Of a stretch of 64,000 nt of DNA, positions 1 to 64,000 are shown piece after piece. Made by a program: the position numbers and the translations under genes. Source of the DNA: Xenopus tropicalis (Eukaryota; Chordata; Amphibia; Anura; Pipidae). A model generated the notes under the pieces. The model was given only the letters and a program-made list of their open reading frames with translations. It searched no databases and was not told the DNA's origin. Position 1 is the first letter of the stretch, and every line of letters begins with the position of its first letter. The DNA is taken from assembly GCF_000004195.4 (NCBI RefSeq), contig NC_030679.2:19621212-19685211 (forward strand). Reading direction: 5' to 3'.

Positions 1-394
1 CAGTAATGGTATTTTCTATCAAATGTCTTTTTGCCCCTTTCATTTATATTTACTATAGCATAGTGCAGTTTTACGGTATACTTAGGTCCTTATATTAGGT
101 AGTCACACGTTTGCTGTCTTGGGATAGCTTATTTCTTCCCTGAGAGACCCAGATCTGCTTGGCATACAGCTGGGAAGGAAGATAAAACCCTTAGTGAATC
201 ACATTGGCTCAAGCATGAATATACATTTCAGGAACAGCAGTAGGCAAGAAGCTGATTCCTACTTGGGAAAGCATATTCTCATCTACACTATGTAAGAGTG
301 CACCTTTAAGTACAGTAGGATCATGTTGACACATGTGTGCTTAAAATGTCCCCATTATCTGATTGTATACTTGTGCTAAGCTGGCATTGAAAGT

Positions 395-1270
395 TTTATT
401 ATCATACTGAGTGTATTTATTGTGATAATTACAGTAAAGGCAAATTGGTATTAGCCCATAAAAATTCAACTTGGAACTTATAATACAAATATAAGACCGC
501 AAATCTAATATATCAATGTAACCCATAGGCACTGATCACCGGGCACTGCAATATTGAGTGTGATTTGCAGGTGTATCACTGTACTTATATAAGGCATTTA
601 TAGGTACTGTGCAAAGATACACCCATGCATATTGGTACTATATACAGGTACATGGTTTATAGAGGGGTGACCATCAACCATTAGGAAAGCAGTATGTGTA
701 TGCTGTGTACACAATCGGGTACTGATTAGTAATGTATATGGAGCAACATACTCGTATACACAAACACACTCTCTCTCTCTCTCTCTCTCTCTCAATCCTC
801 TGGCCCTACAATTACCCCAATACCATTAAATAATGACAGATTCGGTCAATCATTGCATGTTAAATGTATGTAATTAAACACACAGACTAAAACATTGGTG
901 TTCTGAATGGAAAAAAATAAAATAGCAGGAAAATTGCAAAAGACTTCACTTGATGAAAGTGAGACCTGATCCCTGAGTCACGTTGGTTAATATAATCCAT
1001 GGCAATATATATATATATTTGTATACAGTTCTGGCTCATTGCATGTAGATCCACATCAGATCTATCTCAGTCTTGCAGAAACACGCCAGTCTTATGCGCA
1101 TCCTCCATTTGGCTTTATAAAGTACCTCTAGGTCCTCTTATTGCAGATAAAAAGAAAACATTGCACATAATCACAGATGAATGTCTTCTCCCAACCCAGC
1201 CTGAAGAGTGCTCAGTGACTAGATTTCTTATTGGCAGTGCATTTAGGTTACCCAAGGGCATAGAGAACAA
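395..1270 (-). other. probable hand1 3' UTR
   Basis: This stretch lies downstream of the hand1 stop codon in the direction of transcription and has no coding potential of its own. Reverse-strand AATAAA hexamers occur at 416-421 and 395-400 and are the first good poly(A) signal candidates after the stop, giving a UTR of roughly 0.9 kb. It contains a (GA)n microsatellite on the sense strand at about 769-795. The end point is inferred from the hexamers only. Confidence 0.45.
769..795. repeat. (CT)n/(GA)n microsatellite
   Basis: About 13 uninterrupted CT dinucleotides. It lies inside the inferred hand1 3' UTR, where the transcript would read (GA)n. Short ORFs across it are low-complexity artefacts. 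Confidence 0.9.
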
Positions 1271-1375
1271 TCAGGGGTTTAGTTCCAGGGCCCATACCTG
1301 CTGGGGCCACCCAGTCCGTCCTTTTAATTTCTTCTCTCCTGTAGGTGCCGCACCCCAATATCCTTCAGTTGGTTG
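1271..1375 (-). CDS. hand1: hand1 exon 2 (C-terminal 34 residues and stop)
   Basis: Terminal coding exon of the HAND1 bHLH transcription factor. Read on the minus strand from a CAG acceptor (AG at 1376-1377), it opens with QPTEG and ends [17 protein letters not shown] followed by TGA at 1271-1273. The [15 protein letters not shown] tail is the diagnostic C-terminus of vertebrate HAND1. The exon is 105 nt (34 codons plus stop) and joins exon 1 in phase 0, giving a 194-residue protein, close to the family length of about 195-215. The acceptor tract (TTGTGTTTCTCTATATCCAG) is only moderately pyrimidine-rich. A 128-codon open frame on the plus strand (999-1385) crosses this exon and is an antisense shadow. 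Confidence 0.95.
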
Positions 1376-1760
1376 CTGGATATAGAGAAACACAATTCAC
1401 ATTTTTATATGCATCTTGTTGTATATGCGATTGTGCTCCTTAAACTCCAATAACTGAGAGGCAGATGTATAAACATGTGAGTTTAGAGCTAAATATATAT
1501 AAAAATAAATCCCTTAGGAATGAATAGTACGTGGGCGGATTTTTATGTATTTTGCTCTCAACTTAGCCGCTAAGTGCACATATAACCATAAGTACGAAGA
1601 ATAGGGTTACCAAATCATGTAAATATTTTAATGTTGCAAATTGTCAATATTTTTATTAAAATGTTATCACTTAAGGGCCAAATAACTAAAACGTTGAGAT
1701 TTTCTAATTTTTCAGAGATAGCTGTTCCATAATAAAAATCCATCATACATATGGAAATAG

Positions 1761-2078
1761 AGGTATAGGATCTGTTATCCGGAAACCTGTTATCCAGAAA
1801 GTTCCAAATTATAGAAAGGCCATCTCCCATAGACTCCATTATAAGCAAATAATTTTAATTTTTTTTAAATAATTTCCTTTTTCTCTGTAATTATAAAACA
1901 GTATATTTTACTTGATCCCAACTAAGATATAATTAATCCTTAGTGGTGGCAAAACAATCCTATCGGGTTTATTCATTATATAAAAGTAATTTTTTAGCAG
2001 ACTTAAGGTAAAGAGATCCATATAACGGAAATACCTCTTATCCAGAAAACCCCATGTCCCAAACATTCTGGATAATAA
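1761..2078 (-). mobile_element. palindromic MITE, 'ACAGGTATGGGA' family, copy 1
   Basis: Non-autonomous element of about 320 bp. The left end reads AGGTATAGGATCTGTTATCC, the interior has the family words CCCATAGACTCCATT, CTTTTTCTCTGTAAT and ACTTGATCCCAACTAAGATA, and the right end reads ACATTCTGGATAAT. The same ordered words recur at about nine places in this window, in both orientations. No transposase is present, so the superfamily is not assigned. Confidence 0.85.
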
Positions 2079-2290
2079 TAACACATTCTTGTTGATGCTG
2101 ACTGTTATTATTTTTTTCTGTGTTATGCTTTGGTACCCACATTGCATTATATATTATGTATAACTACATACATTGCACCTTAGATCATTTATATTCCAGT
2201 GCTAATATTATACATTATTATCATTATGACCTTTATTTTCTAGGGAAACAGACTGGTATGTTAAGGACTGGTAAAGTTACTGTCCAGTTA

Positions 2291-2928
2291 TTTAAAGGGG
2301 AAAATAGAGTTCTAAACAACTTTTCAGTGTATACTAACATATAAGTTTAATGATTTTAACACTATTTGTAACTATATATATATACTATTTGCTGCTGAAA
2401 CCAATTGGGTTCTTCAGTTTAGATTTTTAAAACAATGCAGCAAGGTCTGTTAATCAGCTGGCTTCTGTCTGCTTCTGCCGGCTTCTGTCAGGAGTCAGTA
2501 CGGCAGGCAACATAAACAGCCAGGCAAGGGGGATGTTGTTAGTCCCCCCCTTCCCAGTGGTTCTAGTCACTTACAAGCTTACAAGACTGGTGCACCCCCT
2601 TTTTTTTTGGAAAATACACAAGTGCAGGTTTGAGAAGCACCGTGCCACCATTTTGTTTTGTTCTCTCAGGTGTCCCCTGTGCCAATTCTAGGAGTGGCGC
2701 ATTCGCAGTACAGAAATTTCAGAAAAAGTTCCGTTCTGTGCATTTGCTCAGTTGAGCCTGAAGGGAGATGTCTGAAAGACGGGAAGAATATGGTGCAGTG
2801 GTCAGCAAACAGCACCATGCCCTGGTAATTTTGAAACAACTTGGCACCCCAAGTGATTTTTAAAGGATACAGGAAAGGACATATTTTTTCTATGCAAAAA
2901 ACTGTTTTTGGATGGCTATTCCCTTAAA
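2291..2928. mobile_element. possible T2-like element with TTAA ends
   Basis: The left end begins TTAAAGGGGAAAATAG and the right side ends near CTATTCCCTTAA, an imperfect inverted pair with TTAA at both sides. This fits TTAA-targeted T2/Kolobok-like MITEs common in Xenopus. The interior was not matched to another copy in the window, so the call is tentative. Confidence 0.3.
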
Positions 2929-3250
2929 GTTCACTTAAAAATTATGGTTTAAATCTCTCTCTCTCTCTCCATCTTACTATATGTGTTTCTGTGTCTGTCT
3001 GAAACACCAAATGGCTGAGATTAGCTAAAGTTCCATATTTCTTCATCTTTAAGATTTGAATGTTTCTTATTAATACAGAAATATCCACTGAGTGACTAAA
3101 AAATGTACCAGTGCTAATAACACATATTATAAATATTATTAAGACTAGAATTTAAATGACAAGCACCTGTAATACATAATGGGATAACAATGGGTTTTTT
3201 TAGAGTAAGCTCTAATGAGCAGGGTCATCTTTACCCGTTGTATCAATCAG

Positions 3251-3576
3251 TACGGGTATGGGACCTGTTATCCAGAATGCTCAGGACCTGGGGGTTTCTG
3301 GATAAGGGATCTTTCCATAATTTGGATCTCCATAAGTCTGCTAAAAATCATTTAAATATTGAATAAACCCAATAGGTTTGTTTTGTCTCCAATTAGGATT
3401 AATTATATCTTAGTTGGGATCAAGTACAAGGTACTGTTTTATTATTACAGAGAAAAAATAAATCATTTTTAAAAATTAGAATTATTTGCTTATAATGGAG
3501 TCTATGGGAGATGGGCTTTCTGTTATTTGGAACTTTCTGGATAATGGGTTTCTAGATAAGGGATCCCATATCAGTA
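3251..3576 (+). mobile_element. palindromic MITE, 'ACAGGTATGGGA' family, copy 2
   Basis: Full-length copy of 326 bp. It opens with GGGTATGGGACCTGTTATCC and closes with GATAAGGGATCCCATATC, with the standard interior (TTAGTTGGGATCAAGTACAA, TTATTATTACAGAGAAAAA, AATGGAGTCTATGGGAGATG). It lies head-to-tail with copy 3. Confidence 0.9.
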
Positions 3577-3580
3577 TTAG

Positions 3581-3792
3581 TACAGGTATGAGACCCATTA
3601 TCCAGAATGCTTGGGACCTGGGGTTTTCTGGATAAGGGGTCTTTCTGTAATTTGGATCCTCTACCTTGTCTATTAAAAAAAAATATTTAAATAGTAATTC
3701 AACCCAATAGGACTGTTCTGCCTCCAATAAGGATTAATTATATCTTAGTTGGGATCAAGTACAAGGTTCTGTCTTATTATTACAGAGAAAAC
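3581..3792 (+). mobile_element. palindromic MITE, 'ACAGGTATGGGA' family, copy 3 (truncated)
   Basis: Starts ACAGGTATGAGACCCATTAT five bases after copy 2 ends and follows the family consensus to ATTATTACAGAGAAAA, then breaks off at a (TA)n tract near 3800. The distal third is missing. Confidence 0.85.
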
Positions 3793-4144
3793 GGAGAGAT
3801 ATATATATATACCCTTCTATAGTGATGGCTATATTGGAGCTTTATAAAATTCTTGTTAATAATAATTGTATACCGACAGCTCTAACAATATTGCTTGGTT
3901 TGTAAGGCTCTAGGGTTATAATCCCACTTTTGGAGGTAATTTGCTCTCCAGAACAAATAATAAATGTTATGAATAATCTATATGAAACCTACTGATAATA
4001 TTTACTGATGGCTTTTATTGAATAAACTCATTCCTCATTCCAAAGATTGGTAAAAGATTTGTGACAATGACTGCTTTTGTATTGTGTGCAATTGTCTGAT
4101 ATCTCTATCTTTCTCTCTAGAGAGAGGGGTATCTCGCAAACCAC

Positions 4145-4408
4145 TCAGGGTACTGGCACACGAGGCAGCTGATCTCCTGCACATGTTTTTCTACCAGTAA
4201 CAATGTAAAACGCCAAAGGGAAAACATATGCAGAGCTTCATTTTTCCCAAGTCACCTCGCGAGAAAAATTTGGCCAACTTGGGAAGTATAAAGCGCGGCA
4301 TATGTTTTCCCACCAGTGATTTACATTATTGTCATTGGGAAAGCATTTGCAGGAGATAAGTTGCCGCTGTAATGAGGATTTATCGCAAGTGACTTGTCCG
4401 TGCCCTAA
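4145..4408. mobile_element. inverted-repeat MITE related to the 'GGGCTCTGGCACAC' family
   Basis: The left end has CAGGGTACTGGCACACGAGG and the right end GACTTGTCCGTGCCCTAAAC, a diverged inverted pair. Internally GCATATGTTTTCCCACCAGTG mirrors ACTGGTAGAAAAACATGTGC. It resembles better-preserved elements at 46.3-46.7 and 63.6-63.9 kb. Confidence 0.5.
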
Positions 4409-5639
4409 ACTTCTGTGTTATTAATATTGCTTGAGGAGCTAAACAGTGTAACCACCTCTAAAACTGACATTATCACTCTTATTAAATTAAAATAAATAGG
4501 TTTTTTTTTATATCAAAACAGTGTAATTTCAGGTTTTATTAATAGGGGAATAAAAATTCCTATTAATGTCTCCAGTTCAATAAAAATTCAGGTTTTTGAT
4601 GATACTTTTTGGAACCCACCATACCAGTAATTACAAATTCTTATTATTATATAAGTATTATTACCACTAAAAATCAAAGAATGTTAATATCTTATTTTAA
4701 ATGAATAAATATGAGCAAATACTGCTTGTAGTAAATGAGGTTGTAAAAGTCTTAAAAAAGAGGAAATATTGACTCATTTCTTAAATATCATGGGCAATTT
4801 TGATGAGCTAGTCCTTGTCATCCAGTAATATATATTAACTTATTGTGAGATTGATACCTGCTAGAATTGAACCTGACAGGCATCCACACATGGAAAATTT
4901 ATTTTTGTTGTTGAAGAAAATAGAGAATGATAACCATTACAGGTAATCAGCCAAATTCTTGGGATTATTACTAAATATTAACAAAGTATATGGTTTTTAT
5001 TTAGTTATCCCCTTACTTACAATTCTTCCTGTTTCTATGTGTTTCTTGTTGCAGCTGTTGTCCAGATATAAAGGCAGGAATACCTTATGCAAACAAAGCA
5101 TCTTAGGTGCCAGTCATTTTCCTTTCTAGGGACATTATCGCAACAAGAATTCATAGCAATGGACCAAGGGCATTCTTTTGCCTGAGATAACCCTTCCTGT
5201 ATGAAAGCATACATTTTTGGGCCAATTTCCACTCCCCGTAGCTGCACTCAGGGCCATATGGTGCCTGTCATATAGGAGCAGATCCCCTTCTCTCTACCTA
5301 CCTTCAAAATGCTAGCAGAGAGAAGTAGACGTACGCTGAGCCCTAAAATATATCTGAAGGGCATGTTAACCCAAAAAAATATTTTTTGCCTATTAAAAGA
5401 AAACATAATTCTAAGCAAGTTTGCAAAATACATTCATTACAAAATTGTAATGGTTTATTTTGTATATATAATTGCTATTAGAAGCAGTGTTTGCCCTTTT
5501 CTATTCTCTGCCCTGGTGGCTTTGACTTTTAAAACAATGAAACACAAGCTAGGAGAATGACCGACCTGCCTTGCTGGAGGAGACTAGCTTTTAAAGTATA
5601 TGGTTTATGTATGTGAGTGTATAGATTGGTAAGTATAGG

Positions 5640-5722
5640 TTGTGTGTGCTGGGTTTACTTGGAAGGGTTGAACTTGATGGACTCTGGTCTTTTTTAAACC
5701 CTATGTAACTATGTAACTTTAT
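5640..5722 (+). mobile_element. CR1-like LINE 3'-end fragment
   Basis: Contains GGTTGAACTTGATGGACTC followed by CTTTTTTAAACCCTATGTAA and a short (CTATGTAA)n tail. This is the 3' terminus that also ends the CR1 copies near 16.0, 24.9 and 50.4 kb. Only the last 80 bp or so are present, typical of extreme 5' truncation. Confidence 0.75.
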
Positions 5723-5920
5723 TGGAAAGTTGCTTTATTATATTTATTATAATTATGTTTTCTTTTATTAGGGGGGAATGATATGTTCTTTAATTTCACT
5801 GTGCTAACCTAGGATTCATCTGCTTTACTGATAATTAAAATCTATACAGAAAGCATTATTTCAGCTGGGCAATGTTCCCTGGCAAACACTGGATAAAGTG
5901 TAGAGCTCTAACTTTAATGT

Positions 5921-6265
5921 TAAAGGGGTGTTAACCTAGAAATAAAATGATGCCTAATAACGAGAAACTTTTCAATATATGTAGTACAAATTTTCAGTGG
6001 TTTCCAAGTTGCATTTTGCCTGCCTTAGGTGATTGCAGGCGTCTGAATAAGTACAGTTCCATAGGGAAGAACCGGCTGCATTTTGTTCTGGGCTCCAGCT
6101 ATTGGGAGAGATCTGAGGCAGGAGAATGCAGGGCTAAATGTCTATATAAAAGAGTGTAATTCTTTTCATTGGGTATTCTGTAACATATTCATTGTGACTG
6201 TGAGCAGTTACAAAAGGAAAATAACTGTCCCCTATCAATTTATTGTGGCTGGGTGCTCAGTCTGA
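5921..6265 (+). mobile_element. possible T2-like MITE fragment
   Basis: Begins TTAAAGGGGTGTTAACCTAG, a TTAAAGG-type terminus. A matching right end was not found, so the boundary is approximate and the interior is unassigned. Short ORFs in this interval are not supported as genes. Confidence 0.3.
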
Positions 6266-7094
6266 GCTGCTCCATTTAGCACTCCGGCGCTTTATTCTGC
6301 AGGAGATATTCATATCTACGGCAACTAACATTTCCTAAATATGTTGCAAATGGGACCTATCGCTGAATTCTTTCAGGGGTATTTAGGGGAGAATTTAGAG
6401 ATGAGATCTCTCACTTGGATTTTACTTTTTTTAACAGTAACAAACTGTGACTCGGTGGTGAATTACAGGGGTTGCCCTGCAGTATGTCCGAAAAACTTAA
6501 TACATTGCCAAAGTCCTATTATTAATTGTCCAACCAGTTTGTGTGTGCGGGTGTTTATATTTATATATATTTACAGAGAGAGCGATTAAAGCATATCACA
6601 TACACATTTTATATATATATATATTTAAAGCCTATCTACATATACAGTGTAGTGTGTGCACTCAAATTTAAATGCTACTTAAATTTTAGAATTAGCTCTT
6701 TTCCCACAGAACAGTTGTATATTTTATACAGTCTGCAGAGTACTTCTTGCTGCCAGTCCTATCCGTGTGTGTTAGTTCAGCTGTAGTTCATCACACTTTC
6801 ATCATTAACCGAATATGCCTTAATAACATTAGAATTGCTTGACAGATAACTTTAATTAAAATGTCTCATATTTTAGCTTCTTTTTTGCCTATTTAGAAAC
6901 TGAACATAAAACTAGATCTATATTATAATGTACAAAAATAGATAATTTGATGGTATTTATTTACAAAATGTATCTTATGACAGATGTATTGTGCACATTT
7001 ATTTTCATTTAAGATAGTAATACAGAGTTACTGTATTAAATGGTGAAATATATTTTATATATATAAATATATATATGTATATAAATGTACACAT

Positions 7095-7099
<5 letters not shown>

Positions 7100-7141
<42 letters not shown>
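7100..7141. repeat. (TA)n microsatellite
   Basis: About 20 uninterrupted TA units, next to a foldback element carrying the CACTCACAGG end word. One of several long (TA)n tracts in the window. Confidence 0.9.
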
Positions 7142-7252
7142 CATAATAAGGGAAGGGCACACACCAAAAAATCAATAAATTGCCTAGGTGCTGGGTAACA
7201 AAATAAACCATATAAGTTAAAGAGGAATCAGCACTCACAGGTTTTTAAAAAT

Positions 7253-7432
7253 TCTTTAATGTGCAATATCAACATTCCAGTCACAACTTGGGACCTTTTT
7301 CAAGATGCCTCGTATAATCCAAACCACCACTAAATACCCTGTGGGTAGGGGTTTGGATTATATGAGGCATCTTGAAAAAGGTCCCAAGATGTGACTGAAA
7401 TGAAATGTTGATATTGCACATTAAAACAAAAT
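7253..7432. repeat. (TA)n-linked foldback element A
   Basis: Inverted repeat. TTTAATGTGCAATATCAACA on the left is mirrored by TGTTGATATTGCACATTAAA on the right, and GGGACCTTTTTCAAGATGCC by its complement, around a short centre that includes CCTGTGGGTAGG. It is preceded by CAGCACTCACAGG and followed by CCTGTGAGCGCT, the end words shared with foldbacks at 20-21 and 58.7 kb. (TA)n tracts lie on both sides. Confidence 0.8.
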
Positions 7433-7789
7433 CGTTTTTTTAATTTCTTTCCCTAAGTCCTGTGAGCGCTGAGTCCTCTGTTACTTTATATATATATATA
7501 TACTGCTTTTTTTTATCTTCTGACGAAGGTCCCTGTAAGAGATTGAAACGTTGAGGTTTGCAATGTTCCTTTTCAAATAAAAATTTTTTTTATACATATG
7601 ATTAAAATCCTGTGAGTGCTACACTACTTTTGCTCTATTTCGTTCTAATTGCTCTTGCACCCAGGTCTAAACACTGTTAGTGTAGTGCACCATTTTCCTT
7701 ATATATATATATATATAGGTTTTTTTTTTACCCATACTTTCATGCAATACTGAGACAATTGGTTGAGCAGTTTGGCAGCCCCTACTTAC

Positions 7790-8269
7790 CGGTTCCCTTC
7801 TCCTCTTGCCATCCACCTTTTTGAGTTCAGCTTTGAAGCCCTCTGTGCCCCCCGGCTCACTGTCCTTAGCCAACACATCCATCAAGTAGCCAATGTAGCT
7901 GGTGGCTAGTCTTAGGGTCTTGATTTTGGAGAGCTTAGTATCAGCTGGCACGTTGGGGATGCACTCTCTCAGTTCAGCAAAGGCACTATTGATGCTTTCT
8001 GTCCTTCTCCTTTCTTTCTTGGGGGGAGCCCCTTTCCTCCTCCCCAACTTTCCCCCCAGAGTCTCCATGCGGCCGGGTGTCTGGGAAGGTCCCACCACCG
8101 CTCCGTACTCAGGGCTATAGGGGGGCTGTGCTGGGAAGTCAGGTGACACCTCTCCTGGGTTAAGCACCCATCCCTGGAAGTAAGGTCTCTCCTGGTGGCA
8201 CCTGGAGCCAGGCGAGAAGATAAAGGGATCTGGCATCATGTGGTGCTGGTAGCTCCCAATGAGGTTCAT
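7790..8269 (-). CDS. hand1: hand1 exon 1 (residues 1-160, complete bHLH domain)
   Basis: Encodes the first 160 residues of HAND1, a Twist-subfamily bHLH factor that binds E-box DNA as a dimer with E-proteins and acts in heart, lateral mesoderm and extra-embryonic development in vertebrates. The N-terminus [16 protein letters not shown] and [11 protein letters not shown] are family signatures. The basic region is residues 77-92 ([13 protein letters not shown]), helix 1 about 92-105, the loop NVPADTKLS 106-114, and helix 2 about 114-135 ([18 protein letters not shown]). Thr90 and Ser92 match the helix-1 phospho-sites known in mouse Hand1. Only two of the N-terminal histidines that are numerous in mammals remain. 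The start at 8269 fits MNLIGSY and a good context (ACCATGA); another in-frame ATG lies 9 nt upstream at 8278. The exon ends at the GTAAGT donor (GT at 7788-7789); reading on gives a false 209-codon frame. Confidence 0.97.
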
Positions 8270-8700
8270 GGTCTGCATAAGTTTCCACAGCTCCACTAAA
8301 ACAACTCAGCTTCTGGCACCTCCTCAGTGGGAAGCCATTAGCTCTGGCATCAGAACATCCTTAGATACACTGCAGACACTCCTCAGGGAAGCGGCCAAGC
8401 AGGGGAATGATCTAGTCCAGTATCCAGCTGCTTACAAGCCAAGATATGTAGATACAGGCTTATACAGGATCAAGGAAAATCAGCTGTAAAACAACAAGCT
8501 TCATCCAGGCTGAGTCTGTGCTGCGCTAGGCAGTTTAACCCTTCTGCACCCTATAGAGCACTTTATATAGATCTCCAAGTCTGATGTAAGACAGCTGGGA
8601 GAGCCAATGGGAGGGAGGAGAGGAGAGGGTTGGCCCAAATAAACAGCCCTAATTACCTGGATCTCTGATTACACTTTGGGTAACTTCGTTTTTCAACCTG
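8270..8700 (-). promoter_or_regulatory. hand1: hand1 5' UTR and proximal promoter
   Basis: On the minus strand a TATATAAAG box lies at 8561-8569, about 290 bp upstream of the ATG, predicting a start site near 8535. Upstream are an E-box CAGCTG (8592-8597), an ATTGG/CCAAT pair (8604-8608), a TAAACA Fox-type word and a TAATTA homeodomain core (about 8640-8656), and a GGATAA GATA-type word near 8705. The positions are read directly. Their use is inferred from their compact arrangement at the right distance from the gene. Confidence 0.7.
8561..8569 (-). promoter_or_regulatory. hand1: hand1 TATA box
   Basis: TATATAAAG on the minus strand is a strong TATA match. It sits upstream of the only nearby gene and in its orientation, with CCAAT and E-box words 25-45 bp further upstream. 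Confidence 0.7.
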
Positions 8701-8709
8701 TTTATCCCA

Positions 8710-9018
8710 CATTGCTAGAGACTGCTTTAAGAGAGCTAGATTTTTATTTTTTTCTTATTTTTTTTTAAACAAAGGAAAATGTATATTTTTTTTTTATATT
8801 TCTGTTTATAAAGGAAGGGTGCAAGTGGAAGCTGGTAAGAGAAACCCTTTGATTTGTTGCCAAACACACACATATTCATAAATACTGCATTTGTAATATA
8901 AGTTTATGCTAAAACAATATTACATATTTCCTATATGTTGTTTAAGGAAAGTAGCCAGAACGCTTTTTATACAGTATTAATATGTGTATGTATTTTTATT
9001 GTGTGTGAATGCTTGCTA

Positions 9019-9053
<35 letters not shown>

Positions 9054-10680
9054 AAACGTACATTTCTGTATAAAGATCACAGTTTTATATATGTATACAC
9101 GAATTGTTTTTACCTAGTCTCCTCTCTACAGACTGAGTAGAATTGTCAAAACTTACGGATAAACTAAATATAAGTTTCTGTATTGCTTTTTCATTTTTCC
9201 CCCAATAATTCTGTTATTGTTATTTTTTCCAATCTGATGAAGCATGTATTTCTATAACACGCGCGCACATACATGACATTTTGTTCACGTCTCAGATTTA
9301 AAAAAGAATGAATTTTTGTGGGGAACCAATTCTGCATATTTGCATTAATTATATAATGGCAAATTAACATAGATCTGGAATGAATATATACACATAACAT
9401 TTTTTAAACAATAATACAAATGAAGATGCACTGTGAATTTTAGAAAAAAATTTTACATATAAAGAGATAATGTAATTTTTGTTTGTTTCTAATTACTAAT
9501 AGCTTGCACAAATGTTACCTAGAATTGTAAATCCATATCACATTGTAGTATAAATTCATTATTTGTTTATATATTTTTTTGAGGTTCTAATTGTTGCTAT
9601 GAGAATAAAATGACTTCAAATAAACTTTGCTTATTTTGCTCAGCTTAGTGTCCCTTTCATACCCCTTGCTCCCATGGACAGGACTTTCAGCAATATTGGG
9701 CACCTTAAATCTTTCCAATTTGGCCAGAATAAAAATAATATTTAGAAGCTCTTGTCAGATCTTGTTCTTGCATGGTATAAATTGTCTCATTTTCCATGTG
9801 TGACCCCTGCTCTGATATACAGTAATATGCCCTGCTAGCCTGCAGCTATACACACCGATATTAAATCACAGGATTTCTTTAGAACACTAAAACCAACCCA
9901 AAGAAACTGTTAGAATAACACACTTCAAATTAAGTGTATGTGTATAAACAAGTGTAATACATTTTCACAAGACATGGCAATGTAACAATATTCGTATAAC
10001 AAAGTATGGGCTAAAAAAATGTACCATGGTTAATCCCAGAACCCTGGATATCCATTCCAGTACAATAAAAGGCATCATTATTCCTTATAATTATAATTTA
10101 ATTACCAAACAGCAACTGCAGTGCTCCTCAATACTCTCTGTGCTATGAATAATATATAACTATATAATATAATAATATACAATATACAGTATATGTATAC
10201 ATGTACCTGATGAATTAATATATATATTGTGTTAATAAAAAAGGAAATGTAAACGTAATCTGATTTATTCAGTTTTGAATAGGAAGAAATGCAAGAAAAG
10301 CAATGGATAATTAGGAGGGTGGCTGTAAATTAGTGGGTAATGTAAGGGTAGTTTGTTTCCTATTATTACAGTATTAAACGGTTTTAACATTATATATATT
10401 TTTATTTTATACATATATATATATATATTTTTTTTTTTTTTTCAACTTCTTAACTCACAGGGTGTCTCAGCAATATTTCCTATTTTAAAATATATAATGT
10501 CTATATATATTGCCCAATGTGTGCTGCCTCTATACTTGTTATTTTATAGCTGATATCCCCGGTACAGCGCTGCTTGCCTAAATACAAATGCATTTGTTTC
10601 ATGCTGTCTCCATAAACAGGGCGGTTGGAATACAAACAGACACACATGTCAGACAGACAGACACACACATATATATATGT
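8710..10680. other. hand1 upstream, AT-rich, no gene seen
   Basis: Poly-T/A tracts and (TA)n microsatellites (9023-9050, about 10400-10440) dominate. Short ORFs here are low-complexity. I recognise no repeat family or exon. Confidence 0.6.
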
Positions 10681-10689
10681 ATATGAAAG

Positions 10690-11060
10690 TCTGTACCCTG
10701 CGTTTTGGAACAAATGCCCACCGAATAAGCTCTTTGTAACTGGGGAGATATCAGATCCAGCACAGCGCCGTTTCACACACACAAATGCACCATTTTCCCA
10801 GTTCAGCGCTGTAATTTGCACAGGTATCTGGGGACTTATCAGCCTTTTTCTCTCTTGGACAGATATGAAAGGAGCAGAAGGGACAAGGCAAAGCCAATAA
10901 TAAACAAGTGATAAGATAACCCTGAAGATCAGACAGAGAGATCCTTTATTTTGCTCCCTGTGACCATAAGTGCACAGACCTGGTTGTTCCTTCATATCTC
11001 TCCCACTTGGCTGTAATGTGCGCAAATAACCTTCTGGCATATACAGAATTAAACAAATGT
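10690..11060. promoter_or_regulatory. candidate hand1 upstream regulatory island with GATA sites
   Basis: About 2.5 kb upstream of the hand1 promoter. Unlike its surroundings this stretch is not low-complexity and matches no repeat seen elsewhere in the window. It holds an overlapping pair GATAAGATAA at 10910-10919, a CTTATC word near 10836, TAAACA near 10901 and CCAATAATAAACAAG. GATA factors are established regulators of cardiac genes, so a hand1 enhancer is plausible. Unproven without alignment. Confidence 0.35.
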
Positions 11061-11188
11061 CCCTATCTATTTTCTATTGATTTTACAGTATTCAGTGGTC
11101 CACAACACTCAAGGTCCCCCAGAAAAGTGGGAAAGAACTCTGTCTCTTTCTCTTAGATACCCCTAGAAGTCCAGTATAAAGCCAAAAC

Positions 11189-12408
11189 AACTCAATGTGG
11201 AATTCAGATATGTATGTATGTATAACTTTATTTATAAAGTGCCACAAGGGTACGCAGCGCTGTACAATCTTACAAAATACAAAATTACACACAGGGAGGA
11301 CAAGTTTTATAATAAATAAATGCAATAAATAAATATAAGAATCAATAAATTACAAATACAATAAAAATACACATCAAAACATATTAGAAATATATGGACC
11401 ACTCAATTCATAGACAAATTCATAAAATATTCATCAGAAATAAATTGAATAAAGTACACTGTGCCGAAAAACTGATATTATACAAATCTCTCAGTATACA
11501 GTTGTATTTCGAAAACCTCCTCCTTATGCAGTGCAATAATGTGAAGGTACCATATGCTGGAGTTTATTACTTTCCCTCTCTGAGTGACAAAACTGTTGCA
11601 CAAATTAAAAAAAAAAAAAAAATTATTTGCCACTAGTACCCAGTTCATAGACACTCAATTCATAGACAAATTCATAAAAAATGAATCAGAAAAAATTAAA
11701 TAAAGTGCACTGTACTGAAAAACTGATCTTATAGAAATCTTTCAGTACACAGTTGTAGTTCAACAACCTCCTCGTTATGCAGTGCAATAATGTGAAGGTA
11801 CCATATGCTGGAGTTTATTAATTTCCCTCTCTTAGTGACAAAAATGTTGCACAACTCAAAAAATAATAAATTATAATTTGCCACTGTATCCAGTTGTAGT
11901 TCAACAACCTTTATTATTTCTTGATTTGTGCAATGTTTTTGTCACTAAGAGAGAGAAAGTAATACACCCCAGCATATGGTACCTTTACATTACTGCACTG
12001 CAAAAGGAGGAGGTTGTTGAACTACAACTGGGTACCAGTGGCAAACTATCATTTATTATTTTTTGATTTATGCAACATTTTTGTCACTAAGAGAGAGAGA
12101 GAGTAATACACCCCAACATATGGTACCTCCATATTATTGCACTGCATAAGGAGGAGGTTGTTGAACTATATCTATATCAATTTAATAATATCAATTTTTC
12201 GGCACAGTGCACTTTATTCAATTTTTTCTAATGAATTTGTCTATGAATTGAGAGGTCCATATATTTTTAATATGTTTAATATGTTTTTTTAATGTGTATT
12301 TTTATTGTATTTGTAATTTATTGATTCTTAAATAGACTGGCCAGTCACTAATGAATTATATGTGTATGATATGAAGTAAAGGATATCTGAATTCCACACT
12401 GAGTTCTT
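11189..12408. mobile_element. large foldback element with tandem units in each arm
   Basis: TGTGGAATTCAGATA near 11195 is mirrored by TATCTGAATTCCACA near 12385, and AAGAATCAATAAATTACAAA (11337) by its exact complement ending at 12330. The left arm holds two direct copies about 252 bp apart of a unit starting ACTCAATTCATAGACAAATT (11401 and 11653). The right arm holds inverted copies with the words GTTGTTGAACTACAACTGG and AGCATATGGTACC. The SINE tail at 11213-11310 lies between the outer and inner left arm, as if inserted later. Confidence 0.7.
11213..11310 (-). repeat. SINE-type 3' end ('tacagcgctg...tttataaataaa'), minus orientation
   Basis: Contains TTTATTTATAAAGTGCC, GCAGCGCTGTACAATCTTAC and AAATTACACACAGGG, the reverse complement of the sequence at 28676-28765. 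A related copy is at 60970-61035. The AGCGCTG...TTTATAAATAAA tail is common to many frog SINE copies. Confidence 0.7.
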
Positions 12409-13002
12409 TTTGCATATACTGTTCCCTAGCAGGAACTTTTATTTTGGCTGGTTTGAGCCACCAGCAAGTGGAAGTCAGTCAGATACTGTTAGTGAGTATT
12501 GTTTAATAAAACCAGTATAAAGCCAATTAGAATGAGATTTGCAATAAGCAATATGGTGCTATCCTAGATAGAACAATAGCTGAACAACTGTTATTACCAC
12601 CATTTTCTCATTCTGTGACTGCTGTGAATTATGGGAGCCCTGACTAAATGCTGGAGGTCAAACAGGAAATTTGAGCAAAAAAAAGTCCAAAAACCTTTTA
12701 ATCAGGGTCTGGTGTTCAGTGGTTTTTGGGAACAACCTTCATCCAATCCACCAAACCTTGAGTAAAATGTTGTCTTTAAACCTCCTTGTGTGAGATTTCA
12801 GTGGAACATTATAATCTTTAATCTCAGCACATCTGGATATTGTAAGTCATTATGTATGATCCAAGCAGGGTCACTATCACAGATTCTGAATGTCACAGGG
12901 CACAGCAGAGACAACTGTAGATAAGAAGAGTCAGATTCAAGCTCAGTAGTGCAAAGCAAATTCATATCTGGACCATGATGGCAGCACAACAGCACCTCTA
13001 GT

Positions 13003-13125
13003 CAGAACCTGACTGGCAATCTGGAAACTCTGGCTCTAGAGGGGCTGCTGTTACCATAGACTGGAGCTTTCTTCCTGGCCTGTGTGGGGCTGTTTGGGCC
13101 TTTGTGTACTTGAAATGCCACGGCT
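13003..13125 (+). mobile_element. hAT-like short repeat ('CTGGACTGGCAATCTG' family) fragment
   Basis: Shares GACTGGCAATCTG, GAGGGGCTGCTGT and GGGCCTTTGTGTACTTGAAA with the complete element at 42767-42920, in the same order. Both ends are eroded. Confidence 0.65.
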
Positions 13126-13800
13126 AAGGTTGCCACCTTTTTTCTGGGCTTTACCATTTGATGACATAAGGGGTGTGGGTGGGTCTTAAAAGGGGAGGCA
13201 TTGTGATGTTACAGGGATACAGTTGTAATGTTTCAGGGGTGGAGTTGTGCTGTTGCGGTGGTGGGACTACATGAAGCCTATCCCAATTCAGTGATTAGGC
13301 AGGGTTTGGGGGAATATGGGTGGAGGGAAGTGAGGGGATTGGGGTAGTTCAAAGGTGGCAACTGCATATGGGGTAATTTGTAATAAGTGGCCCCAGTTTA
13401 AGTGGCCTATAGCACAAAATGCGTAAGGCTTTTAAGGACATGTAAACATTAATAAAGATACATGTTTTATTCAATTTTAACCTGTCAACATTGGATTTTT
13501 AAGTGCCTGCTAATCTTTTGTGTATATAGTGTTATCCCCTATTCTTGGCTGTAGGTTTGTGAACTGGCACCCAAATCCAACATTTCTACTGGCAAGTCTA
13601 CTGATTTTTCTAAATCTAAGGGGTAATCCTCCTTTCTTGAGGCCAGTGAAATATCAGCCAAATGGCAAACGTAGCCATTTGGCTAATTTTGTATCTCAGT
13701 CTAGACATCCCTATAGTAGCAAATGATTAGATTAGATCGATATCTCCCAGCTCAAGGTAGGCACCCTGACCAAATAAGCAGGTCTCTGGGTGTAAAGTAA

Positions 13801-15650
13801 AGTGGCTGTGGGATAGCAGGTATAGTAGGGAGAGATGGTGCCTATAGTAGCACTTGGATAATAGCCTCTGGGAAGGGACTGTGGCTGTGGGATAGCAGGT
13901 ATAGTAGGGAGAGATGGTGCCTATAGTAGCAGTGGGGATAATAGCCTCTGGGAAGGGACTGGGGCTGTGGGATAGCAGGTATAGTAGGGAGAGATGGTGC
14001 CTATAGTAGCAGTGGGATAATAGCCTCTGGGAAGGGACTGTGGCTGTGGGATAGCAGGTATAGTAGGGAGAGATGGTGCATATAGTAGCAGTGGGGGGAT
14101 AATAGCCTCTGGGAAGGGACTGGGGCTGTGGGATAGCAGGTATAGTAGGGAGAGATGGTGCCTATAGTAGCAGTGGGGATAATAGCCTCTGGGAAGGGAC
14201 TGTGGCTGTAGGATAGCAGATATAGCAGGGGGAGATGGTGCCTATAGTAGCAGTGGGGGGATAATAGCCTCTGGGGAGGGACTGGGGCTGTGGGATAGCA
14301 GGTATAGTAGGGAGAGATGGTGCCTATAGTAGCAGTGGGGGGATAATAGCCTCTGGGAAGGGACTGTGGCTGTGGGATAGCAGGTATAGTAGGGAGAGAT
14401 GGTGCCTATAGTAGCAGTGGGGATAATAGCCTCAGGGAAGGGACTGTGGCTGTAGGATAGCAGATATAGTAGGGGGAGATGGTGCCTATAGTAGCAGTGG
14501 GGATAATAGCCTCAGGGAAGGGACTGTGGCTGTGGGATAGCAGGTATAGTAGGGAGAGATGGTGCCTATAGTAGCAGTGGGGGGATAATAGCCTCTGGGA
14601 AGGGACTGTGGCTGTGGGATAGCAGGTATAGTAGGGAGAGATGGTGCCTATAGTAGCAGTGGGATAATAGCCTCTGGGAAGGGACTGGGGCTGTGGGATA
14701 GCAGGTATAGTAGGGAGAGATGGTGCCTATAGTAGCAGTGGGGGGATAATAGCCTCTGGGAAGGGACTGTGGCTGCGGGATAGCAGGTATAGTAGGGAGA
14801 GATGGTGCCTATAGTAGCAGTGGGATAATAGCCTCTGGGAAGGGACTGGGGCTGTGGGATAGCAGGTATAGTAGGGAGAGATGGTGCCTATAGTAGCAGT
14901 GGGGGGATAATAGCCTCTGGGAAGGGACTGTGGCTGTGGGATAGCAGGTATAGTAGGGAGAGATGGTGCCTATAGTAGCAGTGGGATAATAGCCTCTGGG
15001 AAGGGACTGGGGCTGTGGGATAGCAGGTATAGTAGGGAGAGATGGTGCCTATAGTAGCAGTGGGGGGATAATAGCCTCTGGGAAGGGACTGGGGCTGTGG
15101 GATAGCAGGTATAGTAGGGAGAGATGGTGCCTATAGTAGCAGTGGGATAATAGCCTCTGGGAAGGGACTGTGGCTGTGGGATAGCAGGTATAGTAGGGAG
15201 AGATGGTGCCTATAGTAGCAGTGGGGGGATAATAGCCTCTGGGAAGGGACTGTGGCTGTGGGATAGCAGATATAGTAGGGAGAGATGGTGCCTATAGTAG
15301 CCGTGGGGGGATAATAGCCTCTGGGAAGGGACTGTGGCTGTGGGATAGCAGGTATAGTAGGGAGAGATGGTGCCTATAGTAGCAGTGGGATAATAGCCTC
15401 TGGGAAGGGACTGGGGCTGTGGGATAGCAGGTATAGTAGGGAGAGATGGTGCCTATAGTAGCAGTGGGGGGATAATAGCCTCTGGGAAGGGACTGTGGCT
15501 GTGGGATAGCAGGTATAGTAGGGAGAGATGGTGCCTATAGTAGCAGTGGGGGGATAATAGCCTCTGGGAAGGGACTGTGGCTGTGGGATAGCAGGTATAG
15601 TAGGGAGAGATGGTGCCTATAGTAGCAGTAGGGATAAGGGACTGTGGGAT
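13801..15650 (+). repeat. minisatellite, about 23 copies of an approximately 80-bp unit
   Basis: The core GGAGAGATGGTGCCTATAGT recurs 23 times between about 13831 and 15605, with mean spacing near 80.6 bp. Each unit also carries GGGATAGCAGGTATAGTA and GATAATAGCCTCTGGGAA. Length varies because of the run of 3 to 6 G residues before GATAATAGCC. Substitutions (GGCTGTAGGATAGCAGATAT, CTGGGG versus CTGTGG) are shared between non-adjacent copies. The last unit decays after 15620. Confidence 0.97.
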
Positions 15651-15901
15651 AGCATGTACAGGATGGAGACATGGTACCTATAGTAACATGCCCAATCCAT
15701 TGGTAAAAGTGTTATTAATGGCATCATAAACAGCAAGCTGGACAATGCTTGATTCTGCAGTGCTGTATACAGATGGGTAGGACACTGGCAGTCATTCAGA
15801 ATATGCAAACTGGGAAGCTCTGGGGACAAGCACTGCCTTGTTGAAGGCATTTATACCATATCTATGCAAGAAATAGGGGTCGTCAGAAGAGACATGTGCC
15901 T

Positions 15902-15916
15902 GGGGGGGGGGGGGGG
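15902..15916 (+). repeat. poly(G) tract of 15
   Basis: Uninterrupted G15 between the minisatellite and the CR1 element. Long G or C runs also occur at 23559-23573, about 26933-26944 and 35970-35982. Confidence 0.9.
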
Positions 15917-15952
15917 CACTAAGCACATGTACCCCATCTACCTGACCCTACA

Positions 15953-18046
15953 TAGTAACATAGTAACATAGTAAGTTGGGTTGAAAAAAGACATACGTCC
16001 ATCAAGTTCAACCATAATGCCTATATATAACCTGCCTAACTACTAGTTAATCCAGAGGAAGGCAAAAACCCCCATCTGAAGCCTCTCTAATTTGCCACAG
16101 AGGGGAAAAAATTCCTTCCTGACTCCAAGATGGCAATCGGACCAGTCCCTGGATCAACTAGTACTAAGAGCTATCTCCCATAACCCTGTATTCCCTCACT
16201 TGCTAAGAATCCATCCAGCCCCTTCTTAAAGTTATATAATGTATCAGCCAGCACGACTGATTCGGGGAGGGAATTCCAGAACATACACAGCTCTCACTGT
16301 AAAAAATCCTTTCCGAATGTTTAAATGGAACCTCCCTTCTTCTAAACGGAGTGGGTGCCCTCGTGTCCGTTGGAAGGACCTACTGGTAAATAAAACATTA
16401 GAAAGGTTATTATATGATCCCCTTATATATTTATACATAGTTATCATGTCACCTCTTAAGCGCCTCTTCTCCAGTGTAAACAGACCCAACTTGGCCAGTC
16501 TTTCTTCATAACTGAGACTTTCCATACCCTTTACCAACTTAGTTGCCCTTCTCTGGACCCTCTCTAACTCAATAATGTCCCGTTTGAGCACTGGAGACCA
16601 AAACTGAACAGCATATTCTAGATGGGGCCTTACCAGCGCTCTGTAAAGGGGAAGAATAACCCCCTCCTCCCGTGAATCTATACCCCTTTTAATACAGCTC
16701 AAAACCCTGTTTGCCCTTGCAGCTGCTGCCTGGCATTGCTTGCTACAGCCAAGTTTATTATCTACAAGGACTCCAAGGTCCTTCTCCATTAGGGATTTGC
16801 CTAGTGCAGTCCCATTAAGGGTATACGGGGCTTGCATATTTTTACATCCCAGGTGCATGACCTTACATTTATCCACATTAAATCTCATCTGCCACTTAGC
16901 CGCCCAGATTGCCAGTTGGTAAAGATCCTGCTGCAGGGATGTCACATCCTGGATAGAATTGACTGGTCTGCAGAGTTTTGTGTCATCTGCAAACACTGAT
17001 ACATTACTTATAATACCCTCCCCTAAGTCATTTATGAACAAATTAAACAAAAGTGGACCCAGTACAGAACCCTGAGGGACCCCACTGAGAACCTTACTCC
17101 AAGTAGAGAATGTGCCATTAACAACCACCCTCTGTACCCGATCCTGTAGCCAGTTTTCTATCCATGTGCAAACGACTTCACTAAGACCAATAGACCTTAG
17201 CTTAGAAAGCAGTCGTTTGTGGGGAACGGTATCAAATGCTTTGGCAAAATCCAAATAGATTATATCTACTGCATCCCCACTGTCCAGCTTCTTACTTACC
17301 TCATCATAAAAAGCAATTAAATTGGTCTGACATGACCTGTCCTTCATAAAGCCATGTTGATTACTGCTCATAATGGCATTCTCCACTACATAATTTTGAA
17401 TGTGATCCCTTAACAAGCCTTCAAATAACTTGCCCACCACGGATGTCAAACTTACAGGCCTATAATTGCCAGGCTGAGATCTTACTCCCTTTTTAAATAT
17501 GGGAATGACATTCGCCTTCTTCCAATCCCTAGGTACCATACCTGATGAAAGAGAGTCTGAGAATATCAGAAACAAGGGCCACTGCAATTCTGCCCCTAGC
17601 TCTCTCAGTACCCGAGGGTGTATTCCATCTGGCCCAGGTGCCTTGTTTACATTTATCGTGTGTAACCCTTTAAGCACCATATCCTGTGCCAACCACTGTA
17701 TAGTTGGAGCTGAGGCAACAGTGCAGCTATTGGGTGGGACTTGGCCCACTGGCTCCTCTACTGTATACACAGAAAAAAAGAACTGGTTAAGCACATCTGC
17801 CTTTTCTGTATCCACTGTAACCATATTGTTATTATAACTCAATGGGGCCACACCCTCAACCTGCATCTTTTTACTATTAATATACTTAAAAAACTTTTTG
17901 GGGTTAGTCTTGGCCTCGGCCGCGATGCGCTCCTCATTTTCTATCTTTGCCTTCCGGATTGCTGTTTTACAACACTTGTTATAGTGATGCGCTTTACCAT
18001 CATGCATCACTATATGCCAGTGCCCCCTACCCCTCCTGCTCATCAT
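15953..18046 (-). mobile_element. 5'-truncated CR1-like LINE with near-intact reverse transcriptase
   Basis: The minus-strand ORF 16244-18046 (600 codons) encodes a non-LTR retrotransposon reverse transcriptase. In order it shows KAPGPDGI (135-142), NYRPVSL (194-200), DFAKAFD (266-272), GVPQGS (322-327) and the catalytic FADD (352-355), with the usual C-terminal block ([12 protein letters not shown], 494-505). The N-terminal endonuclease expected in CR1/L2 ORF2 (family length about 900-1000 residues) is missing, so the copy is 5'-truncated near 18.05 kb. The last 13 or so residues are out of frame: the next frame continues NSLPESVVLADT to a TAG at 16171, so a small indel lies near 16283-16288. 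The 3' UTR ends in about three TTACTATG units at 15953-15977, the 8-bp tail typical of CR1. Confidence 0.92.
16244..18046 (-). pseudogene. CR1-like ORF2 remnant: reverse transcriptase, endonuclease missing, C-terminus frameshifted
   Basis: It would copy the element's own RNA into target DNA by target-primed reverse transcription. The ORF has no internal stop across all RT blocks and keeps both catalytic aspartates of FADD, so decay is slight. It cannot be autonomous, because the upstream endonuclease domain is absent and the leader MMSRRGRG is probably target or spacer sequence read by chance. The natural C-terminus (…KKGLDGFLASEGIQGYGR) is recovered only in the neighbouring frame. It is not a host gene. 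Confidence 0.88.
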
Positions 18047-18049
18047 ACT

Positions 18050-18985
18050 TACTCACTGTGTGCCTTTCAACCCACTTTTCCCCTGCACCTCAATGGGGCA
18101 ATAGAAGGTGGGGATGTGCCTTGGGCGCTGCCTTGGGACTGACAAAGCTTGGGACTGGCCTCAAACCATCAATAATAACAATTAGCTGATCTTAAAGTAA
18201 ATTAGAGTTTAAAACATTGTATGGTTTGAATGCAGTATTTCAAGAATGTTTGGTGCCAGTGCTGCAGCATACTTTGTGGAATAAAAATCATGTGGAACCA
18301 CATTACTTACACTTTATAAACAATAGTGTACAGTGTTATATATATATATCATTTTGGCTGTATATATGTTTTTATATGTTACATCTTTGCTGCCGTAGGC
18401 GTCGAACCCCCTGAAAATGACTTGATATGGTATAATATGTAAGTAAAACCTATACTTACAAGAAGACGCGATGGGATGCAAACCAGATCAGTGCAACTAA
18501 AATTGCATCCCATTGCATTTTGCTGTGATCGCCACATGAATGCATACATTAAATGCTATACTATTGCAAATCATTTTTAGGGGATTTGTAACCCACAGCA
18601 GCACAGATATATATATATATATATATATTGCTTTTGTTTTTGCCAAGTCCTGAGAGTACAGTGCCTTGTTGCTGATTGGTACAGTCTGTGCATGTGTCCA
18701 TTGTGAAAGGGAGGGTTACCCCTATTCCTCGGCTCTGCCTCCAGATTTAGCTGCATGTGGAATTGTTATGTGTTTTTTTTCTGCATAGGCACCCAAGGAG
18801 ACATATATATAGATCTAATGTGCCGGTGTTATATAACACATACACATATATACATTAGTAATAATCAGGTCTAGCTAAACTAGAGGTCCTTCTGGGATTC
18901 AAGGGAAAGTTTGATGTACAAACTTTATTTATAGATAAATAATCTTGAGTTGTTCTTGCAGACTTGTGCTTAGAAAAGAAGCAGA
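18050..18985. other. no gene recognised; AT-rich with (TA)n tracts
   Basis: Contains (TA)n at about 18608-18628 and 18345-18375. Short plus-strand ORFs overlap the CR1 junction and carry no domain. Confidence 0.5.
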
Positions 18986-18989
18986 ACAT

Positions 18990-19270
18990 AAGGGATAAGG
19001 GATCTTTCCGTAATTTGGATCTCCACACCTTAAGTCTACTTAAAGATTATTTAAACATTAAATAAACCCAATAGGGGTGTTTTGCTTCCAATAAGGATTA
19101 ATTATATCTTAGTTGAGATCAAGTACAACTTACTGTTTTATTATTACAAAGAAAAAGGAAATCATTTTTTAAAATTGGAATTATTTGCTTATAATGGAGT
19201 CTATGGTAGATGGCCTTCCCATAATTCAGAACTTTCTGGATAACAGGTTTCCCAATAACGGATCCCATAC

Positions 19271-19272
<2 letters not shown>
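18990..19272 (+). mobile_element. palindromic MITE, 'ACAGGTATGGGA' family, copy 4 (left end lost)
   Basis: Begins GATAAGGGATCTTTCCGTAA, missing the outermost 45 bp or so, and runs through the family interior to AACGGATCCCATACC. It abuts a (TA)n microsatellite at 19275-19301. Confidence 0.9.
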
Positions 19273-19305
<33 letters not shown>

Positions 19306-19696
19306 TATCAATGTTTATGAAAAGATATGGGTAGTATGTAAGGCATACTTACGAAAATAGCCACTTAGTGCCACTGGTCCAAAGTTTGGGACAAGTACCA
19401 CATAAAACAGGGCAAAATAAGTACCGGGAAAAAAAAGTCAGCATCCAATTAAATAAAATCTTGCTGCCATGAAATGCTGACCTCTCTTTATGTTAAAAAC
19501 AGTATTAAAGGGTAAGTGAACCTGTTGCAATATTTTTTTAATTCAAATTCCTCCTGCTTTACTAGTCCAATTTGCTCACAGACCAACAACCAGAAGATTA
19601 AGTGGATTTAATGGCTGTCTAGATTTTTTTTCCTTCTTTGCTTGTTTCTTTATTTGTTATCATTTCTCTTTTTTGATATGTTTATCTATTGTTACA

Positions 19697-19980
19697 TATT
19701 TTGGCTCAGTGAGTAGCACTTCTGCTGGGGTCCTGCCTTCAATGCCAGCCAGGGCACTATCTGTAAGGAGTTTGTATGCTCTCCCCGTGCCTGCGCGGCT
19801 TTCCTCTCACACTCCAAGAAAAAAAAAAACACCCATGTTAAGTGTCTTCTGAATAACTGACCATAGTGTGTGTGTGAATGGGATAGGGACCTTAGATTGT
19901 AAGCTCCTCTGGGGCAGGGACTGATGGGAAACTCTGTGGAAATGGCTTGGTGCCGTATAAATATCAGGAAAAAAAATATA
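19697..19980 (+). mobile_element. tRNA-derived SINE, nearly complete
   Basis: The head GGCTCAGTGAGTAGCACTTC resembles a tRNA A box, followed by a degenerate B box region (CTGCCTTCAATGCCAG) and the body words AAGGAGTTTGTATGCTCTCC, TGACCATAGTGTGTG, AGATTGTAAGCTCCTC and GGGGCAGGGACTGATG. It ends GTGCCGTATAAATATCAGG. This is the common Pol III SINE layout of frogs. Internal promoter boxes are decayed. Confidence 0.8.
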
Positions 19981-20226
19981 TATTATATTTGATTTATACG
20001 TTTTATTTTCTAATATATTTAAATAACCTTCTACTTGATCACTTGATGGTAAGCTGTATAAACCGATGCTGATGGCAAAACAATGCCAGTAGCCCTAAGG
20101 CATGGTGCTAATTTGGATATATATATATATATATTTTAGTCCTTGGAGTGCAAAAAATATATATACAACAGTGTGCACAGCCAAATTTAATATGCACAAA
20201 AAATATTTCTAACTGGCACACTGGGT

Positions 20227-20302
20227 GCACTCTAGTATAAAGCAGTATTGCTTATGGATAATTACTTGATTTTTTTTTAAGTCATGTGAGTGCAGTATTT
20301 GC
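20227..20302 (+). repeat. inverted-repeat arm, pair of 21431-21505
   Basis: This 76-nt block starts GCACTCTAGTATAAAGCAGT and ends GTGAGTGCAGTATTTGC. It is nearly identical to the reverse complement of 21431-21505, with only a few differences. The arms enclose about 1.1 kb of further foldbacks. Confidence 0.85.
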
Positions 20303-20312
20303 ATTATTTTAG

Positions 20313-20316
<4 letters not shown>

Positions 20317-20361
<45 letters not shown>
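20317..20361. repeat. (TA)n microsatellite
   Basis: About 22 TA units ending directly at the foldback element that starts at 20362. Confidence 0.95.
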
Positions 20362-20365
<4 letters not shown>

Positions 20366-20508
20366 TTAAAACAGAATACCGCACTCACAGGACTTAGTGA
20401 AAAATTTAGTTATGTTTTATTGTGAAAAACGTCTATCCATTTTCACAATAAAACATAACTACATTTTTTCACTAAGTCCTGTGAGTGCGGTATTCTGTTT
20501 CAACTGTA
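20362..20508. repeat. (TA)n-linked foldback element B
   Basis: Left ACAGAATACCGCACTCACAG GACTTAGTGA is mirrored by TCACTAAGTCCTGTGAGTGC and GGTATTCTGT on the right. The inner part has ATGTTTTATTGTGAAAA and its complement around a short loop (CGTCTATCC). It lies against a long (TA)n tract. Confidence 0.85.
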
Positions 20509-20579
20509 ACTCTTGTATTTTGTATACTGCACCCAGGCATTTTTGATATAAAAATACGTGAGTGCCTGCTCCCTACCAG

Positions 20580-20580
<1 letters not shown>

Positions 20581-20636
<56 letters not shown>
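20581..20636. repeat. (TC)n(TA)n compound microsatellite
   Basis: About 13 TC units followed by about 14 TA units. SLSLSL/YIYIYI peptides read here are artefacts. Confidence 0.95.
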
Positions 20637-20644
<8 letters not shown>

Positions 20645-20711
20645 CGAGTTTTGGAAGCACTCCTTCAATGGATTCACGATACCCGGGTGCCAGAGCAAAA
20701 AATGTAAAATA

Positions 20712-20835
20712 GTAGAACAAAGTGACAGCACTCACGGTTTCTTACTGGAACCTTCGTCAGGGATCCCTGTTTTTGTTATCTCTATTCTTTTTGATTATGA
20801 AAAATCCCCGTGAGTGCTGTCACTTTGTTCTACTA
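20712..20835. repeat. (TA)n-linked foldback element C
   Basis: AGTAGAACAAAGTGACAGCA followed by CTCACGG is mirrored by CCGTGAGTGCTGTCACTTTG TTCTACT. The centre has the word CCTTCGTCAGGGATCC. (TA)n follows immediately at 20836. Confidence 0.85.
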
Positions 20836-20854
20836 TATATATAAATATATATAT

Positions 20855-21163
20855 GCAGGTATGGGATCCCTTATCCAGAAACCCGTTCAGAATGACAGAA
20901 TGCCTGTCTCCCATAGACTCCATTTTAATCAAATTTTAAAACTGTTTCCTTTTTCTCTGTAGTAATTAAACAGTACTTTGTAATTGATCCCAAATAAGAT
21001 ATAATTAATCCTTCTTGGAGGCAAAACAATCCTATTGGGTTTAATTAATGTTTTATTGATTTTTTAGTAGACTTAGACTTAAGATGGAGATCCAAATTAT
21101 GGAAAGACCCCTTATCCGGAATACCCTTGGTCCCTTGCATTCTGCATAACAGGTCCTATACCT
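20855..21163 (-). mobile_element. palindromic MITE, 'ACAGGTATGGGA' family, copy 5
   Basis: Starts CAGGTATGGGATCCCTTATC, continues CTCCCATAGACTCCATTTTA and TGATCCCAAATAAGATATAA, and ends AACAGGTCCTATACC. Both ends touch (TA)n tracts. Confidence 0.9.
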
Positions 21164-21177
21164 ATATATATATACAC

Positions 21178-21384
21178 ACAAAAAATATTTCACAACTGGC
21201 ACACCCTATAAAAATAGTCACAACTTTATTGCGAACACATTGCACCAAATTAGTTCAACGTTTCGGTCCTCAACAGGTCTTTTCTCAAGGAGAGAGGACT
21301 GAAACCTTGGACTAATTTTGTGCAATGTATTCACAATAAAGTTGTGACTATTTTTATAGGGTGTGCCAGTCGTGAAATATTTTT

Positions 21385-21389
<5 letters not shown>
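21178..21389. repeat. (TA)n-linked foldback element D
   Basis: AAAAAATATTTCACAACTGG and CACACCCTATAAAAATAGTC are mirrored by GACTATTTTTATAGGGTGTG and CGTGAAATATTTTTT. The centre has AACGTTTCGGTCCTC and its degraded mirror, a word also seen (AACGTTAGTTTG / CGAAACGTTAG) in element E at 58.8 kb. A long (TA)n follows. Confidence 0.85.
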
Positions 21390-21420
<31 letters not shown>

Positions 21421-21430
21421 CCAAAACAAA

Positions 21431-21505
21431 GCAAATACTGCACTCACGTGACTTAAAAAAAATCAAGTAATTATCCATAAGCAATACTGGTTTATACTAG
21501 AGTGC
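21431..21505 (-). repeat. inverted-repeat arm, pair of 20227-20302
   Basis: Reverse-complement partner of the block 1.1 kb to the left. It begins GCAAATACTGCACTCACGTG and ends with TTTATACTAGAGTGC. Confidence 0.85.
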
Positions 21506-21719
21506 ACTCAGGCACTCTCTCTAATAAGTGTGTGCAGCTATTTTTTTTATATATATATATATATATTTATATATATTTATTCTCAGTATATAAGAAAAGT
21601 CACTAATAAATACAGTTTGTAACTCTATTTTTCTTAATTAAAAGAAACCATTAACATTCAGCGCTGCAGAATATGTTGGCGCTTTATAAATAAATGTTAA
21701 TAATAATAATAACATGTTT

Positions 21720-22640
21720 ATGATTATTTACCTTGGTTTTAAATGACATCATTTGTGCTTCCGCATCCTTTTTTCTCATTGAGGCCTGAATTCAGACAAT
21801 CCAGCCAGTCTTTATATCAGCCAGATAGTTAGCGGGACAGATAGGAAAGTATATTGCTCAACAGTGCTTTAAAAGTACTTTAACAAAAATTACCCACACC
21901 CCCTTGGAGTCAGTGCAGACTGTTATTGAGGAGATGAAAAGCAAGTAATTTGTTGCATTATGCAAGGAGCAGAAGTGTGTAATATTACATACACATTTAC
22001 ACTAGATTATTACCACTATGTGTTTGTGGCAATAACATTTCCTAAAGTGTGTGCTACGGGGAGAGGGATGGACGTGAATGCACTCTTTTCACTAGACGTG
22101 TTCCTTTTGGCTTGTGTGTGCTGCTAGCCATTAAATCTCCTTTCATCTGATTAATCTTGGAATTGAGACTGCATATGGTTTCTCCTTCAGTTGCCTTCTA
22201 GCCCCTGTATTAATCATTCACTATAACAGCCCATTAATGTCTCCTAACTTTTTAAAGATGACAAATTTGATTTGACTGATTTCAATCAGAGTTAAGGGAC
22301 AGTCCCAGGGGTTTTGGTGGCTACTTAAATGCCTTAGCATTTCCCATACTTATTTGTTACAATCTGGCTTAAGAGGCAGCGAGTCAGTGTTTTAACTCTT
22401 TTTTGGCACACACTATTGACTTATTTTGGCTGGAGTTCACTAACCCTTCATGTGGCAGATAAAATTCCGAATGATTGTGAGAGCAGGTCGCTATCAAAAA
22501 GTGGCTAAATTCCAGGACTGTTTTTAAAAAAAGATTCTGATTAATCTAAATCCTTAGCATTGAGCCGTATTGATTCTAAAGCCTTGGGGACTTATTTATA
22601 CACTGCTAAAATAGAACTGCATTCTATAGCAAAGCACTGA
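21720..22640. promoter_or_regulatory. candidate conserved non-coding island
   Basis: About 0.9 kb of even-complexity sequence with no microsatellite, no long ORF and no match to other parts of the window. It contains GATTAATC (22149-22156, a bicoid-class palindrome), a TATTAATCATT word near 22210 and a TTGATTTGACTGATTTCAATC pair near 22270. In a gene desert beside a developmental regulator, such islands are often enhancers. Inference only. Confidence 0.3.
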
Positions 22641-23400
22641 CCTTTTTGGAGGAAATACAAAAAAAAGCAGTAAAGACTTTGCAGTTGCTGTCAGTGGAAA
22701 GTAAAACAATATTTTAATAGAAATTCTATTAAAGTAGTATAATGTTCATGAAATAATGTTTTGTTGGCAGGTTCAGAGAAGAAATGATGTTAAAATGTAG
22801 TTGTTTTTGTGATATATGATTTTTATAAATAATTGGTGAAACACAAGCATTTACCCAAAATGCCAGATTTTTCCTTTTTTGATCTTTTATAAATAGGGCA
22901 TTATTATATTATTATAGTGAAACCAACGTTGGTTTCCTTTTCTCAAATGTATTTAGATTTAAATATGCAACGATTTAAGTGAAATACAAACATTGCCACC
23001 ATTTTCATATTTGAATCATTCATAAATAGGGATCTAGGACTTTAAGGTCAACTTAAGTTTTCTCAAATGTATTCAAATGAGAGTTTCACTGTTAATAGTT
23101 TGCTGTTGGGTCAGAATTTGCATTTGGTTGATCCAACTATAGATCAGGTGCAGCTAAAATATAAACGGATATGTCAGTTTAATTGAAATGAAGATTTAGG
23201 CCCCATGAACTCCTTCAATATAGTTGTATAATTGTATAATAATAATAACAATAATAACATACAGCTGGACCTCAATTCATTTTTGTAAATACAAATACGA
23301 CCATGCCTCTCTTGCACCTTTAACATTAATGCTCACTGTCCTCCTTGTAATTCCGACTAAGTTGATAAGTAAATCCCTAGATAATTGTTCTCGTTAAATG
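22640..23400. other. no gene recognised; single-copy-looking AT-rich DNA
   Basis: No ORF of note, no recognised repeat terminus and a short (AAT)n at about 23238-23255. Confidence 0.5.
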
Positions 23401-23960
23401 TTTTTTACAGCCCGATAAAAACAGAACGTTCAATCTACCAGCGAATGGGTTAAAAGTGGATCAAACAGCAGACCTTACATTTGTTCTTCATTATTTAAGC
23501 CTTCCAAATAGTCTCAAGCTCTAGACTGCTTGTGCTAACTATAAAACGTTGCATACAACCCCCCCCCCCCCCCTATTCACTTCCACCACCCTCGGCCCCT
23601 GGAAGCACACCCATTCCCTGCTGAAAATAACCTTGCCTAAGCTTCTCCTCTCATGCTCCCTGAGATGGTTTTCATCAAAGGCCTTTGCTGGCTAGCTGGC
23701 TGGCTGGGAGAGATGGTGGTTTGGATCACTGAATGGAGACCAAGCAGCGGCAACACAAATGTGGAATAGATAATGACAGTGTGAGAATAGGGGGGAGAGA
23801 ATATAAACAAAGAATACATGATCACAGGCAGCGCCGTATTAATATTACGTGTTATTACATGCCCTTAGGTTAATACAGTGGGCGATAAGACATTCCGAGA
23901 AGCGCGATGGAATAAATATTCTCCAGGTTTGCAAATAAACCATGTGCGTGTGTGTTTATA
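23400..23960. promoter_or_regulatory. candidate regulatory island with TCF/LEF-like palindrome
   Basis: Single-copy-looking stretch with CAAAGGCCTTTG (23676-23687), a perfect 12-bp palindrome made of two opposed CTTTG half-sites, within ATCAAAGG. Downstream are TATAAACAAAG (Fox-like, about 23800), CGATAAG (GATA-like, 23884-23889) and CAAATAAACCAT (about 23932). A C15 run lies at 23559-23573. Function is inferred. Confidence 0.3.
23559..23573 (+). repeat. poly(C) tract of 15
   Basis: Uninterrupted C15 inside an otherwise even-complexity island. Confidence 0.9.
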
Positions 23961-23964
23961 TATC

Positions 23965-24660
23965 CACTTAAAGGGGAAAATGTACTCTTTTTAAAGGGGC
24001 AGTATACCCCCTTGTTCAACACAAGTGCAATCAATAGAACTTGTGCCAAACATGTTGTTTTAATCGCAAAAAAATCTATGGCTTTTGTTATTTTTTGAGC
24101 TAAACAAACATGGAGATTGGAGATGAATGGAACTGCTCCATGTTTGGTACTTGCAAGGCAGATAAATCATTTTAAGGTGTATAGACATCACAAAAGTTTA
24201 TACATGTAAAAGGAAATGTGTAATATTTGCTAATGTTTGCTAATGTTGGTGACTGTTCCTTTTTGCCACAGGAACAGCATGGGTCCTGATTGCCTTTACA
24301 GTAGAAAATCTAAAGAAACACTTGAGATCAGGTCTGTAGTGTAATGTGGCACATAGGATCAATTACCCTTCATTACAAAGCCATTTACTGCCTTTAGGGC
24401 ACTGGTGGCTAAAAATGCCTGTGTTTGATCAACATAGTAGAGCTGCAAGATATGGGAAAACTTCATCTGAGACAAAGGAAATACATTTTTATTATTCATA
24501 ATTATATAGAAAACAAACTTCTAATGTGACAGAAATGCAGAAACAGCACTTGTGTAAATAATAGAGTAATTATGTGATGAAAATGATCTTCCTTAAAGGG
24601 CATTTAGCCTTTTACATAATATGGATAGTATTCTGATCAATTATGAGTTAATATTCTATT
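23965..24660. other. no gene; possible T2-like termini
   Basis: TTAAAGGGG words occur at about 23970 and 23992, and CCTTAAAGGGC near 24596, compatible with decayed TTAA-type MITE ends. I could not pair them. Confidence 0.3.
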
Positions 24661-24769
24661 GAAAGATAAGAGTCATGTGCCCAAGAAATGCATGTTATTT
24701 TTCCACTGTTCAACATAAAATGGGCACAGGACGGCACCGCCTCCCTGCAGTCTATTCCGAGTCATTTGT

Positions 24770-24965
24770 CCTTGTCATACAGGGACTGGTCCGATTGCCA
24801 TCTTGGAGTCAGGAAGGAATTCTTTCCCCTCTGCGGCAAATTAGAGGGGCTTCAGATGGGGTTTTTTCCTTTCTCTGGATCAACTAGTAGTTAGGCAGGT
24901 TATATATAGGCATTATAGTTGAACATGATTGGTGTATGTCTTTTTTCAACCCAACTTACTATGTT
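24770..24965 (+). mobile_element. CR1-like LINE 3'-end fragment
   Basis: Carries GACTGGTCCGATTGCCATCT TGGAGTCAGG, CTCTGCGGCAAATTAGAGGG, GGATCAACTAGTAGTTAGGC and a terminal CAACCCAACTTACTATGTTG. It is collinear with the reverse complement of 15965-16160. Only the 3' UTR remains. Confidence 0.9.
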
Positions 24966-25019
24966 GTCAGACCAACAAAAGAGGCTAAGGATATTAGGAT
25001 GACTAAGAAGATGCAGCTG

Positions 25020-26220
25020 CACAGGGGTCCCTAAATTCATGGACCCCCTAAGAGCACAAAAAAATTAGTTTTTTCACTACATAAGGAAAATTGCAAACTT
25101 AAACCTGCATACAAAAGGTTAGTATGGGGGAATTTAAAAAAAAGGAGCAGGCTTGTAATAGATATAAAAACTGCTGTTCATATATGGTTTCAGGCAGACA
25201 GGCAATCTAAATATTCTGCCAAATGCCAGATGGGCTGCTGTAGCCTGTCAACACAAACCTTAGTTGTAAAGGCTTCCACCCCAAAGGGGCCGTGATATTT
25301 AGCCCTCTGTTAAACAGGGCCCCCTTGGTTTGGGAGTTGTGTTTAAACAAAAAGACTTATCTAAAAGACTTAATCTGCCCAGGTCATGCCCCATTCCACT
25401 TAAACACTCCCCTTGCCCTATCCAAACCCTCCCCAATGTTTGTAATTTATTTTGTTTTGGGCCTATTGGAGCTGCCTGGGACTCCGTACTTGAAATGCCA
25501 CTGTCCATACCATGGCAGATGACTTCATGTTTGCTGGACTACTCTCAGAATGCTTCACAATGTTAACAAGAGTTAATATATCTGTCTGTTGACAGTTGCA
25601 GTCTGGCAACATCAGGGATGGATTCTTAAAGTAACACTCTCGGATAAAATGTTTCTTCAGCTCTCCAGGGCCTGTTTCCAAATTAATGAAATGGGAACCC
25701 CAATAAAATTCTGCCCTTTCTTTGTTCACCCAACTCTTTGTTCATTGTTCCTGTGAATGGAGCTGGGACATTAAACCTATTTTCAAATAATAACAGACAT
25801 TACAGTACAGTACAGTGCCTGCTCTTCTGATGTTTGACTGCAGTATATTATCAGCCATTCAAAATTCCACAGTAATCTCTTTACGTTGGATAGCAACAAG
25901 ATGGCTGAGGTAGGCAGGATTCTTAATGCTCTGGGTTCAAGAGGCAGGATTTGTTCCCAGCTGTACAAAATAGGAATGCATTTCTCTTTGTATTAAACAG
26001 GATTTGGCAGAAGAGACAAGTTTCTATAGTACAACTGAAGACAGGGGGCAGTTAGTGAGGGGGGGGATGATGGCAAGGCAGTGTGGACAATGTGGTAGGG
26101 ATTGGAGCGAGCAAAGAGCAGCATGTAAAAGTGATCAGTAAGTGTAGTGTTTAGACTGAGCAGGGAAAGAGGTGGGTTTCAATATGTGAATGAGAAAATG
26201 GGAGGTTGTGTATTTAGGCA
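25020..26220. other. no gene recognised; mixed decayed repeats
   Basis: A short piece of the CTGGACTGGCAATCTG-family repeat (GTACTTGAAATGCCACTGTC, about 25487) and a degraded CCAAAGGGGCCGTGATATTT segment are visible. ORFs of 60-90 codons overlap each other on both strands and look random. Confidence 0.45.
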
Positions 26221-26226
26221 TATATT

Positions 26227-26502
26227 TAGGGATGTGTTGAATCCACTATATTGGGATTTGGCTAAATCCTTAACTGAATCTGAACCCATATGTGAATTAG
26301 GGTAAGGAAGGGTTAAAAAAAAGTATCCAATTGTCTGGCCGAACTTAGTCTAAACCCTTGAAATCATGTGACTTTTGGTCACGCTAACAAGGAAATAAGT
26401 AATTTTTTTGCAAAAATCACATGATTTTAAGGGTTTGGATTGACCAGGTACTTAGATTCAGGCAAATCCTGCTGGAAAAGGCTCAGATCCAGTGCATCCC
26501 TA
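26227..26502 (+). mobile_element. hAT-type MITE ('TAGGGATGCACCGAATCC' family)
   Basis: Left end TAGGGATGTGTTGAATCC, right end CCAGTGCATCCCTA. The interior has AAATCATGTGACTTTTGGTC ACG and its mirror AAAAATCACATGATTTTAAG. The closest relative here is 37400-37688. Flanking 8-mers do not match, so the target-site duplication has decayed or the ends are slightly misplaced. Confidence 0.75.
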
Positions 26503-27023
26503 ACAGGTATAGTATCTATTATACAAAATGATTGGGACCTGGATCTCCATACCCAAACAACTAGACCTGCATGTTTTAGTGACCTTGACTAAGAAAAATG
26601 GAGCCTTCATTATATGATTTAACTTCAAGTCCAACCTCTGTATAAATTGTTGAGTAAAATGTTTTCTTAGAACTTCCAGAACAAAGACATGAAATAACAT
26701 GTGAAATAATGTGTGTAAGTCAGAGAAACTGCAAATCTCCTCAGTGTGGTATATACACTATTGTTGCCCAGAAATGATAATGCACAAACTTTTGCCAAAT
26801 TAAGTGAATCTTTGCTCATTTACTAAAATCACCAAGAGAAACGTTTTCAGGTTCAAATCTAGCGCTACTGCGCTCTCTGCACTAGCAATGCTACCCCCTC
26901 AACCCATTCTGAGGATAAAAAAATTAAGCATGCGGGGGGGGGGGTTATAAGTGTATAGCTGGACACAGGGACAGTAAAGAGTTGTTTGCTTTGCTTTTTG
27001 CTTAAAGTTTCTCATTTTTGGTT

Positions 27024-27530
27024 TTAAAGGACAATGAAAGGTTAATATAAATTAAAAGTAAGTCTAAAGGCATTCTTTTTAAGTACTTACTGCACATCTA
27101 AATTCACAGATCCCTGCTTGCTTCTCAGAGATATGGTGCTGGCAGCCTACAGCAGTGTGAAGCCTACAGTGACATCACTGAAATCTCTCTCCCCTTCCTG
27201 TAGGTGCCAGCGGCAGCCTTCCTATTTTCTGAGCATGTGTGTAACTTGATCCTGTCTCCTGCTCTGAGCTACACATGCCCACCAGCCAATCAGAAGCGGA
27301 TCTGGCAGAGGGGAGGGGGGAGGGAATGAAACACATGTGCAGTATGAAGCAAGGAGGGAAAGGAAGAGGGAATACCTTTTTAAAGATGGCTGCCTGTTCT
27401 AGAAAATGTGAAGTAAGTGTGACTGAGTAAATATTTGAATAGGTGAGCCAAAAGTGTGGTGTTTTTACTAAACAATAGGAGGACTATTGGGCAGTATGCT
27501 TTTTAAATTTTGACTTGCATTCTCCTTTAA
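27024..27530. mobile_element. TTAA-type MITE (T2/Kolobok-like), 507 bp
   Basis: Left end TTAAAGGACAATGAAAGG. The reverse complement of the right end is TTAAAGGAGAATGCAAGT, with 15 of 18 positions alike and TTAA at both borders. The TTAAAGG terminus is the known signature of the T2 family of Xenopus MITEs. The interior is GC-richer (CAGCCAATCAGAAGCGG, GGGGAGGGGGGAGGG) and has no ORF. Confidence 0.75.
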
Positions 27531-27534
27531 GGCA

Positions 27535-27957
27535 GTACCATAATTATAGCATGTCTTGCATTTGAGAAGGGATTTTTTGCTCCTTTTAACCCTTCTTTCC
27601 CTAACCAGAATGGTCCTGTTTCTTCTTTATGGTAGTTATGGAGACCTAGTAGGTAAGGGTGCACTTTTTTTTTTTTAATTTTCTAGGGTATTGCACCATA
27701 ATGTGAGGATAAGAAGAAGTGGAGAAGTGGTCATACTCAGCACTGCCATAACCAGCACACTGGGTAGGTTAGACAGGTCTGGGATCATGGGAAGGCAGGT
27801 AGGAATCCTGTAATGCCAGTGCCAGTGGATGTACGGGGTGAAGAAAAGGCCTATTTGCTCCTGTCTATGCACGGGAACATCACTGGATTTTGGTACAGAA
27901 ACACTAATCTATGCATTTTCAAGTTGAAATCTGGTTGATGCCATTCCTGTCAGTGCA
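27535..27957. other. no gene recognised
   Basis: Single-copy-looking intergenic DNA with a T9 run near 27668. A 65-codon minus-strand frame (27675-27872) has no recognisable motif. Confidence 0.4.
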
Positions 27958-27965
27958 CATGTGAC

Positions 27966-28176
27966 CAGGGGCGGGCCAAGCCGACCAGGCCCCCTAGGCA
28001 ACCCGGTCGGCCAACTCCGCCCATTAGATCGGTCATTGCCTCCGCCGCTAATGACAAGCGGCGGAGGCAATGACAAAGTAGCACTAGGGGTAGGCAGGAG
28101 AGGCTCCTGCCTGGCGCCCCTCAATCGTTGCGCCCTAGGCAGCTGCCTCTTCTGCCTACCCCTAGTTCTGGCCCTG
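27966..28176 (+). mobile_element. hAT-type MITE with perfect 8-bp target duplication
   Basis: A 211-bp element starting CAGGGGCGGGCCAAG and ending AGTTCTGGCCCTG. It is flanked on both sides by CATGTGAC (27958-27965 and 28177-28184), a perfect 8-bp target-site duplication. The interior has an inverted pair GCCTCCGCCGCTAATGAC / AAGCGGCGGAGGCAATG and is GC-rich compared with its surroundings. An 8-bp duplication and CAGGG ends are hAT hallmarks. Confidence 0.93.
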
Positions 28177-28568
28177 CATGTGACCTGGTTACACCAACAA
28201 GGAAATCTGTAACTTTTTCCATGCACTTAATGCGGGGTTCTTTTCTACCCTTCTTTGCCTATGCAAAATAGCAGATTTGGCGCATACCTGGTTTAAATGG
28301 TATTTGTACATCTAATTGCTATTGCTTTTATTTCAATGGCTACTTTTGTCTAGTGAAATTAAGGAGGCACTAGTGAATCCAGGATTCTGCCTTTTTTAAA
28401 CAGTATTTAAATTCGGCTGAATTCATATCCTTTTCCATGTGCGTTTTTGTCACATAAACATGGAGGTTGAACATTTTTCACTTTGCTTTAACCCTCTGTG
28501 GCCTTATTTGGATTCGAGGTTTGGTCAAATCCCAAAATAGTGAATTCAGTGCATTCCTAAGTGACTTA

Positions 28569-28765
28569 GATTGTAAGCTCTACGGGGCAGGGACCTCCTT
28601 CCTACTGTGTCTCATACCACATGGCACTTATATATATATATATATATTTATTGTATATATTTATTATAACACTTGTCCTCTCTGTGTGTAATTTTGTATA
28701 TTGTAGGATTGTACAGCGCTGTGTACCCTTGCGGCATTTTATAAATAAAGTTATACATACACACA
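28569..28765 (+). repeat. SINE-type 3' end
   Basis: GATTGTAAGCTCTACGGGGC AGGGACC is followed, after a (TA)n tract, by TTGTACAGCGCTGTGTACCC and TTTATAAATAAAGTTATA. The tail matches 11213-11310 in reverse. The tRNA-like head is absent. Confidence 0.75.
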
Positions 28766-28968
28766 TACAAGTGAAACAATATTGCATAAGGCATCCGATT
28801 AATAGAAGCATACACGTCTTTGGGAGAAACTGAGTATTTGCTGGGGGAAAGCTCCTTCCAGCGATAAAAATATCCCTCTGGACTACATCTCCCAGCATGC
28901 TTCTTCCCTTTAAATAATGTCACAGTATGCTGGCTATTGCAACACCTGATTAAACATCCCTATTTTAT

Positions 28969-29835
28969 ACAGATATGGGACCTATTATCCAGAATGCTTG
29001 GGACCTGGGGTTTTCCAGATAAGGGGTCTTTCCATAATCTGGATCTCCATGCTTCTCCAAGTCTTCTAAAAAATCATTTAAAAATTAAATTAACGCAATA
29101 GGATTTTTTAACCCCCAATAAGGATTCATTATATCTTAGTTGGGATCAAGTACAGGTACTGTTTTATTATTACAGAGAAAAGGGAATCATTTAACCATTA
29201 AATAAACCCAATAGGGCTGTTCTGCCCCCAATAAGGGGTAATTATATCTTAGTTGGGATCAAGTACAGGTACTGTTTTATTATTACAGAGAAAAGGGAAT
29301 CATTTAACCATTAAATAAACCCAATAGGGCTGTTCTGCCCCCAATAAGGGGTAATTATATCTTAGTTGGGATCAAGTACAGGTACTGTTTTATTATTACA
29401 GAGAAAAGGGAATCATTTAACCATTAAATAAACCCAATAGGATTGTTCTGCCCCCAATAAGGGGTAATTATATCTTAGTTGGGATCAAGTACAGGTACTG
29501 TTTTATTATTACAGAGAAAAGGGAATCATTTAACCATTAAATAAACCCAATAGGGCTGTTCTGCCCCCAATAAGGGGTAATTATATCTTAGTTGGGATCA
29601 AGTACAGGTACTGTTTTATTATTACAGAGAAAAGGGAATCATTTAACCATTAAATAAACCCAATAGGGCTGTTCTGCCCCCAATAAGGGGTAATTATATC
29701 TTAGTTGGGATCAAGTACAGGTACTGTTTTATATTTACAAATAAAAAGGAAATGTGTTTTTTACATTTTGAATAATTTGATTAAAATGGAGTCTATGGGA
29801 GACAACCTTTCCAGATAATGGATCCCATACCTGTA
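28969..29835 (+). mobile_element. palindromic MITE, 'ACAGGTATGGGA' family, copy 6, with amplified 113-bp core
   Basis: Ends are ACAGATATGGGACCTATTAT and GATCCCATACCTGTA. The core is expanded: GGGAATCATTTAACCATTAA recurs at 29182, 29295, 29408, 29521 and 29634, each exactly 113 bp apart, after a diverged first copy. The units are almost identical (one GGATTG versus GGGCTG change). Normal copies are about 320 bp; this one is 867 bp. Confidence 0.95.
29182..29737 (+). repeat. 113-bp tandem repeat inside a MITE, about 5 copies
   Basis: Each unit contains CCCAATAGGGCTGTTCTGCC, GGGGTAATTATATCTTAGTT and CAGGTACTGTTTTATTATTA. The same derived unit is present at 41231-41568. Confidence 0.95.
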
Positions 29836-29941
29836 GTAGCACTCAGATAAATGTTCTATAGCTGTGTTTTATAAGAAGGAATTTCAGTGGCCCCATTCAG
29901 AGCTACTCCAGAAGTCTTTCTTCATTCAGTAAGCTTTTGTT

Positions 29942-30240
29942 AAAGGGACAGCTCACCTTTACAGAAATTTTTTTTTTAGTACCCAAAAATGCTTCTCTTT
30001 AATAATTTTTTCCAACATGTAAGCTTATGGTAAACAATAAAAAATTCCCATTCTATTCTATATCTTTTACCATTTTTTTTCCCAAAGTCAAAGCTAACGT
30101 TAAATAATAAGCAAAAGAAAATGGGTAATTATTTGTAATATACTATTTGTAAATGACAAATGACAACAACTTTCCCTTGCATTAAAATGGGGGCTTAAAT
30201 TTAACAAAATTTAAAAATTTGCTAATTATTTATCTGCGCT
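29942..30240 (+). mobile_element. T2-like MITE fragment
   Basis: Begins TTAAAGGGACAGCTCACCTT TAC, a TTAAAGG terminus. The right end is not defined. Confidence 0.4.
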
Positions 30241-30379
30241 GGAAGCCAGATATGCAATAAGTCAAGACGGGATATTGTAGTATCCCGCTAATTCTAGTCA
30301 TTTATATGTCATTACCCAGAATCCTCATTTGCTTAACATTGCATTGACGTGAGAGCAGGGGGCCTAAAAAGAGTCCCAA

Positions 30380-30640
30380 ACAGACTTGTTCTATTTTTGC
30401 CTTTACCCCTGTTCATATGTGATGCTGTTCAGAGCATACAGCCCACAGCTCTTTATCTAAATATAGCAGTAAATCGACGGCCTGTCAGAAGTCATGTAAT
30501 TACATGAACTCCATAAAAAGCATCTCTGCACTGCTGTTTACATTACTTTGCAGACCAGTCGCTGACCTGTCTTTTGTATTCATGGCTTCCCTGAAAGGCC
30601 AATATAAATCACCCCTCACCCAGCTCGGCTGCGGTTGAAG
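30380..30640. promoter_or_regulatory. candidate cardiac-type enhancer: overlapping GATA and MEF2 motifs
   Basis: Single-copy-looking stretch about 22 kb upstream of hand1. CTAAATATAG at 30457-30466 is an exact match to the MEF2 consensus, and TTATCT (AGATAA, GATA) at 30453-30458 overlaps it. TCATGTAATTACATGA at 30492-30507 is a perfect 16-bp palindrome with a TAATTA homeodomain core. GATA4 and MEF2C are established cardiac co-regulators. The enhancer call is inferred from the clustering. Confidence 0.4.
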
Positions 30641-30649
30641 AATGGTACA

Positions 30650-31600
30650 TGCTGTTTTTATTCCAGTAGTAAGGAGATACATGGTGCTGACATTAACACC
30701 TGGCTATGGATCTTTCTGGGATCAATCTCAGCCAAATGAGAGGGGATTGATCATAAACCTCCCTGTTCCCCTGTTTCACTAGTAATTCAGTATCTGTGCA
30801 AGTGCATATACTTCCAAATACATGGGGTTTTTAGTTACAAAGTAATGATCATAAAATTTGCAGGCCACCATTCAATATCAAGGTAAACCCCTGATGGTGG
30901 TCCTAACTATTTACCTCCAGTCATATTTTTCATAGGCTGGCACCTCCCTGCATGGGAGCATTTCCAATGAAAAGTGTCTCCTGGGAGTTACGCAGCAACA
31001 GCTGGAACACTAAAGGTTACCGATTGCTCCCATCCCGTATCGCATAGGAGGCAGTGAGTAAGAAAGGAATGGCAGTTTGAAGCTTTCTCCCAGTGGCCAT
31101 TTTCTCACTTACACATCGTCAGTGACATTAATATCTGCAAACATCACATATACCATGTAAAGTTCATGTAATGAAGAATGCAGGCTTACACAGGCAGAAC
31201 TTACTTTGGTAAAAAGTCCTGCTTAAATTGTGCCCTGTAATGGTTTAACTCAGGAGAGGAGATTAGGAGAAAAAACATGTTTCTTCAGTGAGTGCGCAGC
31301 TAAAGCAGAGTTTCTATATAAACCAGCAGTGCTATATCTCTATTCATTGGCTGCTAAACTGGAGGGTGTGTTTGGTAACCTGAATTGAGGAGAACTGAGC
31401 ATGCTCAGTAGCCCACAGCCAAAGTGCATTTTTAAGGGAGAAGGCCGAGTGTGTTAGGGGAGGAGAAGGAATCCCAAACTATTAAATGAATGCTTCAGCC
31501 TAACTATTTACCTCTGAATAACAGGAGTGGCAGGTATTTAAAGATTTCAAGGAGGCTGCTTATTCATTACATTTTTATGTAAAAAAAAAGTTTTGCTTTG
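30650..31600. other. no gene recognised; single-copy-looking
   Basis: No repeat family terminus and no domain-bearing ORF. Contains ordinary intergenic sequence of even complexity. Confidence 0.4.
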
Positions 31601-31605
31601 CCTCC

Positions 31606-31780
31606 AGTAAGTATGAGTTAGGATCAAGTACAATGCACTGTTTTATTATTACAGAGAAAAAGGAAATATGTTTTACAACGATGAACTATTTGATTAAAAT
31701 GGAGTGCATGGGAGATGGCCTTCCTGTAATTCAGAGCTTTCTGGATATCAGGTTTTAAGATAACAGATCTCATACCTGTA
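31606..31780 (+). mobile_element. palindromic MITE, 'ACAGGTATGGGA' family, copy 7 (right half)
   Basis: Begins in the core (AGGATCAAGTACAATGCACT), includes AATGGAGTGCATGGGAGATG and ends AACAGATCTCATACCTGTA. The left half is missing. Confidence 0.85.
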
Positions 31781-31789
31781 TAGGAAAGC

Positions 31790-32370
31790 TGCCATAATGC
31801 TTGCATCATAGATAACAATGCAAAAATACACCTAGTTGTTACATTTCCCCCTTTCTATTAGGGTGTCATTTCAGAGAAGGGGGCATAGATAAGGTCATTA
31901 CTACTGGCACTCTTTACTTAGAGAAAGAAGTCAGTTCTGCTGCAGGGAGAAGGCTATCAGTGATTGCTGGCTCATACAGGCTGACTGCACTTGTACACAT
32001 ACATAACATAAAAGGTTCACACCATACCATTCAGTTGTCCCTATTTAGACAGTCCCAAAAAGTTGACCCCCAACACGTACAGTACTTTCCAGAAACGGGC
32101 AGGGGTTTGGAGTGTGCCTGGATGTAACTGGGCATGGGCATGGGCAGGACAGATCAGACATTCTCTAAATGATCCTGATGTTTAATTTTAAAATGTTGGA
32201 AATGTATGAATGGCACTAAAATCTAAAATGTATTTTTTGGGGGGATTTGGATTGGATAAAAGATCTCAGCCTACTACAGATCCCCTATAATGAAAGTTGA
32301 AGAACGCACAGATATATTCCTGCAGTAGTTCACCTTTAAAGTACCTTTAGTATAATGTAGTCAAAAATAT
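31790..32370. other. no gene recognised
   Basis: No ORF or repeat terminus supported. A T/G-rich word (TTTTTTGGGGGGATTTGG) lies near 32233. Confidence 0.4.
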
Positions 32371-32375
32371 TATTT

Positions 32376-32540
32376 GAGACTAGAGGATGAATATTATTAG
32401 AGACTAGAGGATAGCCTGAAAAGAAAGAAAAGTAATAAACAAGAACAAAAAAATTGTAGAGTCAGAGAGAAATAATTTTTTTGCTGCCGGGGTCAGTGAC
32501 TCCCTTTTAAAAGCAAAAAGGGGTTTGTTCTAGGACTTAC
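32376..32540 (+). repeat. fragment of the 'GGTTGCTAGGG...GCTGCTGGGGTC' repeat
   Basis: Shares GAAAAGTAATAAACAA, AATTTTTTTGCTGCCGGGGT CAGTGACTCCC with the fuller copy at 53815-54110 (CTGCTGGGGTTAGCGAGCCC). A 24-bp direct duplication around GACTAGAGGAT lies near 32380-32410. Confidence 0.5.
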
Positions 32541-32901
32541 ATATGCAAAATATTTTAACTAAAGGGTTAATATTTTGGCAAGTCCCATCTCCTTCTAAGC
32601 CCCCAGTCTTTAAAAAAAAAAGTACTTTTTTTTTTTGTTCCATCTTACTTTAGCTGCGCTTGCAATTGGTGATTTTGTTTACACCATATGTCCATCTGGG
32701 TATTGTCTCTATAATACAAACCAGGGGACAATTGAAAATGAGATATTCATCTTAATGTATCTTTCCTGGTAAACCACTGCAAAAAATTCCTAAAGTAAAC
32801 GTAAGTCAATATCGCTGGAAGCAGTTGTCCAGTGGTGCAGTTGTACCGCCAATAAACCTACAGAGTGATCCAGGAGGAAATATAGAGACAGGGCTTTTAT
32901 T

Positions 32902-33535
32902 ATGGAAGAAATAAAAAAAAAAAAACAACAGTTTGCACACCAGCAAAATATGTGTCTGAGGGGTACCAGGTATATTAGTTCATATTTTCTAGGACTGCCC
33001 CAGCATCTAAGAGTTCTATTTCATGCTAGATATTTCCCTGATGCTCACCCCAGCCTCAACCCTACTGCACATCCTGCACCAAGACTTGGAGAAAGGAAAG
33101 GCTTTTCTCTCCCACCATTTTTTCTTTGCAGTTATAACATCCATAGCACGCCTTTGAAAGGCAGCCTCGGCCCCACATTACACCAGCTTCTCAAGGAGAT
33201 GGTGAAAAATGTACCGATCGAGGAGGGCCTAGACACTGATATCATACATAGGTCCCAGAATAATTCATTGTGGATGGCCTGGCGCAGAGCCCAGTTCTTA
33301 GAGCTTTGCAGACAACTATCCAAGCCTGATAAGGCCTTACCCACTTCATATGTAATACACGACAACCCCAAAAGAGGTGCCAGCTTCACTCACCCAAAGA
33401 CACTTGCCCCCTACTAACAAGACCCCTCCCCCTCCCCTTTGGCATTGTATCACAATACTGAGATATATGTACCCATTGTTACTGTCACAATACCTGTTAT
33501 GGAAAAATCAATAAACATCTATCTCAACAAAATAT
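32902..33535 (+). pseudogene. unidentified ORF of 171 codons, probably a transposon remnant
   Basis: The frame 32902-33417 starts in a poly-A run and includes LKEMVKNVPIEEGLDTD and WMAWRRAQFLELCRQLSKPD. I do not recognise the family. The 3' flank ends TTATGGAAAAATCAATAAAC ATCTATCTCAAC, which looks like a retroelement 3' terminus with a poly(A) signal. A good splice-acceptor-like tract (TTTTTTCTTTGCAG) lies near 33117-33130, so a real exon starting at about 33131 is the alternative. Confidence 0.25.
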
Positions 33536-33539
33536 GTGT

Positions 33540-34530
33540 CCCAGTTCCACAGTGGCTTGGCTGACAGTGTTTGGTAATTCTCATTTTGTTTGTACCCTAA
33601 TGTACAGTGCTGCAGAAACTGTTGGCTCTATATAAAGAAAGATAATAATAACAACACTAGAGAGCCATGTCTGAAGCAGAATAATATTAAATAAAAGACT
33701 CTGCATCATATAAGGGCTGGGGCACACTGGTATCTATGGCTCGTAAGTTAACTGACTGATAATGGGAGGGAAGCAGGCAAATGATGGCAGTCGGATACCT
33801 TGGGCACCCTTAACTTACATCCAGGGGAGTAAATAATACTAAGAAGTTATTTCCTCTGAAAGGCGATCAGAGTTCCCAGAGAAATCTGACACAGAGACAA
33901 CTCTGACACAAATGAAAATAGTGAAACATGTTGGCACTATATAAATTAAACATAATAAAATGTCAGAGCCATGGTCCACAGTAAGACTGCAAGGTCATAG
34001 GAACTGCCTTAGTACATCAAACCGTACCAAAGTCCCTTGGCCCCATATAGCCCAATATTTTATACCCATTATTTTAGTGTTATGCATGCTGATATGCACA
34101 CCTGGCTCCATAAATTGCAAAGGTGCCAGACAATATCGTAAAAAAGCTGCATAGTGCCTATTAGTGTAACTTATAACTATTAATGGAATATGGTTACATT
34201 TAGGGATAAGCTAAATGCAACATTTCAGATCCTGCTGGACGACAAATCCCGGGATCTGCTGCAATCCAACTGAACGCTTATTGGGTCTGACTACACCTGC
34301 TTGTGTTCCCTTCTTTTTATTCCCTTGTTCGTTAAACACATTTCTTACATATCATATCAAGTATAAATAATAAAGTGTCCGAATTATTCAGCGGAATTCC
34401 AGTCCTGTAAATATCATTCAATGAATAAGTTTCTCGGTAACTCGGAATTGTGCTTAGAGAGCAATTTGCCATGTTTTTTCTGGACTTATTTTTCCCACCA
34501 CATGTGGCTTTAAAATACCACAAATACCCT
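33540..34530. other. no gene recognised; SINE-tail scraps
   Basis: CAGTGCTGCAGAAACTGTTG GCTCTATATAAAG (about 33606) and ATGTTGGCACTATATAAATT (about 33928) are SINE 3' ends only. The rest is unassigned. Confidence 0.45.
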
Positions 34531-34535
34531 CTCAA

Positions 34536-34770
34536 TTAAAGGAGAAGGAAAGGCTAAATCACTATGGGGTGCTAAATGCTAGGTACCCCCAATGATTGTA
34601 ATTGTTTAACTGATACCCCCGTGCAGAAAACTGCACAGGTCTGGGATAAATGCAGGTGAGCCTCCCTCTTTCTTCCTTCTCCTTTCAAAGTGATCCAGGG
34701 CATGCACTTACAATCACCGGATGGTACCTAATCTTTTGACACCCCTCAGTAATTGTAACTGTCCTTCTCC
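34536..34770. mobile_element. TTAA-type MITE with TTAAAGGAGAAGG / CCTTCTCC ends
   Basis: Left TTAAAGGAGAAGGAAAGG, right AACTGTCCTTCTCC. The interior has CCCCCAATGATTGTAATTG and its mirror CAGTAATTGTAACTG. The right TTAA is lost where the next element begins. Confidence 0.65.
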
Positions 34771-34898
34771 AATTATCCAGAAAGCTCAGAATAATGAGAA
34801 GCCCATCTCCCATAGACTCCATTTGAATTTTTAAAATTGAATTTCTTTTTCTCTGTGATAATAAAGATATAAAGATATAATTAATCCTTATTGGCCTG
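34771..34898 (-). mobile_element. palindromic MITE, 'ACAGGTATGGGA' family, copy 9 (fragment)
   Basis: AATTATCCAGAAAGCTCAGA, CCATCTCCCATAGACTCCAT and ATATAATTAATCCTTATTGG are family words in order. Both ends are missing, and it is sandwiched between two TTAA-type MITEs. Confidence 0.8.
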
Positions 34899-34900
34899 TG

Positions 34901-35322
34901 TTAAAGGAACAGTAACACCAAAAAATGAAAGAGCTTTAAAGTAATAAAAATATGATGCACTGTTGCCCTGCACTGGTAAAACTGGTGTGTTTGCTACAGT
35001 AACACTACTATAATTTATATAATAAGCTGCTGTGTAGCCACGGGGGCAGCCATTCAAGCTGGAAAAAAGGAGAAAAGGCACAGGTTACATAGCAGATAAC
35101 TATGTTCTGAAGAATACAATAGTGTTTTATCTGTTATCTGCTAAGTGCCTGTGCCTTTTCTCCTTTGAATGGCTGCCTCCGTGGCTACATAGCAGCTTAT
35201 TTATATAAATTATAGTAGACTTTCTGAAGTAAACACACAACTTTTACCAGTGCAGGGCAGCAGCACATTATATTTTAGTTACTTTTATACACTTTCATTT
35301 TTTGGTGTTACTGTTCCTTTAA
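34901..35322. mobile_element. T2-family palindromic MITE, full length, 422 bp
   Basis: TTAAAGGAACAGTAACACCA at the left is mirrored by TGGTGTTACTGTTCCTTTAA at the right, both bordered by TTAA. The arms remain complementary inward (GCACTGGTAAAACTGGTGTG / CACACAACTTTTACCAGTGC; GCCTGTGCCTTTTCTCC and complement) for almost the full length. This is the classic T2 MITE architecture in Xenopus. Confidence 0.93.
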
Positions 35323-35329
35323 ATAGATC

Positions 35330-37380
35330 TATCTATCTGAATGGAAGCAGCAGCAATATGCAGACAATCATAATCCATCTATATATGCATACCAAACCAC
35401 AGGCACGTTTTCTATACCTGATTGTTTACCTAGCCCTGATTACACTGTAATTAAAGTAAATTATACTGTAATTAAAGTAGAGTAGTGCTTTTTTGTTGTT
35501 GGGAGCTAAAAAATTATTTAAGCATCCAACAATATTTATTTAGCAGGCATGATTCTCATTGGAGGATTCTCTTCCATGGGAACCAACTTCACCTTAAGCC
35601 TGCGAAACCCTTCCATAAATAGCCCCTCTAAACCTTCCCGAATTAGCCTACTCACTGCCTCTCACTTTAACTAAAGCAGAAATCAGCCTCTCTAGTGATG
35701 GCTTTCTTTTCATTGCGAAAAGAAAGGACCCAGGGACTGTATTATGATATAATTGGGCCCATGTGCCTGCCAGGCCATGCCCCAATATGCCCAAATGTGC
35801 CCGATACACCCACCAATTTTCTGGTAACGCCCATCCTTACATAGCAGTCCAAGGGCTGGTATGGTGTGGGTCACTGACAGGAATCCAAAATGGCAGCCCT
35901 GGCATGACATACTCCTTAATGTCCCAACTTCTAATCACGCTGCGGGTCACTTCTGATGTCCTTATGCCACCCCCCCCCCCCCAAGCCTGCAAAAGACAGC
36001 TAATATAAATGACTGATGTCAGGGGATAGGTTGGTGGGTAGGGCGTAAACAACTATTGATTAACCACAATTTCCACAATTGTTGCTGGGCTACAACTACT
36101 GGTGTATTCTACCATATTATCAAATATCTCCACAACCCGGGCTTTCTTTCACCCAGATGGTATCTTGGGTTGACATCACCTCTTGATTTTGTTCCCGACT
36201 CGGTGCCCTGGGCATGGAGCATAGGCATCCACAGGCTCAGGGATCAGCCTAGAATTGTGGTATCACATACATCAAGCATACGCCAACCAAGTAAGAGAAA
36301 AATACAAGATGGCAGCCACAAGCTTCATCCACCCCAGTAGAGCTTACAATCTAAGGTCCTTACAGCGTATGCAAACACCAGGATAATAGTGGAGCCAGTG
36401 TGGGAGGAAACCGGAGCTATCAGAGGATGAGACACAAACCATTCACCTAATTTATTTTTAATCTGTTATTAAATGTTTCCATATTGCATGAGATATTTGC
36501 AAAGACTGCAAGCTTTTTAGGCAACAAAAAAGGCATGTGACTTATTGTGAGGGACATCTTTTCCTACAGGAGCTTAGGGGACTGAGCTGTCAAAGGCACA
36601 TAGCATTCATGGAGGACTACAAGATGACATTGTGTTTGGAATAGGCCTTACACGTCCCAAGCCCTGTCACAGTTTAACTTCCTCTTGTGTACTTTATAGA
36701 GATGGATGTGTCTCCAATGAAACTCAAAACCCAAACACTACAGAAGCATTTGCTAAATGTATTTATTTGAAAGAAATCCCAACTCACTTTCTCTTAGGTA
36801 AGAGCAAGCCTTAGATTTATGTTTGGCTTAACGCCCGTCAGAGGGATTTGTTAACCTCCATGTGCTGTGCTATGCTGCAAGTGTCTTTATAGGGGGGCCA
36901 GGGTTTAGGGAGAGTGGCAACGTATCTTCCATTTATTTGTATGTATAAAGCATCACATAGATTTCTTTAGGATTATGTAGATAGTGCAGTTTTGGTAAAG
37001 AATTGGTGGCCTGGTAAATTTTTCAGCATTTTCTGCCCAGGTAGGATGGTACCAAAATGAGGACTAGAAAAAAAAATTACAGAAAAAAAGTTGTAGCTAT
37101 GACCCTGACTGGGTGTGGTTTAAATAGAGAGTGGAAACAAGTCAGCATGGATATATACCGGCACACATCATCTCAAGAGTTTGCACACCCAAAGGTGAGG
37201 CCATGGGCAACAGTGTTAGAAATGTACCATGAATCTACAGCCCAAATTGTGCCCAAAGTTTAGAAACATATGGCTTCTGTTAAAGAATGCTGCTTCCCAA
37301 AACTAAATTTTTCTGGCATGGAGCTTTGGTAGCCCCGTGCATCAGTAATAGTAGAAGGTGGGACTTACTTGATTACAGTG
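35330..37380. other. no gene recognised; unassigned intergenic DNA
   Basis: Includes a C12-13 run at about 35970 and a reverse SINE scrap (GAGCTTACAATCTAAGGTCC, about 36342). ORFs up to 94 codons are unsupported. Confidence 0.45.
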
Positions 37381-37399
37381 TAATCAAAAAGCTCACCAG

Positions 37400-37688
37400 T
37401 AGAGATGCACCAAATGCAGGATTCAGTTCGGGATTTGCCCAAGATTCAGCCTTTTTCAGCAGGCTTTTGGATTTGGCCAAATCCATGCTCCTGGCCAAAC
37501 CAAATCCAAATTCTTAAAATCATGTGACTTTTTGTCACGTTTCAACAGAAGTTGAAATTTTTTCACCAGCACTCTTTAACCTTTCTGTATCCTAATTTTC
37601 ATCTGCAAATTAGGATTTGAATTCGGTTTGGTATTTGGCCGAATCCTTTACAAACGATTCCGGGTTTGGCCGATTTGGTGCATCCCTA
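37400..37688 (+). mobile_element. hAT-type MITE with perfect 8-bp target duplication
   Basis: Ends TAGAGATGCACCAAAT and ATTTGGTGCATCCCTA. It is flanked by CTCACCAG at 37392-37399 and 37689-37696, a perfect 8-bp duplication. The interior has AAAATCATGTGACTTTTTGT CACG and the GGATTTGAATTCGG / CCGAATCC pair. Same family as 26227-26502. Confidence 0.95.
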
Positions 37689-37786
37689 CTCACCAGCCAT
37701 CTTGTACTGGAGGTATTTGTAAAGCAACACAGGTATGGTGGAGAAGAGCCATACTATCACTAGTAACTCTGACCTGTGCTTGGGCT

Positions 37787-38027
37787 ATAAAGGTGGCCAC
37801 ACACGTGGCGATTTGCAATCTTTCGTGTGACCATCGGTCGCACAAAAGATCGTACAATCAGCCACAAACCGTTCAGGGCTGAAATGGCAGATAAGGAGGT
37901 AGAAACAATAGGATTTCTACCTCCTTCTGCTGATTCAGCGCAGAAGGCAGATTCCTGCGATATCGGTCGACTCGCCGACTTGCCATACACGCACCGAATA
38001 TTATTGGTGCGTGTTTGGCCAGCTTAA
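37787..38027. mobile_element. 'GGTGGCCATACACG' TTAA-type MITE, copy 1
   Basis: AGGTGGCCACACACGTGGCG at the left, GTGCGTGTTTGGCCAGCTTAA at the right. The interior has CGTGTGACCATCGGTCGCAC and GGTAGAAACAATAGGATTTC TACCTCC, shared with 48587-48933. Confidence 0.85.
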
Positions 38028-38237
38028 GGAGGCCTACAGTATGTCAGTTTGGCCAGCTGGCTAGCTTTTCAACATGCCATCAGCATTAAAGTGCCAGGCA
38101 CAGCAAATGTATTCATATATATATAGAGCTGCATAGAGCAATTACATGACAATTGTACCACCTACAGCTAGTGGGAAAAGCGTACTGTAATATCATTTGC
38201 TTAGTGTGTAATACGCAGACTGATTCCCTTATACTAT

Positions 38238-38465
38238 ACAGGTATAAGAACCATTATTTGGAAATCAATTATCCAGAAAGCTCCGAAAAATGGGAAAGCC
38301 ATCTCCCATAGACTCCATTTTAATCAAATAATTAGAATTTTTTTTCTCTGTGATAATAAAACAGTACCTTGTAGTTGATCCCAACTAACATATGATTAAT
38401 CCTTATTGGAGGCAAAACAACCCCCCAGGTCCCCAGCATTCTGCATAACAGGTCCCATACCTGTA
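38238..38465 (-). mobile_element. palindromic MITE, 'ACAGGTATGGGA' family, copy 8 (internally deleted)
   Basis: Both ends are present (ACAGGTATAAGAACCATTAT and GCATAACAGGTCCCATACCT), but only about 228 bp lie between them. The TTTAATGTTTAAATGATTT segment is missing. Confidence 0.9.
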
Positions 38466-38469
38466 CTAG

Positions 38470-39225
38470 AAAACAGCAGCCAGTGGGTCCAGGAGATCTG
38501 ACAGCCATAAATTCCCTTTAACAGATTTTAATAACTGCAATCGAACCACCATTCACTTTTTCTAGGATAAAAGAAAACACATTTAATAATCCACATTTAA
38601 CAATTTTGCACAATGCAAGAAAGACCTGAGCAGTATATATTAAATAAAAAATATAGTTTTACAGTATTTAGATGAATTACATTGCAACTGTATATAACAC
38701 AAAAAAATAATGAAATGGAGAGAGAAGAAAAATACCACCAGTAGGATTGGAAGACTGAAGTGAGTTCTTCAGGTTCTCGATTTTCTCCTTACTGTGCGCA
38801 ATGATGCAATTATCACATTAAATTCTTTTCACATTGGTAATGAACCCACGGGAACAGATGGGAATCATAACTTAGACAGCATGTCTATACAACAGTCAGT
38901 CAGTGTGCAACAAAGGTACAGCCACAGTCACTATTTAACCAAAAAATCACAAAACACACTAAGGCCATGATGTTCCAGTAAAGCTGGGCAAGCATTTTCT
39001 TGCATCTGTGATAAAAAAAACTGGGGGGGGGGCATAGAGGGATACAATTATGGAGGGATTATAACCCCTTTAATAAAACAAATCTTCTATAAAACTGTCT
39101 CTTTGTAGGCAACCCATAATCATTGATCAGCAACAGTCTATTTACATCGCAAACTTTGCTCAAAATCTAGTAACCCATAGTAACCAGATATTTTACTTTA
39201 AGCAGTTGTTATAATATGTGCAAAC
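38470..39225. other. no gene recognised
   Basis: AT-rich unassigned DNA with a G8 run near 39025. No ORF above 60 codons of interest. Confidence 0.45.
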
Positions 39226-39230
39226 TCTAT

Positions 39231-39452
39231 GGGGCAGATTTATCAAAGTAAGAGATTACAGCTCACCACAAAAAAACTCACCTCACATTTATATTCATTC
39301 CTATGGGATTTTTAGAAGTGTATTTATCAGTGGGAGAAAGTTAGAGTTCACAATTTGATAATTATGCTTCTAAAAATCCCATAGGAAAGAATAGAGAGTG
39401 AGTGAATTTTTGTGTGGTGAGCTCCAATCTCACATTTTGATAAATATGCCCC
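39231..39452. mobile_element. Harbinger-like MITE ('GGGGCAGATTTATCA'), 222 bp, TAT duplication
   Basis: GGGGCAGATTTATCAAAGTG-like left end, TTTTGATAAATATGCCCC right end. The arms are complementary almost to the centre (CCTATGGGATTTTTAGAAG / CTTCTAAAAATCCCATAGG). It is flanked by TAT at 39228-39230 and 39453-39455. G-rich ends with a 3-bp A/T duplication fit PIF/Harbinger-derived MITEs. A decayed sibling begins at 57565. Confidence 0.8.
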
Positions 39453-39556
39453 TATGTCTATTATTGCACAAGGCTACTCGGCCTGCGGATAAACACAGGC
39501 AGAGAAATCACCTAACTCCTTACCTCCGCTTTGTTTTGCTTCTGTGCCTGCCGGCC

Positions 39557-40823
39557 TGATCTGACCGTAGCCTGATGGCAGAACTAGATCTGACCCTAGC
39601 CTAATGGCAGAACTAGATCTGACCCTAGCCTAATGGCAGAACTAGATCTGACCCTAGCCTAATGGCAGAACTAGATCTGACCCTAGCCTAATGGCAGAAC
39701 TAGATCTGACCCTAGCCTAATGGCAGAACTAGATCTGACCCTAGCCTAATGGCAGAACTAGATCTGACCCTAGCCTAATGGCAGAACTAGATCTGACCCT
39801 AGCCTAATGGCAGAACTAGATCTGACCCTAGCCTAATGGCAGAACTAGATCTGACCCTAGCCTAATGGCAGAACTAGATCTGACCCTAGCCTAATGGCAG
39901 AACTAGATCTGACCCTAGCCTAATGGCAGAACTAGATCTGACCGTAGCCTAATGGCAGAACTAGATCTGACCCTAGCCTAATGGCAGAACTAGATCTGAC
40001 CCTAGCCTAATGGCAGAACTAGATCTGACCCTAGCCTAATGGCAGAACTAGATCTGACCGTAGCCTAATGGCAGAACTAGATCTGACCCTAGCCTAATGG
40101 CAGAACTAGATCTGACCCTAGCCTAATGGCAGAACTAGATCTGACCCTAGCCTAATGGCAGAACTAGATCTGACCCTAGCCTAATGGCAGAACTAGATCT
40201 GACCCTAGCCTAATGGCAGAACTAGATCTGACCGTAGCCTAATGGCAGAACTAGATCTGACCCTAGCCTAATGGCAGAACTAGATCTGACCCTAGCCTAA
40301 TGGCAGAACTAGATCTGGCCCTAGCCTAATGGCAGAACTAGATCTGACCCTAGCCTAATGGCAGAACTAGATCTGACCCTAGCCTAATGGCAGAACTAGA
40401 TCTGACCGTAGCCTAATGGCAGAACTAGATCTGACCCTAGCCTAATGGCAGAACTAGATCTGACCCTAGCCTAATGGCAGAACTAGATCTGACCCTAGCC
40501 TAATGGCAGAACTAGATCTGACCCTAGCCTAATGGCAGAACTAGATCTGACCGTAGCCTAATGGCAGAACTAGATCTGACCCTAGCCTAATGGCAGAACT
40601 AGATCTGACCCTAGCCTAATGGCAGAACTAGATCTGACCCTAGCCTAATGGCAGAACTAGATCTGACCGTAGCCTAATGGCAGAACTAGATCTGACCCTA
40701 GCCTAATGGCAGAACTAGATCTGACCCTAGCCTAATGGCAGAACTAGATCTGACCCTAGCCTAATGGCAGAACTAGATCTGACCCTAGCCTAATGGCAGA
40801 ACTAGATCTGACCCTAGCCTAAT
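39557..40823 (+). repeat. 29-bp satellite, about 43-44 tandem copies
   Basis: Unit: CTGACCCTAGCCTAATGGCA then GAACTAGAT (29 bp), giving AGATCT at each junction. Copies are almost identical. A CCC-to-CCG change marks positions 39567, 39944, 40060, 40234, 40408, 40553 and 40669, which are spaced at exact multiples of 29 (13, 4, 6, 6, 5 and 4 units). One TGGCC variant lies near 40317. Confidence 0.98.
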
Positions 40824-41073
40824 ATAACTAATTCTCCAGTCCACTAACCCACTAATGGCTCCTAGATATGAGGGCAGGGGGTAATCAGCGTGACTTGCAA
40901 ATGATTGTTTGCTTTGCTCTGTAGGGCATCCAGTCATGCTAATTTTAATTTGCCTTAAAATACATACTATTTATAAAAAACAAAAAAGCTTTATGTTTCA
41001 TGTTGAGCTTAGCATGTGTTTGGGTGTGTTTAGTTTTTTAAATTTACTTTCCAAACTAATTACATTAATTTGT

Positions 41074-41603
41074 ACAGGTATGGGACCTGGGGTTTTCCGA
41101 ATAAGAGGTCTTTCAGTAATTTGGATCTCCATACCTAAAAATCATTTATAGGTTAATTAAACCCAATAAGGATTAATTATGTCTTAGTTGGGATCAAATA
41201 AAATGTACTGTTTTATTATTACAGAGAAAAGGGAATCATTTAACCATTAAATAAACCCAATAGGGCTGTTCTGCCCCAATAAGGGGTAATTATATCTTAG
41301 TTGGGATCAAGTACAGGTACTGTTTTATTATTACAGAGAAAAGGGAATCATTTAACCATTAAATAAACCCAATAGGGCTGTTCTGCCCCCAATAAGGGGT
41401 AATTATATCTTAGTTGGGATCAAGTACAGGTACTGTTTTATTATTACAGAGAAAAGGGAATCATTTAACCATTAAATAAACCCAATAGGGCTGTTCTGCC
41501 CCCAATAAGGGGTAATTATATCTTAGTTGGGATCAAATACAGGTACTGTTTTATTATTACAGAGAAAAGGGAAATCATTCTCCATAACGGATTCCATACC
41601 TGT
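41074..41603 (+). mobile_element. palindromic MITE, 'ACAGGTATGGGA' family, copy 10, with amplified 113-bp core
   Basis: Ends ACAGGTATGGGACCTGGGG and GATTCCATACCTGT. The core unit starting GGGAATCATTTAACCATTAA recurs at 41231, 41343 and 41456 (spacing 112 and 113). It uses the same derived unit as the copy at 29 kb. Confidence 0.95.
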
Positions 41604-41604
41604 T

Positions 41605-42415
41605 TAGAACAAGGATTGGTGGGCCCAACCATAAAAATTTATCATAATGTGTTTTACCAAATATTGGACCAGATTCAATTCAATGAGAAAGACTTAGTCC
41701 AATTCCAGATTTTGCCTTTAGTCTTCAATGGAGTTTTCACCTAGTAAAACATTTGATAAAGTTCTCATCAATTTGAATGTGGCCCATTATACCAAATATG
41801 TACAGAACCCAGTACACCATGCTGAACCCAGGAAACCGCAGCAGAAGATCATTTTGGAGACGGGGATAAGGTTTAACTGTGACTTGCCTCCCAGCCTTCC
41901 CAACCCTCCCAGATACCTGCCCACATCAATATTATGGACCGGGTAAATTCTCTGGTAACTGTAACGGTTTCTGGTAATTGTGATGGTTTTTTTTCTTTCT
42001 AGTAAGAGTGAAAAGTAATTGGTCGCCTTTATATGTCCTTTGATGTATCTTTACAGTAAACAAGCACTGAAGATGTTTTGAAGGGTAGAAAGCAGAAACT
42101 ATTGTGCCTTTATGTAAATGTCTTCTCAGTGTACATCAGTATACACTATGCAAAAAGGTGGTCACACAGGTACAGATATTATCTTCATATAAGTTGTGGT
42201 ATACAGTATGTATGATGAACGCATGACCCTGAGTGATATCTATATACTATGAATAATAATTGGTTAATTGGGTTCAGAGCAAAGGAACAATAATAAGGTG
42301 GCATACCATGTATGGTTCCTCGCACATATCTCTCTGTCAGACAGTGTACAGGATTGGACAGTTTATGGCAGCCATTGTAGTAGTATACTCATTAAACATA
42401 CAGGAGCTAAAGAAG
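41605..42415. other. no gene recognised
   Basis: Unassigned intergenic DNA. A 72-codon frame at 41728-41946 has no motif. Confidence 0.4.
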
Positions 42416-42420
42416 AAAGA

Positions 42421-42737
42421 GTAAAGCTGGCCATACACGGGCGATGTCGCCAACGAGCGGATCTTCACCCGATATCCCCACCTACGGGTGGCGATATCGG
42501 GGAGGCATGTAGGCGAATTCGATCGTTTGGCCCTGGGGCCAAACGATTGAATTCTGCACGCGGCAATGGGGCAGTCGGTTCGGGGACCGCATCAACAAGC
42601 CGATGCGATCCCCGATCCGACTGTATTTTCTAACCTGGCCGATCGATATCTGGCCGGCCAGGCCCCTCGTTTCTGCCCCTACACGGGCCGATAGAATCTG
42701 CCGATATCGGTCCCTTGGACCGTGTATGGGGGCCTTA
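42421..42737. mobile_element. 'GGTGGCCATACACG' family MITE, copy 2
   Basis: AAGCTGGCCATACACGGGCG at the left, CCGTGTATGGGGGCCTTAA at the right. GC-rich interior with TCGTTTGGCCCTGGGGCCAA ACGATTGAATTC, an internal palindrome, and CGATATCGG words. One border lacks a clean TTAA. Confidence 0.8.
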
Positions 42738-42766
42738 AAGCTCTGTGAAATACATTGGCCCTAATG

Positions 42767-42920
42767 CAGGCCTGGACTGGCAATCTGTGGATTCTGGCAA
42801 ATACCAGAGGGGCTGCTGTAAGATGCCATAGACAGTCACTATTTATTGGGCCTGTGGAGGCTTTTTGGGCCTCTGTTTACTTGAAATGCCAGGGCCTATT
42901 TTGAACCCCAGTCCAGACCT
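42767..42920 (+). mobile_element. hAT-like short MITE ('CAGGCCTGGACTGGCAATCT'), 154 bp
   Basis: Left CAGGCCTGGACTGG and right CCAGTCCAGACCT are inverted. The flanking 8-mers CCCTAATG and CCTTAATC agree at 6 of 8 positions, consistent with a decayed 8-bp duplication. Partial copies are at 13003, about 25487, 43146 (reverse) and 46232. Confidence 0.75.
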
Positions 42921-43145
42921 TCCTTAATCCAATACTTGGGGATACCCGTGCCAGGATCTATTCTAAATACCTTTCCATTAGTGCAAGTTTTCAGGAGAAA
43001 GATGGTGACTTGTCCACTATTTTGTATACTAGAAAGAAAACCTGGCACCAATAGTCGTCTTAGTACTTTCACTCTTCTATCTCAGGGTAACACTACAGTG
43101 GAAGGTTGGTTCCATATCCCATCCGGATTTAAATTATAAATATGC

Positions 43146-43222
43146 CCTGGCATTTCAGGTACACAAAGGTTCAAACAGCCTTAATAAATAGTGACTGTCT
43201 ATGGCATCTTACAACAGCCCCA
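43146..43222 (-). mobile_element. hAT-like short MITE fragment, minus orientation
   Basis: CCTGGCATTTCAGGTACACA, AATAGTGACTGTCTATGGCA and CTTACAACAGCCCC match the reverse complement of 42820-42895. Confidence 0.75.
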
Positions 43223-43229
43223 TATTCCA

Positions 43230-44205
43230 GAATCTACAGTCTGACAGTATGAGCCTGGTTTCATCCCATAACCAACACAGGGGCACATATATACACAGGG
43301 ATGAATATCTACTGCAACCCTACATGTACAAAATTGGCATGTCAGCCTTCCAACCAGCACATGGCAGATGGAACCATTCCCAAGCACTGACATTAAACTG
43401 CAGGTCACCTCCAGGCTTCATCTAGGATAAGGACTTGGCAGAATAGAGAAGAGCTCATCTGCAACAGCAACACATTCTATAGATGTTTTGTACATACTGT
43501 ACAGCCAAGTGAGTTTGCATTAATTTATAGCATTGTCTCAGAGTGGGAACAGTCATAACAACATCTTTATTGTATGGTATGAGAGAGTTAATGCTGCACA
43601 TTATCCGTATCCTGAGCTCATCCATCCGTCTGCCAGACGCAGGCCCATTCTCTGATGAGATTCCGCATGTTTCCGCTGTGAATCATAACACAGGAAGGTC
43701 AGATACAATCTGAAAGGTCACAGAAAGAAAATTTTGGAGCATCAGGTTCTGTCTCTGGGATCACAGGAACCAGATCACCCCCCCCCCCCTCACATCTTTT
43801 ATCCTGGCTTCAAAAAGGAAAAAATATTACACTGTGTCCCTCATATAATAGTCATGGTACTTGGTACATGGTAATTATGTGGGATCCACTAAACCAGCCT
43901 TAGTGGTGCAGTAGAAGCCAAGACAGGATCGATTCCCACTGCTCCTGGATGGCAAGAGCCAGAAATTGACCAAAGAGCCAGAAATTGACCAACCCGTTGC
44001 ACAACTCTTCCTGTAACTCTATTCAGGGCAGGCACTGATGTGGTTTAGGAGGGGACAGGGGGGTCATTGGTTAAGAATTTAGAGTGGGGTCCTATTCACA
44101 TCTGAAGGAGATCAAAACCTACAATAGCATCCCATTGTGGTACCAAACTGTTTAAAGTAGGTATCACACACTTAATTACAGATACAAGAGGAGAAAATTC
44201 CTGAC
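43230..44205. other. no gene recognised
   Basis: Unassigned DNA with a C10 run near 43778 and a 20-bp direct duplication (AGAGCCAGAAATTGACCAA) at about 43966-44000. Confidence 0.4.
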
Positions 44206-44212
44206 TATGAGG

Positions 44213-44530
44213 TTGAGGACACAGGGAGCATTGGCTCCACTGCTCTAAGCCTGCGAATCTGCAGGGCATCTGCTCCCTTCCCCAGCTCCATTGATAAAAG
44301 TACAGTGTCTGCTTGAGTGCAGAGGAGCGGAGGTTGGCCTAATAATGCCTGCCTCGCATTTTTGGGGCGATCTCCTGTCCGTTGCATGTGCTTACACTCT
44401 TACACAGCTGTACTGTTAAGTGCAGATCAACAGAACTGGGAAAGGGAGGGGATCCACTTTTATCAGCCTGAAAAAAAGAAAAAAACGCAGGTTGAGAGCA
44501 GCGGAGCCAATGCTCTGTGTTCCCCTTAAC
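44213..44530. mobile_element. inverted-repeat MITE ('GGACACAGGGAGCATTGGCT')
   Basis: GGACACAGGGAGCATTGGCT CCACTGCTCT at the left is mirrored by AGAGCAGCGGAGCCAATGCT CTGTGTTCC at the right. AAGCCTGCG / CGCAGGTT extend the arms inward. No ORF beyond chance. Confidence 0.75.
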
Positions 44531-44787
44531 ACAAGAACTAAATCAGCCTTCCTTCTGTTATCTAATAGAGTACTGTGTAATCTGGGATGGTGATATTAGC
44601 TTGTAATAAAACATTATACCGTCAAAGTTAATGATATTTATATGTTCAGTGCTGGAAAAAAGTCCTGTAATGATTTCAACCACAGCAGGGAGCTAGGTGC
44701 ACACAAAACAGTCAGGATTCCCATTGAAGGATTATCTTACATTAATTAGGTTTCTGACCCTAGAGATCTGGCAAAAGTTTATTTAAC

Positions 44788-45087
44788 AGGCTAGTGCCGC
44801 ACAGGGCAGATTCTGCCCCTCTGATTTAAAAATCTGCAAGTTGTGCCTGCTTTCCGAAGCATTGCTTCTGTCCAGATGCAGGCACACACAGCGTATTTCG
44901 GCTCATACTCTGCATACTCAAGCAGTTTCCGGCTAAAATACGCTGCATAGGTCTGCACCCAAAGTAAAGCTTTCTAGGTGCAGGCACAACTTTTTTAGAT
45001 TTTTTAAAAGCATCAGGGCAGATTCTTGACTTGTGTCTATCCACAGGCTGAGAATCCGTTCTGTGTCACTCCTTGTGGCACTAGCCT
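44788..45087. mobile_element. inverted-repeat MITE ('AGGCTAGTGCC'), 300 bp
   Basis: AGGCTAGTGCCGCACAGGG at the left and TTGTGGCACTAGCCT at the right. Inner pairs are TTGTGCCTGC / GCAGGCACAA and GCAGCGTATTTT-type words. TTAA-like bases flank both sides. Confidence 0.75.
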
Positions 45088-45140
45088 TAAAATCTATAAA
45101 TGCGATGTTGCTGCAGTAAAGCTCACATTATGCATTAACA

Positions 45141-45439
45141 CAGGGGCCGCCAACCCTTTTTACCTGTGGGCCACATTCAAATGTAAAAGGAGTTGGGAAG
45201 CAACACCAACATAAAAAAGCCCTGGGGGTACAAAATAAGGGCTATGATTGGCTACTTGATAGCCCCTATGTGGACTGGCAGCCTACAGGAGGCTCTGTAT
45301 GGCAGTACACATGGTTGTTATGCAACTAAAACTTTTCTCTTGACTCAAAAATAAGCACCTGCTTTGGGGCCACTGGGAGCCACATCTGAGGGGATGGTGA
45401 ACAACATGTTGCCCCCGAGCCACTGGTTAGGGATCACTG
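45141..45439 (+). mobile_element. hAT-type MITE ('CAGGGGCCGCCAACC'), 299 bp
   Basis: Left CAGGGGCCGCCAACCC, right GGTTAGGGATCACTG. The flanks CATTAACA and CATTAACC match at 7 of 8 positions. The interior has GGCTATGATTGGCTACTTG and GCAGCCTACAGGAGG, shared in reverse with 54514-54767. Confidence 0.9.
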
Positions 45440-45459
45440 CATTAACCCATAATAATATG

Positions 45460-46230
45460 TTGGAGTATATGGAATTGGTAGTACTGTACAACATTTGTAG
45501 ATGAGTAAGCCTTTCTTGCCCATCCAATTAAAATAAAGGTGTCCATACTTGGCCCAGTCTTGTACAGAAACCTTGCGATCAACCAGTGGCCCAAACAGGC
45601 CATAAACGGCTTGGCCACCATTCCCTTGTACCATTCCATTGTACCAATCATTCGGGCCAATAGTCTGAACAATCATAACCGTGGGAAGTGAATAGGAGCT
45701 GCAGCTGCTTTACTTTCTCATTTGCCAATGCACCATTCAAAGGCCCCAACATGATGCACAATAGGGGCTGAACTAGGGGGACAGAAGAGGCACATACCTA
45801 TGGCACAATGGTGGGGGTTTCTGGGCATGAACCTCTTCTGCATGCATGTACAGGTGGGGACGGTATGATTTAGACTCCATTTGGACGACCACTGTCCAGC
45901 ACTGATAGGCAAACTAGATTTTTAATGCCCAGTTTCCAAACCAAATGATATCCTTAGTACATGGCACATTATCAAGGGATAATTGCCAATGCTGGTTAGC
46001 TTCAGTTGATACCAGTTACCCATGATGGGCAGCAGATACTTAGACCAAAAGATCCCAATTACAATATGCCTTAGAGCAGTTGTTTTCAGGCCTCTCATTA
46101 GGCCAGGGACTACTTAGTAGTGATGAGCGAATCTGTCCCATTTTCATAAAACAGCAAAAATTTGTGAAACATATTGAAGTCAATGGGTGTTTGTTTTTGC
46201 AGTGACTTTTTCCATGGGAAATGCTTTGGT
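45460..46230. other. no gene recognised
   Basis: Overlapping short frames on the minus strand (45434-45912) carry no known domain. A scrap of the CTGGACTGG family (AGGGCCTATTTGGAATCCCA) begins at about 46237. Confidence 0.4.
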
Positions 46231-46267
46231 GTCCAGGGCCTATTTGGAATCCCAGTCCAGACATGTT

Positions 46268-46340
46268 AGGGCTCTGGCACACGGGGAGATTACAAATCTC
46301 CCTGTTCGCGGACGACTAATCTCCCCGAAATGCCATGAAA
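46268..46340 (+). mobile_element. fragment of 'GGGCTCTGGCACAC' MITE
   Basis: GGGCTCTGGCACACGGGGAG followed by CAAATCTCCCTGTTCGCGG and CGACTAATCTCCCCGAAATG: the left arm of the family that forms the long hairpin immediately to the right. Three 17-bp direct repeats (GAAAAACCACCCT-type) bridge the two. Confidence 0.8.
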
Positions 46341-46362
46341 AACCACCCTGTGAAAAACCACC

Positions 46363-46714
46363 CTGTGAAAAACCACCCTTAGACTCTAAGGGCTCTGGCA
46401 CACGGGGATATTAGTCGCCCGCGACAAATCTCCCTGTTCACGGGCGACTAATCTCCCCGAAATCCCACCCCCCCGGCGAAAATGTAAATCGCCGGTGAGA
46501 TGGCATACGTGGCCGCGCGATTTCAGTGAAATCACGGAAGTTGCCTTGAGAGGAAATCGCGCGGCCACGTATGCCATCTCACCGGCGATTTACATTTTCG
46601 CCGGGGGGGTGGGATTTCGGGGAGATTAGTCGCCCGTGAACAGGGAGATTTGTCGCGGGCGACTAATATCCCCGTGTGCCAGAGCCCTTAGAGTCTAAGG
46701 GTGGTTTTTCACAG
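46363..46714. repeat. 352-bp hairpin: perfect 162-bp inverted repeat, 28-bp loop
   Basis: I compared both arms base by base. 46363-46524 and the reverse complement of 46553-46714 are identical over 162 bp, with the loop at 46525-46552. Each arm contains GGGCTCTGGCACACGGGG, AAATCTCCCTGTTCACGGGC and GTAAATCGCCGGTGAGATGG. The repeat extends past the expected MITE end (GGGCTC) through TTAGACTCTAA into flanking CTGTGAAAAACCACCC, so the inverted duplication includes non-element DNA on both sides. Confidence 0.97.
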
Positions 46715-46719
46715 CAACT

Positions 46720-48580
46720 TTTTTTTTTGGCAACTGTTTCTTTGTGGTGACTTTTTCCATTCTTGTGCAGAATATTCCAATGAGCTGAAGTGCATTGGGA
46801 AAGTCGCACAATAATAAAACCGTAGCAGAAATGGTCAAAACTTGCTCTTTTCCATCCATCAGGCAAAGCAAGTTGTAGGGTGACACAGAAGCTGTGCACA
46901 ATCCCTCCATTCTCTTATGTCCAAAAACAAAAAAATTCCATTCTATGAGAGTTGTCCAAATAAGCAGAGGCAAGCTGTAGCAAAGCCCAGTGTTGTCCTA
47001 TATGTCCAGTTGGCTGATATGGTCCATGTTTGTGTGATGGAATATACTAAAATGGCGCCATTACACATAAAGTCAGTGGAGCTGTGGAGGCAAAGGAGAA
47101 CCATAAAATAACTTGGAGGGCCATAAATGTGCCACAGGCCCTCAGGGGTTAACAGAAGTTCTTGCTGGGCTGCAAATCACACTGAACCCTGGCTTTTGGA
47201 AAGAAGGAGCTACAGGTAGTGGAACAATGAGACAGTTTGTATCTTGTAATTGATAGTGTTTCTCCCTGATATGATGGATCTCTGAACAGCGGGGAAGTAT
47301 GTATGCAATGTTAGCTCATAGCTTGTGTGTTTGGAATTCATATCCCTTCTGTCAAACATTCCCTCACTCTGCACTGCTCTGTGGGCTTCTGCTGCACACT
47401 GTACTCTACCTGCCTGCTGCCTCGTGTATCCAGCTACACCATCCCTCCTGACCCCTCTGCTTTGAAAGGCTGCGATTTACACACCCGGGTCAAAGATCAA
47501 AGCGACCCCTGACCAGCAACAGTGTTTTTAACATGAAGCATAAGCCTATTATCTATATGGCACCATGGTTGTAAAATGTGACCACATTAAACACAGTGGC
47601 TCTCATTAGCTAGCTCTGCTTGGGCTCCCGGACCACCTACTATTTAGGTCCTACAAGTCACTGTCAAAATCTGGCTTTGTTCTGCATTGGTTTGAACTGG
47701 AAAAAAAAGGAATCTCTGTTCTCCACACTGAAAGAGTATGGTGTATACATGCACTGCAGATTTTACTTTAATGAAAATATAAAACTATTGTCTAAGGGCA
47801 ACCTGCGGTAGCTGAGATTTTTGCCATGGGCAAAAAACTCCCCATCCCGCCACTACCCTAAATGATAAAGGAAATTTGTTCATAAAGAGGCAAAATTCCC
47901 TGATAGCAAGGACTGTATTCTAACTGCTACCATAAAGGCTTAGGGTGATAGTTGCCCATGATAAATCCTTGGGTTACTTTGCAAAAACGGTGATTTACAT
48001 TACTGTTGGTGGGAAAACATTGGGCCTCACACCCCAAGGGCTATGACATTAGTTGCCCATGATAAATCTTCTCTATTGGGGGCGACTAATCTTCCTGTCT
48101 GCCGTAGCTCTTAGGGTGTGAGGCGCAAGCTGCTGCCTGCTGAGAGAGCACAGGAAATCTCAAAAAGGACTGTGAGTGTAATTTTCAATTTTATTGTGCT
48201 GCATTACTTTGCCCTTATTGTTTCTGGGGGTCCTTTGAAAGGGTCAGATTTGTCAGCAAAATTGTCAATTGTTTGTTTTAATGAGGAATCAGAAGTATGG
48301 ACTTTGATTTTTTTCTGTCTAAACTTCTGTGTGCAATAAAAACTCTGAGTACCTGTCTCTGATCTGAGTAAAAGGTGCTGCTACCTAGAGTGATCCCCCA
48401 TAATTTGTGATTGGATGCGGGCAGTATCTTTTATTCTTAAAGAGATATCCTATTAAGCATGTTGGTGTGACTCTTTATGGAAGAGATTATAAAACAGTTT
48501 GCACAGGCTCATGCCCATCAGCAGCAGATCAACTCGAGCCGACACCAAGCCAATGTACAGATCATGAAACTCTAACTTGG
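46720..48580. other. no gene recognised
   Basis: Unassigned DNA. Decayed pieces of a GTTGCCCATGATAAATC inverted-repeat element lie at about 47950-48120. ORFs are short and unsupported. Confidence 0.4.
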
Positions 48581-48586
48581 CATTAT

Positions 48587-48933
48587 TTAAGCTGGCCATA
48601 CACGTGGCGATCTGATGATGTTTCGTGCGACCATCGGTCGCACAAAACATCGTCAGATCCGCCACACACCATTCAGGGCTGAATCGGCAGGTAAGGAGGT
48701 AGAAACAATAGGATTTCTATCTCCTTCTGTCGATTCAGCGCTGAAGGGAGATTTTGGTCAGGCGCCTTCTATGGCGCCCGATCAAAATGTTCTAACTGGT
48801 CCGAACGGCGAGTCGGCCGATATCAGCAGGTTCCTGCGATATCGGTCGACTCGCCGACATACCATACACGCACCGAATATCGTACGAAGCGAGGTTTCGT
48901 ACGATATTATCGGTGCGTGTATGGCCACCTTAA
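48587..48933. mobile_element. 'GGTGGCCATACACG' MITE, copy 3, with TTAA duplication
   Basis: A 347-bp element: TTAAGCTGGCCATACACGTG at the left, GTGCGTGTATGGCCACCTTAA at the right, with TTAA at 48587-48590 and 48930-48933. Inner inverted pairs are CGATATCGG and CGTACGAAGCGAGG / CCTCGC-type words. The best-preserved copy of this family here. Confidence 0.92.
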
Positions 48934-48947
48934 GTCACAGGCTTTTA

Positions 48948-49143
48948 GGGTGAAGACACACAGAGCTACTAGTAGCAGCTACTTGTCACAGCTACTAAAA
49001 TAGACAATGCTGATCATTTACTGATAATTGTCTCTACGTATTTTAGCGGGGGCAATTCTCAGTATTGTCTATGGCAGGGAATTTTCTGGTGTTTAGTAAC
49101 CGTGACAAGTAGCTGCTACTAAGTAGCAATGTGCATCTTCACC
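48948..49143. mobile_element. inverted-repeat MITE ('GGGTGAAGACACACAGAGCT')
   Basis: GGGTGAAGACACAC at the left, GTGCATCTTCACC at the right. TAGTAGCAGCTACTTGTCAC is mirrored by GTGACAAGTAGCTGCTACTA, and AGACAATGCTGATC by a diverged mate. It starts 15 bp after the preceding MITE ends. Confidence 0.85.
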
Positions 49144-49149
49144 TTTAAA

Positions 49150-49745
49150 AGTATGCTGAAATATATATGTATAATGTATAATACGGACTGACACTACTGA
49201 ACAATCTTATGTATAGTATAGTGTAACCATCTCTTACGTATTGTATGTAGTCAGTTATGTACTTTATTTATACATTCTTACAAGACATTAATATTACAGG
49301 GGAACACACATTGTAATAATCAAAATAAATAGTTTTGATTAATAAAGTAACAAAGTCTAAGTGACAGAGATTAAAAGACAATTGTTGTAAGGAGGCATAG
49401 AGGTGACTATGTAAGTGGGTTGGTAACTTACAGGAACCATGGGAAGGGTAATATGTGCTGCTACTACCAGTGGATGGGGAATCAGTGATATCATATGCCA
49501 GTTTGCAATTGCTTTTAGTTTAGATATTTAGACCTGTTTATCTTTTTGTTCTGCAGCTCACTGTTTTAGAAATTAATCAATATGGTTAGTAGAGTTCTTG
49601 CATTTATTGAGCAAATAATTATAAATCCACAAATATCATAGGTGTATACAGTTTACCATGAGAATCGCCCTGTTTTTTGTGACTTAATGCCAATCCAGAT
49701 TCAATGAACAATATTGATAAATGTCAATAAATATAAGGATGGAAT
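49150..49745. other. no gene recognised
   Basis: Unassigned AT-rich DNA directly upstream of the CR1 fragment. Confidence 0.4.
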
Positions 49746-49749
49746 TGGA

Positions 49750-50460
49750 TGTAAAAATATGCAGCCGCTTATACGGTTAATGGGACTGCACTTGGCAAAT
49801 CCATAATGGAGAAGGACCTTGGAGTCCTTGTAGATAATAATCTTGGATGTAGGAAGAAATGCCATGCGATGCCAAAGGCTAACAAGGTCTTGATGCATTA
49901 AAAAGGGCATAGATTTGTGGGAGGAGGGTGTTGTTCTTCCATTTTAAGGCCACTTTTAAGGCCCCATCTAGAATATACCGTGCAGTTTTGGTCTCCAGTG
50001 CTCAGATGGGATATTATTGAATTAGAGAGAGTCCAAAGAAGGGCAACTAAGCTGGTTAAGGGTATGGAAAGTCTCAGTTATGAAGAAAGACTGGCCAAGT
50101 TGGGTCTGTTTACACTGGAGAAGAGGCGCTTAAGAGGTGACATGATAACTAAATATAAATATATAAAGGGATCATATAATAACCTCTCTAATGCTTTATT
50201 AGCAGACACAAGGTCATCCATTCCAATTACTAGAAAGGAGGATTAATCTAAATATTTGCAACACTTTTTTTTTAAATGCCAGCTGTGAAGTTGTGAGATT
50301 CTCTCCCCTCTGCGGCAAATTAGAGAAGCTTCAGAAGGGGCTTTTACCTTCCTCCTGTTTAACTAGCAGTTAGGCAGGTTTTATACATATGTAAGAGGTT
50401 GAACTTGATGGACATGTTTCTTTTTTCAACCTAAACACTATGTTCCTATGTAAAAATAGA
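49750..50460 (+). mobile_element. CR1-like LINE fragment, decayed
   Basis: Encodes, with frameshifts, the C-terminal third of the same ORF2 seen at 16-18 kb: first the NGTALGKS..EKDLGVLVDN block, then after indels [40 protein letters not shown] and [20 protein letters not shown] (open frame 49917-50246). The 3' UTR follows (CCCCTCTGCGGCAAATTAGA, TTGAACTTGATGGACATGTT) and ends CACTATGTTCCTATGT. More diverged than the 16-kb copy. Confidence 0.9.
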
Positions 50461-51028
50461 TGAAGCAGACCCCATGGCCATTGTGGACCTGGTCTACTTC
50501 TTTTATACAGAGGGCCCATGTCACAATTGACCTGGATTTAATCTACATGAAATCATGAGTGACCTGCCATGGGCCCAGAAAATATTTTTTTGAGGAGGAT
50601 GGCCTGGACCACCAAATTTTCCATCACACAACTCTCCATGGCAAGAACTGAACCCGTCTCCCCTCTCCTGCTTAGGTAACATTAGGGTATATACCATTAA
50701 GAACTATGGCCACTTCTGCAAATCTTATCTGATTTTGTGGCCAATGAGCTCCATTCCATAGGCAGACGGATAATTACATACCACCTTCTTAAATATACAT
50801 GCATACACATTGCAGTAGCTGCTGGTTTGTAAAATACATTATGGATTCTTCTTATCATATGATGTAAAGGTGTACGTCAAGCAGGGAAGTGCAGATATGC
50901 AGATAATGATCATTTATGCTAGTGTTTCTCATGCTGTGAGGCCAGGCTCACTACTAAGGTTCATTTACTAGTTTGGTGAACTTTTAGCGAAATTCCTTAC
51001 TCCACATGTAAGGATTAGCCCCCATATG

Positions 51029-51171
51029 TAATAAAAGGCACTAGGTTTGCCCAGTAGCAGTAACCCATAGCAACTAATAAGATACTTGCTTTTAAACAGG
51101 TGACCACTAAATTCCTGGTGATTGGTTGCTATGGGTTACTGCTCCTGGGCAAACTTAGTGCCTTTTATTAC
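51029..51171. mobile_element. small inverted-repeat MITE ('GTAATAAAAGGCACTAGGTT')
   Basis: GTAATAAAAGGCACTAGGTT and CAGTAACCCATAGCAACTAA are mirrored by GGTTGCTATGGGTTACTG and AACTTAGTGCCTTTTATTAC. About 143 bp, almost all arm. A related scrap (TTGCTCAGGGCAACCAATCA) is at 51528. Confidence 0.85.
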
Positions 51172-51179
51172 TTAACCCA

Positions 51180-51855
51180 ACAGAACTTAAAGGTCCAAAA
51201 TACCCTCATATATTTCTGCTTAATTGTTGCTTACTATGAGCAAGTACTTTTGGTTTTGCAAGTTTTATAGTATATCATTGGAACGACTATGACATTTACA
51301 GCTCTGGTTGGCTGGCCACACCCCTAGTGATGTCATGCTGTTCCCACTGGATTTATAAGGCCACACACCTACTCGATTCTTGTAAGGAGATTATAAAACA
51401 GTGGAGCTGAGGGAGGTATTAAGCTGCATGTTGGCACCCAACTAGTAAGTCAATTGAAGCTTAGGCAACACTTGGGGGTATATTTATCATGCTGTGTAAA
51501 AAGTGGAGTAAAACATTACTAGTGGTGTTGCTCAGGGCAACCAATCAGCAATTAGATTTCAACAGTTCTTCTGGCTACACAAGCTTCTTTGGCAGCAATA
51601 CAGAAATCTACATCACAGTAATATTTGCAGACCTGGATCCCTAATTTCTAGGTTTGCTAGTTATTTCATACGGTCATGGGTTTGGCTATGAGAAACATGT
51701 ATGGGGGCAAAGAAGACTGATAACCCTTGACCTATACCTTTTCTATTTACTCTAGAGCAAATAAATGAAAAGACAGGGCTAATAAATAAGGTTTACATTT
51801 ACCATTAATGTAGGGGTTTTAAGTTTACTTGTAAATGCTATGCTTAATGCTCCAG
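51180..51855. other. no gene recognised
   Basis: A decayed TATATTTATCATGCTGTGTA scrap near 51480 may be another MITE end. Otherwise unassigned. Confidence 0.4.
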
Positions 51856-51859
51856 ATCA

Positions 51860-52060
51860 TGCAAACAATCCTTTAGAAAAAGTAAAATTTGCAGGTAATT
51901 TGTAGCTAGATTTACATGTAATTGTTGGCTTAGAGTTAAGCGCTGCGCTTTGTTCACTATGGATTTTTCTAACTGATGCGATTCCACAACAGCTATTTGT
52001 TGTGTTAACACTGAATACACTGACTCCCCCTAGTACCGTCATAATAATATAGTACATTTA
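51860..52060. promoter_or_regulatory. candidate conserved non-coding island
   Basis: Even-complexity sequence with the homeodomain-type word TGTAATTGTTGG and GTTAACACTGAATACACTGA. It matches no repeat in the window. Weak inference from texture and lack of repeats only. Confidence 0.2.
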
Positions 52061-52064
52061 GCTC

Positions 52065-52800
52065 ACAGATAAACACAGTGGTTGTGTTGAGATTTGTTGC
52101 TAAAACAAATATATCTTTTCTATACACAGAGCAAAGTATATTCCCAGTGGCTTTACATTAAAGGATGTATTAAAAGGATTCAGACAGGGGTTCCTGGTCT
52201 TGCACACCTACAAACAGAAGCGTAGAAAGGCTTATTAAAACGACAACGTAACTTTTAAATATTAGTAAAATATATTCTGCCACAACGTGGCATATGGAGA
52301 AAAGCATTAAATAGGGAAAACTATAATCCTTGGAATATGGCATTGCTGGAAAGATTCTACCACTGAAAGCTATCATGTCAGCATCCATGTAACTCCAATA
52401 AAAATACAATAACTTGGATTGGACTCTCTCTATAATCTTGGGTGAGCTGTAGCCTATAGGATAAACCGATGTAAATGGGATTTTTTTAAGAGTTTGGAAT
52501 TCACTCCCAGAATTCCTTTTGTTTGCAATCAGACTGTCGGGAGCCTATGGCAGAATGTATATAAGAGAGACTGCGTTCAAATGCAGGAATAGGTGAAAAA
52601 CAGGTGTACAGGGGACTTTATATTGTGTTATTATTACTCCTTATTTTTGCAGAAGTTGTTTATCCATCCCTGTCCCAGTAAAGTTTACAGTCTAAGGCCC
52701 ATGCTTGCTGGGATTGATTTAAGCAGGAGTCAGTTATTCTGTTTGCAGACCAGTTGTGGTCAGCACAGCATACTCTGGGTTGTATACATATATAGGCACT
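52065..52800. other. no gene recognised
   Basis: Unassigned intergenic DNA. Frames of 74-79 codons have no motif. Confidence 0.4.
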
Positions 52801-52804
52801 TTTG

Positions 52805-53215
52805 GGCCCGTCCCTAGGGCAGCTTTAGGGGAAGGCCCACAGGTGCTTATATATAAAAAAAATCACATTAAAAATCCCTGCTGGCTGCCAGACAATTGCA
52901 GGTAAATGCAGCAGTGAAGTTGGGGGGTAGCGACTTGCAGGGGGTTGGGTACACATGGAATACCTGTAAAGCGGTCAGGTTACGGGTAGAAAGTTCCCAG
53001 TTCACCAACAAGGTGGGCGGTCTACAGGTACCCTGCCTGGGTGCAGGTGATGTCACTTCAGGTCCATAGGGACGTCACTACTGGTTTTACAGCTCCAATG
53101 GTTGGGTAGTAAGTAAACTCATTGCAGGTAGCGGGTCTGGGCCATAGCAGGGTGGTGGGTACAGGTTGGGTTGCGGGTCAGCAGGTCCAGGGTGGACACT
53201 GGTCTGCCCAACCAG
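52805..53215. repeat. decayed repeat rich in GGGTTGCGGGT/TACAGGT words
   Basis: Imperfect reiterated words such as GGTTACGGGTAG, GGTGGGTACAGGTTGGGTTG and GCGGGTCAGCAGGTCCAGG. Tandem structure is blurred. Overlapping ORFs in all plus frames (53122-53483) reflect low stop density, not coding. Confidence 0.45.
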
Positions 53216-53814
53216 ATTCTACTGGGATGGTGGGGGACCTGGTTCTTCGGATTCTGCTACAAAATTCTTCAAGAAGCCTCACACACAACTTTTATGCAGT
53301 TTGGGAACATACTCCATTTATTGTTTCCACCAGTGCTTCAGTGTTTCAAGGTGGCAACCCACCCTTTATCAGAATAAACTTATATGCACATCACATCTTT
53401 TGTGTGTGACTTCTTCAAGAATTGTGTACTGTGGTTCAGACTGTGCCAGTCATGGAAGAAAGCCTGCTCCACTAGTGCAGTGAATTGTGGTATTGCGAGT
53501 GAGTGAAGCTGCTATTTCATGTGATCTTTGGCTTCTGGACTGTACTGCACATGGCCAGGAAGCAAAGTAGGTGGTACATACCAGTGTCTAGAACAGTTCC
53601 AGAGCAAAAAAATGTCTTGCCTTCTCCAATTTTTTACAGTTTGATCTGTTTATGTATAGTTGGATTAAAGAGTAAATGAAGACCTCCTACAAAATGTAGG
53701 GATTTTAATTAAATCTCTTTAGCTTAATTAGCTTAGTATTTGTTATGAAACAAATGTATTTTTATGATATTTAAAATGAGCTTACTGTATAGGGGTTTTT
53801 ATTCTTTGTGTTTT

Positions 53815-54115
53815 TAATTTATTTAGCTTTTTGTTCATCAGCTCTCCAGTTTGGAATTTCAGCAGCTATCTGGTTGCTAGGGTCTTATTCACCTTAGCAA
53901 CCAGGCAGTGGTTTAAATGAGGGACTGAAGTATGAATAGGAGAGGGCCTGAATAGAAAGATAACTTATAAAGAGTAACAGTAATAATAAAATTGTTTGAT
54001 CACAGAATAATAGTTTTTGGCTGCTGGGGTTAGCGAGCCCCATTTTAATGCTAAAAAGTTGTGGAAGTGGAAGTGGAAGGCAAATAATTTGGAAACTATA
54101 AAAAATATTACAATA
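53815..54115 (+). mobile_element. MITE-like repeat ('GCAGCTATCTGGTTGCTAGG')
   Basis: TCAGCTCTCCAGTTTGGAATT TCAGC, a GGTTGCTAGGGTC / CCTTAGCAACCAGG inverted pair, GGCTGCTGGGGTTAGCGAGC and GGAAGGCAAATAATTTGG. Part of it recurs at 32376-32540. Ends are not defined. Confidence 0.6.
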
Positions 54116-54130
54116 ACAATATAGGTGCCT

Positions 54131-54195
54131 TAGTTATATAGTAGATGAGGTGGAAAAAAGACACACATCCATCGAGTTCAACCTTTTGGTCCATT
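54131..54195 (-). mobile_element. CR1-like LINE 3'-end fragment, minus orientation
   Basis: GGTGGAAAAAAGACACACAT CCATCGAGTTCAACC is the reverse complement of the conserved CR1 3' end seen at 15980-16010. The TTACTATG tail is reduced to TTATATAGTAG. Confidence 0.75.
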
Positions 54196-54513
54196 ACTGC
54201 TAGTAGTAGTTTGACCCAGAGTTCCTTTATTTGGGTTCAAATTATGGTGACTGCCCTGGCCTACACAGAACAGGAGTGGCAAACGTGGGCCAGTGGGCCC
54301 AGAGCTCAATTCCCATCAGCCCTCTCTTATTTCCATCATAGGTCTATTCAACACATATTACATTTAGCACTATCAACATAATTGTAGTGAGAGTGGGCCC
54401 TCGGCATCAGATTCTCTGGAAGGCCCTAGGAGCCCAGCCTGACAGTGGTCAAGGGATGCTAGGAGTCTTAGATCAATATCAATGGGAAAGCAGAAGTTTT
54501 CCATGGCCTAGAG

Positions 54514-54767
54514 CAATGATCCCCAATCTCTGGCTTGGGAGCAACATGTTGTTTTCCAACCCCTTGAATATTGCTCCCAATGGCCTCAAAGAAGGTTCCT
54601 GACTTGGAGGCAGGTTTTGACCATGTGTACTACCAAACAGAACCTCCTGTAGGCTGCCAGTCTACATAGGGGCTACCAAATAGCCAATCACAGCTCTTAT
54701 TTTGTACCCCCAGGTACATTTGTACATTTGAATGTGGCTCTCAGGTTAATAAGGCTGGGGACCCCCG
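54514..54767 (-). mobile_element. hAT-type MITE, sibling of 45141-45439 in reverse
   Basis: CAATGATCCCCAATCTCTGG at one end, GGCTGGGGACCCCCG at the other. Shares GGCTGCCAGTCTACATAGGG and GCCAATCACAGCTCTTATTT with the 45-kb copy. Flanks GCCTAGAG and GCCAACAG agree at 6 of 8. Confidence 0.85.
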
Positions 54768-54779
54768 GCCAACAGAATG

Positions 54780-55820
54780 AAATGCCCTTGCAAACAAATC
54801 CTGTCCTTGACAGCAAGCTATAAAAGAGTTAAATGGCACTGATCCTGTAAATAATATTTCCAGTGCTAATGTCTAAAGTGGCCAGTGGAAAGTGGGATCA
54901 GTGTGTGATAATAATATCACAGGCTCTTCTACTCCTCCTTCTGCATTCTCCTAATCATAGAATCTGACCCCCCTCATCCCTGCCTCTTGTGTTTGAGGGA
55001 TCTGGTGCCGGCTAGGGCTTGCGGCTAACTGTACCCCACCCCCCCACCCTCAAAGGGCCTTTCCCTTGTCTCGTTTCATCACTGGCTACAGAGCTGAGAG
55101 AAAACAGACTCTTTCCCCTCAGGGCTACCCCTCTCTTTCAGCATCAGGAGTATTTGCTCCTGTCACTGGAATATACTGGACTTCACATATACTGTCCCGG
55201 TAAATCGGTTACAGTTGGACCAGCCTTTAATAACCTTTGTGTTCTGGAATTCTGTCTATAGTGCATGGCGTATGTGCAAACATGGACTACACTTTGTGGA
55301 ATTTATTATTATATATTAATTCCCTGCCAGTCCTGATTGCCAGAAATCGCTTGGAGCCTTATATGTGCTGCCAGTTCTGCCTAATAAAGTATCTTTTCCA
55401 GTATCCACTGGCAGAGACTGTTGCTAAGTATGTAATTCCAATGGGAGATTTACCGTGCTGATAAAGTGTAATTGTAAAATCACCCCTGAACCCTAACGTG
55501 TTGAGGTCAGCAATTCCTTGATGTGTCAGTGGTCTTATAATCCTCAAAATCACAGATCTGTTTGAACCGATTTTGCCAAACACTCTTCCCTAAGGCTAGT
55601 TGCAGTGTCAATGCAATGGTAACTACCACATGTGATTAATCACATGTGGTAGTTACACTTTTAAGATGGCTTCAGCAATTGTCACCGGATTGTATCACTG
55701 GTTCCGTACACGGATCAGGGTGCTTTCTTATTAGTGGTTCCCCGCGCCATTACGTTTACATAATAAGGCAAACACATTTTTTTCCCTGCCATGTTGTCCC
55801 TGTCCATTTTCATTTCTTCT
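54780..55820. other. no gene recognised
   Basis: A 15-bp inverted pair around ACTACCACATGTGATTAATC ACATGTGGTAGT at about 55622-55654 forms a short palindrome. ORFs here are unsupported. Confidence 0.45.
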
Positions 55821-55825
55821 TATAT

Positions 55826-55975
55826 AGTTGATTGTAAGCTCTTTTGGGCAGGGCCCTCTTCACCTCTTGTATCGGTTATTGATTGCTTTATATGTTACTC
55901 TGTATGTCCAATGTATGAAACCCACTTATTGTACAGCGCTGCGGAATATGTTGGCGCTTTATAAATAAATAATAA
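55826..55975 (+). repeat. SINE-type 3' half
   Basis: GATTGTAAGCTCTTTTGGGC AGGGCC, TGTACAGCGCTGCGGAATAT GTTGGCGCTTTATAAATAAA then (TAA)n. Lacks the tRNA-like head. A shorter tail copy is at 21658-21712. Confidence 0.85.
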
Positions 55976-56132
55976 TAGTACAACTAACTGCAAGTCCCTT
56001 TACCATGGAGCTTGCCATTCAAGGAGACACCTGTCACACTTTTCCATGCCCTCAAGGGGATGACATGGAATTTCAACCCAAAATCCCCAAAAGTCTAGAA
56101 ACTCTGTCAAGTATCCAATCTCTTTTTACTTT

Positions 56133-56165
56133 AAAGGAACAGTAACACCAACATCTGTTTTTTTC
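56133..56165 (+). mobile_element. T2 MITE terminus
   Basis: TTTAAAGGAACAGTAACACC AACATC matches the left end of the full T2 element at 34901. The rest is absent. Confidence 0.6.
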
Positions 56166-56248
56166 TATCCTATACATATTAGGCCCATGGCACGCCATCA
56201 TTTTTGGCAAAGAAATGCCAGTCAATCCTTGGGCTGCAAGACACAGAC

Positions 56249-56631
56249 TTAAACTGGCCGTACACGTTCAGATATTAGTCTTGTTCCAGCAAATACTTAG
56301 ATATTGGTCGTACGTTTAAATGCAAATTTTGAAACTAACATTCAGACCAAAATTGTAGGATAAAGCCTTTTATGAACATGAAATAGTTGCAGGCACTTAT
56401 TGTATAAAAGTGACTTCCATTGTAGGTCCCCCAAGGATATCGTCAGATACAATACACGTGCAGATTTTGTTGCTATCCAGCTGAAATTTTCTAACCTGTC
56501 CGACTGACTAAACGGCCGGTTGACGCGGTACAATACTTATTGTGACAATAATTTGGAACCCACACACGTCCAAAAATGGCACGGAACTAGGTTTTATAAG
56601 ATTTTATCTGTAAGTGTATGGCCAGCTTTAA
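56249..56631. mobile_element. 'GGTGGCCATACACG' family MITE, copy 4, TTAA borders
   Basis: TTAAACTGGCCGTACACGTT at the left, AAGTGTATGGCCAGCTTTAA at the right, 383 bp. The interior is diverged. Confidence 0.75.
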
Positions 56632-56639
56632 AGGGCAAC

Positions 56640-58610
56640 TTCCTGTCATCAACTGCCATTAATTTAATCACAGCTACAGCAGTAGAGAAAACACGATTGG
56701 TGCCATTGACTAAAGCAGAAGTTTTGGATATTTTTGCAGTGGATTTATCAGCTTTGTTGTGTTCAACCGTCTTTCATCTGGTATCTAAACAAAACCCCAC
56801 TCAGTCTATGGTGGCAACCCTAGCTCAGAGATACAAGTCTTGTATATTGTTATTGTTTCAGGTGTCCCTCAACATATCTTCCAGCATCTTAAGCTGAATG
56901 ATGAAATGGTGGCCATGAGACTCAAGATACTAGGAGTTATAGATCAGAAACAGCTGGAAACCATAGGTTGGATATATTGGCTTACAGGTTATCAGCAGGA
57001 CTGACAGACACCAGATAGTGCCCGCTAACAAGTTTAGTAGACACAGTCATGTTTTGGGTCTAAATGCAAGTTCCCTTCATTAAGCAGATTGCTCATTCCT
57101 GGGAAGTATCACATCAGTCAAGTTGAAGTCTACAGTCCTTGTAGCAATGGATATATACTATATGCTCTATATTGGCTCTATATTGGCTTTGAAATGCTTA
57201 CTGAATTAGGCATCAGGTAGCCTCATCCTCCAGGTACTGGAATTAATATAACCTCTTGTCTGTGTTAAGATCTGATGAAAGAAATATTTTTGGAAAAATA
57301 GAAAATTCTTCTTTATTCACTCTTTCCTCTTGGTATTGTTTTCTTAGATTGATATACTCTTAATGCAAGAGGTGGTTTCCATTGGTGGTATGGAATTTTC
57401 ATGAGAACTTCGAGGTATGTTATGTTGAAGCTTAATGTCATATGTACAAATGCAGATATGCAGAGAATGTTCCATGTATAGTTGGAATTTGAGTTCTATT
57501 ATATTATGCTGAAAGCCAATGTTTGGAGTGGCATGTGGTAGTCGGTTGTAATGCAAGTTACTTGGGGCAGATTTATCAAAATGTGAGTTTAGAAATACAT
57601 GAAAACTCACCCACATTTTGTTCATTTAGAAGCATAATATCATGTGTCACTATAAGTAAGTATATCAGCTGGCAAGAAAATATTTATGCACTGCATTGTG
57701 GGGAACGATTGGGGTGTTTATAATAATAGTCTTTGCACTAAGAATTAATTCTGTCCACTTTACAGCACATCCGGGCACAGCCTCCCCCCCACACCTTCTC
57801 TGCTTTTCTGCTTGGGCATTGCACTTACTCTCATCTGTGAGGACTCCCTCCCACCTCTCCACTGCTGACAAATACCATCTGTATTGATATTGAAAGGCTC
57901 CTTGAGATCTCAGACACACTGTAGAAGGGGGAGAGAGATGGACAAAAATGCTCCTGACTGTGTTAAAAGGTTAGAAGGAAAGGGAGGTAGCGACTCCTAT
58001 CACTGGAGCCAAGAGATATGTGAAGGTGTTGAGGTCTACAAGAGATGGGACCAGGTCAGCATTACATTCAGATGTCACCATATTGACTCTTTGTTTTTTC
58101 AAAAAAGACCAACACTTTGCTTCCAAAATGAAACTTTCACCGGGAAAATTAGATAAAAAATAAATACAAATATTTGCTACTTCCCAAATGAAGTACAGGT
58201 AATGTAGTGAAGAGATGAGAGAAGCTTTCTAATGTCATAAATAGAATGTAGTGACCAAAGTGGGATGCTTATTTTCTGTATGATTTACTCTCATTTCAGC
58301 TTTCTCGCTCCTAAATGTAAATATTAGGCTTCCCATGCACAAATGCTGTTTGCCATGCAATCCCTAACCCTGCAAGACATTTTTGTAATTTCTTGATTTC
58401 TCAAGCTTCCCTTTTCAGTTGAGTTTTTCATTGGAGTGTCCCTTAGCTCATATCAGTCTTAAGACATATATATATATATATATATAATACAAAAGAGCCG
58501 TGAATATGCTGTACATTATATCCTTAAAAATGGTGCTTAGCGGTGTCATTAGTTATAATCTGTGCTTAGTGATGTAATTTCTGTCACATGACTCACTGAA
58601 ATTGTGTATT
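56640..58610. other. no gene recognised
   Basis: Unassigned DNA apart from a scrap of the GGGGCAGATTTATCAAAATG element (57563-57625) and a (TA)n at about 58469-58486. A 125-codon frame at 56520-56897 starts inside a MITE and has no domain. Confidence 0.4.
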
Positions 58611-58739
58611 ATATATAAATATGTAACATATATACAGTATATATATATATATATATATATATAGAACATGCATGCAAGTAGGCACTCACGTTTAACCAAG
58701 TCCAAATGTGCCTGGGTGCAGTATAATAGAAAATAGTAC

Positions 58740-58907
58740 AGTCCAAAGTAGATGCCGCACTCACTTAGTGCAAATAAAGAAATATTTATTTGATGGAAAA
58801 CACGTCAAACTAACGTTGATACGGCCGAAACGTTAGTTTGACGTGTTTTCCATCAAATAAATATTTCTTTATTTGCACTAAGTCCTGTGAGTGCGGCATC
58901 TACTTTG

Positions 58908-58911
<4 letters not shown>
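58740..58911. repeat. (TA)n-linked foldback element E
   Basis: AGTCCAAAGTAGATGCCGCA CTCAC is mirrored by GTGAGTGCGGCATCTACTTT GGACT. AAATATTTATTTGATGGAAA ACACGTC and its complement continue inward, around ACGTTGATACGGCCGAAACG T. A (TA)n tract of about 24 units follows at once and another lies near 58636-58662. Confidence 0.9.

Positions 58912-58958
<47 letters not shown>
58911..58958. repeat. (TA)n microsatellite
   Basis: About 24 uninterrupted TA units directly abutting foldback element E. Confidence 0.95.
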
Positions 58959-58961
<3 letters not shown>

Positions 58962-58964
58962 TAT

Positions 58965-59800
58965 CAAATATGAAGTTCCATCAGCACTATTCAACTATGT
59001 GGCTTCCCAAGAACAAGTGTTCCATAAACTTCTTTTTGTTAACTTCATTTTTTTCCATGTAAGTTGCCGCAAGAGGTACTCCAAGAGACAAGGGTCTGGG
59101 CAACATCAACAGTGATGTTTGTTTCCAATGTTAATAAATATACCCAAGGTGTGGAATGGAGTTCAAAAGGTTCCACCTGTCTGTCTATATAAGCAGCACT
59201 GCATACTGGAGGTCTAACACATGCATCAAGCTCTTGCACCTTTCTAGTTTGGCTCATAAGTTACTCTATGTTCAAACAAGTATTATTAAAGTATCTAGAT
59301 AATACTGTAAAATGTAAGCAAAATGAGGGTACTCTCTATGTGCGGAAACTCCAAAATGCTTGGTAAAACCATGCAAACATTCCACAATTTCCATATCAGT
59401 TTTACTACTGAATAATTGGCGTCTATGAAAAAAATTACACCCTTTGTTTTGGGGTTTTCGGTGCAGTGTCCTGAAGTCTATACAGGGATAACCCTCTGAG
59501 AGTATATTCCTGTTTTTTCTTTTTTCTTTTTCTGCTATACAATTTTACTTCAGTTGCACGTTACCCCTATATTCTCAATCTCTTTCATGCACAGTTAATG
59601 TGGATGGTGCTAGCTTTCTCTATTTTTGCACTATGAAAAAAATTCAACTGGTTTCTCTAATGATGTACAGAATGGCAGCTCCCACTCACACTGGTATCAA
59701 CACACATATGCAAATAAATATGTTACTGAAATGATGAATAAAGTAAATGTTCCATATAAGAAGAATTAAATTGAAGATTACACTAAATTGAATTAGGTTG
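58965..59800. other. no gene recognised
   Basis: Contains CTGTCTATATAAGCAGCACT near 59181, a TATA-like word. A 70-codon minus-strand frame (59045-59257) has no recognisable domain. Confidence 0.4.
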
Positions 59801-59810
59801 TGTTTCTAAG

Positions 59811-60084
59811 GGGAAGATTTATGAATTCACGAACGCTCGCAGCGTATTTTCACCGACTTTTTCGTCGCTACTTTTGTGCGAAAAAATTTGAAAGGTTTTC
59901 CCGCTGTTTACAATCGTTCGGTACAAAAATTTTGTGACTTTCAGATCGCCAATACGATATTATCGTGACTAATACGTTTTTTTCATAAGCATATTCGTGA
60001 TATTTGCCATCTTCATAAATAATCGTATCCACTCCGAATTTGTCCCATTCGGGATTCAAACTCACGTTTTCATGAATGTGCCCC
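59811..60084. mobile_element. Harbinger-like MITE, 274 bp, TAA target duplication
   Basis: GGGGAAGATTTATGAATTCA at the left, TTTTCATGAATGTGCCCC at the right. TAA flanks both sides (59808-59810 and 60085-60087). The interior is rich in TCG/CGA words (TTTTCGTCGC, AATCGTTCGG, CGTGATATTTGCC). A TAA duplication and G4/C4 ends fit PIF/Harbinger. Confidence 0.85.
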
Positions 60085-60375
60085 TAAGTGTCTGTTCCAG
60101 TCTATATCTGTAGAGTGGGCAGAGAGCAGTTTGTTACATGATTATCTATAAGACAATAATTTATCCCCATTAATAAAATAAATTATATTTCAATCTTCTT
60201 CTTCTAAATGGAAATATGGGGGGGGCAGTGCATAAAGTGCCCTTTGGGGAGGTCCAAATTGATAGGCAATATTAGTAAAGATTTGTAAAAAGAAGCCCAT
60301 AAATGACTTTTCTGTTGGGCGTTGAAGGTTTTTGTTATTGCCTTTGGATGTTTCCTCTGCTCTATAATGTATGTG

Positions 60376-60970
60376 CCGTATATACTCGAGTATAAGCCGA
60401 TCCGAATATAAGCCAAGGTACCTAATTTTACCTAAGAAAACGGGAAAAACTTATTGACTCGAGTATAAGCCTAGGGTGGGAAATGCAGCCGCTACTGCTA
60501 AGTTTCAAGAATCAAAATAAATACCAATAAAATGACATTAATTGAGGCATCAGTGGGGTATATGTTTTTAAATATTTATTTCAAAGAAAAACAGTAAACT
60601 AGCTCTGTAAGCGGAGAAGAGGGTCCAAAAAAACAATATGAATACTACCCCACGCTCATTGCACATTGGCAAAATGGCGGCAGTCCTGATCCCGGAGGAC
60701 ACGTAAGGGGAAATAAGTATTGCAGTTGCAATACTTATTTCCCCTTACGTGTCCTCCGGGATCAGGACTGCCGCCATTTTGCCAATGTGCAATGAGCGTG
60801 GGGTAGTGGGCCAATGAGCGTGGGGGAGCGGGCCAGGGCACTGGAGGGTCTGGTTGCGGTTGGCCTAATTTGCACACAAAGGACAGAGGGTGTTAGTCTG
60901 GAGGGACCCAGACTCGAGTATAAGCACATTTTGGGTGCTGAAAAACTAGGCTTATACTTGAGTATATACA
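60376..60970. mobile_element. 'TATATACTCGAGTATAAGCC' MITE, 595 bp
   Basis: CCGTATATACTCGAGTATAA GCC at the left is mirrored by GGCTTATACTTGAGTATATA CA at the right. Additional internal CTCGAGTATAAGC words occur at about 60458 and 60913. It encloses the perfect palindrome at 60644-60807. No ORF encodes a transposase. Confidence 0.85.
60644..60807. repeat. 164-bp near-zero-loop perfect palindrome
   Basis: Arms 60644-60724 and 60727-60807 are exactly complementary over 81 bp, separated by only GT at 60725-60726. Words include AATGGCGGCAGTCCTGATCC and GGAGGACACGTAAGGGG. I checked it base by base. Confidence 0.97.
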
Positions 60971-61035
60971 GCTGTACAATCTTACACTATACAAAATTAC
61001 ACACAGGGAGAACAAGTGTTATAATAAATACAATA
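60971..61035 (-). repeat. SINE-type 3' end scrap
   Basis: GCTGTACAATCTTACACTAT and AAAATTACACACAGGGAGAA match 11260-11305. Confidence 0.65.
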
Positions 61036-61085
61036 AAATGTCTAAAACACTGGCCTGCCACAGTCCAGAGGATCTCCTGCTGGCC

Positions 61086-61329
61086 TTAAGGTGGCCATAC
61101 AAGGTCGCCAAACGAGTGGATCTTACTATAGATGTGCCCACTTAAGGTGGGCAATATCAGACTAATCTGATAGTTTGGTTCAACAACGGGAATAGATCCT
61201 GATGGGTCAATGAGCTGATGCCCCATTGAGATCTGGCCAATTTTAGGCCAGATATTGGTTGGGTAGGCCCATTAGGGTGCCCATACACAGGCATATGAGA
61301 TGCTGATATGGTCTGAAGGGCCACCTTAA
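61086..61329. mobile_element. 'GGTGGCCATACACG' MITE, copy 5, with TTAA duplication
   Basis: TTAAGGTGGCCATACAAGGT at the left, GAAGGGCCACCTTAA at the right. TTAA at 61086-61089 and 61326-61329. 244 bp, with the internal word GGTGCCCATACACAGGC. Confidence 0.85.
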
Positions 61330-61334
61330 GTCTT

Positions 61335-62060
61335 AAAGAGCCCCAGCCAATGTCAATAGCTATCACTTTTCCCACTGTAGTAGTATATGATATCTATTAC
61401 TATTCATACGATCTGCATCTAATTGTTGTGAGCGGCCCCTCAGTTTACAAAACTATTGTAAACTGAATAGTAGGTATTTTTCCTTGCTCTTCTTACTTTC
61501 TAAGCAGCTTTAGTTCAGCAAGTGCTGAAAACGCTAAGTGAAAACTATTTTCCCCACTACTTTCATTGCCTGAATTTCTGGACACATACTGAAACATTAC
61601 ATACATTAACAAGTTGGGGTGTAGCTATCATGGCATATAAATAATGAAGGCAGTAGGAAGAAGTCATAGTTCTGGCTGAACTATCTATTTAAACAAGACG
61701 TCAGATTTTTTTGTAGCTAGATTTAGTAAAAGTTGGAAAGTTTATCATCTTGTCCAAAACAACTTAAAATTAAAGACTATTACTTTCTCCTGCTGATTAA
61801 ATATGTATTGTCAGCTGCAAATAAAAATGACTTATATATTTAAATATCCTGTATATGCACACAGCATCTGGAAAACATTACAGGTTTGGTTCAGCTTCCC
61901 CCAAAATTCTGTCTTTGGTACGTAGTGTAATACGAAGTACAGTTACAATAAGGATGAAGTGATGAGTTTAGAAGAGACATGAGGATGGAGGTCTCATTCA
62001 TATGCAGTAAAAAAAGTAAATTTTTTTAGTACACACAGAAAATAAGAAATATTCAGTAAC
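61335..62060. other. no gene recognised
   Basis: Unassigned AT-rich intergenic DNA. Confidence 0.4.
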
Positions 62061-62070
62061 GAGAGATTAT

Positions 62071-63034
62071 GGGGTTGATTCACTAAAGTGTGATAAATTT
62101 TATCGCACGTTTTTTTGCGTTAAAATAGATGCGAAAATTAGCGCGCGATTCACTACAGTATTACCACGTGCATTAAGTCGCATATCGCATGCGTTATTTT
62201 TCGTGCGACCGCATGCGTTAGTTTTAACGCATGCGTTAAATAGCGCGCTGAAAAGAATACTAACGCATGATTCACAAACACTTAGGCGCGCTAAATATCA
62301 CATTAGTCTATGCGAAAAATAACACCTACTTGAGGCAGGCGATAATTATAGAAAAGTACAATAAATGAGCTTTTGGCAATAAAATATGGACTTTGCAGTG
62401 TTATTTATTCAAGTCTGTGTTTCCCCTAGAGTGACAGTAATTTTACAGTAATTTTACGAAAGTACTGGCATGTATGGCTAACATGGCGTGCGTTTATTTG
62501 CGCGACTATTTATATGCGGCTACAATTGATGAAATGTTTCGCCAGGCATGGATTTGCGGCCAATTTTTGGACGTGCGGCAAATTTTTCCGTGGCAATTTT
62601 TTTCATGCGTTTTGCCATTGGCGGATTGTTTTGCGAAATGCATGCAAATCGCCGTGGAAAAATTTGCCGCACGTCCAAAAATTGCCCGCAAATCCATGCC
62701 TGGCGAAACATTTCATCAATTGTAGCCGCATATAAATAGTCGCGGGCAACAATTTTTTAAGCAGCTACTAATTATATGCTACTAATTATATGCTACCATT
62801 TATATGTGGTGACAATTCATATGCGGTGACTATCTATTTGCGGCGACTATACGCGGGCGTTAATTAGCGCATGTACCGTCAAATACTGAACGAAAATAGT
62901 CTTCCCGAGTTAAATAATGCATGCAATATCGCGCGTAAATTAGCGCAAGTATTAGCTGAAAATTTAGACGCGATAAAATTTTTAACGCACGCTATAAATA
63001 GCGCACATTTTATCGCACTTTAGTGAATCAGCCC
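62071..63034. mobile_element. long nested inverted-repeat MITE ('GGGGTTGATTCACTAAAGTG'), 964 bp
   Basis: GGGGTTGATTCACTAAAGTG at the left is mirrored by CACTTTAGTGAATCAGCCC at the right, with TTAT flanking both sides. GATAAATTTTATCGCACG and GCGCACATTTTATCGC continue the arms. The body is saturated with GCGC, TTAACGC and GCATGCG words. A second, separate inverted repeat sits at its centre (62501-62744). Confidence 0.85.
62501..62744. repeat. inner inverted repeat of the 62-63 kb element
   Basis: CGCGACTATTTATATGCGGC TACAATTGATGAAATG at the left and its complement at the right. Overlapping 63-83-codon frames on both strands read almost the same peptides because the DNA is self-complementary. 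Confidence 0.9.
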
Positions 63035-63039
63035 TTATA

Positions 63040-63580
63040 TTTTAAATGAGAGATGCAGGAAGAAGCCTAAGAAGACCTGTACATTTGTCTGAGGATTAGG
63101 TAAAGGTATTCCACCAATGCTAATAGCACTGAATCGTACTGAATGGCTGACCGATTTTACTTTTTGTTATCCCAGTATAGGTTAGCAAGTGATTACCCCT
63201 AAGCCCTTCTAAGTCAACCTTCCATAGGTCAGTGCCCTGGCCCATACATTTCCCTTTGACTGCAGAAGTCCTCTCAACGGGCATACTTCGTAGGCATAAA
63301 TTTAGCTGGCAGGCTTTGAAGTGAAGAATATGGACAGTTGTTTTTGTTTGTAACTAGCTGCTTATCACCTTAATGCCCATCTATGTCTCCAAGAGTTGCT
63401 GCTCAGCCAGCCCTTTTCCCCCAATGTCCTGCCAAGCAGAGCTGCTAGGACCACCCCAGCTGCCAGACTCTGCTGATAAGGATGATGGATAGAAGGTAGA
63501 CTGGCTCCATCGATGGCCCTATACCTTTCTGAAGGCCTAGTGCAGTCTGGTTGATCTAAAGCCTCAATGGAATGCTACGC
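63040..63580. other. no gene recognised
   Basis: Unassigned intergenic DNA. Confidence 0.4.
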
Positions 63581-63587
63581 TGTTTAA

Positions 63588-63917
63588 GGGCTCTGGCACA
63601 CGAGGAGATTTGTCGCCGGCGATTTTAAAAAGAGCGATTTGGCGACAAGACGCCAATGCTAAATCAATGGAAATCGCCAGCGTCAAAACATACGAGGCTA
63701 CTTCAAATCGCCTGCTGTTTCAAATCTCACACAGACTCTTTTCTGAGCGACTTGAGTAAACATGAGGGGGGGTTAACTGTTGAGTGTACCATGGGTAGCA
63801 GATCGCCTGGAGCTCAACTCGCATGAAATCTCTTTGTGTGTATAGTCGTGGCGACTTGTCGCCAAAGCGCCAGGGGGAAAAAACGCAGGCGACAAATCTC
63901 CTTGTGTGCCAGAGCCC
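63588..63917. mobile_element. 'GGGCTCTGGCACAC' Harbinger-like MITE, 330 bp, TAA duplication
   Basis: GGGCTCTGGCACACGAGGAG ATTTGTCGCC at the left, GGCGACAAATCTCCTTGTGT GCCAGAGCCC at the right. TAA flanks both sides (63585-63587 and 63918-63920). The interior repeats GGCGACAA / GCGATTT words. The reference copy for this family in the window. Confidence 0.92.
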
Positions 63918-64000
63918 TAAGACATGGAAAAAGAATAAAAGAAAGCAAAGTTATCTAGGAAAGGAGCACAAAAGGAAGTACTTTCCCTTAAGTATTACAT

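What the first reader, a model, noticed from the sequence alone, without database searches (positions are those of the whole stretch)
46363..46714. Perfect 162-bp inverted repeat that extends beyond the MITE ends
Both arms are identical over 162 bp, which implies a very recent origin or active homogenisation by gene conversion. The symmetry does not stop at the expected element end (GGGCTC): it runs through TTAGACTCTAA into CTGTGAAAAACCACCC, which is present as direct repeats on the left only. So it is not a simple MITE insertion with a target duplication. It looks like an inverted duplication of an inserted element plus flank. If transcribed, it would give a 162-bp perfect dsRNA stem, a possible source of endogenous siRNA.
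Basis: partly seen in the sequence, partly recalled or inferred. Interest (0 to 1): 0.75.

Follow-up and report, generated by a model that had tools for sequence, protein, structure and literature searches.

The report
Palindrome made by fold-back DNA copying
A frog mobile-DNA remnant had one of its arms, plus neighbouring DNA, copied back over the other arm in mirror image, most likely when a copying or repair polymerase folded back on the element's own hairpin; it looks like a clear case of a known kind of mutation, not a new kind of element.

Summary
In detail: 162-bp arms (46363-46524, 46553-46714), 100% complementary, 28-nt spacer, symmetry running 27 bp past the element end. The element is one copy of a dispersed ~298-bp MITE ending in GGGCTC; 32 of 39 other copies have a direct TTA or TAA duplication. 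The outer junction matched nothing else in the own genome, so a larger MITE is unlikely. The focal copy is not young: 8 substitutions per arm against the consensus (others' mean 6.8), yet all 8 are mirrored. So one arm was overwritten recently. The 'outer' GGGCTC fragment at 46269-46336 is best read as the original left arm: it restores a direct TTA/TTA duplication (46266-46268, 46688-46690). The same architecture occurs 14 kb away (60644-60807), where 20 of 20 fetched related copies lack the insert; an older case sits on another copy (L013). Small-RNA function was not testable. Mechanism class known: fold-back templated synthesis.

The parts
46266..46268 (+). TTA, proposed left target-site duplication of the original insertion
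   Evidence: context CATG-TTA-GGGCTC; 32 of 39 other copies have direct TTA/TTA or TAA/TAA
46269..46336 (+). proposed remnant of the original left arm (consensus positions 1-79 with an 11-bp internal deletion); has the consensus state at the four focal substitution sites in its range (20, 51, 75, 79)
46336..46362 (-). 27 nt recopied from the end of the right flank: one full 15-nt unit plus 12 nt of a second; 1-nt overlap (T) with the left arm
46363..46389 (-). inverted copy of 24 bp of right flank plus the TTA
   Evidence: no other match to the junction
46390..46524 (-). inverted copy of the right arm, replacing the inner part of the original left arm
46525..46552 (+). spacer (centre of the MITE), similar to the centre of relative L008
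46553..46687 (+). native right arm of the MITE, 8 substitutions against consensus over 129 positions
46688..46690 (+). TTA, right target-site duplication
46691..46714 (+). native right flank that was copied inverted to the left; no other match in the genome apart from its image
46719..46728 (+). T10 tract next to the point where copying stopped
60644..60807 (.). second event of the same architecture in the window: 81-bp donor (60644-60724), inverted copy (60727-60807); a 14-nt recopy follows at 60812-60825

Best explanation
One PIF/Harbinger-like MITE inserted at a TTA site and aged normally. Later, a DNA strand growing leftwards through the right flank, right arm and hairpin centre folded back (or switched strand), used the right arm as template, and ran outwards through the arm end, TTA and 24 bp of right flank, stopping 4 bp short of a T10 tract. 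It slipped and recopied the last 15 nt about twice, then returned to the original left arm at consensus position about 79. The result is a perfect 162-bp inverted repeat with an outer arm remnant and tandem 15-mers on the left. Shown: the structure, the lack of other matches to the junction, the shared substitutions, the age mismatch. Inferred: the single-event order, the right-to-left direction, and whether the trigger was replication stalling or a double-strand break.
For: Perfect arms with 27 bp of symmetric flank. Left junction matches only itself and its image in the genome; right flank matches only itself. Family ends at GGGCTC with direct TSD in 32 of 39 other copies. Focal 8 of 8 arm substitutions mirrored, others mean 1.05; seven of the eight pairs are in both arms of no other copy, the CpG site 121 in two (L025, L030), n = 38. 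The outer fragment supplies the missing left end and a matching TTA. The left segment decomposes completely into right-flank copy, 15 + 12 nt recopy and left arm. Second locus 60644-60807: 20 of 20 fetched copies (of 39 others listed) lack the insert, two differences of the window copy from the consensus are mirrored in the insert, and there is an exit-side recopy. Third: L013 has an 872-bp inverted duplication around another copy of the MITE.
Against: No orthologue or second individual was available, so the pre-event state of the focal locus is inferred. A TTA/TTA match is weak alone: 17 of the 32 direct duplications are TTA. TSDs do decay: L033, without flank duplication, is TAA/TTA, and L041 and L045 are TTA/TAA. 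Arms of other copies are not fully independent: 15 of 102 non-CpG left-arm substitutions are mirrored, and L035 (5 mirrored) and L020 (3) stand out. L013 shows no arm remnant outside its palindrome. The 39 copies were selected by similarity, the 40 scored of 3971 candidates. Genome DNA searches skip very common words, so uniqueness is not absolute.
Confidence: 0.75

Rival explanations
1. Same class of event, opposite direction: left arm and left flank (with pre-existing 15-mers) copied to the right; the outer fragment is a separate, truncated insertion of the same family.
For: The outer fragment has the consensus state at the four focal substitution sites in its range, as a separate copy would (but so would an unaffected original arm); local repeats on the donor side are possible.
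Against: Needs two insertions about 50 bp apart, loss of the outer copy's right end, and loss of the focal TSD; at 60644-60807, where the direction is known, the recopy lies on the side of the new arm, which for the focal locus points to the left.
Confidence: 0.14
2. Double-strand-break snap-back repair, possibly after transposase cutting or cruciform cleavage, rather than replication template switching: the resected 3' end folds on the MITE hairpin, is extended, realigns, and is joined to the other end. (A sub-mechanism of the best explanation, so its odds overlap with it.)
For: Passages of PMC9962433 say realignment cycles give direct and snap-back gives inverted templated insertions, the mixture seen; passages of PMC10622511 describe foldback priming at breaks near inverted repeats, with Pol delta fill-in.
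Against: The typical Pol theta insert is 3-10 nt, here about 189 nt. At 60.6 kb the inverted copy may start 2 nt beyond the point reached, if the window copy once read TTGCAAC like 5 of the 20 fetched copies, which would fit a switch to the other strand better.
Confidence: 0.4
3. A young insertion of a perfectly palindromic MITE subfamily into the centre of an older palindrome.
For: The family consensus arms are themselves symmetric over 129 bp; some substitutions are mirrored in other copies, 15 of 102 non-CpG ones, as inheritance from mirrored sources could give.
Against: Best other copy of the 40 scored is 90% identical; 7 of the 8 mirrored pairs are in both arms of none of 38 others; an odd-length direct TSD cannot be mirror-symmetric without a further mutation.
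Confidence: 0.04
4. Assembly or amplification artefact (fold-back chimera).
For: Palindromes are error-prone; no reads could be inspected.
Against: A chimera would not be expected to recopy 15 nt and return to the left arm; L013 flanks differ by about 3%, so that case cannot be such an artefact; a further locus in the window shows the same kind of event.
Confidence: 0.04

Closest known systems
Replication template-switch mutations (four-point model)
   Same: A reverse-complement copy of nearby sequence makes a perfect inverted repeat or perfects an existing one (PMC8794818 abstract and section 5; PMC7954356 abstract and passages); arm homogenisation (PMC8604942 abstract)
   Different: Here seeded by a MITE hairpin, 162 bp long and with recopying at the exit. 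The ape study requires donors not masked by RepeatMasker (passage), so such cases would be filtered out there
Foldback inversions at double-strand breaks
   Same: Intra-strand annealing at an inverted repeat primes synthesis outwards into flanking DNA (PMC10622511 passages)
   Different: Those products extend to the chromosome end; here copying stopped after the flank and returned to the original path
PIF/Harbinger MITEs (class recalled, not named by any search)
   Same: Short, terminal inverted repeats, 3-bp TWA duplication
   Different: The outer 27 bp of the inverted repeat are not part of the element

Membership tests
MITE of PIF/Harbinger type | Terminal inverted repeats with constant ends | tested here: met
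   GGGCTC at 38 of 40 left ends, GAGCCC at 37 of 40 right ends, focal included (counted); consensus arms symmetric
MITE of PIF/Harbinger type | Direct 3-bp TWA target duplication | tested here: met
   Family: 32 of 39 other copies; focal locus only if the outer fragment is its left arm
MITE of PIF/Harbinger type | Mobilised by a Harbinger transposase | not tested
   No autonomous partner was sought; the class is recalled from TSD and ends
Template-switch mutation | Perfect reverse-complement copy of nearby sequence, locus-specific | tested here: met
Template-switch mutation | Ancestral sequence without the copy known | tested here: inconclusive
   Focal: none available (right flank matches only itself). 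The 60.6-kb case meets it: 20 of 20 fetched copies
Pol theta templated insertion | Short insert (3-10 nt) templated from the flanks | tested here: not met
   about 189 nt here against 3-10 nt in PMC9962433
Larger MITE | Same outer junction in several copies | tested here: not met
   Only the locus itself and its mirror image (search skips very common words)
siRNA/siteRNA hairpin locus | Transcribed and processed to small RNAs | not testable with these tools
   Fold of 46330-46740 -372 kcal/mol, z -39.6 shows only that it could pair; no Rfam match at gathering score

The most novel reading that the evidence does not exclude
Palindromic MITEs act as recurrent seeds that grow outwards: fold-back synthesis on their hairpin re-perfects ageing arms and captures unique flanking DNA in inverted orientation (2 of 40 copies of one family examined, plus a non-MITE event 14 kb away). 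This would be a general, overlooked route by which a decayed transposon becomes a fresh, locus-specific long hairpin able to give small RNAs.
Probability: 0.3. Interest if true: 0.6.

Novelty: new member of a known kind. Interest (0 to 1): 0.42.

Why it matters
It explains how an old MITE copy can carry perfect arms and symmetric flanks without being young or larger, and warns against dating or delimiting such elements by arm identity. If frequent, it would link transposon hairpins to new palindromes, fragile sites and hairpin RNAs, in the repeat fraction that at least one template-switch scan filters out (PMC7954356, passage).

Tried and rejected
Larger-MITE reading: rejected, no other match to the junction. 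Young perfect subfamily: disfavoured. My first reading, left flank copied to the right with the outer fragment a separate insertion, was given up after the decomposition of the left segment. The hairpin centre as a direction marker was dropped: centres vary between copies and L008 resembles the focal type. Core sequence in viral contigs and genome contigs: 0 matches each; a 13-letter piece in papers: 0. Paper searches that gave nothing used here: 4 papers; 4; 13. L034 was dropped from the arm statistics because its right end is missing (n = 38 there; it is kept among the 39 for duplications). Inverted similarity between flanks that does not abut the element (L021, L024, L038, L040) was not counted. 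A rough time bound from zero differences in 162 pairs (2.3-4.6 My at assumed rates) is not relied on.

Full report
Observation. The inverted repeat is exact: 162-nt arms at 46363-46524 and 46553-46714 with a 28-nt spacer, the longest perfect one found in the window (arms of 16 nt or more, start-to-start distance under 3 kb; next 81, 59 and 55 nt). The symmetry passes the GGGCTC ends by 27 bp.

Source. The window lies at G000:C3:19621212-19685211 of an assembly of 1,451,301,209 bases in 167 contigs. From recall the size and repeats fit Xenopus tropicalis; no call names it. An ORF at 7667-8305 (-) has a helix-loop-helix domain and looks by recall like hand1.

The element. A search with the whole palindrome scored 40 of 3971 candidates and gave, besides the locus itself, 39 other full or near-full copies, fetched with flanks as L008-L046. 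With the focal copy included, 38 of 40 begin GGGCTC and 37 of 40 end GAGCCC. Of the 39, 17 have TTA on both sides and 15 TAA on both sides, 32 in all. The other seven are L013 and L033 (TAA/TTA), L041 and L045 (TTA/TAA), L029, L034 and L040. So the family has a direct 3-bp TWA duplication and ends at GGGCTC. The focal inner unit, taken alone, has TAA on the left and TTA on the right, which is mirrored rather than direct.

Not a larger MITE. The left junction (46326-46395) matches only itself and its own mirror image in the genome, and 46700-46960 matches only itself. The tool skips very common words, so this is strong but not absolute.

Old element, young symmetry. The consensus of 38 copies has arms symmetric over 129 bp. 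Against it, the focal arms carry 8 substitutions each, similar to the others (mean 6.8), but all 8 are the same in both arms; in the other 38 the mean number mirrored is 1.05. Arm-to-arm mismatches in the others range from 3 to 19; the focal copy has none. Seven of the eight mirrored pairs occur in both arms of no other copy; the eighth, a CpG site, does in two. With per-site frequencies from the other copies, independent arms would agree like this with a probability of about 10^-17 (rough). Full independence is too generous to my reading: in the other copies 15 of 102 non-CpG left-arm substitutions are mirrored too, and L035 (5 mirrored of 6 and 8, four of them CpG) and L020 (3 of 5 and 5) stand out, by inheritance or by smaller events of the same kind. 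With that background fraction (1.05 of 6.76) 8 of 8 has a probability of about 3.5 x 10^-7 (my arithmetic). Either way one arm was rewritten from the other, recently, in an old copy.

Anatomy of the event. To the left of the palindrome lie TTA (46266-46268) and a truncated arm of the same family, 46269-46336, consensus positions 1-79 with an 11-bp deletion and with the consensus state at the four focal substitution sites in its range. Between it and the palindrome are 27 nt (one base shared with the arm). On the bottom strand these are one full and one partial (12 nt) recopy of the last 15 nt of the copied right flank, GGTGGTTTTTCACAG. The simplest account is one insertion with TTA/TTA duplication: left end at 46269, right end at 46687. 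A leftward-growing strand copied the right arm and 27 bp of flank in reverse, stopped 4 bp before a T10 tract (46719-46728), recopied the last stretch, and went back to the left arm. The alternative needs two insertions, the loss of an end and of a duplication, and a separate duplication event. That the single-insertion account gives TTA on both sides is weak evidence alone, because about half of the direct duplications are TTA.

Independent support. At 60644-60807 the window holds 81-bp perfect arms with 2 nt between. The sequence belongs to a dispersed repeat (40 of 2002 candidates scored). Of the 39 other copies listed I fetched 20; in 20 of 20 the donor part runs straight into the downstream part, and none holds an exact inverted repeat of 10 nt or more. 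The window copy alone has about 96 bp more: an inverted copy of 60644-60724, in which two differences of the window copy from the consensus are mirrored, then a recopy of CAATGAGCGTGGGG at the exit (60790, 60812). Here the ancestral state and the direction are known, and the recopy lies beside the new arm, as proposed for the focal locus. On another copy of the MITE (L013) an inverted duplication of 872 bp is centred on the element (93.8% identity with gaps), with 240-bp flanks 96.7% identical: an older case. It shows no arm remnant outside, so its history is not identical. In all, 2 of 40 copies examined, the focal one included, have mirror-image flanks abutting the element; the sample was chosen by similarity and one of the 40 (L034) lacks its right end, so this is not a rate.

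Mechanism. Mismatch correction between paired arms cannot extend into non-homologous flank, so new synthesis with the arm as template is needed (inference). Replication template switching makes or perfects inverted repeats (PMC8794818, abstract and section 5 read; PMC8604942, abstract). In apes T8 and T10 motifs are enriched within 150 nt of the first switch point (PMC7954356, section 11 read); here the T10 tract lies at the exit point, so the parallel is loose. Break-induced fold-back with realignment is as good: snap-back gives inverted and realignment gives direct templated inserts (PMC9962433, passages), though the typical size there is 3-10 nt. I cannot separate the two. At 60.6 kb the inverted copy would begin 2 nt beyond the point reached if the window copy once read TTGCAAC like 5 of the 20 fetched copies, a weak hint of a switch to the other strand.

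Function. As RNA the region would form a very strong hairpin (-372 kcal/mol), which follows from the palindrome alone. X. tropicalis has small RNAs from intronic transposons (siteRNAs, 23-29 nt; PMC7786948 passage); a study in X. laevis found no enrichment of 29-nt intronic sequences in blastula samples (PMC5774138 passage). Nothing here shows transcription of this locus. I saw no paper on MITE-seeded template switches in the listings of two searches (15 of 52 papers listed, 14 of 14; titles and abstract starts only).

Verdict. A real, well-explained structural mutation of a known kind in an unremarkable MITE, with an unusually complete footprint and a second example nearby.

Noticed in passing
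60600-60860: Second locus-specific perfect palindrome (81-bp arms, 2 nt apart) in a dispersed repeat; 20 of 20 fetched copies lack the inverted insert.
   Followed up: yes
L049:4487-5358: 872-bp inverted duplication centred on another copy of the same MITE, with a 10-bp tandem repeat (AAATGAGGTT) at one edge.
   Followed up: partly
48023-48124: Degenerate small relative whose inverted repeat also passes the GGGCT end (CCTCACACCC / GGGTGTGAGG), perhaps an older event of the same kind.
   Followed up: no
L008-L046, element centre: The hairpin centre differs in many copies, with gaps mainly on one side of the centre; possibly hairpin-tip deletions. Copies were oriented to the focal one, so the sidedness may be an artefact.
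   Followed up: no
63585-63924: Related but diverged element with TAA on both sides and GGGCTC ends.
   Followed up: partly
62501-62744 and 58763-58883: Inverted repeats with 59- and 55-bp perfect arms; not checked for being locus-specific.
   Followed up: no
7667-8305 (-); 16244-18052 (-): bHLH ORF resembling hand1 (recalled) and a reverse-transcriptase ORF, probably of a LINE-like element (element class recalled).
   Followed up: partly
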